The position numbers and the translations under genes are program-made. Positions 1-64,000 of a DNA stretch of 64,000 bases are shown here, in pieces. The number at the start of each line of letters is the position of its first letter. Within the stretch, counting starts at the first letter, position 1. This DNA comes from Paludibacterium denitrificans (GTDB taxonomy: Bacteria > Pseudomonadota > Gammaproteobacteria > Burkholderiales > Chromobacteriaceae). The stretch lies in NCBI RefSeq assembly GCF_009707705.1, contig NZ_WLYX01000001.1, forward strand, positions 62,001-126,000, written 5' to 3'. The notes beneath the pieces were generated by a model. It was not told the DNA's origin and made no database searches. It saw only the letters and a program-made list of their open reading frames with translations.

Positions 1-1280
1 CCACGCCCATGGAAACCGAGGTCGAAAGCTGGTGCCCTTCCAGCGCGAAAGGCCGCTGCAAGGATTCCATCAAATCATTCAAAACCGAGGCGGCCGCGTC
101 AGCATGCGACAGATCCCCAAGAATCAGCAAAAACTCGTCCCCGCCCTCGCGGCTGAGGGTATCGCTGGCGCGCAACGACTGGGCAAAGCGCTGGGTCATG
201 CCTTTGAGCAACTCATCGCCGACGGCATGACCAAGAGAGTCATTGACCGTTTTAAAACCATCGGCATCGACAAATACCAGCGCCAGACGGGAACGTGCAC
301 TGTTGGCATCCGCCGCTAGCGCCTGAAACTGCTGGCGTACCAGTACGCGATTGGGCAAGCCGGTGAGCGGATCATGGAACGCCGGGGAATTCGATATGCT
401 GCTCGGCGCGCTGGCGCTCGGCCATTTCCACCTGCAAGCGCTGATAAGGCGCACGCACGCTGGAGACAAACACCGCACGGTAGATGTAGTAGTAGGCAAT
501 CACCTTGTAGCTATGCCCGGCCAGCGCCAAAACATCATTCACGTTGGAATACAACATGAAACAACATTCGGCCAACATCGACACCACGGTCGCGGCAAAC
601 AGATTGGCAACGTCGGCATTAGCGTGGCGCTGTTGCCGGACGTATAACAACCATGCCGCCAGCAACAGCAACAGCACAATGCCAACCTCGGCCATGATCT
701 TGGCCGGTGTCAGACCATAGCCATCACGAAACATCGTCGGCCACAGTTCCGGATGCGCCAGTTCCGTGTAGTAAATCACCGCCGTGACGAGCAAGCTGGC
801 CGCCAAAATCAGATAACGCGTCGCGGACCGCTGCAGTGGTTGGCATGAGCGCAACGCTACAATCAGCAAGGTAATGGCCGCCACATAACGGGCCGCCAAC
901 CAGAAGATGATCGCCTTGTCTTTGGACGCTGGCGTGATAAAAGCCGGCATGCCTTGGTACGACAGCATGTGGGCAAAGTCGATCAAGCCCACCGCCAGAA
1001 AGCCACACGCCAGAATGACGATAGTGCCGGGCTGGCTACGGCTACTGGCATGCCACGACACGGCAAACACCAGACACGCCACCACAATGGCAAAGGTTTC
1101 TTCAACAGTATGCGTCAGCAGGGGAAACAGGCTGGTGCCCTGACTGAGCCATGCCAACGACGGGGTCTGCCAAATCAAGAGAAAAACCAGTGCCAGCACT
1201 GCAAGCAGCCGCCACGGAATAGCGGAGCCTTCGGCCACAGGCCCGACAGCTTCCTTAACAGGTGACGACAATGTAGCCAT
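1..1280 (-). CDS. MASE3-GGDEF membrane diguanylate cyclase (3' end outside window)
   Basis: Predicted inner-membrane sensor that makes cyclic di-GMP. The first ~290 residues form a MASE3-type block of seven or so hydrophobic segments, with the family-like stretch DFAHMLSYQGM. A short linker then leads into a GGDEF domain that begins HDPLTGLPNR and carries the active-site sequence REGGDEF near bases 130-150. The window edge cuts the protein inside the GGDEF domain. The frame breaks near base 380, where EFLAFHDPLT is expected; reading CCTGG for the CCCCGG found there joins the two halves, so I treat it as a CCWGG lesion. It is the catalytic opposite of the MASE3-HD-GYP protein at the right end of the window. 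Family assignment is firm; the signal sensed is unknown. Confidence 0.85.
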
Positions 1281-1359
1281 GGCGATCTATGCAAAATAGG
1301 TTTAAAAACAGAGCAGCATTTTATGCCATTTGCACATTAAAGCCTAGAAAAGTCTTTCT

Positions 1360-1369
1360 TTCGGCCAAC
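1360..1369 (-). repeat. Intergenic copy of the GTTGGCCGAA uptake-like word
   Basis: Exact 10-base copy in the gap between the MASE3-GGDEF gene and the MFS gene. It is a single copy with no facing partner, so it does not form a hairpin with another copy. Confidence 0.75.
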
Positions 1370-1417
1370 CTACCTAGGCTGGACGCCACAACCAACAGGT
1401 AGCAACGTCACCGCCAG

Positions 1418-2730
1418 TCACGCAGTTAGCCTGTCGCCGAGCACGGCACTCACGCGACGATGGATGCGCAGCACCATCACGGCCGCCAGCAAACTTAGCA
1501 CGTTAGCAAACATCGTTGCCGCCGTGTAAGTGCCCAAGCTGTTACGCAACACACCACCCAGCAAGGCAGCAAACGCCGCGCCCAGTTGATGGCCCGCCAC
1601 CACCCAGCCAAACACCACCGGTGCCTCCTGATGGCCAAACACATCATGCGTCAGGCGTACCGTGGGCGGCACGGTGGCCACCCAGTCCAGCCCGTAAAAC
1701 AGCGCAAAAATCGGCAAGCCAAAGTAGCCAAGGCCAAAGGCGTAGGGCAGATAAATGAGCGCCAAACCACGCAAGCCGTAATAGCAGAACAACAGCACGC
1801 GGTTGTTATAGCGGTCCGACATCCAGCCCGACAGTGTCGTGCCCACCAGATCCAACGCCCCCATGGCGGCAAGAATGCTGGCACCGCCCAGAGCCGTTAA
1901 GCCGTAATCGCCGCACATGGCAATAAAGTGGGTACCGATATAGCCGTTGGTGGTGGCACCACAGACGAAGAAGCTGAAAAACAGCAACCAGAAATCACGC
2001 ACTTTCACCGCCCGGCGTAACGCGCCAAAGGCGATTGCCAAAGGGTTTTGCTGGCTCAAGGCGGCATCGGCTAGGCGCATCGGCCGGTTCGCCGTAGCGC
2101 CGCAAGCCGATGGCGGCGGGTTTTTCCGGCAGAAGAAAGAACACCAACGGCAAAATCAGTACGATGCCTAGCCGCGACAGCCAGCACCACAGAACGCCAA
2201 CCGAAGTGCTCGACAATAGCCGCCAGCAGCGGCAGGAACACCAGTTGCCCGGTGGCCGAGCTGGCGGTCAGCACGCCCATAGCCAGCCCGCGCCGCTGGA
2301 TAAACCAGCGACTGACAATGGTTGCCCCCAGCGTCATGGCCGTTACCCCGGTGCCGCAACCAACAATCAGCCCCCAGATCAGCCACATCTGCCAGCTGTG
2401 CTGCATCAGGCTGGAGGCAGCCACCGCCGTGCCCAGCACGCCCAGCGCCAGCAATACCGTTTTACGTAGCCCAAAGCGCTGCATGGTCGCGGCAGCAAAT
2501 GGCCCCATCAGGCCGAACAACGCCAGATTGATCGACAAGGCCAGCGAAATGGTGGAGCGGCTCCAGCCAAACGCCTGTTCCAACGGCACCATCATCACGC
2601 TGGGTGCCGCACGCGTACCGGCGGTGACCAACATGACCAGAAAAGTCACACCGATCACCACCCGGCATAGTGAAAACGCTGTCGGCTCCAGTTCACCAAG
2701 GCTTGCATGGCTTGTCTCGCTTGAATTCAT
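1418..2730 (-). CDS. Major facilitator superfamily transporter (two sequence lesions)
   Basis: Twelve-segment MFS permease of about 440 residues, similar in layout to OxlT/NarK-like monocarboxylate or general anion:proton carriers. Many hydrophobic segments are visible, with a typical A-loop stretch in the N-terminal half (AAATMQRFGLRKTV). I chose the ATG at 2730; an upstream TTG at 2787 is also in frame but starts a low-complexity polar stretch. The frame shifts near 2170 (VAVAAGIVLIL expected) and again near 2080 (GEPADAPADAAL expected). Both are cured by restoring GCCGGC, so the gene is probably intact. Substrate unknown. Confidence 0.75.
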
Positions 2731-2886
2731 ACAAGCCGACGATTGTACCGGGCCAACCTGCGCTGGCAGTGATTTTTCTTGCGCCAACAGCCTGCCGCCG
2801 CATAAGCCATTCCCTGCCCTGATCAGTCGGCAAGCAAATGCCAGAGCACATCATGGCACTCACACGCAACCGACAGCGCCCTGCTT

Positions 2887-2896
2887 TTCGGCCAAC
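2887..2896 (-). repeat. Intergenic copy of the GTTGGCCGAA uptake-like word
   Basis: Exact copy between the MFS gene start and the end of the zinc-ribbon gene, preceded by GA/GG as in the extended consensus AAGGTTGGCCGAAA. Confidence 0.75.
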
Positions 2897-2923
2897 CTCC
2901 CCGCCTCGGCGTAGGTCATATCG

Positions 2924-3424
2924 TCAACGCCACCAATGCACCCGCAACAGCTTTTCGGCGTCGTTGTAATGAAACTCCAGCTCGCCCTGATAGGCGTCAT
3001 GCAACGCCTCACCCAGATTGCGCGCCAGATGAATGTCGGTGGTGGTCACCAAGGCGCCGTCGGGCGTGTCTTCAATGGCGATGATGCGTTCCTGCGGATG
3101 CTCGGCCTTGGCGTGCGATTCATGATGCTGCAACAGCGAAGTCACCTCATCGCGATGGCCCTGAAAAAATGGTCCTTCGATATGCACAAACCCCGCAGGG
3201 AAATGGTCACGAATGCGATGGCACGCCGCACACACCACCTCGGTGGCGTCAGCCGGGCGCTCTTTCCACTGCCAATGGCCAGCGTGATACACCGCACCAC
3301 AATCCGGGCAAACCGCTGGCTCCGGTAGTTTGCGCTGCAGTTTGTAGCTATCGTGCTCACGTTCCGGGCGCAACTGATCGCGCCGAATGGACTGAAAACC
3401 AGCGGGAGGAATACGGGAAGTCAT
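2924..3424 (-). CDS. BCAM0308-like zinc-ribbon protein
   Basis: Soluble 166-residue protein. Residues ~38-70 hold two CxxC knuckles, CPDCGAVYHAG and CAACHRI, giving a four-cysteine zinc ribbon. The C-terminal half (EDTPDGALVTTTDIHLARN) resembles the short conserved family typified by Burkholderia BCAM0308. The frame is intact and the ATG at 3424 is preceded by a purine-rich stretch. It stands alone, facing no obvious partner. Function in the family is not established; nucleic-acid or ribosome association is only a guess from the ribbon. Confidence 0.6.
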   Translation of the reverse strand: MTSRIPPAGFQSIRRDQLRPEREHDSYKLQRKLPEPAVCPDCGAVYHAGHWQWKERPADATEVVCAACHRIRDHFPAGFVHIEGPFFQGHRDEVTSLLQHHESHAKAEHPQERIIAIEDTPDGALVTTTDIHLARNLGEALHDAYQGELEFHYNDAEKLLRVHWWR

Positions 3425-3502
3425 GTCAGCTCCTTGTGTCTCGTTACGCCAAATACAGCTCCAACCCTCAGATCACCAGCAGAATTCATCGGCCGCTCCG
3501 GC

Positions 3503-4832
3503 CTACACGTTTTGCAAATCAATCGCCAACGCCATATTCCACAGCGCCGATGACACCTCCACCCGATACGGGCATGCACTTTCCAGCTGGCGCAATACCG
3601 GTGGCAGCAAGGCCACTTGCGTGCGCGCGTAGTCGCGTACGCTTTGCAGCGACGGACTGGGACGCAAACGCCTACCATGGCGCATCACCGGCACCAGCAG
3701 CGGCTCCCCGGCCCGCTCGTCACCGTCCAGCACCAGCACATCACCCGCCGGTACCCTGCCTCATCCAAGCGGCGCAACACCTGCTTGCGTCCCGGCCAGT
3801 GGCCTTGCCTTCGGAACGTTTGCGACGCGGCCGCCCGGCGTATTCCTGCAGCTTGTAAGCGCAATCGAGATAAGGCTGATCGGCAGAGGTATTCATGCGT
3901 GTTCCCACGCCAAAACCATCAATCGGCGCACCCGCCAGCAACAAGGCGGCAATGGCGTCCTCATCCAGATTGCCACTGGCAAAAATCTTGACCGCGGCCA
4001 ACGCGCCGTGATCAAGAATGGCGCGCACCTGCCGTGCGTGCTGACCCAAATCGCCGCTATCCAGCCGTACTGCCTGAATGGCAATGCCTTCCGGTGCCAG
4101 TTGACCAGCCGGGCGCACCAACGCACGCGCGGCGGCCTCGGTGTTGTAGGTGTCGATCAGCACGGTGCTGGCCGTGGGCTGCGAGCGAAGAAAATGGGCA
4201 AAAGCGGTGACTTCATCGTCATGGGTCTGCACAAACGAGTGCGCCATGGTGCCAAACAACGGTACGCCCCAGCGCATGCCAGCCAACACCGTGGCAGTGC
4301 CATCAAATCCGGCCAGATAACTGGCGCGCGCCGACAGCAACCCGGCTTCGGCGCCATGCGCACGGCGCAGGCCAAAATCCACCAGTAGCTTGTCTTGCGC
4401 GGCCTGCCGTACCCGTGCCGCCTTGGAAGCCACCAGCGTCTGGAATTGCAGCAGATTGATCAGGCGCGTTTCCACCAGTTGCGCCTCGCGCAGCGGGGCG
4501 ATCACCCGCAGGATCGGCTCATCCGGAAAGAACACCGTCCCTTCCGGCATGGCATCCACCTGTCCGGTAAACCGCAAACCGGCCAGCGAATCGATGAACA
4601 ACGGATGAAAACGCCCGCACCCCGCCAGCCACGACAGCTCCTGCTCACTAAAATGCAGGGTTTCCAGATAATCCAGCACCTGTTCCAGACCAGCCGCTAC
4701 CAAAAAGTTACGTCGGGGCGGCAAGCGGCGCACAAAAAACTCAAATACCGCCGTGTCTTCCATGCCCAACTCGAAATAGGTCTGCAGCATGGTCAGCTGG
4801 TACAGGTCGGTTAACAGGGCTGCATTTTCCAC
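3503..4832 (-). CDS. pncB: Nicotinate phosphoribosyltransferase
   Basis: Makes nicotinate mononucleotide from nicotinate and PRPP in the Preiss-Handler NAD salvage route. The N-terminus (ALLTDLYQLTMLQTYFE), the FGLRRAHG segment, LIDTYNT and LDSGDLGQHARQVRAILD are family hallmarks. The C-terminus is shifted twice, near 3795 (KATWPGRKQV expected) and near 3762 (AGYLAGDVLVLDG expected). Both are CCTGG words reduced to CTGG or CCGG, so the full enzyme is about 443 residues. It starts two bases after the stop of pncA, an operon joining nicotinamide deamidation to nicotinate use. Confidence 0.88.
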
Positions 4833-4834
4833 AC

Positions 4835-5416
4835 TCAGCCCTCAAGTAGCACGGCGCCAGCCGCCATCATCTGGGCGATGGCGCGTTTGCCATCCCCCGC
4901 CTGCACCTCCACCGCACGGACTCCATCCTGCAGCAGCACAACCCGATAACCATGTTGCAAGGCCGCCAGCACGGTTTCCAGCACGCAATAATCGGTGGCC
5001 AGCCCACCAACAAACAGTCGCGTCACCTCGGCGGCTTGCAACCGCTCGTGCAGATCAGTATGGGAAAAACCGGAGTAAGCCTCCGCATCGGGCACCGTCG
5101 CTTTGGAGATAATCTGCGTGCCTGATGGCCAATGTAACGAACCGGTCAGCCCGGCGCCGTGAGTACTCGCCACACAGTGCGGCGGCCATGGGCCACCCTG
5201 CGTCTGAAATGAACAGTGTTGTGCGGGATGCCAATCACGCGTAGCAAAAACCGGCAACCCGGCCGCGGCAAAACGCGCCAGCCATGCGTTGAGCACGGCA
5301 ATCACCTGATCACCTGATGCCACCGCCGAGGCGCCACCGGGCAGAAAGTCGTTTTGCATATCCACCAGCAGCAGCGCATCGCCACGTTGCGGTGTCAACT
5401 CCAGCTGCCGAGACAT
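4835..5416 (-). CDS. pncA: Nicotinamidase
   Basis: Cysteine hydrolase that turns nicotinamide into nicotinate, feeding pncB directly downstream. The isochorismatase-fold catalytic set is visible: Asp in LLVDMQNDF, Lys in IISKAT and Cys in GLATDYCV; the DWHPAQH metal/active-site loop is also present. I place the start at 5416 (MSRQLEL) because a GGAGG Shine-Dalgarno lies about 8 bases upstream. A longer in-frame ATG at 5434 would put that GGAGG inside the coding region. The frame is intact. Confidence 0.9.
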   Translation of the reverse strand: MSRQLELTPQRGDALLLVDMQNDFLPGGASAVASGDQVIAVLNAWLARFAAAGLPVFATRDWHPAQHCSFQTQGGPWPPHCVASTHGAGLTGSLHWPSGTQIISKATVPDAEAYSGFSHTDLHERLQAAEVTRLFVGGLATDYCVLETVLAALQHGYRVVLLQDGVRAVEVQAGDGKRAIAQMMAAGAVLLEG

Positions 5417-5672
5417 GAAAACCACCTCCGTCATTAGGGGAACTCAAAATTCAGCGTAGGACACGGCTGAGAACTACGCCAGCAGATGGCAAAATGAGCT
5501 TACTATAAATTTCTTTTAGATACAGCAACTTAAAAATGGCCAATAAAACCGGAAACGGTAATTTTGTTAGCTTTGCCAATAACTTGGTTTTTCTATTGTT
5601 TAAGGACAATGCTTGCTATAACAAAAAAATATCCTCCACTTACCACCTTCAAGCATCGAGAAAGGCCTGATT
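5417..5672 (+). promoter_or_regulatory. AT-rich region upstream of the phasin gene
   Basis: 256 bases between divergent pncA and the phasin gene, clearly richer in A and T than the surroundings. A possible sigma-70 promoter for the phasin is TTGTTT (about 5596) and TATAAC (5617-5622). The spacer is 15 bases, shorter than ideal, so the call is weak. Confidence 0.3.
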
Positions 5673-6080
5673 ATGTCGACCAGCAACGAGCAACTGAGCA
5701 AGTTTTCCCTGAATGGTTTTGAGTCAGCGCTACGCTTTGCCCAGATATCCTCGGATGGAACCGAACGGCTGGTTCGGCTCAATCTGGATGCCTCCAAGCA
5801 GACACTGGAACAACATGCCAAGGCGGTGAAGGAACTGGCACAAGCCAGCAACCCGCAGGAAGCCTTCAACCAACTCAATCAGCTAGCCGGGCAGTCTCTC
5901 ACCAAGGCACTCGCCCATTCGCACAGCACCTATGAGATTTTTACCCGCACGCAGAGCGAGCTCTCCAAGTTGGCCGAAGAAAATCTGGGAGCCTTCAATA
6001 AATCGGTTAATCAGGTGATCGACACCATTGCCAAGGAAGCGGCAAGTGCCAGCAAGAAAATGGAATCGCCCAGCGCCTGA
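5673..6080 (+). CDS. Phasin family protein
   Basis: 135-residue, cysteine-free, helix-forming protein matching the Phasin_2 pattern: an N-terminal SLNGFESALRFAQI stretch, the SKQTLEQHAKAVKELAQASNPQEAF core and a long amphipathic C-terminal helix ending in KKMESPSA. Phasins coat polyhydroxyalkanoate granules and influence their size. No PHA synthase is in the window, so a role in PHA storage is inferred from the family only. The frame is intact; the gene has its own upstream region and is followed by a short hairpin, suggesting a single-gene transcript. Confidence 0.85.
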   Translation: MSTSNEQLSKFSLNGFESALRFAQISSDGTERLVRLNLDASKQTLEQHAKAVKELAQASNPQEAFNQLNQLAGQSLTKALAHSHSTYEIFTRTQSELSKLAEENLGAFNKSVNQVIDTIAKEAASASKKMESPSA

Positions 6081-6104
6081 TCGCCACATCGGCCAGTCGT
6101 TCCG

Positions 6105-6124
6105 CCCCGCCTCTGGCGGGGTTT
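6105..6124 (+). terminator. Rho-independent terminator of the phasin gene
   Basis: Seven-base GC stem (CCCCGCC / GGCGGGG) with a TCT loop, followed by TTTGTT, 25 bases after the phasin stop. Confidence 0.7.
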
Positions 6125-6212
6125 GTTATGTCTGAAGCGGCCAGAACTGGCCAAACAGTGCGTTGAGTTCGCAGGGCAACTCAGCAAGGCAGGAAACAGA
6201 AAACGCACCAGC

Positions 6213-6557
6213 TCAGTCTTGCTGGCACAGCACCATCCAGTCCTCGTCACCCACCGTCAGGTGGCAAGCGAGGCGCCAGCGCTGGTACTGATCGGGCCAG
6301 TCTTCGCTGGCGGCCAAGGTGGAGTCGATCAACTTTTCGCGCAACAGGACATTGCGTTCTTTTCGGCCAACCTTGCACGCCTGATGCGCGCCGTCGTCCA
6401 GTCGCTGCACCTTGCAGGTTCCACAGGTGCCCTGACCACAGCGCCAGTGCAACGGCACCTCATGAAACCGGGCAACATCCAGCAGGTTATCACCCGCTTC
6501 GCAGGCAACGGTCGTCAAGGTTTGCTGATGTTGATCGACAAAACGGATAACGGGCAT
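6213..6557 (-). CDS. 2Fe-2S ferredoxin
   Basis: Plant-type ferredoxin of about 115 residues. The cluster-binding pattern is CGQGTCGTC followed later by a fourth cysteine in RLACHL, with the N-terminal strand MPVIRFVDQHQQTL typical of the fold. I use the ATG at 6557, which starts this strand; the ORF can be extended to 6584. It lies just downstream of the deoxyinosine glycosylase gene at the end of the long leftward cluster. Electron-transfer partner unknown. Frame intact. Confidence 0.8.
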   Translation of the reverse strand: MPVIRFVDQHQQTLTTVACEAGDNLLDVARFHEVPLHWRCGQGTCGTCKVQRLDDGAHQACKVGRKERNVLLREKLIDSTLAASEDWPDQYQRWRLACHLTVGDEDWMVLCQQD

Positions 6558-6584
6558 AACAGGTTTTCCAGAAAATCTGGCCAA

Positions 6585-7080
6585 TCAAACCAGATAGGGA
6601 CGCAAGCCCTGCCAGCGGGCCAGCTTTTGGGCAAAGGCCAAGGTATAAGCCGGGCTGGAGGATGGCAGTGCCAGCTTGATCAGGCCATTTTGCTGAATCG
6701 AATCGGCCGCGCGGTACGCCGTGGCGCCGTTAAAACCAATTGCTCGCAACTGCGGCAGTGCCGTCACCAGCGCCTGCACGTCATTGTGGCGTTGTTCACG
6801 GATCGCCGCATCCAGACTACCCTGCTTAGCGCGCCTCGGCAATCACATCCCATAACCCGACATGATGAGCGAGCAAACATTGCAGACGGCTGGGGTAGTC
6901 CAATGCCACCGGGTCTTCATCGAGAATTGCGCCCAGCAACTGCCAGAACTGATTACGCGGATGGGCGTAATACTGGGCGGCTTGCAATGAGGCTTCGCCC
7001 GGCAGCGACCCCAGAATCAGCACGCGCGTTGCAGCATTAACTACCGGCGGGAAACAGGTCTTTGGCGCATCCTCAGCCAT
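6585..7080 (-). CDS. DNA-deoxyinosine (hypoxanthine) glycosylase, UDG superfamily family 6
   Basis: Base-excision repair enzyme expected to remove hypoxanthine arising from adenine deamination. The diagnostic block [10 protein letters not shown], then [12 protein letters not shown], lies at residues ~24-48. The C-terminal [10 protein letters not shown] matches the family's second motif. The frame shifts near 6830; restoring GCCGGC there gives [15 protein letters not shown] and a ~165-residue protein of normal length. Its ATG overlaps the end of rnhB by eight bases, implying coupled translation of two repair enzymes. Confidence 0.8.
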
Positions 7081-7669
7081 TCAGAACAGCATTCCCTGCT
7101 GTCTGGCGAGCCGAGGCTTTGACCGGGCCAAAGGTCTTGCGATGGATCGGCAACACGCCGTACTGTTCGATCGCCGCCGGTGCTCGGCCGTGGGATAGCC
7201 CTTGTGGCGGGCAAAACCATAGGCCGGATAGTCCGCATCCGGGCAATCAATTCAGCATCGCGCGCGGTTTTCGCCAAAATGGAAGCCGCAGAAATTTCCT
7301 GCACCTTGGCATCGCCCTTGACGATGGCTTGTGCTTAAGCATGGCCAAGCCTTTGGGTACCCGGTTGCCGTCGATCAGGGCTTCGTCCGGCACGCAGGAC
7401 AAACCGGCGATAGCCCGGCTCATGGCCAGCATGCTGGCCTGCAGTATATTGATCCGGTCAATCTCGTCCACGCTGGCACTGGCAATACTCCACGCCAGCG
7501 CGTACTGCTTGATCTGTTCGGCCAACTTGTCACGCTTGCTCTCGCTCAGCACCTTGGAGTCGGCCAAACCGGCAATCGGATGAGCCGGGTCGAGAATCAC
7601 CGCGGCGGCAAAGACCGCCCCGGCCAACGGCCCCCTGCCCGCCTCGTCAACGCCACAGATCAATGACAT
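7073..7669 (-). CDS. rnhB: Ribonuclease HII
   Basis: Cleaves RNA in RNA/DNA hybrids and starts removal of single ribonucleotides from DNA. The N-terminus [15 protein letters not shown] carries the catalytic DEAGRG motif, and [15 protein letters not shown] is the second signature. The middle and end are shifted three times: near 7336 (GCCGGC lesion, giving [12 protein letters not shown]), near 7222 and near 7178 (CCWGG lesions, giving [11 protein letters not shown] and AEHLAAIEQYG). The reconstructed tail RKTFGPVK is standard. It overlaps lpxB upstream by ten bases, as in many proteobacterial lpx clusters. Confidence 0.88.
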
Positions 7670-8823
7670 CCAGCCACCTCCAGCACCGCCTTGGCGGCCA
7701 GATTGGCGGTGTCCTGCTGCAAGCTCTGATGCAATTCGAAAAACGCCTGCTCCATTTCCAGCCGTGCCTCAGCATCGGCATACAGACGCTTCACTTCTGC
7801 GGCCAGCTTGGGCGCCGTCGCCTCTTTTTGCAGCAACTCTGGCACCACCATGCGGCCACTCAATACATTGGGCAAACCCACATATGGCAAGCGAATCTTG
7901 CGCTTGACCAGCTGATACGTTAGCGCAGACAAGCGATAACTGATCACCATCGGCCGCTTGCACAAGGCGACCTCCAGCGTAGCGGTGCCACTGGTCACCA
8001 AGACCACATCGCTGGCGATCATCGCCATTTGCGCGTGGCCAAACAACCGGCGAATGGGCAGATCCAGCGCCTTGCACTGGCGCAGCTGGGTATCGAACAA
8101 CTCCATGGTCGCGCGCGTGGCCAATGGCACCAGAAAGATGGCCGAAGGGTAATCCGCCAACAGCAGGCGAGCCGTTTCGATATATAACGGCCCCATGTAT
8201 TCCAGCTCGCTCTGGCGGCTACCCGGCAGCAAGGCAAATACCGGAGCGGCTTGCGGCAGCCCCAGTTGTTCGCGCATTGCCTGCTTGTCGGGATGCATGG
8301 GAATTTCGCTCGCCAACGGGTGCCCGACGTAAGTCACCGGCACGCCAGCCTGTCGATACAACGCTTACTCCATCGGAAACAGGCACAGCATGTGGCTGAC
8401 ACTTTTGCCGATTTTTTGTACCCGCTCAGGCCGCCGGGCCCAGACTGACGGGCTGACATAATGCACGGTAGGAATACCGCCGCGTTTCAGATCGGCTTCC
8501 AGACCCAGATTGAAATCCGGCGCATCCACACCTATGAACACATCAGGCTTTTCGGCCAACAGCTGCTGCTTTAGCGTGCGCCGCAAGCGCAACAGCTCCG
8601 GCAGTTTTTTCAGCACCTCGGCATAACCGCGCACTGCCAATTTTTCCTGCGGAAACATCGAGGTAAAACCACGTGCTTCCATACGCGGGCCACCAATACC
8701 GGCAAACTCGATATCGGCATGGCGCTGTTGCAAGGCTTCCATCAAATGCGCGGCGAGCAGGTCGCCCGAGGCTTCGCCAGCCACCATGGCGACTTTCAAC
8801 GCGCCTTTTCGTTTGAACAGCAT
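7660..8823 (-). CDS. lpxB: Lipid-A-disaccharide synthase
   Basis: Glycosyltransferase family 19 enzyme that joins lipid X and UDP-2,3-diacylglucosamine on the inner face of the inner membrane. [18 protein letters not shown] at the N-terminus and [13 protein letters not shown] are family motifs; length ~388 residues is normal. A TAA stop interrupts the frame at about 8363 within [14 protein letters not shown]. Restoring GCCGGC gives FPMEPALYRQ with no change in length, so this is an in-frame lesion of the recurrent type. It follows lpxA by 14 bases. Confidence 0.9.
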
Positions 8824-8837
8824 GTCAGGCCTGATGA

Positions 8838-9612
8838 TTAACGGATGATGCCGCGCTCGGACTGGGCAAAGAAACGTACAAACGGTTCCAGTTCGACATG
8901 CCCTGCCGCCGCTTCGGCCAACACAGCCGCTTTGGCCTCGTCATACGACAAGCCCGGCGATAGAGCGCCTTGTAAGCGTTGCGTACCCGGCGAATCTGCT
9001 CCGGCGTAAAGCCACGCCGCTTGAGACCTTCGGCATTGATGCCCGACGGCACCGCACGATTGCCATGTGCCATGACATAAGGCGGCACATCCTGAGCCAC
9101 CGCGCTGGCAAAAGCCGTCATCGCATGCTCACCAATAATGGCAAACTGGTGCACGCTGGTGAAACCACCCAGAATCACCCAGTCACCAATGTGCACATGG
9201 CCGCCCAGCGTGGCGTTGTTGGCAAAAATGGTGTGGTTCCCCACCGGCAGTCATGCCCCAGATGGACATACGCCATGATCCAGTTGTCATTACCCAGACG
9301 CGTCACACCAACGTCCTGTGCCGTCCCGATATTGAAGGTACAGAACTCGCGGATGGTGTTGTTGTCACCAATTTCCAGCCGTGTCTGCTCACCGGCGTAT
9401 TTCTTGTCCTGCGGAATCGCACCCAGCGAACAGAACTGGAAAATCCGGTTATTCTTGCCGATCCGGGTATGCCCCTCGATCACGACATGCGGCCCCACCC
9501 ACGTGCCGCTATCGATGCTGACGTGTTCGCCGATGATGCTGTAGGCACCAATCTCAACGTCATCAGCGATCTGCGCCCCTTCGGCCACAATGGCTGTCGG
9601 ATGAATCGCCAT
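8838..9612 (-). CDS. lpxA: UDP-N-acetylglucosamine acyltransferase
   Basis: First acyltransferase of lipid A synthesis, a left-handed beta-helix trimer. Hexapeptide repeats run from [22 protein letters not shown] through the middle, followed by the helical C-terminal domain ([19 protein letters not shown]). The frame is shifted near 9247 (GHDCLVGNHTIF expected, CCWGG lesion) and near 8950 (ALYRAGLSYDEA expected, GCCGGC lesion). Reconstructed length is ~258 residues, the usual size. It sits three bases after the fabZ stop. Confidence 0.9.
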
Positions 9613-9615
9613 GGC

Positions 9616-10067
9616 TTACACCTCGCGCTTGGCACACATGATTTCAGCTTCGCAAGCAATCTGGCCATCGACCAGCGCCCGGGCAGCATATTTACCGATA
9701 CCACGCTTGGAAGTGATCTGCTCCACTTCAAAAATCATCTGGTCGCCCGGCACTACCTGACGCTTGAAGCGGGCATTATCGATACCGACAAAGAAATACA
9801 ATTCGTTTTCAGAACGCTCGCCCGGCTGCGAATCGCCAGAATACCCGCTGCCTGAGCCAGCGCTTCAATGATCAGCACGCCGGGCATGACCGGATACTGC
9901 TCGAAGTGGCCAACAAAAAACGGCTCATTGATCGTTACGTTCTTCAACGCCTTGATACGCGTATTGGCTTCAAATTCGGTCACACGGTCTACCAGCAAAA
10001 ACGGGTAACGATGCGGCAGATAGCGCATGATTTCACGTACATCGATATTCACGGCATGTTCGGACAT
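9616..10067 (-). CDS. fabZ: 3-hydroxyacyl-ACP dehydratase
   Basis: Hot-dog-fold dehydratase of fatty-acid elongation, producing the trans-2-enoyl-ACP. The catalytic His lies in [13 protein letters not shown], and the [20 protein letters not shown] helix holds the acidic residue. One shift near 9828 is cured by restoring GCCGGC ([16 protein letters not shown]), giving ~150 residues. Start and stop with lpxD overlap as TAATG. Its usual place between lpxD and lpxA supplies hydroxyacyl-ACP balance to lipid A synthesis. Confidence 0.92.
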
Positions 10068-11111
10068 TACGAGTTTTCCTCAGTGTTCTTGAATGACTTC
10101 AGCTCACGTTCCAGCTCTTTGACGCGCTGAGCCAAATCGCCCAGATGACGAACGTGAACGGCGTTCGACAGCCATTCCTTCATGGTTTGCAGCGGATACG
10201 ACGACGCATAGTTATCCGGCTGACGGATGGATTTTGACACCAGTGTGCCACCGCCGATGTGGGTACGATCGGCAACATCAATGTGGCCAACAAACATGGC
10301 CGCCCCACCGACCGTGCAATTGGCACCGATCTTGGTGCTACCTGCAATGCCGACACAGTTAAGCAATCGCGGTATGCGCGCCGATGTGTACGTTATGCGC
10401 TATCTGCACCAGGTTATCGATCTTGGCTCCCTTGCACACGACGGTGTCCGCCATGGCGCCACGGTCAACCGTGGTATTGGCACCGATTTCGACGTCATCT
10501 TCGATAACAGCCCGGCCGGTTTGCGGGATCTTGAACCAGTGATCCTTGTCCCACGCCAGCCCAAAGCCGTCGGCGCCGATCACCGTGCCGGAATGGATGC
10601 TGACGCGATGGCCAATCACACACTGCTGATAGATCGTGACATTGGGATAGAGCGTAACGTCATCGCCTAACGTGACATCATCACCAATCACCACGCCCGG
10701 CATCAGACGGCAGCGCTCGCCAATCACCACGCGCGCGCCGATGCTGACATGTTCACGAACCTCTGCCGAAGCCGCTACCTGCGCCCCTTCACCAATCACT
10801 GCCGTCGGATGAATGCCCCCCTTGGCCACGACCGGCGGGTGAAACAACGTTGCCACCCGGGCAAAATACAGGTACGGGTCAGGTGTCACGATCAAGGACA
10901 CGGTTCCGGCCAACTCTTCGGCCAACTTGGGCGACACAATCACGGCGCTGGCGTGGCTGGTGTCCAGTTGTTTGCGATATTTGGCGCTCGCCAAAAAAGC
11001 GATGTCGCCCGGCAAGGCTGACTCGAGCGGAGCCAGGCGCGTCACGGTGACATCTTCGCCAACCAGCTCACCGCCCAGCTGAGCGGTTATATATGAAAGA
11101 GTATAAGACAT
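10067..11111 (-). CDS. lpxD: UDP-3-O-acylglucosamine N-acyltransferase
   Basis: Third step of lipid A synthesis. There is an N-terminal uridine-binding domain, then many hexapeptide repeats (for example [21 protein letters not shown] within residues 150-200), and a C-terminal coiled helix. A shift near 10364 reads GCTTAAC; GCCGGC restores [18 protein letters not shown] use MSYTLSYI at 11111 as the start. No Shine-Dalgarno is visible, because a terminator-like hairpin and its T-tract end right at this ATG. Confidence 0.9.
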
Positions 11112-11140
11112 CAAAAACAAAGCCGACCCGGGGTCGGCTT
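11112..11140 (-). terminator. Terminator-like hairpin between skp and lpxD
   Basis: On the minus strand a nine-base stem (AAGCCGACC / GGTCGGCTT) with a tiny loop is followed by TTGTTTTTG, directly abutting the lpxD ATG. It may cause partial termination or attenuation inside the bamA-lpx operon. Confidence 0.65.
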
Positions 11141-11162
11141 CTCCGGTAAAGATATAGCGGGC

Positions 11163-11648
11163 TTACTTTTCCAGTTCTTTCAACACTTTGGCGGTCAGAT
11201 CAAACTTCGGATCGACATACACCGCCTCCTGCAAGATCAGGTCATAATGTTCGCGCTCGGCAATCTGCTTGATGGCACGGTTGGCGCGTTCCTGAATGGA
11301 AGCAAACTCTTCATTGCGCCGCTGGGTGAAGTCTTCGGAAAACTCGCGTGTCTTGGCGCGATAGTCACGATCCAGCGCCGCCAGTTCACGTTCGGAACGC
11401 TTGCGCTCATCCGAACTCAAGCCATTTTTAGCCAGCTTGCTTTCCAGATCGCGCGCGCGCGTTTCCATTTTTTTCAGATCGCCGCGGCGGCCGGAAAACT
11501 CCTTGTCCAGCTTATTCTGGATGGCAATGGTAAGCGCCGCCTCACGATACACCCGTTCGGTATTGATGAAGCCAAACTTGAAATCTGCCGCCTGAGTCTG
11601 AGCTGCCAGCAGGGCAACACCCACAATGCACCATTTCAATGGATTCAT
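11163..11648 (-). CDS. skp: Periplasmic chaperone Skp/OmpH
   Basis: Holds unfolded outer-membrane proteins on their way to BamA. A signal peptide (CIVGVALLAAQTQA, then ADFKFG) starts the 161-residue protein. The mature part has the FGFINTERVYRE motif and a long charged coiled-coil (RARDLESKLAKNGLSSDERK), as expected for the tentacle-like chaperone. Frame intact. It lies just downstream of bamA, as in most proteobacteria. Confidence 0.9.
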   Translation of the reverse strand: MNPLKWCIVGVALLAAQTQAADFKFGFINTERVYREAALTIAIQNKLDKEFSGRRGDLKKMETRARDLESKLAKNGLSSDERKRSERELAALDRDYRAKTREFSEDFTQRRNEEFASIQERANRAIKQIAEREHYDLILQEAVYVDPKFDLTAKVLKELEK

Positions 11649-11668
11649 TGAGCAACCTTTTGTATCGT

Positions 11669-13959
11669 TTAGAAAACGGTTCCCAACTGGAACTGGAAGC
11701 GCTGCTGCTTGTCGCCCTCTTTCTTCTTGAGCGGATCAGCATAGCTGAACTTCATAGGGCCAACCGGCGACAACCAGGTCACCGCAAAACCGGCCGAATA
11801 ACGCAACCCGTCACTGGCAGTACTGCCAATTTCACGGGTATCCCACAGCGTACCGGCATCAAAGAACAGGCTGGCACGAACCGATTTGTTGTCCTTCATG
11901 CCCGGGAACGGGAATAACAGTTCGGCGTTGGCCACCAGTTTGCGGGTACCACCCAGATAGTCACCATTGATGTCTTTCGGACCGATACTGCCGTTGTCAT
12001 AACCGCGCACGGAACCCAAGCCACCAATATAGAAGTTCTGGAAGAACGGCAGACGAGAGCTCTTGCCGTAGCCGTTGGCGTAACCAGCTTCACCATTCAA
12101 CATCAGGGTATAGGTCTTGGATAGCGGGAAGAACCACGACTGCTGATGCGTCAGACGATAGTATTCCAGATCGCCGCCAGGCAAACCGGCATCAGCGCCC
12201 ACCTTGATCAAGGCACCGCGCGTTGGCCACAGTGCGCTATCGCGGGTATCACGTGCCCAGCTGACGCCCCCCAACAGGGTCTTGGTGGTACGTCCATACT
12301 GGTCGACAAAATCGATATAGCGCTGCGGGCTGTTATCGAAGGTTGTGATCTTGGTCTGCTCAACCCCAAGGCTGAAGTTGATGCGATCCACCTCGGTCAC
12401 CGGCACGCCAAAGCGCACCGCTGCACCCGTGGTCGACGTTTTATAGGCAGAGGTATTGCTGGCATCCGGGTTATAAACGCGATGGTACAGGTCATAACCC
12501 CGAGGCTCACGCCATCCGGCGTGAAATACGGATCAGTAAACGACAGCGAGGCCGTCTTGTTTACCTTGCCGTTGGAAATACCAAAAGCCAGATATTTGCC
12601 CGAGCCAAAAATATTGCTCTGCGACACGTTGGCCGAAAGCTGGATACCTTCCCCCTGCACGAAGCCGACACCAGCGGAAATACTACCGGTCGGGCGTTCC
12701 TTCAGGTTGATGTTCATATCGACCTGATCGGCGGCATCGGGTACGGCCGGGGTTTCGATATTCACGTCTTCAAAATAGCCGAGCAGTTCTACCCGTTCTT
12801 TACTGCGCTTGATTTTGTCCGCACCGTATACGCCGCCTTCCAGCTGACGCAGTTCACGGCGGATCACTTCATCACGCGTCTTGGTATTCCCTGCCACGTT
12901 CACCCGGCGCACATAGGTCTTGCGGCCCGGGTCGAGGAAGAAGGTAAAAGCGACCGTCTGTTTTTCGCGGTCGATATCCGGCAGAACATTGACGTTGGCA
13001 AAGGCATAGCCATCATTACCCAGTGCGCTCGCTGATCGCCTTGACCGACTCATTGATCTTTTCGTTGTTAAACGTTTCACCCGGCTTGACCAGTACCAAC
13101 TTGCGCAATTCGTCTTCGCGCACTTTCAGATCACCCGCCAGCTTGATGTCGGAGATCGTGAACTTCTTGCCTTCGTGCAGGTTGATCGTCAGGTAGATCT
13201 CTTCCTTGTCGGCGCTGATCGAGACCGGGTCGAGTCAATATTGAACTCAAGGTAACCCCGGTTCTGGTAAAACGCCTTGAGCTTTTCCAGATCGCCCGTC
13301 AGCTTTTGCTTGGAGTATTGGTCGTCTTTTGTGATCCAGGACATCCAGCCACCTTGTGTCAGGCTCATCTGATCACGCAAGTCGCTTTCGTCAAAGGCAT
13401 GGGCGCCAACGATATGAATATCCTTGATCCGCGCAGTAATGCCTTCGCTGATATCCAGCGTTACGGCCACCCGGTTACGGTCCAGCTTGGTCACTTTGGG
13501 GCTAACGTCTACCGAATATTTACCTCGGCTGTAGTACTGACGCTTCAGCTCCTGCACGGCACCATCCAGCAAAGCCTGATCAAAGATGCGCGACTCGGCA
13601 AAGCCGTTGTCCTTGAGGGCCTTTTTCAACTGATCCTTGCTGAATTCCTTGGCACCGTTGATGTTGAGCTGGGTAATCACCGGGCGCTCAGCCACGGTGA
13701 CAATCACCACGTCGCCACGCGACTCCACCCGCACATCATTGAAGAACCCGGTGGCAAATAATGCCTTGATGGATTCATGCGCCTTGTCATCGTTAAACGT
13801 ATCGCCAACCTTGACCGGGAGGTAGTTGAAAACCGTACCCGGTTCAGTACGTTGCAGGCCTTCAACGCGAATATCCTTGATAACAAACGGATCAGCAGCC
13901 CAAGCGGATGCCATACCCGACAAACCCAGTACAGCTGCTGCAAGTAGTTTCAATTTCAT
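11669..13959 (-). CDS. bamA: Outer-membrane assembly factor BamA
   Basis: Central Omp85 insertase of the BAM complex. Signal peptide at residues 1-21 (AAAVLGLSGMASAWA), five POTRA repeats beginning DPFVIKDIRVEGLQRTEPG, and a C-terminal beta-barrel ending RFQFQLGTVF with the terminal aromatic. The barrel contains GGLGSVRGYDNGSIGP, the VRGF-like loop motif. Three shifts (near 13235, 13026 and 12495) all fall on predicted CCTGG words; repaired stretches read NIDSTLVSISAD, ISERLGNDGYAFANV and DGVSLGYDLYHRV. Length ~764 residues. Being essential, a true pseudogene is implausible. Confidence 0.93.
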
Positions 13960-13968
13960 AAGTACGTT

Positions 13969-15316
13969 TTAACCCCCAAATAGGCGGCTGATATCATTCA
14001 GCAAGGCAAAAGCCATCAACGAAGCCAACAATATAAAACCGATTTTTTGCCCAAACAGTTGAGCCTGTTCACTGACGGGCTTTCCTTTAACCAGCTCCGC
14101 GACATAATACATTAAGTGACCACCATCCAGCATCGGTATTGGCAACAGGTTGAGTATGCCAATACTGACGCTGATCAAAGCCAGAAATTCCAGATAGGCA
14201 ATCAAGCCCCGGCGCGCGGTCTGCCCGGCCACACTGGCAATGGTCAGCGGGCCAGAAAGATTATCGACAGAGGCATTGCCAACCAGCATCCACCCCAGAA
14301 ACTTCAAACTCATCCAGGCCGTATCAAATGTTTTGTTCACAGCCTGCTGACCCGCCTCCGCCATCCCACTGTGGTGAGTAACCGTCAGGTGTTTGATCCA
14401 GTCCGGATCAAGCGTCGGGGCAACACCAAGCTTGCCGGTCAACTCATTATCAGTACCTGCACCGCTAAGCCGTACTTTGATATCGAGCAATCGGTTTCCA
14501 CGAGCGATGCGGGCCGTCACTTCCTTGCCGGGGCTATTATGGATCAACGACACCCAATCTTCCCAGCTGGACACCGGGCGCCCATCTGCGGTCAGTAGTC
14601 GATCACCCGGTTTGAGCCCGGCTTTTGCCGCGGGGCCACCATCTTCCACCGCACTCACCACCGGAAGGAAACGGGTGGGCATCAAACCGGGATTACCCCA
14701 CGGCTGAACGCAACCAGGGCAGGCTCACCAAAGCGCGCGACACTGATCGAACGTACCACACGTTTTTTGCTTGCCGCTTCCACCTCCACCCGCACCGGGT
14801 GTTCAAGGTTGGCCGAAGCCTCCACAAACGCCATCCGGAGGTCCTGCCAGTTGGCCACCGGCTGGCCATTCACGGCCAACACGCGATCACCGGCAACGAA
14901 GCCAGCAGCCGCCGCCGGGGTTTGCGGCACCACGGTACCGACCAACGGCAACAACTGGGTTACTCCTTGGGCAATCACAATCCAATAAAACAGCGCCGCC
15001 AGAACAAGATTGGCCAACGGGAGTCCACAACAATCGCCATGCGTTTTAGCACTGGCTGATTATTAAAGGCCAAATGGCGCTCGTGGGCAGGCACCGGCCC
15101 CTCCCGCTCATCCAGCATGCGCACATAGCCGCCCAGCGGAATCGGGCACACCACCCACTCGGTTTGGCGACTGCGCCAGCGCAGCAATGGGCTACCAAAA
15201 CCAATGGAAAAGCGCAGCACCTTAACGCCACACGCCCGAGCTACCCAGTAATGCCCCAGCTCATGGAAGATGACCAGCACCCCAATCGCGACCAGAAATG
15301 CCAGCGTTGTCAGCAT
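13969..15316 (-). CDS. rseP: Site-2 protease RseP, inner-membrane zinc metalloprotease
   Basis: Intramembrane protease that completes release of envelope-stress sigma factors. The HELGH zinc motif lies in the first segment (LVIFHELGHYWVARACG), followed by PDZ domains (VVSAVEDGGPAAKAGLKPGD) and the C-terminal NLLPIPMLDGGHLMYY motif. It is shifted near 15015 (IVVAGPLANLVLAAL expected, GCCGGC lesion) and near 14708 (cause not resolved; GNPGLMPTRF resumes). Its ATG overlaps the dxr stop by seven bases. Confidence 0.9.
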
Positions 15317-16493
15317 GTTCCCACCATTTTACGCGCCACCTGCCGGGCCTCCATATCCACCGCCAGCAAATCATCCAGCGTATGGCTATCAGCGTGCCCC
15401 ATGGCGGAGAGGGTTTCGTTCACCACCTTGGGGATATCGACGAAGCGAATGTCAGTATTGAGGAAAGCGGCCACGGCTATTTCATTGGCCGCATTCATGA
15501 TCGCGCTTACGCATCGCCACCAGCCCGCAGGGCATCAAACGCAATGCCCAGACACGGGAAACGTTGCAGATCCGGCTGCTCAAAGGTCAACGCCTTACTG
15601 TTTGAAGAAATCCAGAGAATCCACGCCCGACTCTATACGCTCGGGCCACGACATGGCACAAGCAATTGGCGTACGCATATCCGGTGAGCCTAACTGGGCC
15701 ACCACCGAGCCATCCTTATACTGCACCATCGAATGAATCACGCTTTGTGGATGGACAACTACATCAATCCGGTCAATCGGCGCATTAAACAGCCAACGTG
15801 CTTCAATAACCTCTAAACCTTTATTCATCAGCGAGGCAGAATCGACCGAAATTTTGCGCCCCATCACCCAATTCGGATGCTTACAGGCATCTGCCACCGT
15901 AACGTGAGGGAGCTTGTCGGCGGGCAAGGTCCGGAACGGGCCACCAGAGGCCGTCAGAATGATTTTACGAATACCCGAGGCATCCAGATCCCCGGCATAA
16001 CCCGCCGGTAGTGACTGGAAAATGGCGTTGTGTTCGCTATCGACCGGCAACAGTGTGGCACCACCAGTACGTACCGCATCAATAAACAGGCGGCCCGCCA
16101 CGACTAGGGATTCCTTGTTCGCCAGCAAGATGCGCTTACCAGCGCGCGCAGCAGCCATGGTGGATGGCAAACCGGCCGCACCAACAATCGCTGCCATCAC
16201 CATATCGGTTTCGGGCAACGTTGCCACGGTCTCGAGCGCTGCCGCACCTGACAGAATCTCGGTCTGTACACCGGCTTGGGCCGGGGCTGCCGAATCGTGT
16301 TTGCCGCTGCCGCATCAGGGACAACAACATAGGCAGGATGAAAACGACTGGCCAACTCCACCAGCCGATCAAGCTGGCGGTAGGCGGTAAGCGCCACAAC
16401 TTTATAACGATCGGGATGACGAGCCACCACATCGAGCGTATTGATGCCGATGCTACCGGTAGCCCCAAGAATGGTAATCCCTTGAGGTTTCAT
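15310..16493 (-). CDS. dxr: 1-deoxy-D-xylulose 5-phosphate reductoisomerase
   Basis: Second step of the MEP isoprenoid pathway, NADPH-dependent. N-terminal Rossmann motif [16 protein letters not shown]; substrate loop ASGGPFR; later [23 protein letters not shown]. There are three or more breaks: near 16290 (CCWGG lesion), near 15596 (FFKQPALTFEQ expected) and near 15502 ([13 protein letters not shown] expected), the last two GCCGGC lesions. Reconstructed length ~394 residues. Feeds isoprenoid precursors for the undecaprenyl phosphate made via uppS upstream. Confidence 0.92.
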
Positions 16494-16508
16494 GATTGAG
16501 TCGATTCT

Positions 16509-17318
16509 TTAAAGACTTGCCAATACGCGTAGCGCATTGGTAACGGCTAGCACGGCAATCAGGCTATCGATCCGGTCATAAACGCCGCCATGCCCAGGCA
16601 ACAACTGGCTACTGTCCTTGATTCCTGCCGAACGCTTGAACCAGGACTCCAGAAGGTCACCGGCAATACTCACCGCCGTCAACGGCAAGGCGACCAGCAA
16701 TACTCCCCACCATGGCAGCGATACCGACAACCAGCCCAGCTGATTGACGAGCACGGTATATAGCATCACGCCCACCAAGGCACCGTAAACACCTTCCCAA
16801 CTTTTACCCGGACTAATAGAGGGGGCCAGCTTGCGACGGCCAAATGCCTTGCCGGAGAAGTAAGCGGTAATATCCGCCACCCAGACCAAACCCATAATCG
16901 CCAGCAGATTCAATCCGGCGGCATTGCTTAGGCGTGCGGGCGTAGCTCCAGAAAAGCAAACCAGGGCGGGAAACATCAACACCCACCCCAGCAGCACAGC
17001 AAAACCTCCACGCGGGATCGCCCAGCGCTTAACCAACCAACATGGCGCGGCCAGCAGCCAGAAGGCCAGTGCCAGAGCATGCCCGGCCAACGGCATGGAA
17101 TAATGCGCCGACCATAGAACACCTGCCAGCAGCGTAGAGCCGCCAAGGTACGACCATTTGGCAAGCTCACCAAAGCCAGCCATGCGCGAGAATTCCCACA
17201 GAGCCAGAACAACAATCAGCCGGGAAAAACCGGCCCAAGCATCGGGCGGAAAATAGAACAGTGCCGCCAACATTAGCGGCAGCAGCACCAAAGCAGTGAG
17301 AATGCGGGTTTTGAGCAT
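16509..17318 (-). CDS. cdsA: Phosphatidate cytidylyltransferase
   Basis: Makes CDP-diacylglycerol for phospholipid synthesis. Polytopic membrane protein of ~269 residues with the signature KSWEGVYGALVG and the downstream acidic stretch SIAGDLLESWFKRSAGIKD. I start at MLKTRILTAL (17318), five bases after the uppS stop region; a longer reading upstream is the other frame of uppS. Frame intact. Confidence 0.9.
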   Translation of the reverse strand: MLKTRILTALVLLPLMLAALFYFPPDAWAGFSRLIVVLALWEFSRMAGFGELAKWSYLGGSTLLAGVLWSAHYSMPLAGHALALAFWLLAAPCWLVKRWAIPRGGFAVLLGWVLMFPALVCFSGATPARLSNAAGLNLLAIMGLVWVADITAYFSGKAFGRRKLAPSISPGKSWEGVYGALVGVMLYTVLVNQLGWLSVSLPWWGVLLVALPLTAVSIAGDLLESWFKRSAGIKDSSQLLPGHGGVYDRIDSLIAVLAVTNALRVLASL

Positions 17319-17322
17319 GCGG

Positions 17323-18075
17323 TTATCCGTTGCGACGCAGGTGCGCAGGCAGCTGTTCGCTGGTACGACCAAAACGGCGTTCGCGACAGCGATATGAAGA
17401 GATCGCTTCGAGCAAGGCGTCACGATCAAAATCAGGCCAAAGCCGCTCGGTAAAATAGAGTTCCGCGTAGGCCAGTTGCCATAGCAGGAAATTACTGATG
17501 CGTTGCTCACCGCCTGTGCGGATAAACAAATCGGGTTCTGGCGCCCAAGGCATGGAAAGCCGGGCAGACAACTGCTCTTCGCTAATGGCCGTAGCGCCTT
17601 CGGCGATCAGGCTGTTTACGGCCTGCAGAATATCCCAGCGACCGCCATAATCAGCCGCGATACTCAGCACCAAGCCATCATTGCCCGCCGTTTTCTCCTC
17701 GGCCAGAGCAATCCGTTCGGCCAACGCCGGGGCAAAGCGTTCACGCGCACCAACAATTTTCAGACGAATATTGTTGTCGTGCAATCGATTGACTTCATGC
17801 CCCAGCGCACGGATGAAAAGGTCCATCAGAAAGGACACTTCGTCCTGAGGCCTACGCCAGTTCTCAGTCGAAAAGGCGAACAGCGTCAGGTACCCGACGC
17901 CCAATTCCTTGCAGGCCCGCACCACATTTCTGACAGCATCCAGCCCTTTTTTATGCCCTGCCACCCGCGGCAGAAAGCGCTTTTTGGCCCAGCGCCCATT
18001 ACCATCCATGATGATGGCGATGTGGCTGGGCACATCCAGTACATCGGGCACGTCTTTGGTGGAGCTAGCAAACAA
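17323..18075 (-). CDS. uppS: Undecaprenyl diphosphate synthase
   Basis: Cis-prenyltransferase that builds the C55 carrier for peptidoglycan and O-antigen. Motifs in order: [13 protein letters not shown] (catalytic Asp), [41 protein letters not shown]. 250 residues, the usual size; frame intact. Lies between frr and cdsA, the common order. Confidence 0.93.
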
Positions 18076-18088
18076 AACCGGGCTCTCC

Positions 18089-18646
18089 TTAAACCGCCAA
18101 CAGGTCGGTTTCTTTGGCGGCCAATGCCTTGTCGATCTCAGCCGTATACTTGTCGGTCAGCTTCTGAATTTCATCCTGACCACGACGCTCATCGTCTTCA
18201 GTAATGGCCTTGTCTTTCAGCAGATTCTTGAAGTCAGTATTCGCGTCACGACGGATATTACGCACGGCAACACGGGCGTTTTCTGCTTCACCACGCACCA
18301 CCTTGATCAGGTCCTTGCGGCGTTCCTCAGTCAGCATCGGCATCGGCACACGGATAATTTCGCCCATAGAGGCCGGATTGAGACCCAAATCAGAGTCACG
18401 AATCGCCTTCTCCACCTTGGCCAGCATCGGCTTTTCCCACGGCTGCACGCCAATGGTACGCGCGTCCAGCAAAGTAACATTAGCCACCTGACTGATAGGC
18501 ACAGGGCTACCGTAATAATCCACCATGACGTGATCAAGAATACCCGTGTGGGCGCGTCCGGTACGGACTTTCAGCAAGTCGGTTTTGAATGCTTCCAATG
18601 ACTTCTGCATTTTCAGTTCGGCCGACTTCTTGACGTCGTTAATCAT
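18089..18646 (-). CDS. frr: Ribosome recycling factor
   Basis: Splits post-termination ribosomes with EF-G. 185 residues with the expected [20 protein letters not shown] start, RTGRAH, GVQPWEK and the long C-terminal helix ending [12 protein letters not shown]. Frame intact. Separated from pyrH by an intrinsic terminator. Confidence 0.95.
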
Positions 18647-18668
18647 GTCTGCTCCAGATTGAAACTTG

Positions 18669-18708
18669 GAAAAACAAGGCGGAAAGCGGCCGTTGCCGTT
18701 TCCGCCTT
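18669..18708 (-). terminator. Intrinsic terminator after pyrH
   Basis: Ten-base perfect stem (AAGGCGGAAA / TTTCCGCCTT) on the minus strand followed by GTTTTTCC; sits between pyrH and frr. Confidence 0.8.
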
Positions 18709-18726
18709 CAGCAATTCTTTTGAGGG

Positions 18727-19438
18727 TTAGCAGTGTACCAGCGTGCCTTCGTCTTCGCCAAGTACCACACGCTTGAGGGCGCCTTGAAAATGCTAAATAC
18801 TTTTATGTTCAGACTCTGGTCACGACACAAGGCAAATGCAGTCGCATCCATCACCTTGAGGTTGCGAGAGATGGCCTCATCAAACGTCAGGGTTTGATAG
18901 CGGATCGCATCCGGATTTTTCTTGGGATCATCAGTGTAAACGCCATCAACCTTGGTGGCCTTGAGCATGATATCAACGTTCATTTCCATGCCACGCAAGG
19001 CCGCAGCGGTATCGGTAGTAAAGAACGGGTTACCAGTACCTGCAGCAAAAATGACTACTTTACCCTCTTCCAGATACTGCATGGCTTTGCCACGCACGTA
19101 CGGCTCGGCAATCTGCTGCATGGTCAGCGCGGACTGCACGCGTGCGATCAGGCGCGGGTCATGGCATCTTTTAGTGCCGGGCATTCATCACCGTCGCCAT
19201 CATACCCATGTAGTCAGCCGTTGCACGGTCCATACCGGACGCCGCTAGCTGCAACACCACGGAAAATATTGCCACCACCAATCACGACACCAACCTGCAC
19301 CCCCATCTCCACGACCTCCTTGATCTGAGCAACGATCTGCTCGATGGTGGTACGGTTGATGCCGTAGCTATCATCCCCCATCAGGGCCTCTCCGGAGAGT
19401 TTTAGCAGAATACGTTTAAAGGAAGGAGTCTGGCTCAT
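18727..19438 (-). CDS. pyrH: Uridylate kinase
   Basis: Hexameric UMP kinase of pyrimidine nucleotide synthesis. [48 protein letters not shown] and [18 protein letters not shown] are all family motifs. Three shifts: near 19245 and near 18783 (GCCGGC lesions; the latter apparently loses four bases, [20 protein letters not shown] expected) and near 19170 (CCWGG lesion, VMNALALKDAM expected). Repaired length ~238 residues. Confidence 0.92.
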
Positions 19439-19473
19439 GGTAACCTCGGTTGGCTAATAGGATATTCAATTTG

Positions 19474-19503
19474 CAAAACGGCACCCTGCAAGCAGGGTGC
19501 CGT
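19474..19503 (-). terminator. Intrinsic terminator after tsf
   Basis: Eleven-base stem (ACGGCACCCTG / CAGGGTGCCGT) with a CTTG loop on the minus strand and a short TTTT tail, 24 bases after the tsf stop. Confidence 0.75.
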
Positions 19504-19527
19504 CTACCGGATCTAACGGATTAAAGC

Positions 19528-20394
19528 TTAGATCTTGGCTGCTGCTGCAACTTCCGCTGCATAGTCAACCACTTTCTTTTCAATGCCTTCGCCTACCACA
19601 AACATGGTAAAGGCGTTTACGGAAGCACCCTTTTCGGCCAACAGTTTTTCAACCGTTTGATCCGGGTTCTTCACGAACGGCTGACCCAGCAGGGTAACTT
19701 CAGCCGGGAACTTGTTCACACGGCCTTCTACCATCTTGGCAACGATGTCAGCCGGTTTACCGGATTCGGCAGCCTGTGCGGTGTAGATCTTGCGTTCGGT
19801 TTCCAGCGTTTCAGCCGGAACCTGGCTCTTGGAAACACAAATCGGCTTGGAGGCAGCGATATGCATGGCGATATCTTTGCCCAGCGCTTCGTCGCCATTC
19901 AGGTCAACCATCACGCCAATCTTGGAGCCGTGCAGATAAATAGCCAGCTGACCAGCAGTTTCGTAGCGAACGAAACGACGAATGGTCATGTTCTCACCCA
20001 GCTTGGCAATGGCAGCCTTGCGGATTTCTTCAATGGTTTGCCCGCCAACAGCAACAGCAGACAACGCTTCCACGTCTGCCGGATTAGCTTTGGCTACGCC
20101 TTCAGCAGCAGCCTTGGCCAACGCCGGGAAGGTGTCATCTTTGGCAACGAAGTCGGTTTCGCAGTTGATTTCAACCAGCGCGCCGATCTTACCTTCAACA
20201 AACGTAGCAATCACGCCTTCGGCAGCAGTGCGGCCAGCCAGCTTGGAAGCCTTGTTGCCAGACTTGATGCGCAGAATTTCTTCAGCCTTGGCAGCATCGC
20301 CTTCAGCTTCAACCAGTGCTTTCTTGCACTCCATCATGCCCATGCCGGTGGCAGCACGCAGATCGCCAACCATTTTTGCGGTAATTTCCGCCAT
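19528..20394 (-). CDS. tsf: Elongation factor Ts
   Basis: Guanine-nucleotide exchange factor for EF-Tu. 288 residues; the TDVDFV-type helices are represented by [18 protein letters not shown] and the exchange motif by [14 protein letters not shown]. Frame intact. A GTTGGCCGAA copy at 19633 encodes the LLAEKGA peptide. Directly downstream of rpsB across a hairpin. Confidence 0.95.
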
Positions 20395-20433
20395 TTGAAA
20401 CTCCTGTTTGGGTTACGTAATTCAGTCAGGTCC

Positions 20434-20456
20434 AAAAAAGGGGCTTACGCCCCTTT
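20434..20456 (-). terminator. Intrinsic terminator/attenuator between rpsB and tsf
   Basis: Eight-base stem (AAAGGGGC / GCCCCTTT), loop GTAA, followed by a T run on the minus strand. Similar rpsB-tsf attenuators are known in other proteobacteria. Confidence 0.75.
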
Positions 20457-20462
20457 GTCCGC

Positions 20463-21195
20463 TTACTCAGCCTGAGCAGTTTCTGCGGCAGCGACAATCT
20501 CTTGCAGAGATTGGGCACGGCCTTCCAGTACGGCGTCGGCGATGCCGCGTGCGTACAGGCGAATAGCGCGACTGGAGTCGTCGTTACCCGGAATTACGTA
20601 ATCGATGCCATCCGGCGAGTTGTTGGTATCGACGATGCCGATTACCGGTACACCCAGCTTCTTGGCTTCAACGATGGTGCCTTTTTGGTAGCCAGTATCG
20701 ATAACAAAGATGGCATCCGGCAGGCCCTTCATGTCCTTGATACCGCCCAGCGAGCGTTCCAGCTTTTCAACTTCGCGCTGCAGATCCAGCAGCTCTTTCT
20801 TGTTGTAGCCGGTTTCGCCAGCGCCTTCCAGAATGGCGCGCTTTTCTTCCAGTGCGTTTGATGGACTGCTTGACCGTTTTGTAGTTGGTCAGCATGCCGC
20901 CCAACCAACGGTGATCAACAAACGGCACACCTGCGCGGGTGGCTTCTTCACGGACGATCTCACGAGCCTGACGCTTGGTGCCAACAAACAGTACGGTACC
21001 CTTGTTGGCGGCCAGACGACGCACATATTCCTGAGCTTCTACGAACAGCGGCAGAGTCTTTTCCAGGTTGATGATGTGAATCTTGTTGCGGCTACCAAAA
21101 ATGTACTGAGCCATTTTCGGGTTCCAGAAACGGGTCTGGTGGCCAAAGTGAACACCGGCCTCAAGCATTTGGCGCATGGTAACGTTGGTGGTCAT
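20463..21195 (-). CDS. rpsB: 30S ribosomal protein S2
   Basis: Small-subunit ribosomal protein. Start at 21195 ([20 protein letters not shown]) rather than longer upstream readings, because this is the conserved S2 N-terminus. [23 protein letters not shown] and DAIFVIDT are family motifs. One frameshift near 20857: CGCACTGG is read where CGCCTGG is expected ([15 protein letters not shown]), the same miswriting seen in bamA. An essential gene, so a lesion rather than decay. ~243 residues. Confidence 0.95.
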
Positions 21196-21327
21196 GCAAA
21201 AACTCCTTAAAGGGTTAAGCCTCCATCCGCGCAGACAACTCTTCCGTGTTATTGGAATGAGCACCCTTTGGCGCGAATGTGCGTAATGTATTCCCTGCCC
21301 TATGCAAAGAACACGAAATTCTAGCAT

Positions 21328-21534
21328 TTAAATCTGGCAAACCTCAAGAGCCGGAAGCCTGTTCGTCGCGTTCTTCTTCGCGCTAGGCGCTGGCGGCGCC
21401 GCCGCCAGCTGTGCCAGCAAGAATGTCGGAAGAAAGCCAAGAAAAAACAGGATGACCAGCGCCCGCACGATACTGTCCTGCGCAACGGCAAGCATCAGCA
21501 CCACATATAACCAACCAATCAGGATTAGATACAT
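21328..21534 (-). CDS. Small membrane protein of unknown function
   Basis: 68 residues with two hydrophobic helices (YLILIGWLYVVLMLAVAQ and RALVILFFLGFLPTFLLAQL) and a basic-polar tail. I do not recognise the family, though compact two-helix proteins like this are common in Neisseriales. It is divergent from the nitronate monooxygenase-like gene and upstream of rpsB in the same direction. Frame intact. Confidence 0.6.
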   Translation of the reverse strand: MYLILIGWLYVVLMLAVAQDSIVRALVILFFLGFLPTFLLAQLAAAPPAPSAKKNATNRLPALEVCQI

Positions 21535-21617
21535 AATGAATCAAACAACCGTTTTAATTTTACCGGAAACATGCTAACAATTGCAGACATTGTAAATCAC
21601 AACTCAGACACTCCAGC

Positions 21618-22669
21618 ATGAATACCTTTTTCACCACGGCGTTTGGCGTCAAACAACCCCGGTTTGCCCGGGCATGAGCTTCATTGCCACACCGGAACTG
21701 GTCGCAGCCGTTAGCAACGCCGGCGGGCTTGGCATTCTGGCTACCGGACCGCTATCGCCAACCCAAACGCGCGAGGCCATCCGGCGCATTCGCACACTCA
21801 CCGATAAACCTTTTGGTATCGGTTGTACGCTGATGATGCCCGGCGCCAAAGAAAATGCTGAGGTTGCACTGCAAGAACAAGTGCCGGTAGTAAATTTCTC
21901 GCTTGGCAAAGGCGATTGGCTGGTACAACGTGCGCACGCTTATGGCGGCAAGGTCATCGCCACGGTAGTCACAGAGAAACATGCCATCTCTGCCGAAAAA
22001 TCCGGCGTTGATGCATTATTGGTCACCGGCCATGAGGCTGCAGCACACGGGGGCGAAGTGACGTCACTGGTGTTGATTCCGGCGATACGCAAAGTTTGCT
22101 CGCTCCCCATTATCGCTGCTGGTGGCTTTGGCACCGGGTCGGGCTTGGTCGCCGCGCTGGCATTGGGCGCCGACGCTATCGCCATGGGGTCTCGCTTGGC
22201 CATGACGCGGGAGAGCCCGGTACACGCCCGCACCAAGGAAATGATTGGGCAACGCCACGTGGGTGACACCATTTATTCCAGAAATTTTGACGGCCTATGG
22301 TGCCGGGTCATGGACACTCCCACCGCCCGCCGCGCCACGCACCGCCCCGTCAACCTGTTTACCGCAGCCTGGCGCGCCATGCGTGTGGCGCATCAATTAC
22401 GCCAACCCATAGCAAAGGTGGTATTGGGCAGCCTACTCAAGGAGCCACAGACCTTGCGGCAACTAGCGCTGTTTGGCGCCGCCACCGAAGCCATTCGGCT
22501 TGCTATCGAAGAAGGTAATCACGACAAAGGCGTGCAATTAATCGGCCAGGTTCAGGGACTGATTGACGACGTACCCACCGTACAAGAGCTATTTGACCGG
22601 CTACTGATCGAAGCAGCGCAGTGCACGCAGCAAGTGGTTACCAAGGTTGGCCGAAACGAAATCGGCTGA
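21618..22669 (+). CDS. Nitronate monooxygenase / NPD-family flavoprotein
   Basis: FMN-dependent TIM-barrel enzyme of the 2-nitropropane dioxygenase family, which oxidises nitronates. MSFIATPELVAAVSNAGGLGIL at the N-terminus, GHEAAAHGG and the phosphate-binding AAGGFGTGSGLVAALALGADAIAMGSR are diagnostic. The true start is the ATG at 21618 (MNTFFTTAFGVKQP). The frame then breaks near 21668, where GCCCGGGC replaces an expected GCCCTGGGC. An uptake-like word at 22646 overlaps the C-terminus. ~350 residues after repair. Confidence 0.82.
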
Positions 22670-22801
22670 CCGGCAAAGCAACACTCCGGGCAGAACAACC
22701 GAATGCCAAGACAATCCGCCAGAGTCAAAGGCCACACACATGTACGTACACTCCGGCACGACGTAAACTGACGTCTTTGCTGACAACCGTCGTGTCTTTT
22801 C

Positions 22802-23591
22802 ATGCTATTTGACCTACCGGCCGCGCCGGAGCCACAGCTTGACAACCGCTGGTGCATTTTTGACGAACGCGGCTTGCTGTTTGTCGGCCGGGCTCTCCCC
22901 GGCAACGAGGCGGAACAGTGGCCGCTGGCCAATCGCCAGTTCATCGGCCAGTACGCCGCGCAAAATATTTTCATGGCGGATCTGATCGGCCCGGAGCCGA
23001 CGGGAAGTGAATGGCTGCCGCTACGAGCCGCCTTGGCACACCAGCTTAAGCCGAACTGGCACCGGCGATGGTACGCGCGGTTCAGCTGCGTCAATTCCAG
23101 CGAACCCACCGGTTTTGTGGCCACTGCGCCACACCGCTTGCGCAACACTCGCACGATCAGGGTAAGTCCTGCCCCAGTTGCGGACAATTTTATTATCCGC
23201 GCCTGTCACCAGCGATGATGGTGGCCATCTATCGGGGCAAGGAATTGCTGCTGGCGCGCAGCCCACACTTCGCCCCCGGCGTGTATAGCGCACTGGCCGG
23301 GTTTGTCGAACCCGGCGAATCACTGGAAGACTGTGTCCACCGGGAAACACTGGAAGAAGTGGGCGTGCGGATCAGCCAGTTACGTTACGTCTGCTCACAA
23401 TCCGGCCATTCCCCCATTCCCTGATGCTGGCTTTCACCGCCGAATATGCAGGCGGCGACATCGTGCCGCAGCAGGGCGAAATCGAGGATGCAGGCTGGTT
23501 TGCCATCGACCACCTACCACAAATTCCTCCGCCCATTTCCATTGCCTATCGACTGATCCAGCACACGGTCAACGTATTGCAGCAGCAATAA
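22802..23591 (+). CDS. nudC: NADH pyrophosphatase / NAD-RNA decapping Nudix hydrolase
   Basis: Hydrolyses NADH to NMNH and AMP, and in E. coli removes NAD caps from RNA. Domains in order: N-terminal barrel, four-cysteine zinc ribbon (FCGHCATPL...[11 protein letters not shown]), then the Nudix box [23 protein letters not shown], and the SWPFPHSLM stretch expected in this subfamily. The frame shifts near 23044 (GCTTAAGC for [22 protein letters not shown] restored) and near 23402 (CCWGG lesion inside QSWPFP). ~264 residues after repair. Confidence 0.9.
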
Positions 23592-23631
23592 AAAACTACG
23601 GCACTCTCATCGAGGCTAGTGAGAGTGCCGT
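23589..23631 (-). terminator. Hairpin terminator between convergent nudC and EamA genes
   Basis: Twelve-base perfect stem (ACGGCACTCTCA / TGAGAGTGCCGT). On the minus strand it is followed by a run of six Ts, so it mainly ends the EamA transcript. Confidence 0.75.
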
Positions 23632-23645
23632 TCGATCTCATCCAT

Positions 23646-24567
23646 TCAGGCTAGACGTCTTACACGCCAACGCTGCAATCCCAATTGCTGCCACGGCAGG
23701 TTACACACCGCCATCCCACTCAGAATCAGCAACAACGCCGACACCTGCAGCAATGAAATATGCTCACCCAGCCACCAGGTGGAAAGCAACGCACCAAACA
23801 CCGGCACCAGATTAATGAACTGCCCGGCACGGTACGCACCCAGTTTTTTGATAGCCATATCATAGGCCAGCATGGCCAGCAGTGATGGGCCAACCGCGAT
23901 ATATAGCACCGATAGCCAGCCCTTACCCCCGACTTGATGCCACTGCCCTTGCACGCCTTCCATCAGTGCAAACGGCAGCAATGGCAGCAGGCCAATCAGC
24001 ATCAACAGCCACAACAAAGCGAAGCGATTGACGCCAGCCTACAGGCGTTGAACAAACACGGTATAGAGTGCCCAGCACATCATGCCTGCCGCCACCCAGC
24101 CATCTCCGGGGTTGATCGCCAGGCCGACCCCATGGCCAACCAGTAGCCATACACCAAACAGCGAAACCACCAGGCCTGCCACATTGGGCCGAGTCAGCAA
24201 GCACTGACCAAGCCCGGCAGAAATCAGCATCACCCATGCTTAACAAGGCGGCATTCATCAACACGCCATTCGTGGCGCTGGTATGTCCAAGACCGATATA
24301 AACAAAGGTATTCGTCACACTGACTCCGGCGAATGCCAGCACCAGAACCGTGCGCTTGTGGCGCCATAACGGCGCAAGCTTTTGCCGCAAACCGGAGTAA
24401 ACAAAGGGGGTGAGTACCAGCAGGGCAATTAACCAGCGCGCCAAGGCTAGCGTTACCGGCGGGAAATCCACCCGTGCTGATTTGCCCACTACGAAGTTGC
24501 CAGCCCAAAGCAAGGCTGCCAACAAGCTTACCAGATAAGGCCGCCATGCAGGAGAGAAGATTGTCAT
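23646..24567 (-). CDS. EamA/DMT-family permease
   Basis: Ten-segment drug/metabolite transporter with two EamA repeats: the first from ALLWAGNFVVGKSARVDFPPV, the second ending LLLILSGMAVCN. The middle is broken near 24236, where GCCGGC has become AAGC (LLPAWVMLISAGLGQ expected), and by an in-frame TAG near 24040 (QRLPAGVNRF expected), both GCCGGC lesions. Reconstructed ~307 residues. Substrate not predictable. Confidence 0.8.
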
Positions 24568-24724
24568 GTGTCGTTTCCGGTAGGAAATTTACTTGCCAAA
24601 TCCCGGTTCTTTTGTGAAAAACCGGGCGAAATGGAGCGGTAGCTCCAAGACAATAGTCAGCAAAAACCATACCGGAAACAACCAAAACCCGGACAGACAG
24701 CGCCTTCCATCCGGATCCGTCACA

Positions 24725-26181
24725 TCAAACTGCGGGCACAGCCGCCAAGACGGCAGTTAATAGCTGCCACGCCTTGGCAACGGAAGCAACCTCCACTCGC
24801 TCACCCGGTGCATGTGCGCCATGAATGGTCGGGCCGAACGACACCATATCCATCGCCGGGTATTTGGAACCAATGATGCCGCACTCCAGCCCGGCATGAA
24901 TCACCTGCACGCGGGCAGGTTGGCCGAACTCGGCACAAAATACCTGCTGAAACAATGCCAGTAGCGGCGAGGCTGGATTGGGAGCCCAACCGGGGTAACC
25001 GCCTTCAAACTCAACAGTGAGGCTTAAGAAGCTGAAACAGGCCTTCAATTTCCCGAGCCAGCATCCAGGCACCGGAATCCAGCAGCGAACGCACCATCAG
25101 GTTGGCGAAGAATTGGTCATCACCCAATGTAACCACCCCCAGATTATTGGAGGTTTCCACTACGCCCAGCACCGATTGACTCATACGCTTTACGCCATGC
25201 GGCGCCGCGTGCAGCGCTGCAAACACAGCATGCTGATCAGCCGCCGACATCACCGTACTGGCAACAGCTGGCTGCATCCGCACAGAGACTGCCTCATCGA
25301 CACCGGCCAACTCCTGCCGCAACACGTCTTCAAACTGCCGCAGATAGGATTCAACCAGCGCCGTGGCCGCTACGGGATAAGCAACGACAGCATGAGCCTC
25401 ACGCGCCAAGGCATTGCGGGCGTTGCCGCCTTGAAAACCGGCCACACGCAAGCGGGTAAGCTGCTCCAGCTCACGAACCAGCCGTACCAGTAATTTGTTG
25501 GCATTGCCACGCTCGAGATGAATATCCACCCCGGAATGACCACCTCTCAGTCCCTTGACTTCCAGACGGCTGACGCAATACCCCTCGGGCACCGCTTCGC
25601 TGACATAGTGGTGACGGACATTGACATCCACCCCCGTGGCGCAGCCAAGATAGAACTCCCCCCATGCCTCGGTATCAAGATTGATCAGCAGCGAGCCTTG
25701 CAACCACCCGGCAGCCAGCCCCTGCGCACCGCCCATGCTCGGCTTCTTCATCCAGCGTCAACAGCACCTCAAGCGGACCATGCGGCACCTGCTCGCTCTC
25801 CAATACCGCCAAGGCCAAGGCCACGCCGATACCGTTATCTGCTCCCAGCGTGGTGTGCTCCGCCAGCAGCCAGCCCTCGCGCAAAACCGGTCGAATGGGA
25901 TCACGAAAAAAATCATGGGCCACCTCGCCGTTGGCCTGACACACCATATCCAGATGGCCTTGCAACACCACGCCCGGGCGATTTTCATACCCCGGGGTGG
26001 CCGGTTTGCGGATGAGCAGGTTGCCCACGGCGTCCACATCTGTCTCCAACCCACTCAGTTCGGCCCAGCCTTTGAGGTAATCACGGACCACGGTCTCATG
26101 CTTGGATGGACGCGGCAGATCACACAAGGTCTGAAAGTGCTTCCAGACGAGACGAGGCTCCAGTTCGGCAATCACAGTCAC
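24725..26181 (-). CDS. pepD: Aminoacyl-histidine dipeptidase (peptidase D)
   Basis: M20-family zinc dipeptidase that cleaves Xaa-His dipeptides. VVLQGHLDMVCQANGEV (zinc His/Asp), TTLGADNGIGVALALAV (bridging Asp) and LDEEAGMGGAQGL (catalytic Glu) are the active-site blocks. Shifted near 25738 (GCCGAGC for GCCGGC) and near 25023 (GCCGGC after TT reduced to AAGC). The tail HAGLECGIIGSKYPAMDMVSFGPTIHGAHAPGE contains the last zinc ligand. ~486 residues. Confidence 0.9.
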
Positions 26182-26423
26182 AACAAAAAATCCTTAAATT
26201 TGAGTCACACACCGACACCCGCCCGTGACAGAAGTAAAGAAGAAACACACATGGCACACCAGACGCCCTCCCCAGCCGAAACAGCGACATACAGCGCCCC
26301 ACTCTTGTTGCCAACGTCATTGTTTGATCCGGGTCAATACGCCAACTCCACGTCAGCCAATAATTCCCGCTTCGATAATAAAAACAAATATGTCTGATAC
26401 ATCAACCTGGAGAACACACCAAG

Positions 26424-27539
26424 ATGCTCAAACCGATCGCAGCATCGGACGTGATCATTGGCAAACCCATCGAAGAGGCACTATACGACTCGGATGGTCG
26501 CCTGCTCCTCACCAAAGGAGCCGTTGCCAACAGCGAAATCAAAAACAAGCTGGTACAACGTGGTCACAAGGTGGTAACCCCCGGCGCTACGACGCTGGCC
26601 ACCAAGCCAACACACTCGGCACCACCCAGTGATTCGATTTTTGCCACGACACAGCATGCCGCCCACACCTTAAGCATCATTCTGGATGACTTCCGGCCGG
26701 GCGACATACCACTGCTTTCACTGAACGCATTCAGTCGCTGGCAAAACGCTTGCTTCAGGCCTGTCAGACTGACCCGGAAGCGGTAATCGCCGCCATTCAT
26801 CTGTTTCATGAAGGCGAATACACCATTCGCCACCATCTGTCCGTAGGCGTTGTCACCGCCTTGCTGGCACAGGCAGATGAGCGCATTAGCGAGGAAGAAG
26901 CCTTATTGCTGGTCTGCGCGGCCATCACTCACGATATTGGCATCATCCACGTTGCCAACAACGAAGCCAAGCTGAGCGATCAGCACAAGGCACTGATACA
27001 GCGCCACCCGGTTATGTCCAGTACTGCGCTACGCCAGGCTGGCGTGACCGAGCCGCTTTGGTTACAGACCGTCGAACAACATCACGAACGACTGGATGGT
27101 AGCGGTTATCCGCAGGGACTGTCTGGCTCGGCCATCGGTCTGCACAGCCGACTGCTGGCGGTAGCCGATGTGTACTGCGCCATGACCCGGCCACGCCCCT
27201 ATCGCCCACGCGCCTACTTTGCCATGGCCGCCATGCGCGATCTGTATGTCGGCCAGTCGCAACAACTGGACCACGCGCTGATCCAGTTGCTGATCAAGAC
27301 ACTGGGGCTCACTCCGCCGGGGTCGCTGGTCAAGCTGAAAAACGGCGAAACCGCAGTGGTGAAAAAATGCAGCACCCAGTGGCACACCGTTAAGCTATGC
27401 GCTAATGACAGAAACCGGCACACCGATCATGCCGCCAGAACGGCGGGACACCCGCGACAAGCATCTGGCGATTGTCGGCCGGGTTGAGCCAGAAGATTGC
27501 CAGCACCTGCAAGCCCTGATTCGCTCGCTTTGGGCATGA
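26424..27539 (+). CDS. HD-GYP domain protein, likely c-di-GMP phosphodiesterase
   Basis: N-terminal ~60-residue region (MLKPIAASDVIIGKPIEEAL) of the short beta-rich type found before many HD-GYP domains, then an HD-GYP catalytic domain. Visible motifs are THDIGIIHV (HD), HHERLDGSGYPQGL (GYP) and LLAVADVYCAMTRPRPYR. The frame shifts near 26727 (LLSLERIQSLAKRLLQ expected, CCWGG lesion) and near 27393 (HTVAGYALMTETG expected; TTAAGC replaces TTGCCGGC). With repair the protein ends at 27539, 372 residues. Predicted to break down cyclic di-GMP. Confidence 0.82.
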
Positions 27540-27554
27540 GCCTTGGGCATGATA

Positions 27555-27592
27555 TTCGGCCAACCCTGCCATGAACAACGAGCAGGGTTGGC
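27555..27592. terminator. Hairpin containing an uptake-like word between convergent genes
   Basis: Starts with a full GTTGGCCGAA copy (27555-27564 on the minus strand). Overlapping it, 11-base arms GCCAACCCTGC (27559-27569) and GCAGGGTTGGC (27582-27592) face each other across a 12-base loop. It lies between the HD-GYP stop and the ABC exporter stop. There is no long T run, so its strength as a terminator is uncertain. Confidence 0.6.
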
Positions 27593-27593
27593 A

Positions 27594-29397
27594 CTAGGCG
27601 CTCACTGCCTCGGCATTCTCATCCGACACTTCTTGTTGCAGCGCCCACATTTCCGCATACCGTCCACCTTGTTCTACCAACTGGCGATGCGTTCCCTGCT
27701 CCAGCACCCGGCCGCCATCCATCACCACAATCTGCTGCGCATCAACAATGGTGGACAAGCGGTGGGCAATGATCAGCGTGGTACGGTTGGCCGAAATATC
27801 TGCCAGTTCATGCTGAATGGCTTTTTCGGTGCGTGAGTCCAGCGCGCTCGTTGCCTCGTCAAAAATCAGCACCGGCGGATTTTTCAGAATGGTGCGGGCA
27901 ATCGCCACCCGCTGTTTTTCACCGCCAGAAAGTTTAAGCCCTCGTTCCCCCACCATGGTGTCGTAACCATCCGGCAGGCTCATCACGAAATCATGAATGT
28001 GGGCAGACTTGGCCGCTTCGATGATTTCCTCGCGATTCGCCTCGGGGCGACCATAAGCGATGTTGTAGTAGATGGTGTCGTTAAACAGCACGGTATCCTG
28101 CGGCACGATGCCGATGTGGGCACGCAGGCTATCTTGCGTCAGTTCGCGAATATCGGTGCCATTGATGCGGATGTGGCCACTGTTGACATCGTAAAAACGG
28201 AATAACAAGCGCGACAATGTCGACTTGCCTGCTCCGCTGGCGCCAACCACGGCCAGCGTGGTGCCCGCCGGAATCTCAAAACTGATGCCATGCAGAATCT
28301 GGCGATTGGTATCGTAGCCAAAATTGACATCTTCGAAGCGAATGGTAGCCGCACGCGTCGCCAGCGCCTTGGCTTGTGGCACGTCCGCCACTTCGGTACT
28401 GGCTTCCAGCAGCGTAAACATCCGTTCCATGTCGGCCAGCGAATGCTTGATTTCCCGGTAGACAAAGCCAAGAAAATGCAGCGGCGCCCACAACTGTGTC
28501 AGGTAAGTGGCAACCAGCACCACGTCACCTACCGTCATGGCATGCCGCACCACTCCGCGCGCCGCCAGCACCATGATCAGCGTTACCCCGACGGCAATGA
28601 TGACGCCCTGCCCGGCATTGAGGAACGACAGCGATACCTGATTCTTGATGGCAGATTGTTCCCACGCGGCCAGGTTGCGATCATAACGGGTCGATTCGTA
28701 GTGCTCGTTATTGAAATATTTGACCGTTTCGTAGTTGATCAACGCGTCGATCGCCTTGGCATTGGCCTTGGAATCCAGCTCGTTCATGCTGCGCCGGAAC
28801 ACGGTGCGCCACTCGGTGATGGTTAGCGTGAAGATGACATAAGCCGCGATGGTGGCAAGCGTCACCACGGTAAACGACCAGTCGTAACGATGCAGCAAAA
28901 TGCCCGCCACCAGTGCAATTTCCACCAGTGTCGGCAAGATATTGAACACGGTGAAGTTGAGCAGAAAGCCAATGCCGCGGGTGCCACGCTCGATATCGCG
29001 GCTCATGCCGCCAGTCTGGCGCTCAAGGTGAAACCGCAGTGACAGGCGGAACAGATGATCAAACACATTACGCGCCACTGTCCGCACCGCACCCTGAATC
29101 ACCCGGGCAAAGATGGCGTCACGCAGCTCTCCCAAGACACTGGAGAGCAGGCGTGCCAGACCATAGCCCACCAGCGCCATCACCGGAATGGCCAGCAAGG
29201 TGGCTGGCACGGATAGCTGGTCGACAATATCTTTCAGATACAGCGGCACGGTAACACTTGCTACCTTGGCCAGAATCAAGCAGGTCATCGCCAGCAAGAC
29301 ACGCCACTTGAAGGCCCAAAGATAGGGCACCGGTGGTTTTCAGAGTCTTGGCATCGTTGCGATGGGTCGGCGCGGGGCCGGTATGGGTCATACGCAT
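27594..29397 (-). CDS. ABC exporter, fused permease-ATPase (ATM1/MsbA type)
   Basis: ~600-residue half-transporter. There are six N-terminal membrane helices, then an ATPase with Walker A GASGAGKSTLSRLLFR, signature LSGGEKQRVAIARTILK and Walker B VLIFDEATSALD. The DYWSFTVVTLAT-like loops and size suit the ATM1 / heavy-metal-tolerance exporter subfamily, but MsbA-like function is possible. Start taken at 29397 (MRMTHTGPAP); a CCWGG lesion near 29334 breaks LKTTLVPYLWAF. An uptake-like word lies 18 bases upstream. It follows apaG in the same direction. Confidence 0.85.
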
Positions 29398-29414
29398 GGG
29401 GGATCGTTTCCAAG

Positions 29415-29424
29415 GTTGGCCGAA
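29415..29424 (+). repeat. Intergenic copy of the GTTGGCCGAA uptake-like word
   Basis: Exact copy, in the extended AAGGTTGGCCGAAA context, in the 69-base gap between apaG and the ABC exporter gene. Confidence 0.75.
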
Positions 29425-29466
29425 ACCTGCGAGCCAACCACTGTGGGTGAACAACAAAAAATCAGA

Positions 29467-29844
29467 TTAATGCAGAACGCGCGGAGCAACCAGCGTCATC
29501 TCCGGAATCTCGACGGTAAAACGTGTACCGTCATCGGCCAACATCTGGTAGCTACCTTTCATCGAGCCATACGGCGTGCGCAACTGGGTGCTACTGGTGT
29601 ATTCGTAGGTTTGCCCCGGTTCCAGCCGTGGCTGTTCGCCCACCACGCCCATGCCGCGCACCTCCTGAACTTGCTGGTTGGCATCGCTGATGATCCAGTG
29701 GCGGCTGATCAGCTGTGCAGGCTGGTCGCCCGTATTGGTAAGACGGATGCGATAGCCAAACACATAAACATCCGCGGCGATATCCGAGTTTTCCGGCACA
29801 TAAAACGGCTCGGCTTCAACCTGGATTTGATAAATGGCAGACAT
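29467..29844 (-). CDS. apaG: ApaG (DUF525) protein
   Basis: 125-residue fibronectin-III-like protein, frame intact. YRIRLTNTGDQPAQLISRHWIISDANQQ and VRGMGVVGEQPRLEPGQTYEYTS are strongly conserved ApaG stretches. The family is linked genetically to Ap4A turnover and metal binding, but its biochemical role is unsettled. Divergent from rpe. Confidence 0.92.
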   Translation of the reverse strand: MSAIYQIQVEAEPFYVPENSDIAADVYVFGYRIRLTNTGDQPAQLISRHWIISDANQQVQEVRGMGVVGEQPRLEPGQTYEYTSSTQLRTPYGSMKGSYQMLADDGTRFTVEIPEMTLVAPRVLH

Positions 29845-29987
29845 AGCGGTACCCCGTCACAAAAGTTGCCTAGGTTCAATTCTAACAAATCCCACCGCCC
29901 AGCCTGCGGGAAAGCGCGCGCAGGGCGTGGCACAAGCCGGGGCAAAGTCGGTACAATTCTGGCTTTGCCCCGTCACCCCCACCCGCC

Positions 29988-30667
29988 ATGACCTACCGTA
30001 TTGCCCCCAGTCTGCTGTCTGCCGATTTTGCCCGTTTGGGCGAAGAAGTTCGTGATGTCATCGCTGCTTAGCGCCGACATCATTCATTTCGACGTAATGG
30101 ACAACCATTACGTGCCCAACCTGACCATCGGGCCGATGGTGTGTGAAGCCATCCGCCCCCACACCAGCGCGCCCATCGACGTACACCTGATGGTCAAGCC
30201 GGTGGACAGCCTGGTTCCGCTGTTTGCCAAGGTTTGGCGCCGACATCATCACCTTCCACCCGGAAGGCTCCGAACACATCGACCGCACGCTGGGCCTGAT
30301 CAAGGAACAAGGTTGCAAAGCCGGTCTGGTATTCAACCCGGCAACGCCGCTACATTATCTGGACCACGTCATGGACAAGCTCGACATGGTGCTACTGATG
30401 TCGGTTAACCCGGGCTTTGGCGGGCAGAAATTCATCCCGCACACGCTAGAAAAACTGCGTGAAGCACGCCGTCGCATTGATAACTACACCGCACGTCATG
30501 GCGGCGAGATCTGGCTGGAAGTGGATGGTGGCGTCAAGGTTGACAATATCGCCGCCATTGCCGCCGCCGGTGCTGACACCTTTGTGGCCGGTTCCGCCAT
30601 TTACGGCCAGCCGGATTACCAGCAAGTGATTGACGCCATGCGCGCCGAACTGGCCAAGGTAAAGTGA
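29988..30667 (+). CDS. rpe: Ribulose-phosphate 3-epimerase
   Basis: Pentose-phosphate pathway and Calvin-cycle type epimerase interconverting ribulose-5-P and xylulose-5-[34 protein letters not shown] and [14 protein letters not shown] carry the metal and catalytic residues. Two GCCGGC lesions break it: near 30068 (VIAAGADIIHF expected, reads GCTTAGC) and near 30230 ([13 protein letters not shown] expected, reads GTTTGGC). ~226 residues after repair. First gene of an rpe-SDR-gph-trpE run. Confidence 0.92.
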
Positions 30668-30668
30668 G

Positions 30669-31419
30669 ATGAAAGGGGCCATCGTCACTGGTGCCTCGCG
30701 AGGTCTCGGCACGGCACTTAGCCAGCAATTGCTGGAACAGGGCTATCAGGTGGTGGGAATGGCCCGTCACGTCAGCCCGGCCATACAGACCTTGAGCAAG
30801 CTCTGGCCGGACGCCTTCCGCTTCCTGACCGTCAACCTGACAGACAGCCGCGGACTGCACGGGGTAATGGCCGAGGCGCTGGAGTGGCTGCATAACGCTG
30901 CCGAGCAGTTGCTGCTGATCAACAATGCTAAGCGTGGTAACCCCCATCGCGACAGCTGGCTACTACCCGGCCGAGCAGGTAGCGGAAGCCATTGCCGTCA
31001 ATCTGACCGCACCAATGCTGCTGACCGATGCCTTTTTGCAGTTGAGCGAAGAGCTGAGCACGGATCGTCGCCTGCTCAACGTATCATCCGGTGCGGCAAT
31101 CAAGGTCTATCCCGGCTGGGGAGTTTATGGCAGCACCAAGGCCGGGCTGGACCATTTCTGCCGCCATGTTGCCGCGGAACAGCAACAGCAAGTCAATCCG
31201 GCGCGCGTCGTGGCGCTCTACCCCGGCGTAGTGGATACCGAGATGCAGACCCGCATCCGCGCCAGCGACCCGGCTCAATTCCCCAACAAACCACGCTTTG
31301 ATGCACTCAAACGCGAAGGCGGTCTCAGCCAGCCGGAAGATGCCGCACACGCTATCATCGGCTACCTGTTGTCGCCGCAGTTTGGCGATGCACCAGTGGT
31401 CGATCTGCGCAATTTGTAG
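30669..31419 (+). CDS. Short-chain dehydrogenase/reductase (sepiapterin-reductase-like)
   Basis: Classical SDR of ~250 residues: cofactor motif VTGASRGLGTALSQQL, NNAG motif, Ser in NVSSGAAIK and active-site YGSTKAGL (YxxxK). The HVAAEQQ...VVALYPGVVDTEMQTRIR tail resembles sepiapterin reductase / BzA-reductase-like SDRs. A GCCGGC lesion near 30931 (GCTAAGC) breaks the NNAGVVTP motif. It begins one base after rpe, an unusual insertion into the common rpe-gph pair. Substrate unknown. Confidence 0.82.
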
Positions 31420-31449
31420 GCATCCCCTTACTCGCCCTTCAGGACACCC

Positions 31450-32120
31450 ATGAATTTCAAGAACATCAAGGCCGTGGCCTTTGACCTCGATGGCACACTC
31501 GTCAATTCCATCGCCGACCTGACCAATTCGGCCAACGCCATGCGCGCCTATCTGGAGCTGCTTAAGCGCTGTCGCAACAACGTCTGCAAGAACATGTCGG
31601 CGACGGCATCGCCAGCCTGGTGCATCGCGCCATCACCGACGAACGCGACGGCCGGGCCGAAGCCTCGCTATGGGAACGCGGCTACACCTTTTTCGTCCAG
31701 CACTACCATGCGCATCTGGCCGAACACACCCGCGCCTACCCCGGCGTTGAAGATGGACTCAGCCTGCTGCGGGTACTCAAATTACCGCTGGCCGTCATCA
31801 CCAACAAATCGGTACGACTGGCCGTGCCGCTACTGGAACAGCTCGGCCTGCGAGAGCAGTTCAGCGTCATTCTGGGAGGCGACTCGTTGCCGGAGAAGAA
31901 ACCGTCTGCCCTGCCGTTGCTGCATACCTGCGAAAACTTCGGCATCAAGCCGGAGGACTTGCTGATGGTGGGCGACTCGGCCAATGACATCAAAGCCGCC
32001 CGTCAGGCTGGCAGCCCGGTAATAGCCGTCAATTACGGTTACGCCCCAGCCGAAACGCTGGGCGCCGACCAGATCATCGGCAACCTTGCCGAACTGTACG
32101 ATTTAATGAAAAATAACTGA
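31450..32120 (+). CDS. gph: Phosphoglycolate phosphatase
   Basis: HAD-superfamily phosphatase that salvages 2-phosphoglycolate. AVAFDLDGTLVNSIADLT (nucleophile Asp), AVITNKSVRLAVPLLEQLG, DSLPEKKPSALPLL (Lys) and LLMVGDSANDIKAARQAG (acidic pair) are the four HAD motifs in order. Broken near 31560 where GCTTAAGC replaces GCCGGC (LELPALSQQRLQEHVGDG restored). ~222 residues. An uptake-like word at 31527 overlaps the N-terminal coding region. Confidence 0.9.
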
Positions 32121-32254
32121 CTGTCACGGTCATTTCTTGCAAAGACGTAATCATCATGAAATTCCTGCCCTGTCCGGCCAGTTGGCGATGGCAATCCTGA
32201 TCCATCCCCTGCATTGCATCCGTTTTTTCCATCTGGCCCAAAGGTAGGTCTTTC

Positions 32255-33716
32255 ATGACACACGAAGAATTTGCACAGCTTGCGGCGCAAGGTTACAACC
32301 GCATCCCGGTGGTACTGGAACTGTTTGCCGATCTGGACACCCCGTTGTCGGTGTATCTCAAGCTGGCCAATCAGCCCTATTCCTATCTGCTGGAATCGGT
32401 AGTGGGCGGCGAGCGTTTCGGCCGCTACTCGTTTATCGGTCTGCCCGCCTCCACCCGCTTGCGTGTCACCGACCACGTTTTGCAAGTGGAACACGGCAAC
32501 GAAGTGGTGGAACGCCACGAAGGTAATCCGTTAGCCTTTATCGAAGCCTTCCAGCGCCGCTTCAAAACCCCGAGCATTCCCGGCCTGCCACGCTTTACCG
32601 GCGGGCTGGTCGGCTACTTTGGCTACGATACCATCCGCTATATCGAGAAACGGTTGGCCGAAACCCGCAAGCCGGACCCGGTAGGCACTCCCGATATCCT
32701 GCTGATGCTGTCGGAAGACCGGCGGTAGTGGACAATCTGTCGGGCAAGCTCTATCTGATCACCTATGCCGACCCGGCGATCCCCAACGCCTTCCTCAAGG
32801 CCGAGGCCCGGCTGGCACAACTGCGTGCCAAATTGCGCGCACCGATCGACATTCCGCTGTCGCTGCCGTCACAGATCACCAAAGCGGTTTCGGAGTTCGG
32901 CGAGGAGGCATTCAAAGACGCCATCAAACGAAGCAAGCAATACATCGTCGACGGCGACATCATGCAGGTTGTACTGGCCCAACGACTGCAAATGTCATAT
33001 AGCGACTCGCCGCTGTCGCTATATCGCGCTCTGCGCAGCCTGAACCCGTCGCCGTACATGTATCTGTATCACTTCGACGATTTCCATGTGGTTGGCTCGT
33101 CACCGGAAATTCTGGTACGGCGCGAGCAGGATACCGTCACAGTACGGCCAATTGCCGGTACCCGCCCACGCGGCAAGACGCGCGAGCAGGATGACGCGTT
33201 GGCCGAAGAACTGCTGGCCGACCCAAAAGAAATTGCCGAGCACGTCATGTTGATGGACCTTGGCCGTAACGACGTCGGCCGCGTTGCCCAGACCGGCACG
33301 GTCAACATCACCGAAAACATGATCATCGAGCGCTACTCGCACGTCATGCATATTGTTTCCAGTGTGGAAGGCAAGGTAGACGACTTGGTCTCGAATATCG
33401 CCGTGCTCAAGGCAGCCTTCCCGGCCGGAACGCTGTCTGGCGCCCCCAAGGTGCGAGCCATGGAAATCATCGACGAATTCGAGCCAACCAAGCGAGGCGT
33501 ATACGGCGGCGCCGTGGGGTACCGGGTTTCAACGGAGACATGGACTTGGCCATTGCCATCCGCACCGCAGTACTTAAGGACAACATGCTCTACGTGCAAG
33601 CCGGTGCGGGCATTGTGGCCGATTCGGTGCCGGAAATGGAATGGCTGGAAACACAAAACAAAGCACGCGCCGTGGTGCGAGCGGCCGAACTGGTACAAAA
33701 AGGGCTGGATGCCTGA
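32255..33716 (+). CDS. trpE: Anthranilate synthase component I
   Basis: Chorismate-using subunit that makes anthranilate with TrpG ammonia. The [15 protein letters not shown]-terminal region, then [40 protein letters not shown] and [20 protein letters not shown] are family blocks. Two CCWGG lesions, near 32722 ([12 protein letters not shown] expected) and near 33524 ([18 protein letters not shown] expected). ~486 residues after repair. A strong terminator follows, so trpG is not co-transcribed here. Uptake-like words at 32653 and 33198 encode LAE. Confidence 0.92.
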
Positions 33717-33741
33717 TCAACCAGCAACATAAGCGGTTACG

Positions 33742-33772
33742 CAGGGCGCCTTCAAAGGCGCCCTGTTTTTTT
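33742..33772 (+). terminator. Intrinsic terminator of the rpe-trpE operon
   Basis: Nine-base stem (CAGGGCGCC / GGCGCCCTG), six-base loop and seven Ts, 26 bases after the trpE stop. Confidence 0.9.
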
Positions 33773-33825
33773 GCCCGACACTAACATCCACGTATGGCAA
33801 AACAGCTGGTGACAGCACCCATCAT

Positions 33826-33848
33826 AATATGTATTATATTTACATGTT
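33826..33848 (+). promoter_or_regulatory. Candidate NsrR operator, distal copy
   Basis: AT-rich imperfect dyad (AATATGTATT, then TTACATGTT) in the hmp upstream region. The half-site ATGTATT resembles the known NsrR half-site ATGYATT. The match is looser than that of the proximal copy. Confidence 0.4.
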
Positions 33849-33898
33849 CAAAAGTTTGTGATCACCCGTGTAGTCGGTTGCCCATGCACTCACCCATT

Positions 33899-33920
33899 AA
33901 CATGTATTTTTAATATACCA
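33899..33920 (+). promoter_or_regulatory. Candidate NsrR operator just upstream of hmp
   Basis: ACATGTATTT-TT-AATATACC matches the NsrR dyad pattern (ATGYATTT, two-base spacer, AATRCAT) with a few mismatches. It ends 12 bases before the hmp ATG, overlapping the likely ribosome-binding region ATAAGGA. nsrR itself is the next gene after hmp, supporting local nitric-oxide-responsive control. Confidence 0.6.
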
Positions 33921-33932
33921 TAAGGACTCACC

Positions 33933-35148
33933 ATGCTGGATTCCGCCACCCGCACCCTAGTCAAAGCCACCGTTCCCGTATTGAAAGAACACGGCGTCAC
34001 GCTGACGACCCACTTCTACCGGCGCATGTTCCAACACAACCCGGAGCTGAAAAACATCTTCAATCAGGGACACCAACATTCTGGCCAGCAACAGCAAGCA
34101 TTGGCGATGGCAGTTTTGGGTTATGCAGACAACATCGACGACCCATCGGTACTGACACCAGTACTCGGCCGCATTGCCCATAAACATGTCAGCCTTGGCA
34201 TTCGCGCCGAGCATTACCCGATTGTCGGTAAGCACCTGCTGGCATCTATCCGCGAAGTACTGGGTGACGCGGCGAGCGATGAGCTGATCAACGCCTGGGC
34301 TGCCGCTTATGGCCAACTGGCCGACTTATTGATTGCCGAAGAGAACAAGCTGTACGCCACCGCAACTGTCGCTGAAGGTGGCTGGAGTGGCTGGCGTCCG
34401 TTCAAGGTTGGCCGAAAAGTCGTCGAGAGCGAAGAAATCACCTCGTTCTACCTCTACCCGGCTGATGGCGGCAAAGCTCCGACGTTCCGACCCGGCCAGT
34501 ACATTAGCGTGCGCCAGTTCATTGCCGACTGGAACCTGGCGCAACTACGCCAGTACAGCCTGTCTGACGCGCCCAACGGCGAGTACCTGCGCATTTCGGT
34601 AAAACGTGAAGATAGCCGCGCGGGAGGCCCCCGCCAAGGTATCCAGCCAGCTGCATCAAACCCTGAACGAAGGCGACGTCATCAACATCAGCTATCCGTT
34701 TGGCGACTTCTTCTTGCACGAGGAACGCAATACCCCCGTTGTGCTAATCAGCGCAGGCGTCGGCCAGACACCGATGCAAGCGATGCTGCAGCACCTGATC
34801 AACAGCGGCAGCCAACGTAGCATCCGTTTCCTGCATGCCTCGCGCCACGGTGGCGTACACGCCATGAAAGCCCATACCCAGCAATTGGCCGAGCAGCATG
34901 ACAATGTAAAAACCATGGTGTACTACGAAACGCCGCGCGCAGAGGATATCCAGGGCAAGGATTACGATCGGGCAGGCCGGATTGATCTGACACAAGTGGC
35001 TGCAGACATGCTACCGGCGGACGCCGATTACTACCTGTGTGGCCCGCTGGGGTTCATGCTGGCGCAGCGTGACAGCCTGCTGGAGCTGGGGATTGAGCGC
35101 AGCCGCATCCACTATGAAGTGTTTGGCTCGCATACCGTCGCCAGCTGA
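33933..35148 (+). CDS. hmp: Flavohemoglobin, nitric oxide dioxygenase
   Basis: Converts NO and O2 to nitrate. Globin domain (residues ~1-138; proximal region HVSLGIRAEHYPIVGKHLL), ferredoxin-reductase-like FAD domain (FRPGQYISV, LRQYSLSDAP) and NAD domain (VLISAGVGQTPMQAML, YYLCGPLGFM). One shift near 34635, best explained as a CCWGG lesion inside KRED...KVSSQLHQTLNEGD. ~405 residues. Preceded by two NsrR-like sites and followed by nsrR. Confidence 0.92.
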
Positions 35149-35225
35149 TTGACGAACGGTAAACCGCGCTCAATTGTGTCGCACCGAAGAGGGGCGGTAT
35201 CCTTCTCCCCTCTTCGTCTGCCTTA

Positions 35226-35675
35226 ATGGCCAACACCATGCAACTTACCCGCTTTACCGACTTGGGGTTGCGCGTGCTGATGTACCTGACTCACCGCGAA
35301 CACGACACCCCGGTCACCATTACCGAAATTGCCAACAATTTTGCCGTATCCCGCAATCATCTGGTCAAGGTGGTGCACTTCATGGGGCTGCAGGGCTGGA
35401 TACGTACCACGCGTGGCAAGGGTGGCGGTCTGGCGCTGGCACATCCACCACAGGAATATCGCTTGGGCGATATCATCCAGCGAATGGAAGCACCGATTGA
35501 CTTGATCGATTGTGCCGAACCGCCTTGTGCCCTGCGCAATGGCTGTCAGTTGAAGCTGGCGCTCAATACCGGTTTGGCTACTTTTTTTGAAACCATGAAT
35601 CGCTACACCCTGCAGGACATCATCGCCTCTCCGACCGGTGAAGCCATTATTCAACTGCACCGTCAGGCACACTAA
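35226..35675 (+). CDS. nsrR: Rrf2-family NO-sensing repressor
   Basis: 149-residue winged-helix regulator, frame intact. MQLTRFTDLGLRVLMYLTHR is the classic Rrf2 N-terminus, and NNFAVSRNHLVKVVHFM is the recognition region. Three clustered cysteines in IDCAEPPCALRNGCQ are the Fe-S cluster ligands. NsrR loses repression when NO attacks the cluster. Placement directly after hmp and the dyads upstream of hmp support the assignment over IscR. Confidence 0.88.
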   Translation: MANTMQLTRFTDLGLRVLMYLTHREHDTPVTITEIANNFAVSRNHLVKVVHFMGLQGWIRTTRGKGGGLALAHPPQEYRLGDIIQRMEAPIDLIDCAEPPCALRNGCQLKLALNTGLATFFETMNRYTLQDIIASPTGEAIIQLHRQAH

Positions 35676-35681
35676 GAACAC

Positions 35682-35711
35682 AAAGGTTGGCCGAATTCGG
35701 CCAACCTTTTT
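35682..35711. terminator. Terminator made of two inverted uptake-like words
   Basis: Two GTTGGCCGAA copies face each other with no spacer (35686-35695 and 35696-35705). With the matching AAAG/CTTT flanks they form a perfect palindrome with 14-base arms, followed by TTTTT. It sits seven bases after the nsrR stop, against the end of rlmF. Inverted DUS pairs serve as terminators in Neisseria in exactly this way. Confidence 0.85.
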
Positions 35712-36763
35712 CATAACCTGACGACGACAGCCATTGGTCCAGTAACACACTGCGCAGACCCGCCAGCGCAATCAACTTCTTTTTTATCGTCTGATCGCTG
35801 CCGCCATTCCTGACGTTGTGGCAGGTCGAAAAAAGTCCAGGCAACCAGTCGACTTTGCTTTTGACCTTGCGCCATGTTGATGGTTTTGCTGTCGCGAACG
35901 CCAGCCTGCTGCAATGCCCGATAAACAGCGGGCAAGCTGGCTGCTTTGGCGATCAGGCTGGTAAACCACAGGCAATGAGCGGCAAACTGCCTTGAGCTTT
36001 CCATGATCATGCGGGTGACAAAACTCTCTTCACCACCGGGACACCACAATTCGGCATGTTGGCCGCCAAAATTCAGTGTCGGGCCCTTCTTTCCTGACTG
36101 AGCCTTGCCCAGATTCTTCCACTTCCGCTGCGTTCCGGCTGTCGCTTCGGCCATTGAGCCATGGAATGGTGGATTGCATAAAGTCAGGTCAAAATAGTCA
36201 TCGCTACGAATGACGTTGTTGAACATGACGTTGGCCGAAGGCTGACGCCGTAGTTCAATCGCCAGTTCCAACCCGGCATTCGCCGCGAGGATGGCCTGAG
36301 CATTGGCCAATGCACCTTGATCAATATCGGCCCCGACAAAACTCCAACCATATTCGGCGTGACCGATCAACGGATAGACGCAGTTGGCACCGACGCCAAT
36401 ATCCAGCACACAGACGCCCGGCCCGCGCGGGATGATGCCGTTATGACTGCGCGCCAGCAAATCTGCCAAACAATGCAGGTAATCCGCGCGACCGGGAATG
36501 GGCGGGCACAGAGAGCCAGCCGGAATATCCCAGTCACGCACTCCATACATGGACTGCAACAAGGCCCGGTTGAGTAACTTGACCGCCACCGGGTCGGCAA
36601 AATTGATGGATGGATCACCGTACGGGTTGCTGACGACATGGGCGGCCAATTCCGGGCAGGCAGCACACAATGCGGCAAAATCGTAGCGCCCTTGATGGCG
36701 GTTACGCGGATGCAAACCGCTAGCAGGTTTTGCTGCCTTGGCAGCGGACGACTTGGCACGCAT
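35711..36763 (-). CDS. rlmF: 23S rRNA adenine-1618 N6-methyltransferase
   Basis: SAM-dependent methyltransferase. [22 protein letters not shown] is the diagnostic N-terminus; [16 protein letters not shown] is the SAM-binding motif and [13 protein letters not shown] the NPPF catalytic motif. The start at 36763 (MRAKSSAAK) leaves a short basic lead as in homologues; an in-frame ATG at 36826 exists. Frame intact. Its end runs into the inverted-repeat terminator shared with nsrR. Confidence 0.92.
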
Positions 36764-37079
36764 GTTACTTCCTGTTGAGACGAGCAGCGATGGTGGGGCA
36801 ACGGGCTTGAAAGCCAGTCTTACCATCGTTTACGAGGGTATGAGACTTGCGCGGAATTTTAGCAGGATCAGGACGTCATCACGCGGGCGTAATGCCAAAC
36901 ACTCCACTACGCTGGAATAGCGCCCAGCACGAACTAGGGATTTCCCCTATACACCGACGAATAAAACGAATGTATGTTTTATGCTGAAATTCTGAATGAA
37001 TTTCTGGCTCTTGACATTTGGCAAGACAGATATCCGCCCTTACATACCCGCCTGATGGCGGGCATTTTTTTGCGATGAA
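36764..37079 (+). other. Intergenic stretch with a possible short RNA ending in a terminator
   Basis: 316 bases with no convincing protein gene. The right half is AT-rich (ATAAAACG, ATGTATGTTTTATG near 36960-36980; TTGACA near 37012) and ends in a strong plus-oriented terminator at 37047-37071. No plus-strand gene precedes that terminator, so a small transcript is possible; I see no recognised RNA family. Confidence 0.35.
37047..37071 (+). terminator. Orphan rho-independent terminator
   Basis: CCCGCC / GGCGGG stem, TGAT loop, then CA and seven Ts. The orientation is plus, but the nearest upstream genes are on the minus strand. Confidence 0.75.
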
Positions 37080-37296
37080 CTACGCCGCATGCCCGCAGGG
37101 TTTCTCCGAGCGCTCCACGATCTCACTCTTGCGCAACTTCAAATCCAGTAGTTTGTGTATTTCAATTACCACCCCGGCGGTATGGACGGATAGCAGCACC
37201 GTGGCTGCCCTGGCGGGCGTGGTGTTCGCTGGGGTGCAGGGGGCCGTCGAAATCCACACCGATGATCGGGGAGATCAACTTCACCTTGTAAAACAT
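37080..37296 (-). CDS. Short hypothetical protein, apparently frameshifted
   Basis: An ATG at 37296 has a good Shine-Dalgarno (AAGGAAGG) and opens MFYKVKLISPIIGVDFD. In the next frame a continuous stretch runs APCTPANTTPARAATVLL to IHKLLDLKLRKSEIVERS and ends PCGHAA before a stop at 37080. The two halves meet near 37250, where a CCWGG lesion would give VDFDLAPCTP. Joined length ~72 residues. The charged C-terminal helix looks protein-like, but I recognise no family. The plus-strand ORF over the same bases is probably its shadow. Confidence 0.4.
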
Positions 37297-37493
37297 GCTT
37301 GCCTTCCTTACGGCTTATCAAGCGGCGTACCTTACGCCAGCTGGGTGACAGTTGATTGACAGGACAGATTGTGCACGCTGGCGATTGCTCATTTAGTTCG
37401 TGTTCGTACTATTTTTGAACAGCGATGAACTATTGGAGTAAACTGTAGACATAGGATTAGTAGCTCCCTCTATCCATCGAACGAGGCACACAC

Positions 37494-37685
37494 ATGTCTT
37501 CAAGCATTGGTAGTATCTCTGGTCAACAATTTCAGGCTGCCGTGCGTTCGACCACGCCGCAGCAGGTGAAAACTGGCCGTGACAGTGACGGCGATAATGA
37601 CAACAGCAAAGCTGGCGAAGTAGAGAAAAAAGCCAGACAACCGGTTTCTTCTACCGTTGGCACGCGCATCGACACCACCGCCTGA
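37494..37685 (+). CDS. Small hydrophilic hypothetical protein
   Basis: 63 residues, highly polar (TGRDSDGDNDNSKAGEVEKKARQP), likely disordered, with no cysteine or membrane segment. It has an upstream purine-rich site (GAACGAGGCACACAC), its own AT-rich leader and a strong terminator 24 bases after the stop, so it looks like a real single-gene unit. Family unknown. Confidence 0.55.
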   Translation: MSSSIGSISGQQFQAAVRSTTPQQVKTGRDSDGDNDNSKAGEVEKKARQPVSSTVGTRIDTTA

Positions 37686-37708
37686 TCAGGTTCAGGCGTG
37701 TCATGAAA

Positions 37709-37738
37709 ATAGCCACCCTCATGGGTGGCTATTTTTTT
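37709..37738 (+). terminator. Intrinsic terminator after the small hydrophilic gene
   Basis: Eight-base stem (AGCCACCC / GGGTGGCT), TCAT loop and seven Ts. Confidence 0.9.
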
Positions 37739-37775
37739 GTGTCCGACGCAGAGCTAAAGCCTTATCGGAGCTGAC

Positions 37776-38944
37776 TCAATCAAACTGTCGGCGGAACAGC
37801 ACCAGACCGAAACCAAACACCAGCAAACCAATACCGGTCATGCTTCAGCAATCGACCCGGCCAAATCATGCCAGCCCTGCCCTTTGAGCAAGATGCCGAA
37901 GGCGATATCCAGATAATAATGCAGCGGTGAGATCAGCATCATCAGGCGCAGCCACGGCGGCATGGCTTCCGGCGGGGTCCAGGGCGCCGGACAAGAACAA
38001 CATGGGCGCCAGAATCAGGATGGCCAGCATGCCGACTTGCGCCAGATTACGGGCGACAGTGGCGGCAAACAGGCCAAGCCCGGCGGTGGTAAAAACATAA
38101 AGCCCGCTGACGGCAAAGAACAAGGCCAGACTGCCTTTTACCGGTATGGCAAACAGCGGAATCAGCACCAGAAACAGGCTGAGCGCCACGCCGATGAGGA
38201 TGACCCCCGTCATCGACACCACCTTGGGGAACATGATGCCGAACGGAGACAGCGGCGAAACGATGAGCTGCTCGACCGTGCCGCGTTCTTTCTCACGCAC
38301 CATCGCCGCGGCTTAAGCAGCAACACGGCAAACACGGTGGCGATATTGAGGATTTCCGACAGGCCCATGAACCAGCTGTCTTCCTCGTTGGGATTGAACC
38401 ACACCCGCACGTCGTTGCTGACAACCGGCAGGTTGGCCGAAGAACGATCACCAGCGACGCCGAGCCGCGTCATCGCCTGTTCCAGACCATAACTGCTGAT
38501 GATCTGCTGCGCATAGCTGGTGGCGAGAAACCCCAGCACGGAATTGGTGGTATCCACCTGCATGGCCACCGGCGTTTGGCGCCCGGTTTCCGTGTTTTCG
38601 GCCAACCCGTGCGGGATGGACAGCAACAGCATGGCATTGCCCTGATCCAGCGCCGCCAAGCCAGCCTTGTCGTGCAGCACTTCACCGTCCACCCGGAAAT
38701 ACGGTTCGCGGAAACGGGCCACCAGTTCGCGCGAGGCTTCGGTGCGGTCGAGGTCTTGCACCAGCGTGGCGGCATGATTGAGTGACAACGACACACCGGA
38801 TGCTGCGATAAAAATATCCACGGTAAAGGCGTAGACGATAAACCCGAGCAACACCCGGTCACGCCCCAGTTGCTTGAGTTCCTTGACCAGCATGACGGCA
38901 AAGCGCCGAATGGCCATCTGCCACCACAACAAGGTATTGCTCAT
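37776..38944 (-). CDS. ABC-2 type permease, second of two (YbhR/YbhS-like)
   Basis: ~390-residue membrane subunit. N-terminal helix (LLGFIVYAFTVDIFIAASG), a large periplasmic domain, then five C-terminal helices containing the ABC-2 hallmark MVREKERGTVEQLIVSPLSPFGIM. Shifts near 38310 (GCTTAAGC for GCCGGC), near 37983 (extra C at a CCTGG: GAWTPPEAMPPWLR expected) and near 37830 (GCTGAAGC for GCCGGC) are all of the recurrent type. The tail LHYYLDIAFGILLKGQGW then reads through to LFRRQFD and a stop at 37776. Pairs with the permease upstream. Confidence 0.82.
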
Positions 38945-40097
38945 GTTCTCGGCCTCTTGCTAAACAGCGCATAGCCAACGCCAAACAGCAGCGTCGCATA
39001 ACCGGCCAGCACCGCCACCGGCGCCACAGCACCGTCCAGCCAACGCCTTTGAGGAAACAGCCGACCACAATGTCGGTGTAATACATCGCTTGGCATCAGG
39101 TGCGAGACCACTTTGGCGCCCTGCCCAAGCGAAGCAATCGGAATGATCAGGCCGGAATACAGCACGGCCGGAATCATGGTGACGATCATGGTGACAATCA
39201 TGGCGGCAATCTGGGTGCGCACCATGATGGAAACCAACAGGCCAATACCGGTGGTGCACAACACGTACACCAGCGTGGCCAGCAGGAAAAAGCCGAAATC
39301 GCCCTTGAACGGCACGCGGTACAGCAAGGTGGCCAGCAGCCACAACCCAAGAATATTGACCGTGGAAATACCGACATACGGCGTCAGTTTGCCCACCAGA
39401 AATTCACCCCGGCTGACATTGGACGCATAGATATTGAAGATGGAGCCGTTTTCTTTCTCGCGCACCACACCAAGTGCGGTAAGAAACGGCGGCGACAGCA
39501 TCAGGATCACCATGATGAGCTTGGGCGCCAACGACCAGATACTGGTCACGCTCTGGTTATACAGATACCGCGCTTCCAGCGTGATCGGCGTCAGCGCTGC
39601 CAGCACGTGCTCGCGGCTCATGCCGCTGGCGCGCGCCACGGCTTCGGCCAACGATGACAGGCTGAAGGCGGCGTTGATGGCACTGACATAGCCCTTGGTG
39701 GTCATGGCGCGGCTGGGGAACGTGCCGTCCACCAGCGTCTGGATATCGGCTTGGCGCCCGGCCGCCAGATCACGTCCAAAGCTGGGGGGAATCACCAGCA
39801 CCACACGCGCCTCGCCACTGGCCACCAGCCGCGCGGCCGAGCTTTCATCCTGAGCGTAACCCTTGAACTGGAAATAGCGCGAGCCAATGAAACGGTAGGC
39901 GTATTCGCGGCTGGCAGCCGAGCGGTCATGATCCACCACGGCAAACGGGATGTTTTCCACATCCAGCGACAAGCCATAACCAAACAACACCATCAGCAGC
40001 GCTAAGCTACGACAAAGGCCAGCGAGAAAAACAGCCGGTCGCGGATGATTTCGCGCCATTCCTTGTAGGCAATGGCGGCAATACGTTGCAGATTCAT
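38941..40097 (-). CDS. ABC-2 type permease, first of two (YbhS/YbhR-like)
   Basis: Starts MNLQRIAAIAYKEWREIIRD at 40097, overlapping the ATPase stop as ATGA. ENIPFAVVDHDRSAASREYA and VREKENGSIFNIYASNVSRGEFLVGK are standard for this family. GCCGGC lesions near 40010 (FVVPALLMVLFGYG expected) and near 39090 (LMPAMYYTDIVVG expected) break it; a third shift near 39035 is unexplained. It ends SKRPRT and overlaps the next permease. ~385 residues; makes the membrane dimer with the downstream protein. Confidence 0.82.
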
Positions 40098-42025
40098 GCC
40101 GCGCCCTTCCCGGCCTTGGCCGCTTCCAGCTGGGTTACCCGATGCACAAACACATCCTCCATCGCCATCGGCCGCTCCTGTACCTGAGCCTCAACGCCAA
40201 GCGACTGCAAGGTTTCGGCCAACCTTTGCGGCTCACGGGTGAGCACATGCAAAGTGCTGCCATACGGCGAAACACTGGCAAAGCCAGCCTGCTGCAACGG
40301 TTTGACCAGCGCCGCCGCATTGGCGGCGGTAACTTCGTACAGATTACCGGCTTCGGCCACCACGTCCTGTTTCATGCGCGCGGGGGAAGCATCGGCCACC
40401 ACGCGGTTTAAGCAAACATCAGCGCCAGATGGTCGCAATGTTCGGCTTCGCTCATGTAATGGGTCGTCACCAGCATGGCGACGCCATCCACGCGCGACAG
40501 GTTAAACAGAATGTCCCAGAAGGCACGGCGGCCGAGCGGGTCGACCCCGGAGGTTGGTTCATCCAGAAACAGCACCCGCGGTTTGTGCACCAGAGCGCAA
40601 CCAAGCGCCAGACGCTGGCGCAGGCCCATGGGCAAAGTGGCCGCCAGATCGTTTTCGTGCCCTTCCAGCCCGGCCATGCCGATGATCCACGCCAGCCGCT
40701 CGGCACGCGCCTTGCGGTCAAGACCATAGATGCTTAAGCATACAGGCGGATGTTTTCCACCACGGTCAGGTCAAGGTAGAGCGAAAACGCCTGCGACATG
40801 TAACCGATGCGCGACTTGATCAGCGCGCCCGCGTATTTCATGTCCGCCCCGGCCACCCGCCCCTCGCCACCGCTGGGTGGCAAAATGCCGGTCAGCATCT
40901 TGATGGCCGTGGTTTTGCCCGCGCCATTGGCACCGAGCAGGCCAAAAATTTCGCCCGGTTGCACAGTAAAACTCACATCCCCGACGGCAACGAAATCACC
41001 AAACCGCTTGGTCAGACCGCGCGCCTCGATGGCGGGCTCGTTGCCGTCAGCCAGTGGTGCCGAGGCGGCAGCAAGGTGGTACGTTCTTCTGCGCCCTGCT
41101 GCGCCATTAGTGCCACGAACACGTCTTCCAGTTCTGGCGTCAGCACATCCAGCCGTTGCACCACCAGCCCTTGCAACAGTTCCGTCAGACGCGCGCGGGC
41201 CTCGTTTTCGGCCAACCCTTGGGCAAACAGCCGGATATTCGGCCCCATCGCCTCGCACTGCGGGAAATGGGCAGACAAGCGCTGGATGGCATCCAGCTGC
41301 GGTGTCGCCTGACACTGCACGATGCTACCCGGCACGCGTTGCAGAATCTCAGCCGGTGTTCCCTCGGCCAGCAGGCGCCCGTCATGCAACAGGCTCATGC
41401 GGGTAAAGCGGCTGGCTTCGTCCATATAGGCGGTGGACACCAGCGCGGTCAGCCCCTGCTCGGCAATAAGCTCGGACAGAATGGCCCAGAAATCGCGGCG
41501 CGATACCGGATCTACACCGGTAGTCGGCTCATCCAGAATGATCAGATCCGGCGCATGGATCAGCGTGCACACCAGTCCGAGCTTTTGCTTCATGCCACCG
41601 GAGAGCTGCTTCATCGGCCGGTGGCGAAAAGCCGCCAGCCGGGTGATGGCCAGCAATTTCTCCTTGCGTGCCTCAGCTTCCGCCTTGGGCACCAGGCGCA
41701 GGCGGGCGAAGAAATCAACGTTTTCCTCGATGGACAAATCGCCGTACAGGTTTTGCCCCAAGCCTTGTGGCATCAGGCCGATACGGCCTTTCACCGCTTC
41801 GGCAGAGCGTTCGCTGTCGATAGGTTGGCCGAAAACCGTCAGTTCGCCCTGATCAAACGACAACACGCTTACCACGGCTTTCATGAAGCTGGATTTACCC
41901 GCGCCATCCGGCCCAATCAGGCCATACAGTTCGCCGCGCCGCACCGCGACATTGAGGCCGCGCACCGCATCATGGCGCGCGTAGCGTTTGACAAATCCGG
42001 TGGCGGAAATGACCTGTTCTGCCAT
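40094..42025 (-). CDS. Fused double-ATPase ABC protein (YbhF-like)
   Basis: One ~640-residue protein with two ABC ATPase domains in tandem. First: Walker A GPDGAGKSSFMKA, LSGGMKQKLGLVCTL, LIILDEPTTGVDP. Second: Walker A GANGAGKTTAIKML, PMGLRQRLALGCAL, LFLDEPTSGVDP. Lesions near 41055, 40735 (GCTTAAGC in RLYAGIYGLDR) and 40408 (MFAGRVVADAS expected) are all GCCGGC type. E. coli YbhF has the same fused design and works with YbhG, YbhS and YbhR. Start MAEQVISATGF at 42025. Confidence 0.85.
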
Positions 42026-42029
42026 GGCG

Positions 42030-42946
42030 TTACCAGCGCGGACGTTGCCATTCGACACCGTCTTTCCAGCGGATGACGGCATCGGCTGGCAAGCCCGGCG
42101 TCAGCTTGAAGCCCGGGTTGCTCTTGAGCGACAGCTTGACGGCGTACACCAGCTTGACGCGCTCGTCCGGCGTCTGTACCTCTTTCGGGGTAAATTCGGC
42201 GCGACTGGCAATATTGGTCACCGTGGCGTCAACCGGCTGATTGGGAAACGCATCGGTATACAGCCGTGCTTAAGCAAGCCCAGCCGGACCTTGCCGATCT
42301 GGTTTTCCGGCACGTACACCTTGAGGTAGAGCTTGTTGAGGTCAACGATGTCCAGCACGGCGCCACCGGCGGCCAGCACTTCACCGGGCTCGCGCAAGCG
42401 GCTAACCACAACACCATGCGGCTGGCGCCAGCAGGTTGAGTTCTTTCAGCACCGATCCGGCTTCCCGTTCCATCGCCTGCGCCTGACGGATTTGCTGCTC
42501 CGATTGCTCCAGCTGGGTGCGGGCGCTCACTGCGGCCAGTTGCATCTGTTCAGTGTGATAGCGATCGACCGAGCCACGCGCCAGCAAGTCGCTGTAACGC
42601 GCGGCGTCCTTGTTGGCCTGTGCCCCGGCCGCGGCGGCCCGTTCACGCTGGGCGCGTGCGGCTGACACCGCTGCCCGTGCGGCTTCCAGCTTGGCGGCGA
42701 TTTCATCGGAAGTTAAACGCGCCACCACTTCGCCCGGTTTGACGGCATCGCCTTCATGCACGCGCACTTCCGCCAGACGGCCGGGATACTTGGTCGCCAC
42801 CAGCATGCGGTCGCCTTCCAGCCTAAGCCATTGGCCTGAATCAGCCCTTCCGGCAAACCGCGATCGCGTGACTGCCACATGCCGTAACCGATGCCGCCAA
42901 CGACGGCCAGCACCACCAGCCCCAGAATCAAACGTGTCTTTTGCAT
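42030..42946 (-). CDS. HlyD-family membrane fusion protein (YbhG-like)
   Basis: Single N-terminal helix (TRLILGLVVLAVVGGIGYGMW), lipoyl half-motifs (GRLAEVRVHEGDAVKPGEVV and GVVVSRLREPGEVLAAGG), a coiled-coil hairpin rich in Ala/Gln/Arg, and a barrel ending RWKDGVEWQRPRW. GCCGGC lesions near 42827 (QANGRLEGDRM expected), 42410 and 42270 (GLPARLYTDAFP expected). ~305 residues after repair. Its stop is four bases before the ATPase ATG. Bridges the inner-membrane ABC complex to the TolC-like protein upstream. Confidence 0.84.
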
Positions 42947-42959
42947 CAGGATTTCCGTT

Positions 42960-44288
42960 TCAGAGTTCGCCGGTGGCGCGTTTGAGTCGCACCACGGCCA
43001 AGGCATGGTCGTAGCGGGCGGTATACAGATTGCGCTGACTGTCTGCGCGGCGGGTTTCGGCCGCCAGAACCTCGGTCTGGTTCGCCAGGCCGTTACGATA
43101 GCGGTCACGCTGGATGGTCAGGTATTCGTTGGCCGAAGCCAGAGCGGTTTGTGCCACCTGCAGGCGCTCGGCAGCATCCACTTCCAGACTGACAGCACGC
43201 TGCACGTCCAGTTGCACCAGCGTGCGCGCGTCTTCACGCTGTTCTTTGACCGCTTCCGCCTCCGCCACCACACTGCCCGCCTTGGCGCGAGTCAGCCCGC
43301 TGTCAAACGGCGTCCGGTCACGCCCACACCGGCGGCGCCCAAGCCCTTGTTGACCAGATAGCGATTATCCAGATAGGTGTACGAGGCAAACACGCCCACT
43401 TGCGGCCCGGCTTCCGCCTTCACGCTTTTGGCCTTGGCCTCCAGCGAACTGGACCAAGCGGCCAGCGCCGCCAGTTCCGGCCGCTGGTTTTCGGCCAACC
43501 CGGTAAGTTGCGGCAGGCTGCGCCGTTCGCGCGGGTAATTCACCTCGGCGAGGCTCACCGGCTGACCAAACGGCTAAGCCCAGCAGGCGGTTGTAAGCCG
43601 CCCGCGCCACGCTCGCGGCCTGACCGGCGGCAATCAGCTTCTGCCGCGCATCGGCCACCGCTACATCAGCGCCCAGCACATCACCGCGCGCGACCAAACC
43701 TTTCTGATAGAAATTGCCAACATCGCGCCGATAGGCCGACAGGCTGGTCAGCAGCTCCCGCGCCACCTGTTCGGCATCGCGCGCGCGCAGCACGTTGAAA
43801 TAGGCCTCGGCCACATCCAGTTTGACATCTTGTCGCGTCCGCTCTTCGCCATATTGCGCGGCCTGTTCCGCGGCCTGAGCAGCATCATGCAGATGCGTCA
43901 GTCGGCCACTGGTATACACCGGCAGGCTGATGCGCGCTTCGGCCAACGTTACCTGATCATCCGACAGCGACGCCTCCATGCTGCCGGGCAACAGGCCACG
44001 TAGCGGCAGCGGCAAACCGGAGGTGAGCGGGCTGAGGTCCATGCGTGCCTTCGGCTCGCGTTCCAGTTTGAGCCAGTTGCCTTGCAGGCTGACCACCGGG
44101 CCAGCCGCCGCTTGCGCCGCGTGGCGCTGCTCGCTGGCGGCGTCCACCTTGCGTGCTTCCGCTTTCAGCGTGCGGCTGCTGCCCAGTGCTTGCGACCAGG
44201 CTTGTTCCAGCGTTTCTGCCGAGGCGGGCAGCAGCACCAGCCCCAACAGCAACGGCACAAGACAACGGTTGATAACGGGGTATGCCAT
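42960..44288 (-). CDS. TolC-family outer-membrane channel
   Basis: Signal peptide (CLVPLLLGLVLLPASA then ETLEQAWSQAL), followed by the two long alternating helical repeats of the TolC/OEP fold (AEAYFNVLRARDAEQVARELL; ANEYLTIQRDRYRNGLANQTEVL). Lesions near 43572 (GCCGGC; LLGRPFGQPVSLAEV expected) and near 43316 (CCWGG; GVTWTPFDSGLTRAKAG expected). ~442 residues. First gene of the tripartite exporter operon; three uptake-like words lie inside it. Confidence 0.85.
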
Positions 44289-44401
44289 TAGCGTAATAAA
44301 CCGAAATTTATTAATATCACGGTTATTTTAACTCAGAAACTTCGCCATGGCTGCGGCTATCCCGTCGTCCGGCCCTTTCATCGAAATTATTTCACCCATG
44401 A

Positions 44402-46015
44402 TCAGGCCTTGCGCCATGTCTGCAACAACTGCGCCGCCGCACGCAAGGCAAAGGCATACACCGACAGCTGCGGGTTGGCACCAATGCTGGTGGGGAACAC
44501 CGAGCCATCGATCACCGTCAGGTTAGCCAATTGCCAATGTTGGCCGAAAGCATTGACCACGCCCTGCTGTGGTGTGGCGCTCATTGCCGCGCCGCCCATC
44601 ACATGAGCGCTGACCACGCGCGCCAGCAACGGTTCCAGTGGTAATTGCGCGATATGTTGTTGTGCCTCGCGCCAACGGCTCATCGGCCGCGCCTGTTCAT
44701 GAATGGTCAACACCTGACGCGCTCCGGCAGCAAACTGCACCTCCGCCATGGTCAGCCAACTGCGGCGGATGCCGTCCCAGAGCGCATCGGTGAGCGGATA
44801 GTCCAGTTCCGGCGAGCCATCCGACCGCAGGCGCACCTGCCCGCCGGGGCTATCCGCATGAAAACCATCGCGCTGCAACGCCAGCATCACGTTCAAATGC
44901 GGCATCGACGAGGCCAAACGGGCAAACTCGGCGCCGAAGCCGCTGAGCGTGGTGCCCAGCAATACAGGGTGCACCGGTGGCACTTCCAGCTTGTACCCCA
45001 GCGGCCCATCCAGCGGCTGGGTATGCATGAAATGATCGGAATAAACGGTTTGCGGCGCTCCATTGAACGCCTCGATCGGCTCGGCCATGACGGCACCGGA
45101 CAACGCCACCGGATGCAAAAAGGTCCGGCGACCTAGCTGTTGATAGGGGTCATCCAGCTCGCTGCGCAACAAAATGGCCGGGGTGCCAATGGCACCGGCG
45201 CTGAGCACCACATGGCGCGCCCGTACTTGCAGGGTATGGCCAGTGGGGGTGATGCCATCGGCAGCGAGCAGGCTGCATTGCACCCCCTCCACCTGCTGAC
45301 GATTGGCATGCAGCCGCAGGCGTTCCACCCGCGCCCGCGTCACCAGCTGCGCGCCATGCTGCAAAGCGCCGGGGATGGTAGTCACCAGCATTGACTGCTT
45401 GGCATTGATCGGACAGCCCATGCCGCAGTAGCCCAGATTCCAGCAGCCGCGCACATTGCGGCGAATTCGGCCAAACTTCAGGCCCAGCGTCTGACAGCCG
45501 CGTTCCAGCACCGTGTTATTGGCATTAGGCACCATGCCCCAGTCAGCAATACCCAACCGCGCCTCGGCCTGTTCAAACCACGGTGCCATGGCCGCTTCGG
45601 TCAGTTCGTTCAAACCATGACGGGACCGCCACCACGCCAGCGTTTCGGGTGGCGTGCGGAACGAGCTGGTCCAGTTCACCGTGGTGCTGCCACCCACCGT
45701 GCGCCCCTGCAAAATGGTAATGGCCTTGTCGGCGGTTTTGCGGCTGGCCGATTCCTGATACAGCTGTGGATAGGCCTGCGATTCCAGCAAACGAAAATCG
45801 CGGGACGAGTGCAATCCGCCCTCTTCCAGCATCAGCACCGATAACCCCGCCTGCGCCAGCTGCTCCGCCACCATGCCGCCACCGGCGCCAGTGCCGACAA
45901 TCACCACATCGGCGCTCAATATCAGGTCTTGCCCAACCCGGCTGCCATCAGTCACGCGCCAGCCGCTGGCCAGCCCGTCTGCCACCGGGTCAGGAATCGT
46001 TACACGTGCAGTCAT
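44402..46015 (-). CDS. GMC-family FAD oxidoreductase
   Basis: Large 538-residue flavoprotein oxidising an alcohol group. Dinucleotide motif VVIVGTGAGGGMVAEQLAQAG, GRTVGGSTTVNW, and the C-terminal VDGSVFPTSIGANPQLSVYAFA with the family His/Asn region. A cysteine-rich stretch RRNVRGCWNLGYCGMGCP is typical of the long-chain alcohol oxidase/dehydrogenase branch. Start MTARVTIPDP at 46015 overlaps the upstream small-subunit stop (ATGA). Frame intact. Substrate unknown. Confidence 0.82.
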   Translation of the reverse strand: MTARVTIPDPVADGLASGWRVTDGSRVGQDLILSADVVIVGTGAGGGMVAEQLAQAGLSVLMLEEGGLHSSRDFRLLESQAYPQLYQESASRKTADKAITILQGRTVGGSTTVNWTSSFRTPPETLAWWRSRHGLNELTEAAMAPWFEQAEARLGIADWGMVPNANNTVLERGCQTLGLKFGRIRRNVRGCWNLGYCGMGCPINAKQSMLVTTIPGALQHGAQLVTRARVERLRLHANRQQVEGVQCSLLAADGITPTGHTLQVRARHVVLSAGAIGTPAILLRSELDDPYQQLGRRTFLHPVALSGAVMAEPIEAFNGAPQTVYSDHFMHTQPLDGPLGYKLEVPPVHPVLLGTTLSGFGAEFARLASSMPHLNVMLALQRDGFHADSPGGQVRLRSDGSPELDYPLTDALWDGIRRSWLTMAEVQFAAGARQVLTIHEQARPMSRWREAQQHIAQLPLEPLLARVVSAHVMGGAAMSATPQQGVVNAFGQHWQLANLTVIDGSVFPTSIGANPQLSVYAFALRAAAQLLQTWRKA

Positions 46016-46530
46016 GGCAAGCGCTCCAGAACGTATGCAGGCCGGGTGTAGCCCAAGGCTGGCCAACTGGCCGGATTACCAAACCAGGCGGCGGCAATCA
46101 GCGCATGTAACGCCTGATAGCCCGTGCGCTGCCACTGCAAGCGGCTGATTTGCCAACTGCGCAAGAACGCTGACAGCTCGGCCACACCCGCTTGCGACCA
46201 CGGCACCGCCACGCCCAGCAGATAACGGCGCGCCCAGCGATTGGCCAGCAGATCAAACAACAGGCGAACCTCGCGCTGCACGGCAGGCGGCAGGCTTGGC
46301 AACCGCCTGATCGACACCACGCACCACCTCATCACGCGGCACATCCGGCTGTCCCAGCAGTACCGGCGCCAGCGCCCGGACGATGACCGCATCCAGCGGT
46401 GTCAGGAATCGCCAGCCAGACGGTGATACAGCCGATGACGCAGGATCGGCGGCAGGAGCCGCCAACCAGCAGCCAGTACTGCCACGCCACCCACCAGACC
46501 GGTTTTAAACAATTGACGGCGGGTCAGCAT
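46012..46530 (-). CDS. Small Tat-signal partner of the GMC oxidoreductase
   Basis: ~172 residues. The N-terminus TRRQLFKTGLVGGVAVLAAG has the twin-arginine layout, suggesting export of a folded partner complex. The rest is helical (DAVIVRALAPVLLGQPDV; LLFDLLANRWARRYLLGVA) and ends at the GMC start with an ATGA overlap. Lesions near 46408 (CCWGG; RLAWRFLTPLDA expected) and near 46290 (GCCGGC; AVAGLPPAVQREVR expected). I do not recognise a named family; gluconate-dehydrogenase subunit-3-like is the closest idea. Confidence 0.6.
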
Positions 46531-46531
46531 G

Positions 46532-47961
46532 TCAGCGCCCCAACATCCACTTGAGCATCCATACCACGCGCGCGCCATAAGGTGGCCGGGTCAACCACAC
46601 CCCGCTCAAGCGGCTTTGCTCGAACACAGGCTTGAGTTTGGAGAAAGTCAAAAAGCCTTCGTAAGCATGGTAATGCCCCATGCCGGACGGCCCGACACCG
46701 CCAAACGGCAAGTCATCCTGTGCCACCTGCAACAAGGTGTCGTTGATGGCCACGCCGCCGGAAATGGTTTCGGCCAACGTCCGGCGGATACGTGCAGGTT
46801 GGGTGTCAAACAGATACAGCGCCAATGGCCGCGGGCGGGCGTTGACATAGGCGAGCGCGTCGTCAAACTCACGGTAGGTCACCAGCGGCAGAATCGGCCC
46901 AAAGATTTCCTCTTGCAGCAGCGTGGCACTATCCGGGCAACCCAGCACCAGCGTCAGCGCCATCTTGCCCGTGGCAGCAAGGTTTTCTTGCACCGGATTG
47001 ATCTCGATTGCCGTCGCGCCAGCCGCCACCGCTTCCTGCAGCCAGGCTTGCAAGCGGCCCCGATGACGCGCATTGATAATGGCGGTGTAATCCGGGTTTT
47101 CGGCCAACGTGGGATAGGCCCTGCTGGCAGCCGCCCGCAGCGCCTGCGTCAAGGCATCAATTTGGTTTTCCGCTACCAGCACATAATCCGGCGCGACACA
47201 GGTTTGCCCGGCATTGAGCAGCTTGCCCGCCACGATGGATGCCGCCGCCCGGCTAATATCCGCGCCCGGAGTCACAATTGCCGGGGACTTGCCGCCCAGC
47301 TCCAGCGTCACCGGTGTCAGGTTCTCTGCTGCCGCGTGCATGACCTGCCGCCCGACCGCCGTCGAGCCGGTAAACAGCAGGTGATCAAACGGCAAGCGGG
47401 TAAATGCCTGTGCCAGCGCGGCTTCGCCATTGACCACCGCCACCCGTTCGGGCCCGAGATAGCGTTCCAGCAAGGTAGCCAGCAGCGCCCCGGTGGCCGG
47501 GGTGTACTCCGACATTTTGATCATCACCCGGTTACCCGCCGCCAGCGCCGCCACCAGCGGGCCGATGGCCACGAAAATCGGGTAATTCCACGGCACCACA
47601 ATACCTACCACACCCAGCGGCTGCGGCATCACACGGGCACGCGCCGGTTGAAACCACAGCGATACCCGGCGCCGCTGGGGCCGCATCCAGCCTTAAGATG
47701 GTGGCGGGCATGGCGAATACCCTGCAAGGCCGGAAACAGTTCCGCCAACTGTGTTTCCACCTCGCTGCGATGGCCAAAATCACGGCTGACGGCTTCGACA
47801 ATCGCGCTTTTGTTGTCCAGCAACAACCGCTCCAGCTGGTTCAACCAGTCACGGCGCTGCGACAGGGTCGGGACGCGCTCCTGCTGCCAGCTCGCGCGCA
47901 AGCGTGCATAAGTGGCCTGCAGATCCTGCTCTTCAGGCGACAACGAGGAAGGAAGGCTCAT
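46532..47961 (-). CDS. Coniferyl-aldehyde-dehydrogenase-like ALDH
   Basis: ~477-residue NAD(P)-dependent aldehyde dehydrogenase without an N-terminal extension. GVVGIVVPWNYP, LELGGKSPAIV, active-site region NAGQTCVAPDYVL (catalytic Cys) and EIFGPILPLV are family motifs. The C-terminus has the membrane-proximal basic tail seen in class-3-like ALDHs. One lesion near 47693 (CCWGG; HHLKAWMRPQRRR expected). First gene of an ALDH-small subunit-GMC operon: alcohol to aldehyde to acid. Confidence 0.85.
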
Positions 47962-48263
47962 ACGGGGTCATCCTTGTGCGGTGGGATTTTTTAAAAACGT
48001 ATGTTTGAAGCTTGAACTCTAAACAGACTAACACCCTATTTAACGCGTTGTCACCGGCCACACATCTGAGCGTGGTACTTCGCACACACTGCACGTCGAA
48101 TCGGAGGCCATGCCCCAGCGGATGCGGCCTTCGGCCAACTTAATGACAGCACCATGACGTTTCACACAAAAAAACCCTGTTTTTCCCCTTGAGCTATCCG
48201 CCAGCTGTCACCACAATGAAAATATCAAGGCCCGCCCGGGGCCCGCACACGGAGGAAAGCACA
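47962..48263. other. Intergenic gap with one uptake-like word
   Basis: 302 bases between divergent genes. The only feature seen is a GTTGGCCGAA copy at 48130-48139 (minus strand). A GGAGGAAAG ribosome-binding site near the right end belongs to the small gene that follows. Confidence 0.5.
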
Positions 48264-48407
48264 ATGGCACCTTTTTTATTTTTACTCCTGATGGTGGCTT
48301 TCGCCGTGGTGATCGGGCTGCTGCTGGCACCAGTACAAAAGCGACCGGAACTGATCCCGATTCGTATCCGGCATGACGACACCACCCGCCGCCCGCCACG
48401 CCGCTAA
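48264..48407 (+). CDS. Small single-TM membrane protein
   Basis: 47 residues: one hydrophobic helix (FLFLLLMVAFAVVIGLLLAPV) and a basic tail ending TTRRPPRR. The strong Shine-Dalgarno GGAGGAAAG sits seven bases before the ATG, and a perfect bidirectional terminator follows immediately, so I favour a real gene. Function unknown. Confidence 0.55.
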   Translation: MAPFLFLLLMVAFAVVIGLLLAPVQKRPELIPIRIRHDDTTRRPPRR

Positions 48408-48409
48408 AT

Positions 48410-48450
48410 AAAAAACGCGGTACAACATTATCTGTTGTACCGCGTTTTGC
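48410..48450. terminator. Bidirectional terminator between the small TM gene and ftsK
   Basis: About 16-base perfect stem (AACGCGGTACAACA / TGTTGTACCGCGTT core) with A/T-rich flanks on both sides; serves the plus gene and convergent ftsK. Confidence 0.85.
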
Positions 48451-48465
48451 TTGCTTCGCCCCGGC

Positions 48466-51400
48466 TTAGTAATCGCGCTGTGGCACCAGTACGGTGCGGT
48501 TGCCATTGTTCTCCATCGAACTCACCAGCCCTGCCGCCTCCATCTCTTCAATCAGACGCGCCGCCCGGTTATAGCCGATGCGCAAATGGCGCTGTACCGA
48601 GGAAATAGACGCCTTGCGGGTACGCAGCACAATCTCCACCGCCTCGTCATAGAGCGGATCGGTTTCCGACGCCGCCAGCGCCTTGGCCGTAGCCGCAGCG
48701 GATTCTTCCTCCGCCTCGCTTTCCCCGGTCAGCAAGCCTTCTACGTAGTCCGGTTCACCAAACTGCTTGAGGTGTTCCACTACCGCGTGCACCTCGTCAT
48801 CGGTGACAAATGCCCCATGCACGCGTTGCGGATAACCGGTCCCCGGCGGCAAAAACAGCATATCGCCCTGACCCAACAGCGTTTCTGCCCCCATCTGGTC
48901 CAGAATCGTGCGGCTATCCACCTTGCTGGATACCTGAAACGCAATACGCGTCGGAATATTGGCTTTGATCAGGCCGGTAATCACATCCACCGACGGGCGC
49001 TGCGTTGCCAGAATCAGGTGAATCCCGGCCGCCCGCGCCTTCTGTGCCAAACGGGCGATCAATTCTTCGATCTTCTTGCCCGCCACCATCATCAGGTCGG
49101 CAAATTCATCCACCACCACCACGATAAACGGCAGCGGCGCCAGTGGTTCCGGCGTTTCCGGTGTCAGGCTGAACGGGTTGGTAAGTTTGCGTCCCGACTG
49201 TTCGGCCTCACGCACCTTGTCGTTGTAACCGGCCAGATTGCGGACACCCAGCGCGCTCATCAGACGATAGCGGCGCTCCATCTCGCCCACACACCAGTTA
49301 AGCGCGTTGGCCGCCAGCTTCATGTCGGTCACCACCGGCGCCAGCAGGTGCGGAATGTCGTTGTAAACCGACAATTCCAGCATCTTGGGGTCGATCATGA
49401 TGAAACGCACCTCATCCGGCGTCGCCTTATAGAGCAACGACAGAATCATCGCGTTCACGCCAACGGATTTACCGGAACCGGTCGTCCCCGCAACCAGCAA
49501 GTGAGGCGCCTTGGCCAGATCGGTCACCACCGGCTCACCGGTAATGTCCTTGCCCAACACGATGGTCAATTTCGAATGGGACGCCTGAAACTCTTCCGCC
49601 GACAAAATCTCCGACAGACGAATCATCTGCCGCTTGTCGTTGGGCAACTCCAGCCCCATGCACGTCTTGCCGGGAATGGTTTCCACCACCCGAATCGCCG
49701 CCAGCCCCAAGGCGCGCGACAAGTCTTTCATCAGGTTAACCACCTGATTACCACGCACGCCCACTCGCTTACCCACCTCGTAACGGGTAATCACCGGCTA
49801 GGCGTAGGCGTCCACGACACTGACCTTGACCTTGAATTCGGCCAACTTCTCCTCGATGACAATCCCCCGCTCCAGTAGCTCGTCTTCCGAGTACACCACG
49901 CTCGCCTCTTCTGCCGGACGCAACAACGTCAGCGGTGGCAGACAGCTGTCGTCAAAAGCCACAGTAAGCTTTTGGCTGTCGGCGCCACTTGGGGCGCAAC
50001 CACCGCTACTGACGGCAACATCGACGGCTCGACAGGGGCAACCGGTGTTGTGGCCGCCAGCGGTTCATCCAATACCTGCCAAACCAGCCCTGATGGAGCT
50101 GCCTTTGAGTCGGCAGAAGGATGCGGCGCGTCCTCCAACAGCACCCACGGCGCAATCGCCGTGGCAGATGGCGTATCCGCCGGTGCTACCGGAGCGACAT
50201 GTGGCACCAGCACTGTCGGTGGGTTATCTGCCTCAACCTCAATCGAATCAACAGTCGCAACCTCCGGCGGCACAGCTAGCTTCACCACCGGTTCGGCTGT
50301 TGGCAACGACTCGGCCTCTGGCACCGCCTGCGGCTCCGGTGAGCTAACCGGCCAATGCCGGGCGTGCGCGGCGAGGTTTCCAGCAGGGTTGTCGTCGTAG
50401 TCGCTGCCGTCGGCGGCGTCGAAATCTCCGACCGCGAGAGCGGTACGTTATCAGCAGGGATGGTTGGCTCGGCTACCGGCGCGGCCACCTCCGGCTCCAC
50501 CGACGTCCGGCTTTCGCCAAGGGGAGAAATTGACGGCACAACCGCAGACGGCTGAATGGCGCAAGATGCCTGTGCAGATGGCATCACGACTGGTACCACC
50601 ACCTCAGGCTCCGGCACCGCCGCCGCTTGCTCTGGCGATGGCTTGGGCGCGACAACCGGCGGATTAATCCAGCCGCTCAACACTGCCGGTTTGCTCACCG
50701 GTTTTTCATGCCGAACAATCTCCGGTATCGCTATCTCCGGCTGAATACGATTCACTACCGGCTTGGCCACGTTCGGAGTCAACGCTTACTTTAACGGTGA
50801 TACGGGTTTAACTGGCGCCGCCACACCCGGCACCGGTGGCGGCGCACCGTGCAGAGCCCTGGATCTGAGCGCGCACTTCTTCCGGATCAATCACGGGCAG
50901 TGGTGCTTTTTTCGGCCGGGCAATCAAGCTTCCGTTGCGCCCGGCGTAATAGCGGGCTGGATTGCAAATTGGCTTGCAATTCTTCCCTGCCGATAACCGG
51001 CAAATCCTTAGGCAATGGCGTCGATGCCGGAATCGTCTTTTTCAGGCGGTAATGTTTGGGTAACTGCACAATTTCCGGTGGTGGCGCAGGCGGAACCGTA
51101 ACAGGGCTCGGCGCGGTCGGCAGGGTAATCGTTTCTCTTGCCGTAGCCTTAGTCTGGCTTGGGCGCTGAGGCGGCAAGGCATCACGCGGCGCGGTGGGCA
51201 ACTCAACCACTGGTAGCGGCACAATCGGTTTGCTTACTGAAGCCACTGGTACAGCGGCATCTGCCTTGGTTGGCCCGGTTTCGGTACGAGGTCGCGACAG
51301 CGTTACCGGTTTGTCTACCGGTGGCACGCTCGCAGGCTTAGGCTCGACGACCGCAGGGCGCTCGATAGCTGCTGGCGCGGCGCTCATGGCACTCGCCTCG

Positions 51401-51805
51401 GGCTCTGCCAACGTGGCCACCGCTGGCGTCTCTGGGCTGGTTTCGGCCACGATGTTGGGTTTGACCGGATCACGCCGCCGCTCACGGAAGGTGGCTAAGC
51501 ATGGGTTCTATCGGCTCGGATTCATCGGTACCCAGCAAACGATCCAGCCGTTTGAGCAAGTCAGCACCGAGCGGAAAGGTTTGCAAGCGTGGCGGCAAGC
51601 GCACCCAGCCGGTCAGGCGGTTAAGCCATTGTTGCCCGTCAAACTGGCTCAGCTGTTGTTGCAGCCGCTCGCGTAACTGCGCTGGGTCAGGTCGCCCTGC
51701 GTATACCCACCATCCACCAGCCGCCGCAACGACTACCAGCAATAAAACTAGAACAAACCACACAGTCGAAAATCCAGAGTAGCCAAGATTAGTCGCCAAG
51801 GTCAC
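48466..51805 (-). CDS. ftsK: DNA translocase FtsK with a single membrane helix
   Basis: Motor that clears DNA from the division septum and aligns dif sites. Only one N-terminal helix ([21 protein letters not shown]) precedes a ~500-residue Pro/Ala/Val/Thr-rich linker, then the alpha-beta motor (Walker [14 protein letters not shown]; Walker [15 protein letters not shown]) and the gamma DNA-reading domain ([22 protein letters not shown]). Lesions near 51490, 50780, 49960 and 49800 (GCCGGC type) and near 50352 (CCWGG) are all in the linker or at its end. ~1,110 residues. Confidence 0.88.
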
Positions 51806-52039
51806 GGCAACTCACTGCCATGGCCCGCCTCCCCTGCCAACAACACGGCAACAGGGACAGGAATTGTACCGCCTTTGTCTGCAATACGCTGGCCATGCTG
51901 CACACAACATCATCAACAAGCCATGCGGCGGCGTTATGCCAAACAATTGTGACAAACGCTATACTTCAGCAACCCATGCCGAATCACCCAGACCATCAGC
52001 CGTACCCTTGCCCCAGCGTTAACGCTTGCCGATAGGATC

Positions 52040-53058
52040 ATGATGAAAATATCGAAACTGCTGCTCAGTATTGGCCTGCTGTCATGGCTAAATGCCACCT
52101 GCGCCCCGGCTCTTGCCGACACACCGCTACGCTCGCTCCTGCGCGAACGGCTGGCCGCCCGCCAAAACGCCTCATCAAATGACGGTTACGGGCGCTTTAT
52201 CAACCACCTGAGTTGTGAAAAATTGGCTCGCTTGTCGCAAGGCAAAAACCGTAATGGACAGAGCAGCAGCACACCCAGCCAAACCGCTTCGTATGGCTCA
52301 CACCCGGCACAGAAGCTGGAGCTTTACCTGCCCGAGCACACTAAAACCGCCGCGCCCATCATCATCATGGTACATGGCGGCGCGTGGTGCGTTGGCGATA
52401 TGGACGCGGCCAATGTCGTCAACAACAAACTGGCCCACTGGCTACCCAAAGGGTTCATCTTTGTTTCGGCCAACTACCGCATGCTACCGGATCAGGCCGA
52501 CGTATTGACCCGGGCTAGCGATGTCGCCAGAGCCATCGCTTATGTACAAAAGCACGCGGCAGACTGGCATGGAGATCCATCCCAAATCATTGTCATGGGC
52601 CATTCCGCTGGCGCACATCTGGTATCGCTGCTGAGTGCTGATCCGGCCATGGCACGCACATACGGCGCCCAGCCCGGCTTGGCAGCATTTCGCTGGATAG
52701 CGCCGCACTTGATGTCCCGGCCACCATGCAGGCACAGCATCCGTTGTTCTACGACGATGCCTTCGGTCAAGACCCCGAGTTCTGGCAAAAAACCTCGCCG
52801 CTGCAACGCCTTGGTCAAGCGCCACTACCTTGGCTTGGCGTCTGCTCCACTCAACGCAAGGATTCCTGCCCACAAGCCCATGCTTACAGTGCCGCCTTGC
52901 GCCGTCATGGTCGCCATAGCGAAGTACTGGAAGTCAACCTGAAACATGGCGAGGTGAATTCCCAACTGGGCGAACCAGGCCCTTACACCGAGCAGGTTGA
53001 GCGTTTCATGGCATCGCTCGGTAAAGATATCCGGCAACATCTGGCCTTGCAGCCCTAA
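52040..53058 (+). CDS. Secreted alpha/beta hydrolase, carboxylesterase-like
   Basis: Signal peptide (LLLSIGLLSWLNATCAPALA), then an alpha/beta-hydrolase fold: oxyanion motif IIIMVHGGAWCVGD, nucleophile elbow VMGHSAGAHLVSLL, FVSANYRMLPD, and a C-terminal His in LKHGEVNSQLG. The BD-FAE/carboxylesterase branch fits. One CCWGG lesion near 52693 shifts the frame (AFRLDSAALDVPATMQ expected). ~340 residues. Stand-alone gene ending at a bidirectional terminator; an uptake-like word at 52465 encodes FVSANY. Confidence 0.8.
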
Positions 53059-53106
53059 ACCTAGTCGAAAGTCCTAATCTCGCGCTAAAACTGCCAGCAT
53101 CAGGCG

Positions 53107-53141
53107 CAAAAAAATACCCCGCTTGCGCGGGGTATTTTTAT
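53107..53141. terminator. Bidirectional terminator between the hydrolase gene and acnB
   Basis: AAAATACCCCGC / GCGGGGTATTTT stem with a TTGC loop and T tracts in both directions. Confidence 0.88.
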
Positions 53142-53205
53142 TCATGCCAGCAATGGAAGTAAGACACTTCCATCGCCCGGCATGTTACACAGGCGTACCC
53201 ATGAA

Positions 53206-55800
53206 TTACACAGTCACCTTGTCAGCCACTTCGGTGTACTGCGGATTCTGGTTGAAGTTCATATAACGATAAACTTCAGCACCTTGCTGATTGATGATAC
53301 CGATGTTGGCCTGGTATTCCTCAACCGTCGGGATCTTGCCCAGTTTCGAGCAAATAGCGGCCAGTTCAGCAGAGCCCAGATAAACAAAGGTGTTCTTACC
53401 CAGACGGTTCGGGAAGTTACGGGTAGAGGTGGACATTACGGTCGCCCCTTCACGTACTTGTGCCCTGGTTACCCATACACAGCGAGCAGCCCGGCATTTC
53501 CATACGCGCACCGGCACGGCCCAGAATACCGTAGTAGCCTTCTTCGCTCAGCTGCTTGGCATCCATCTTGGTCGGCGGAGCCATCCACAGTTTTACCGGG
53601 ATATCCTGTTTGCCTTCCAGCAGCTTACCGGCTGCGCGGAAGTGACCGATGTTGGTCATGCAAGAACCGATGAACACTTCGTCGATCTTGGTGCTTAAGC
53701 AACTTCGGACATGAACTTCACATCATCCGGGTCGTTCGGGCAAGCAACGATCGGTTCCTTGACGTCAGCCAGATCAATTTCGATCACGGCGGCGTATTCG
53801 GCATCGGCATCGCGTTTCAGCAGCTCGCCGTTGGCAATCCAGTCTTCCATCGACTTGATGCGGCGTTCCAGAGTGCGTGCATCCTGATAGCCCTCTGCAA
53901 TCATCCACTTCATCAGGGTGATGTTGGACTTCATGTACTCAACGATCGGCTCTTTGTTCAGCTGTACGGCACAACCGGCAGCAGAACGCTCGGCAGAAGC
54001 GTCAGTCAGTTCGAATGCTTGCTCAACCTTCAGGTTCGGCAGGCCTTCGATTTCCAGAATACGGCCAGAGAAGATGTTCTTCTTACCGGCTTTAGCCACA
54101 GTCAGCAGGCCTTGCTTGATAGCGTACAGCGGAATGGCGTTAACCAGATCACGCAGCGTTACGCCCGGTTGCAGTTCGCCCTTGAAGCGGACCAGTACCG
54201 ATTCCGGCATATCCAGCGGCATAACACCAGTGGCCGCCGCAAAGGCAACCAGACCGGAACCAGCCGGGAAGGAAATACCGATCGGGAAACGGGTGTGCGA
54301 GTCACCACCGGTACCCACGGTATCCGGCAACAGCAGACGGTTCAACCAAGAGTGGATCACACCATCACCCGGACGCAGGGCAACGCCACCACGAGTGGAG
54401 ATGAAGGCGTTACAGTTCTTTGTGCATCTTCACGTCCACCGGCTTCGGATAAGCGGCGGTGTGACAGAAGGATTGCATCACCAGATCAGCGGAGAAGCCC
54501 AAGCAAGCCAGGTCTTTCAACTCGTCGCGGGTCATCGGGCCAGTGGTATCTTGCGAGCCGACGGTGGTCATCTTCGGTTCGCAGTAGGTACCCGGGCGTA
54601 CGCCTTGGCCTTCCGGCAGACCACAGGCGCGGCCAACCATCTTCTGTGCCAGCGAGAAGCCCTTGCCGGAGTCAACCGGGTCTTTCGGCAGACGGAATAC
54701 GGTGGACGGAGCCAGACCCAGTGCTTCGCGAGCCTTGGTGGTCAGGCCACGACCGATGATCAGGTTGATACGACCGCCAGCGCGGACTTCGTCCAGCAGC
54801 ACGTCGGATTTCAGTGCGAAGGTTGCAACGGTTTCGCCGTTCTTGACGATCTTGCCGTCGTACGGGTAGATGTCAACTACATCGCCCATTTCCAGCTTGG
54901 TTACATCCACTTCGATCGGCAACGCGCCGGAGTCTTCTTGCGTGTTGAAGAAGATCGGAGCGATCTTGCCGCCCGTGCAGATACCGCCGAAGCGCTTGTT
55001 CGGTACAAACGGAATATCCTGACCGGTAGCCCATACCACGCTGTTGGTGGCGGACTTACGGGAAGAACCGGTACCTACCACGTCGCCGACGTAAGCAACC
55101 AGGTTACCTTTTTTCTTCAGATCATCGATAAACTGGATCGGACCACGCTTGCCATCTTCTTCCGGTACAAACGCTGCACCCGGACGGGTGTTTTTCAGCA
55201 TGGCCAGATAGTGCAGCGGGATATCCGGGCGGGACCAGGCATCCGGGTAAGCGACAGATCGTCGGTGTTGGTTTCACCCGGCACCTTGAATACGGTGATG
55301 GTGATTTTCTTTTCCACTTCCGGACGGCTGGTGAACCATTCGGCATCGGCCCAGCTTTGCAGCACAGCCTTGGCGTTGGCATTGCCACCGTCGGCCAGAA
55401 CTTTTACGTCGTGGAAGAAATCAAATACCAGCAGGGTCTTTTTCAGGCCAGCGGCAGCGATTTCGCCAACCTTGTCATCGCCCAACAGGTCGATCAGCGG
55501 CTTGACGTTGTAGCCACCCAGCATGGTGCCCAGCAGTTCGGTAGCTTTTTCGCGGGAAATCAGCGGAGAAGCGACGTCGCCTTCAGCAACGGCAGCCGGG
55601 AACGAGGCCTTGACCTTGGCGGCGTCATCCACACCCGGCGGAACACGGTGGGTGATCAGATCAACCAGTACATCTTCCTCGCCTTTAGGCGGATTTTTCA
55701 GCAGCTCGACCAGTTCTTCGGTCTGCTTGGCGGAAAGGGGAAGGGGCGGGATGCCCAGCGCGGCGCGCTCGGCAACATGCTGACGGTAGGCTTCGAGCAT
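53206..55800 (-). CDS. acnB: Aconitate hydratase B
   Basis: Main TCA-cycle aconitase, interconverting citrate and isocitrate with a 4Fe-4S cluster. The N-terminal HEAT-like domain begins [21 protein letters not shown]. Cluster cysteines lie in [15 protein letters not shown] and [35 protein letters not shown] is characteristic of AcnB. Lesions near 55250 ([12 protein letters not shown] expected), 53695 (GCTTAAGC in [14 protein letters not shown]) and 53458 (an extra G after CCAGG) are of the recurrent kinds. ~864 residues. No uptake-like word occurs anywhere in it. Confidence 0.93.
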
Positions 55801-55981
55801 GGCTGTGGACCTTTTTGCTTAGATTGTTTGCAATGAGTCTGCCGCGACGCTGTAGCAACGTCAGCGGCAACCGTCCCGAAAGAATGTTCTACCCAGTTTT
55901 GATAGGTAGGAGAGGTTACGCCGTCTATGATGAGGATACAAACGAGTAATCGCAACATAGATTGTGAGTTAAAATCACACG

Positions 55982-56889
55982 ATGAACACATACCCTCCCC
56001 TCAATGCTCTGCGCATTTTCGAGTCTGCGGCCCGACTGGAAAGCTTTTCAGCCGCCGCCAACGAACTGTATGTTACCCACGGCGCTGTGAGCAAGCAGAT
56101 CAAACAACTGGAAGAATGGTTGGCGGTAAAACTGTTTGAGCGCACCGGCGGCCGGGTCAAGCTCACCGATACCGGCTGGCGCTATCTGGTACAGGTGCAG
56201 GATGGGCTGGACCTGATTGCCAACGCCACCTCACAAATCCTGCAACCGGACCGCCAGCGCTTACCACCATCAACTCTACCCCGACCTTTGCCAGCTATTG
56301 GCTCATGCCAAGGCTGGCTCAGTTTCGCGAGCTGTTTCCTGATGTCGAGCTGCATCTGGTGACGTCCGACCGTGACATCAGCTAACTGGATGCCCCCTTT
56401 GACATCGCCATCCGCCGCGGCCCCGGCGACTGGCCGGGGCATATCGCCAAACCGTTTCTGGATGAGTGGGAACTCCCGCTGTGCCACCCCGATTTGCTGG
56501 CCAGACTACCCCTGACCACCCCGGCCGATCTGGCACGACACACCCTGCTCTACGCGGACACCAAACCGACAGCCTGGCAGCGCTGGCTGACGCTGGCTGG
56601 CGCGCCTGAACTAAAACCCGCCAGCGCCCTGCACTTCGACCGCTTCTCGCTGGCCCTGCACGCCGCGGTCAATGGCTTGGGCGTAGTGCTTGGACCGCTG
56701 CCAATGGCGCAAGGGGAAATCGACGCGGGCCGACTGGTTGCCCCGCTGAAACAGCCGGTGGTACCAGTGCGCGGCTACTGCTGGGTGGCTTCGCGCGCGG
56801 CCATGGATGACCCAACCGTCAGCGCCTTCTGTCACTGGCTGGAACAAGGAGCGGAAAACACACCCAAGCCACCCGATACCAGTTTGTAA
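55982..56889 (+). CDS. LysR-family regulator (GcvA-like)
   Basis: ~303-residue LysR regulator: helix-turn-helix in LNALRIFESAARLESFSAAANELYVTHGAVSKQIKQLE, then an effector domain (TPTFASYWLMPRLAQFRELFPDVELHL). A lesion near 56264 (GCCGGC type) shifts the frame. An in-frame TAA near 56385 is read where TACCTGG is expected (RDISYLDAPFDIAIRRG), a CCWGG lesion. Located between divergent acnB and downstream acnA, so it may control aconitase genes; this is inference from position. Confidence 0.8.
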
Positions 56890-56967
56890 CCTGTACGTCG
56901 TCATTGCTAGCACCTCGTCGTAAGCGGCGCCACCGCTGGCCCACCTGTCTCGCCCAAGGAGTCCGTC

Positions 56968-59668
<2,701 letters not shown>

Positions 59669-59689
59669 TCACCGCCAGACACCACCCCA

Positions 59690-59726
59690 TCGCCAAGCCT
59701 GATTAACCCGGGCTTGGCGGTTTTTT
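59690..59726 (+). terminator. Intrinsic terminator of acnA
   Basis: Nine-base stem (CGCCAAGCC / GGCTTGGCG), 11-base loop and six Ts. Confidence 0.85.
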
Positions 59727-59855
59727 GCGCCGACGGCCACAAGTTTTCTCCATCCTACCCAGCAAAGACACCATGCCATTGGGGTTTGTGTAGAATGATT
59801 CACTGACACGTGCTGCATTAATTAACGGAACAACACCATTGACCGGGAAACGCCC

Positions 59856-62800
59856 GTGAGCCACCACTCCATTTTTACCAGTCTGGCCAATCAACGCGAA
59901 GCAACAGCCTTCAGTTGGCAATCCGCGTTATGGGTCAGCTTGCCGCCGTTGCTGCTGTCGGCGGTGTGTGTGCTCGGCACCTCCATCAGTTACCTGCTGT
60001 TCCATACGTTGGCCGAACTGATCTCCATCATCATCGCGCTGACAGCCTTGGTCGTGGCAACCACCTCACGGCGTTTCACCCGCAATCACTTTGTCGTGTT
60101 TATCGCCGTCGTCATTGGCTGGTGTGCCGCGCTCGACCCGGCGCACACGCTGGTCTTCAAAGGCATGGGCCTTACGCTGAACAACAGTGCCAATCCGGCC
60201 ACGCAGATCTGGATCGCCGCCCGTGCCATACAGGCGGTCGCGTTGTTGTTTGCGCCACTGTTTTTGCGCCGCTCGGTGCGTGTTGGCTGGTTACATCTAG
60301 TCATGGGCGGCATAACGCTGGGGGTTGGGGGCCTGATTGCCGCCGGTCATTTCCCAACCGCCTATATCGACGGCCAAGGGCTGACGCCGTTCAAGATCAC
60401 CAGTGAATACGTGATCGTGGCCTTGCTGGGCGTCACGCTATGGCGCCTGTGGCGCGATCGCAAACTGATGGCACCAACCCTCGCTTACCATCTGGCGGCG
60501 GCGGTCGTCGCCATGATCCTGTCGGAACTGGCGTTCACTCACTATGTCAGTGTGTACTCCAATGCCAACCTGATCGGGCACCTGTTCAAGATTTTTGCCT
60601 ACTGGTTCATCTACATCGCCCTCGTGCATAACACCTTGCGCGAGCCGTTCACCATGCTGGCGCGAGCCGCCAGTACCTATGACGCCGTCCCCGAGCCCAC
60701 CATCGTGGTACAGACCGATGGCACCATCCGCGAAGCCAACCAGGCCTCGGAGGACTACACCGGACTGCAACTGGAACAGCTGATTGGTCAATCCAGCCAC
60801 ACACTGTTTCACGATGCCAGCATTCCGGCAGAGCACTGCCCGGTTTGCCTGCGCATAGCACAAGGCACGGCGACCTTCACTCAGGAACTGGTTCAGGAAA
60901 AAGGTTTCTGGGCGGTGGAATGCAGCGTGGCACCCTTCTCCGGCAACGACCCGGAACACGCCTACGTCCGGGTCATCCGCGACATTTCCCAGCGCCGCCA
61001 GCTGGAAGCCGAACGCGAAACGCTGGTCTACAACCTGGGCGAGCGCATCAAGGAATTGCGCTGTCTGTATGCCATTTCCGACCTGATCGAAAAGCCCGAC
61101 ATCGATATTCCAAGCCTGCTCAAAGGCGTTATCGACGTACTGCCATCGGCCTTCCGCTTTCCGGAGCAGGCTCAGGCCGGGCTGGTGAGCCAGTGGGGAC
61201 AATTTGGCATGGCGTTTGGTGACTGCCACAACGACAACACCCGACAACTGCAGCGGCCACTGGAAGTTAATGGCGCCACAGTGGGTACCGTATGGGTCTG
61301 CTACCCTGAAGCCATACCACTGGATGACGCGCCCTTTCTGGCAGAAGAGCAGGAACTGATGGACACCGTGGCGCTGCGCGTCAGCGAAACCATCGAAAAC
61401 AATCTGGCCGCAGCCAGATTGCAGCGCCTCACCAATTTCTACGAAATGCTGAGCGCCACCAACCGTGCCATCGTGCACTGCCGCAGCATCGAGCAACTGC
61501 TGGTGGCGCTATTTGAGGCACTGAGCGCACACAGCACCTTCCCCATGCTGTTCATCGCCCGAACCAACAACGGCCAACTGCCGTTTTATCCGGTGCACGC
61601 CTATGGCATCAACGACACACACCTGCAGACATTAACCCGAACGCTCGCTGACCCAGCCAGCCTGATCGGACAAATCCTGCCGCAGCTGCAAACCGGCAAC
61701 ATCGTCTGCACCGCCGTTCCGCCAGCCAGCGACGACAACGCCAGCGAGTGGATCACTTACCTGCACGCCCAAGGCATTACCGAACGCGCCATCATGCCCT
61801 TGCTGCGCGAAGGCGAACTCTTGGGCATTGTCGGCCTGTACGCCACTCGTGCCGATGCCTTTGATCAGGACCAGCTCCGCCTGCTCGGGGAAATGGCCAC
61901 TGACATGTCGTTTGCGCTCTACAGCCCGGTAGCCGAACAACGCCGCATTGCGGCCGAAGAACTGGCCACATTGTCGGAACACCGTTTCCGCGAGGTGTTC
62001 GAATCTTCCCCGCTGCCAATGCAAATCCACTCTGTCACCACTGGTACCATCCACGCCATCAACCGGGCGCACACAAAGTGGCTGGGCTATACCACGGCGG
62101 ACATCAGCAACGAAAACGACTGGTTCGAACACGTCTTTGTCGACCCGGATATTCGCGAACAAATACGACAGCTGTGGCAACAAGACCTGCGTCTTGCCCA
62201 AAGCAGCAGCTTGATCGCACGTTCGCCAGAGCTCACGCTGCGTTGCAAGGATGGCAGCAACCGTATTGCGCACGGCACCATGACCGTCGTGGGTAACGAT
62301 GCCGTGCTCGCCTGGACGGATCTTACCGATATCCGCCACGGCGAACTGGCGCTGCGTGAAAGCGAACAACGCTTCCGCAGCATGATCGAGCAAACCGTAT
62401 CCGGTATCTACGTGCGGCGCGACGGGAGTTACATTTACGTTAATCCACGCTACTGCGAAATGACCGGCTGGGCAGCCGAAGACCTGCTGGGCAAGAATGT
62501 GCTGGAATTTACCGTGCAAGACCCGGCAGTGCTGCAATCCATCCACGCTGCACCGGGACCGGCTGGCCGCCGGGGAACGCAGCATTGCCTATTCCGTGCC
62601 GTTCCGGCGCAAGGACGGCGTACTGCTGGAGCTGGGCCTGCAAGCGGCCATCATCAACTGGGACAACAGCCCGGCCACCATCGTCATGGCGCAGGACATT
62701 ACCGAGCGCAAGCATACCGAACAGCAGATCGCCAGCTACGTGAAACAGCTGGAAGGCTCAATGAAAGCCACCCTGCAGGCCGTATCCAACATGGTCGACC

Positions 62801-63330
62801 TGCGTGACCCGTACACGGCAGGCCATGAGCGGCGCGTTGGGCTGATTGCTTACGCCATCGCAAGGGAACTGGGCTGGGAGCCGGAACGTTGTAACGCGAT
62901 GGAAATGACCGGTCTGGTACACGATATCGGCAAGATAGCCATTCCGGCCGAAATTCTTTCCAAACCCACCCGCCTGACACCACTGGAAATGGCGATGGTG
63001 CGCGGCCACGCCCAGGCTGGCTATGACATTCTCAAGGATGTGCCATTTGCCGCCCCGGTTGCCGAGGCCATCCGCCAGCACCACGAGCGCATGGACGGCA
63101 GCGGCTATCCGCAAGGGTTGAAAGGCGACGAGATTCTGCCGGAAGCACGCGTACTCGCCGTCGCCGACGTGATCGAATCGATGGCCGCGCATCGCCCCTA
63201 CCGCGCCGCATTGGGGCTGAATACCGCTCTGGCGGAAATCGAACAGGGCAAAGGCCGCCTCTACGACACCGAGGTAGCAGAAGCCGCCCTTCGGCTGGTA
63301 CGCGAAAAAGGCTACCAATTGCCGCAGTAA
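59856..63330 (+). CDS. MASE3-PAS-GAF-PAS-PAS-HD-GYP protein, likely c-di-GMP phosphodiesterase
   Basis: ~1,158 residues from a GTG start. Order: seven-helix MASE3 block (residues ~25-265, LVFKGMGLTLNNSA), a PAS domain (VPEPTIVVQTDGTIREANQ), a GAF-like region (~390-690), two further PAS domains (FESSPLPMQIHSVTTG; SMIEQTVSGIYVRRDG), then HD-GYP with DLRDPYTAGHERRVG, VHDIGKIAIP, HHERMDGSGYPQGL and VIESMAAHRPYR. One frameshift near 62545 in the PAS-HD-GYP junction is not fully explained. Predicted to degrade cyclic di-GMP in response to a membrane or redox cue. It shares the MASE3 sensor with the cyclase at the left end. Confidence 0.85.
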
Positions 63331-63483
63331 CCTTCCGGGCTTACCACTCGTGGCGGCCTTTAAACTCGGAAAAACTGCCGATGCATGCGGCAGCGTTGGC
63401 CAGCTCGGGTATAATGGGCCGCAACTTGACCGCTGGCGGGAAACACCAAAAACCCTCCTCCACCATGGCGCCACTTGGCTTGT

Positions 63484-63493
63484 TTCGGCCAAC
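63484..63493 (-). repeat. Intergenic copy of the GTTGGCCGAA uptake-like word
   Basis: Exact copy in the 234-base gap between the HD-GYP gene and fbp. The gap also holds a short CTGCCG/CGGCAG hairpin near 63376 without a T tract. Confidence 0.75.
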
Positions 63494-63564
63494 TTAGCCT
63501 GCCATGCAGGAAGGCTTTTGGGGTTTTCCAGCCGCGGCATTCCGAACTCTGCTTGAGGATAACC

Positions 63565-64000
63565 ATGAGCCGCATCACACTCTCCCGGTTTCTGATCGAA
63601 CAGCAACGCCGGGACGGCACACTGCCTGCCGATTTGCGTCTGTTGATCGAAACCGTTGCCCGCGCCTGCAAGGCCATCAACTTTTCCGTGAACAAGGGCG
63701 CGCTTGCTGGCGTACTGGGCGAAGCCGGTACCGGCAATGTTCAGGGCGAAGCCCAGAAGAAGCTGGATGTCATCGCCAACGACGTCCTGCTGGACGCCAA
63801 CGAATGGGGCGGCAGCCCGGCCGCCATGGCCTCCGAAGAAATGGAGTTGCCGTATCACATTCCGGGCGAATACCCCAAAGGCGAATACCTGCTGCTGTTC
63901 GATCCGCTGGATGGCTCGTCCAATATCGACGTCAACATTTCCGTTGGCACCATCTTTTCGGTCCTGCGCTGCCCCGCTGGCGTCAGCCACCCGAGCGAAG
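63565..64000 (+). CDS. fbp: Class I fructose-1,6-bisphosphatase (3' end outside window)
   Basis: Gluconeogenic phosphatase, first 145 residues. [43 protein letters not shown] (metal Glu) and [24 protein letters not shown] (metal Asp cluster) are class I Fbp motifs. The start at 63565 follows a GAGGATAA ribosome-binding site. The frame stays open to the window edge. Confidence 0.93.

Follow-up and report, generated by a model that had tools for sequence, protein, structure and literature searches.

A head-to-head pair of DUS-like words as the probable terminator between nsrR and rlmF in Paludibacterium denitrificans

Results

A perfect palindrome of 28 bp, AAAGGTTGGCCGAATTCGGCCAACCTTT, lies between nsrR and rlmF at positions 35682..35709 of the window, the 64-kb stretch of DNA analyzed here; it belongs to neither strand in particular. 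The site is very probably an intrinsic (Rho-independent) terminator, the hairpin of which would be formed by two abutting, opposed copies of a DUS-like uptake word, GTTGGCCGAA. This terminator would serve nsrR and probably, from the other side, rlmF as well. As for the word itself, it most likely marks self DNA for natural transformation.

The palindrome consists of two 14-nt arms (35682-35695 and 35696-35709), 100% complementary and with a spacer of 0 nt: copy 1 of GTTGGCCGAA is located on the plus strand (35686..35695), copy 2 abuts it on the minus strand (35696..35705), and the outer ends are AAAG/CTTT. The initial annotation had described such a pair, head to head, without spacer and extended to perfect 14-base arms, between convergent genes, and both the structure and its location between nsrR (+) and rlmF (-) were confirmed. 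The five Ts said to follow the pair were found as a run on the plus strand (35707..35711), which would provide the U tract for nsrR transcripts; they do not all follow it, however, because the first three are paired within the right arm, so that the full palindrome is followed by just two unpaired Ts on this strand.

In RNA the palindrome is predicted to fold into a 12-bp stem carrying an AAUU loop, with -21.5 kcal/mol (z -7.3) for the plus strand and -21.3 kcal/mol (z -5.5) for the minus strand. The site thus has the stable GC-rich hairpin of an intrinsic terminator, and a U tract comes directly after it: the tail is CCUUUUUC on the nsrR strand, the better of the two, and UUUGUGUUCUU on the rlmF strand, the weaker. 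This weaker tail and the shortness of the unpaired T stretch on the plus strand count against a terminator. No Rfam family matched the palindrome site.

The gene nsrR (35226..35675, +) codes for an Rrf2-family NO-sensing repressor, and its stop codon TAA (35673-35675) is separated from the palindrome by 6 nt. Its product matched the NCBIfam NsrR model with an E value of 1.7e-33, yet under the curated cut-off of that model. Transcribed in the opposite direction, rlmF (35711..36826, -; start of the gene call at about 36649) codes for a 23S rRNA (adenine1618-N6)-methyltransferase (E 3.7e-133 against the family model). In the assembly the rlmF stop codon (35711-35713) is 2 nt away from the hairpin, and a terminating ribosome could block the folding, which also counts against a terminator. 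The family model stops at residue 332 of 371; the final 39 codons before the stop are either an extension or a frameshift artefact. The upstream neighbour of nsrR, an hmp-like flavohaemoglobin gene (33933..35148, +), is split in the assembly between overlapping frames, one at 33933-34820 and the other at 34606-35148. At an assembly completeness of 80.6%, this split points to indel errors and not to a pseudogene. Since the rlmF model ends early and the hmp-like gene is split, indel errors may be present in the assembly, and rlmF may in reality stop further from the hairpin. Beyond rlmF, the approximately 1.2 kb that precede the next confident gene (36650-37837) contain one weak gene call; a hairpin followed by TTTTTTT is found there, at 37047-37070.

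Counting of the word in the 3.35-Mb genome gave 1,851 copies of the 10-letter GTTGGCCGAA (884 and 967 by strand), approximately 0.55 per kb, against 24 (10 and 14) for the reversed control. The window alone contains 45 copies, against 0.26 in shuffled sequences. Such numbers, far above expectation, agree with what is described for DUS, short words of which either strand holds copies and which total hundreds to thousands. When one mismatch at most was allowed, 2,513 copies were counted in the genome (539 for the reversed control), a ratio of 1.36 to the exact copies, which falls within the 1.15-1.45 of the DUS examples given in Frye 2013 (PMC3630211). Sampled stretches had shown no surplus of one-mismatch copies, but this possible anomaly disappeared genome-wide, with 662 such copies against 515 for the control. 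In the 5' flank of the 45 window words, where AG-DUS carries its AG extension, A occupies position -2 in 28 and G position -1 in 19. The window also contains a second, rarer repeat, the palindrome TGCTTAAGCA, in 4 copies against 0.04 expected (7332, 40731, 42267 and 53692); two are located in genes and two at gene edges, and all four adjoin or sit inside minus-strand genes.

Within the window, 27 of the words lie on the coding strand of genes, 10 are antisense and 8 (18%) are intergenic. Single words are thus not concentrated between genes, intergenic DNA making up 15.5% of the window. This even spread through genes would fit a different explanation, namely that the palindrome does terminate transcription, but that the word is abundant for a reason other than uptake (nucleoid-protein binding, segregation or repair, as in HIP1- or KOPS-like words) and is reused by terminators. 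We consider this unlikely: the two orientations of GTTGGCCGAA are about equal in number (884/967), unlike those of strand-biased segregation sites, and the forming of terminators from inverted pairs has been documented as a by-product of uptake words (PMC1852404, PMC3630211). Evidence from relatives and from the putative receptor, given below, bears on the same choice.

Pairs of GTTGGCCGAA copies with a spacer of 0-30 nt were counted in the genome and compared with the expectation from the strand counts. Head-to-head pairs numbered 48 against 7.9 expected (about 6-fold, P about 5e-22) and tail-to-tail pairs 27 against 7.9, whereas same-direction pairs were depleted (7 against 15.9). Exact head-to-head pairs occur, on average, once per 64 kb. 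Three of the 48 abut without spacer, as between nsrR and rlmF (0.26 expected); this form is a minority here, although one relative, which has a different dialect, shows it frequently (see below).

The gene context of the pairs was determined with a codon-based HMM, allowing frameshifts, on 3-kb stretches around them. Forty-five of the 48 head-to-head pairs were intergenic, 25 of them between convergent genes, 20 in tandem settings and 0 between divergent genes; only about 1.6 would be expected if intergenic words paired randomly (about 28-fold). Sixteen of the 20 tandem pairs are found at 36 nt or less from the upstream stop codon. In the 8 nt past the hairpin, tandem sites have 3.8 Ts on the gene-downstream side, compared with 2.2 on the opposite one (p=0.0019, Wilcoxon test). 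This excess of inverted pairs, associated with terminator positions, is a further property of DUS.

These counts support the terminator reading of the nsrR/rlmF site made in the initial annotation, which had proposed a genome search for other inverted pairs and their position relative to stop codons. It had named as a refuting outcome a pair frequency not above the expectation from single copies, and the observed frequency is well above it. As the word is dense, some pairs (the 7.9 mentioned above) should arise by chance, and the pair could in principle be such a meeting of two abundant words. That explanation is hardly credible, given the excess overall and between genes, the depletion of direct pairs, and arms that reach 14 nt and are accompanied by a T run. 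It is also improbable that we are dealing with a protein-binding operator, or with an uptake site of dimeric type recognized twice by ComP, and that termination is incidental. A perfect DNA dyad with zero spacer would suit such a site, and in Frye 2013 (PMC3630211) the dyad-arranged DUS of Simonsiella muelleri are discussed as possibly hinting at recognition by a dimer. An operator or dimeric site predicts neither the intergenic location of 45/48 pairs with none between divergent genes nor the gene-directed T tails, and helical phasing is not kept, since most pair spacers measure 1-24 nt.

The tail-to-tail pairs have almost no T tail, although they are mostly found in tandem settings at 7-32 nt past a stop codon; 12 of the 13 in such settings follow plus-strand genes (stretches L020-L034 and L097-L104, position ~1501). 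A scan of genome contigs for the abutting pair returned a single match, in an unrelated Polyangiaceae MAG.

Related genomes were surveyed in samples of 20-80 kb each, with a whole-genome count for genus g2. The word GTTGGCCGAA (GAA dialect) was found in g1, g2, g3 and g6, as well as in genome G006 of g7; GTTGGCCGAG (GAG dialect) was found in g4 and GTTGGCCGCA (GCA dialect) in g5. No comparable enriched word appeared in g8, g9, g10 or the other sampled members of g7. Dialects among related genomes are characteristic of DUS. That they differ by genus while a shared core stays, and that the word is patchy even within a genus, argues against an abundance owed to a function other than uptake. G006 carries 1,368 genome copies of GTTGGCCGAA, while its congeners are at background counts; GTTTGCCGAA is over-represented too in its sample (L050 1-20000). 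This points to a recent gain or loss of the word and perhaps to two dialects in one genome.

Pairs were also compared across relatives with the shared core alone held fixed. This genome had 54, the remaining genomes of the GAA dialect 10-45, g4 36-67 and g5 82-130, against 0-2 where the word is missing (g8, g9, g10 and g7 apart from G006). A further 24 families of the order had none. The local dialect is present in both arms, so the paired positions have changed together. In genome G012 (g4) the zero-spacer form GTTGGCCGAGCTCGGCCAAC is common, frequently with A and T runs alongside, and nsrR is followed by AAAAAAGCTCGGCCAACCCTCAAAGGGTTGGCCGAGCTTTTT, a hairpin of its own dialect in the other orientation, plus TTTTT. 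G003 (g4) has a partial own-dialect pair behind nsrR; in the remaining relatives either none or an ordinary hairpin was found at this position. The 7 tandem pairs of G012 showed no T-tail asymmetry. G012 was used qualitatively only, as the gene model is less reliable in this GC-rich genome, where 8/20 pairs were called coding.

Two minor pilins with a ComP_DUS domain are encoded in tandem in the genome, downstream from a PilY1-like gene (stretch L187 2152-3140) which was recognized by its sequence, without family search. Since the Pfam ComP_DUS model matches nearly every relative and is not discriminating, the pilins were compared with PDB chains. The first matched generic pilins, while the best match of the second (C3:1519214-1519636) was Neisseria ComP (2M3K, E 3.4e-5, with LLENAHFM shared). 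When 22 orthologs from the family were combined into a profile, the three ComP chains 2NBA, 2M3K and 5HZ7 came first among all PDB chains (E 1.1e-18, 4.6e-18 and 2.2e-17); the next pilin had an E value of 1.3e-12. Judged by sequence, a cognate ComP-type receptor, as expected for DUS, is thus encoded, with a putative role in word binding. The presence of this ortholog argues against a word maintained for other reasons; the occurrence of ComP-like pilins both with and without the word speaks for such other reasons. The orthologs in genera without the word weaken the link to the receptor and indicate that having the receptor gene is not enough to have the word.

Discussion

The results point to an uptake word that has been recruited, in pairs, as a terminator. 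The word would be kept at about 0.55 copies per kb by biased uptake and recombination during transformation, presumably through a ComP-type minor pilin. Two close, opposed copies behind a stop codon would then give a strong hairpin in the transcript; the excess and the position of such pairs are observed, the fold is predicted. The 5' extension of the word (AAG) would furnish the far side with a short U tract, which point mutation could improve on the strand of the upstream gene. This last step is based on the statistical strand asymmetry of the T tails, from which termination is inferred. Both arms match the word and are not merely complementary, and in relatives they change together with the dialect, from which we infer that the pair is retained for both roles.

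The nsrR/rlmF pair had been put forward as the strongest single argument that the word is functional. We do not share this ranking: the genome-wide count, the dialects of the relatives and the ComP ortholog are stronger.

The principle of a terminator made of paired uptake words is already known, from Neisseria and from the Pasteurellaceae (Haemophilus). What seems new is the word, unreported and in a family without a reported tag: no report of GTTGGCCGAA was found in the open-access articles searched. In the same literature, published DUS work is confined to the Neisseriaceae, and the CTG core is held to be universal. In Frye 2013 (PMC3630211), Laribacter, Lutiella, Pseudogulbenkiania and Chromobacterium were reported to have no obvious DUS. 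Judged by eye, the 16S sequence of the present genome is Chromobacteriaceae-like within the Neisseriales, in keeping with the genome sizes and GC content of the family. We consider it likely that the words described here form a further lineage of uptake sequences in a family of Neisseriales outside the Neisseriaceae (probably the Chromobacteriaceae). This lineage would comprise three dialects or more (GTTGGCCGAA, GTTGGCCGAG and GTTGGCCGCA), would be recognized by ComP orthologs without the CTG core, regarded as universal and essential, and would be patchily gained or lost between and within genera. If so, the diverged word, its dialects and the receptor orthologs of this sister family would provide natural experiments on how receptor and genome word change together, and the recruitment of paired words as terminators would have happened repeatedly. 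Arms shifting in concert with the dialect are evidence of selection on the hairpin and on the word alike.

Compared with the DUS of Neisseriaceae, GTTGGCCGAA is likewise a 10-mer in about 2,000 copies, accompanied by a ComP-type receptor gene and by dialects between genera. Its pairs resemble DUS pairs in preferring the head-to-head orientation, as in Kingsford 2007 (PMC1852404), in being rarely same-direction, and in their convergent gene ends and T tails that follow gene direction; in that study DUS and USS pairs were argued to be terminators by the criteria used here. The Neisseria-like arrangement claimed in the initial annotation is therefore borne out. The word itself differs from GCCGTCTGAA and its relatives, and intergenic DNA is not enriched in it. 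According to Frye 2013 (PMC3630211), CTG at +6 to +8 and A at +10 are common to the eight DUS dialects published; GTTGGCCGAA has CCG in place of CTG, which counts against its membership in the published DUS family, although in function the site would act like a DUS-pair terminator. A at +10 is kept in GTTGGCCGAA and in the GCA dialect, while the g4 dialect has G there. Between g1 and g5, position +9 changes from A to C, which parallels AA-king3DUS, AAGCAGCCTGCA (PMC10715097). Exact pairs occupy approximately 6% of convergent gene ends (25 pairs in about 420 regions, a number extrapolated from the 8 of the window), a far smaller share than in Neisseria, where DUS pairs are used by roughly 55% of terminators (PMC1852404). 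As with the USS of Pasteurellaceae, two complementary uptake words make the terminator hairpin, although the word is unrelated to the AAGTGCGGT type and the gammaproteobacterial family is a different one. With ordinary intrinsic terminators the site shares a GC-rich hairpin and a U tract behind a stop codon; unlike them, it has arms that are both exact copies of a genome-wide word.
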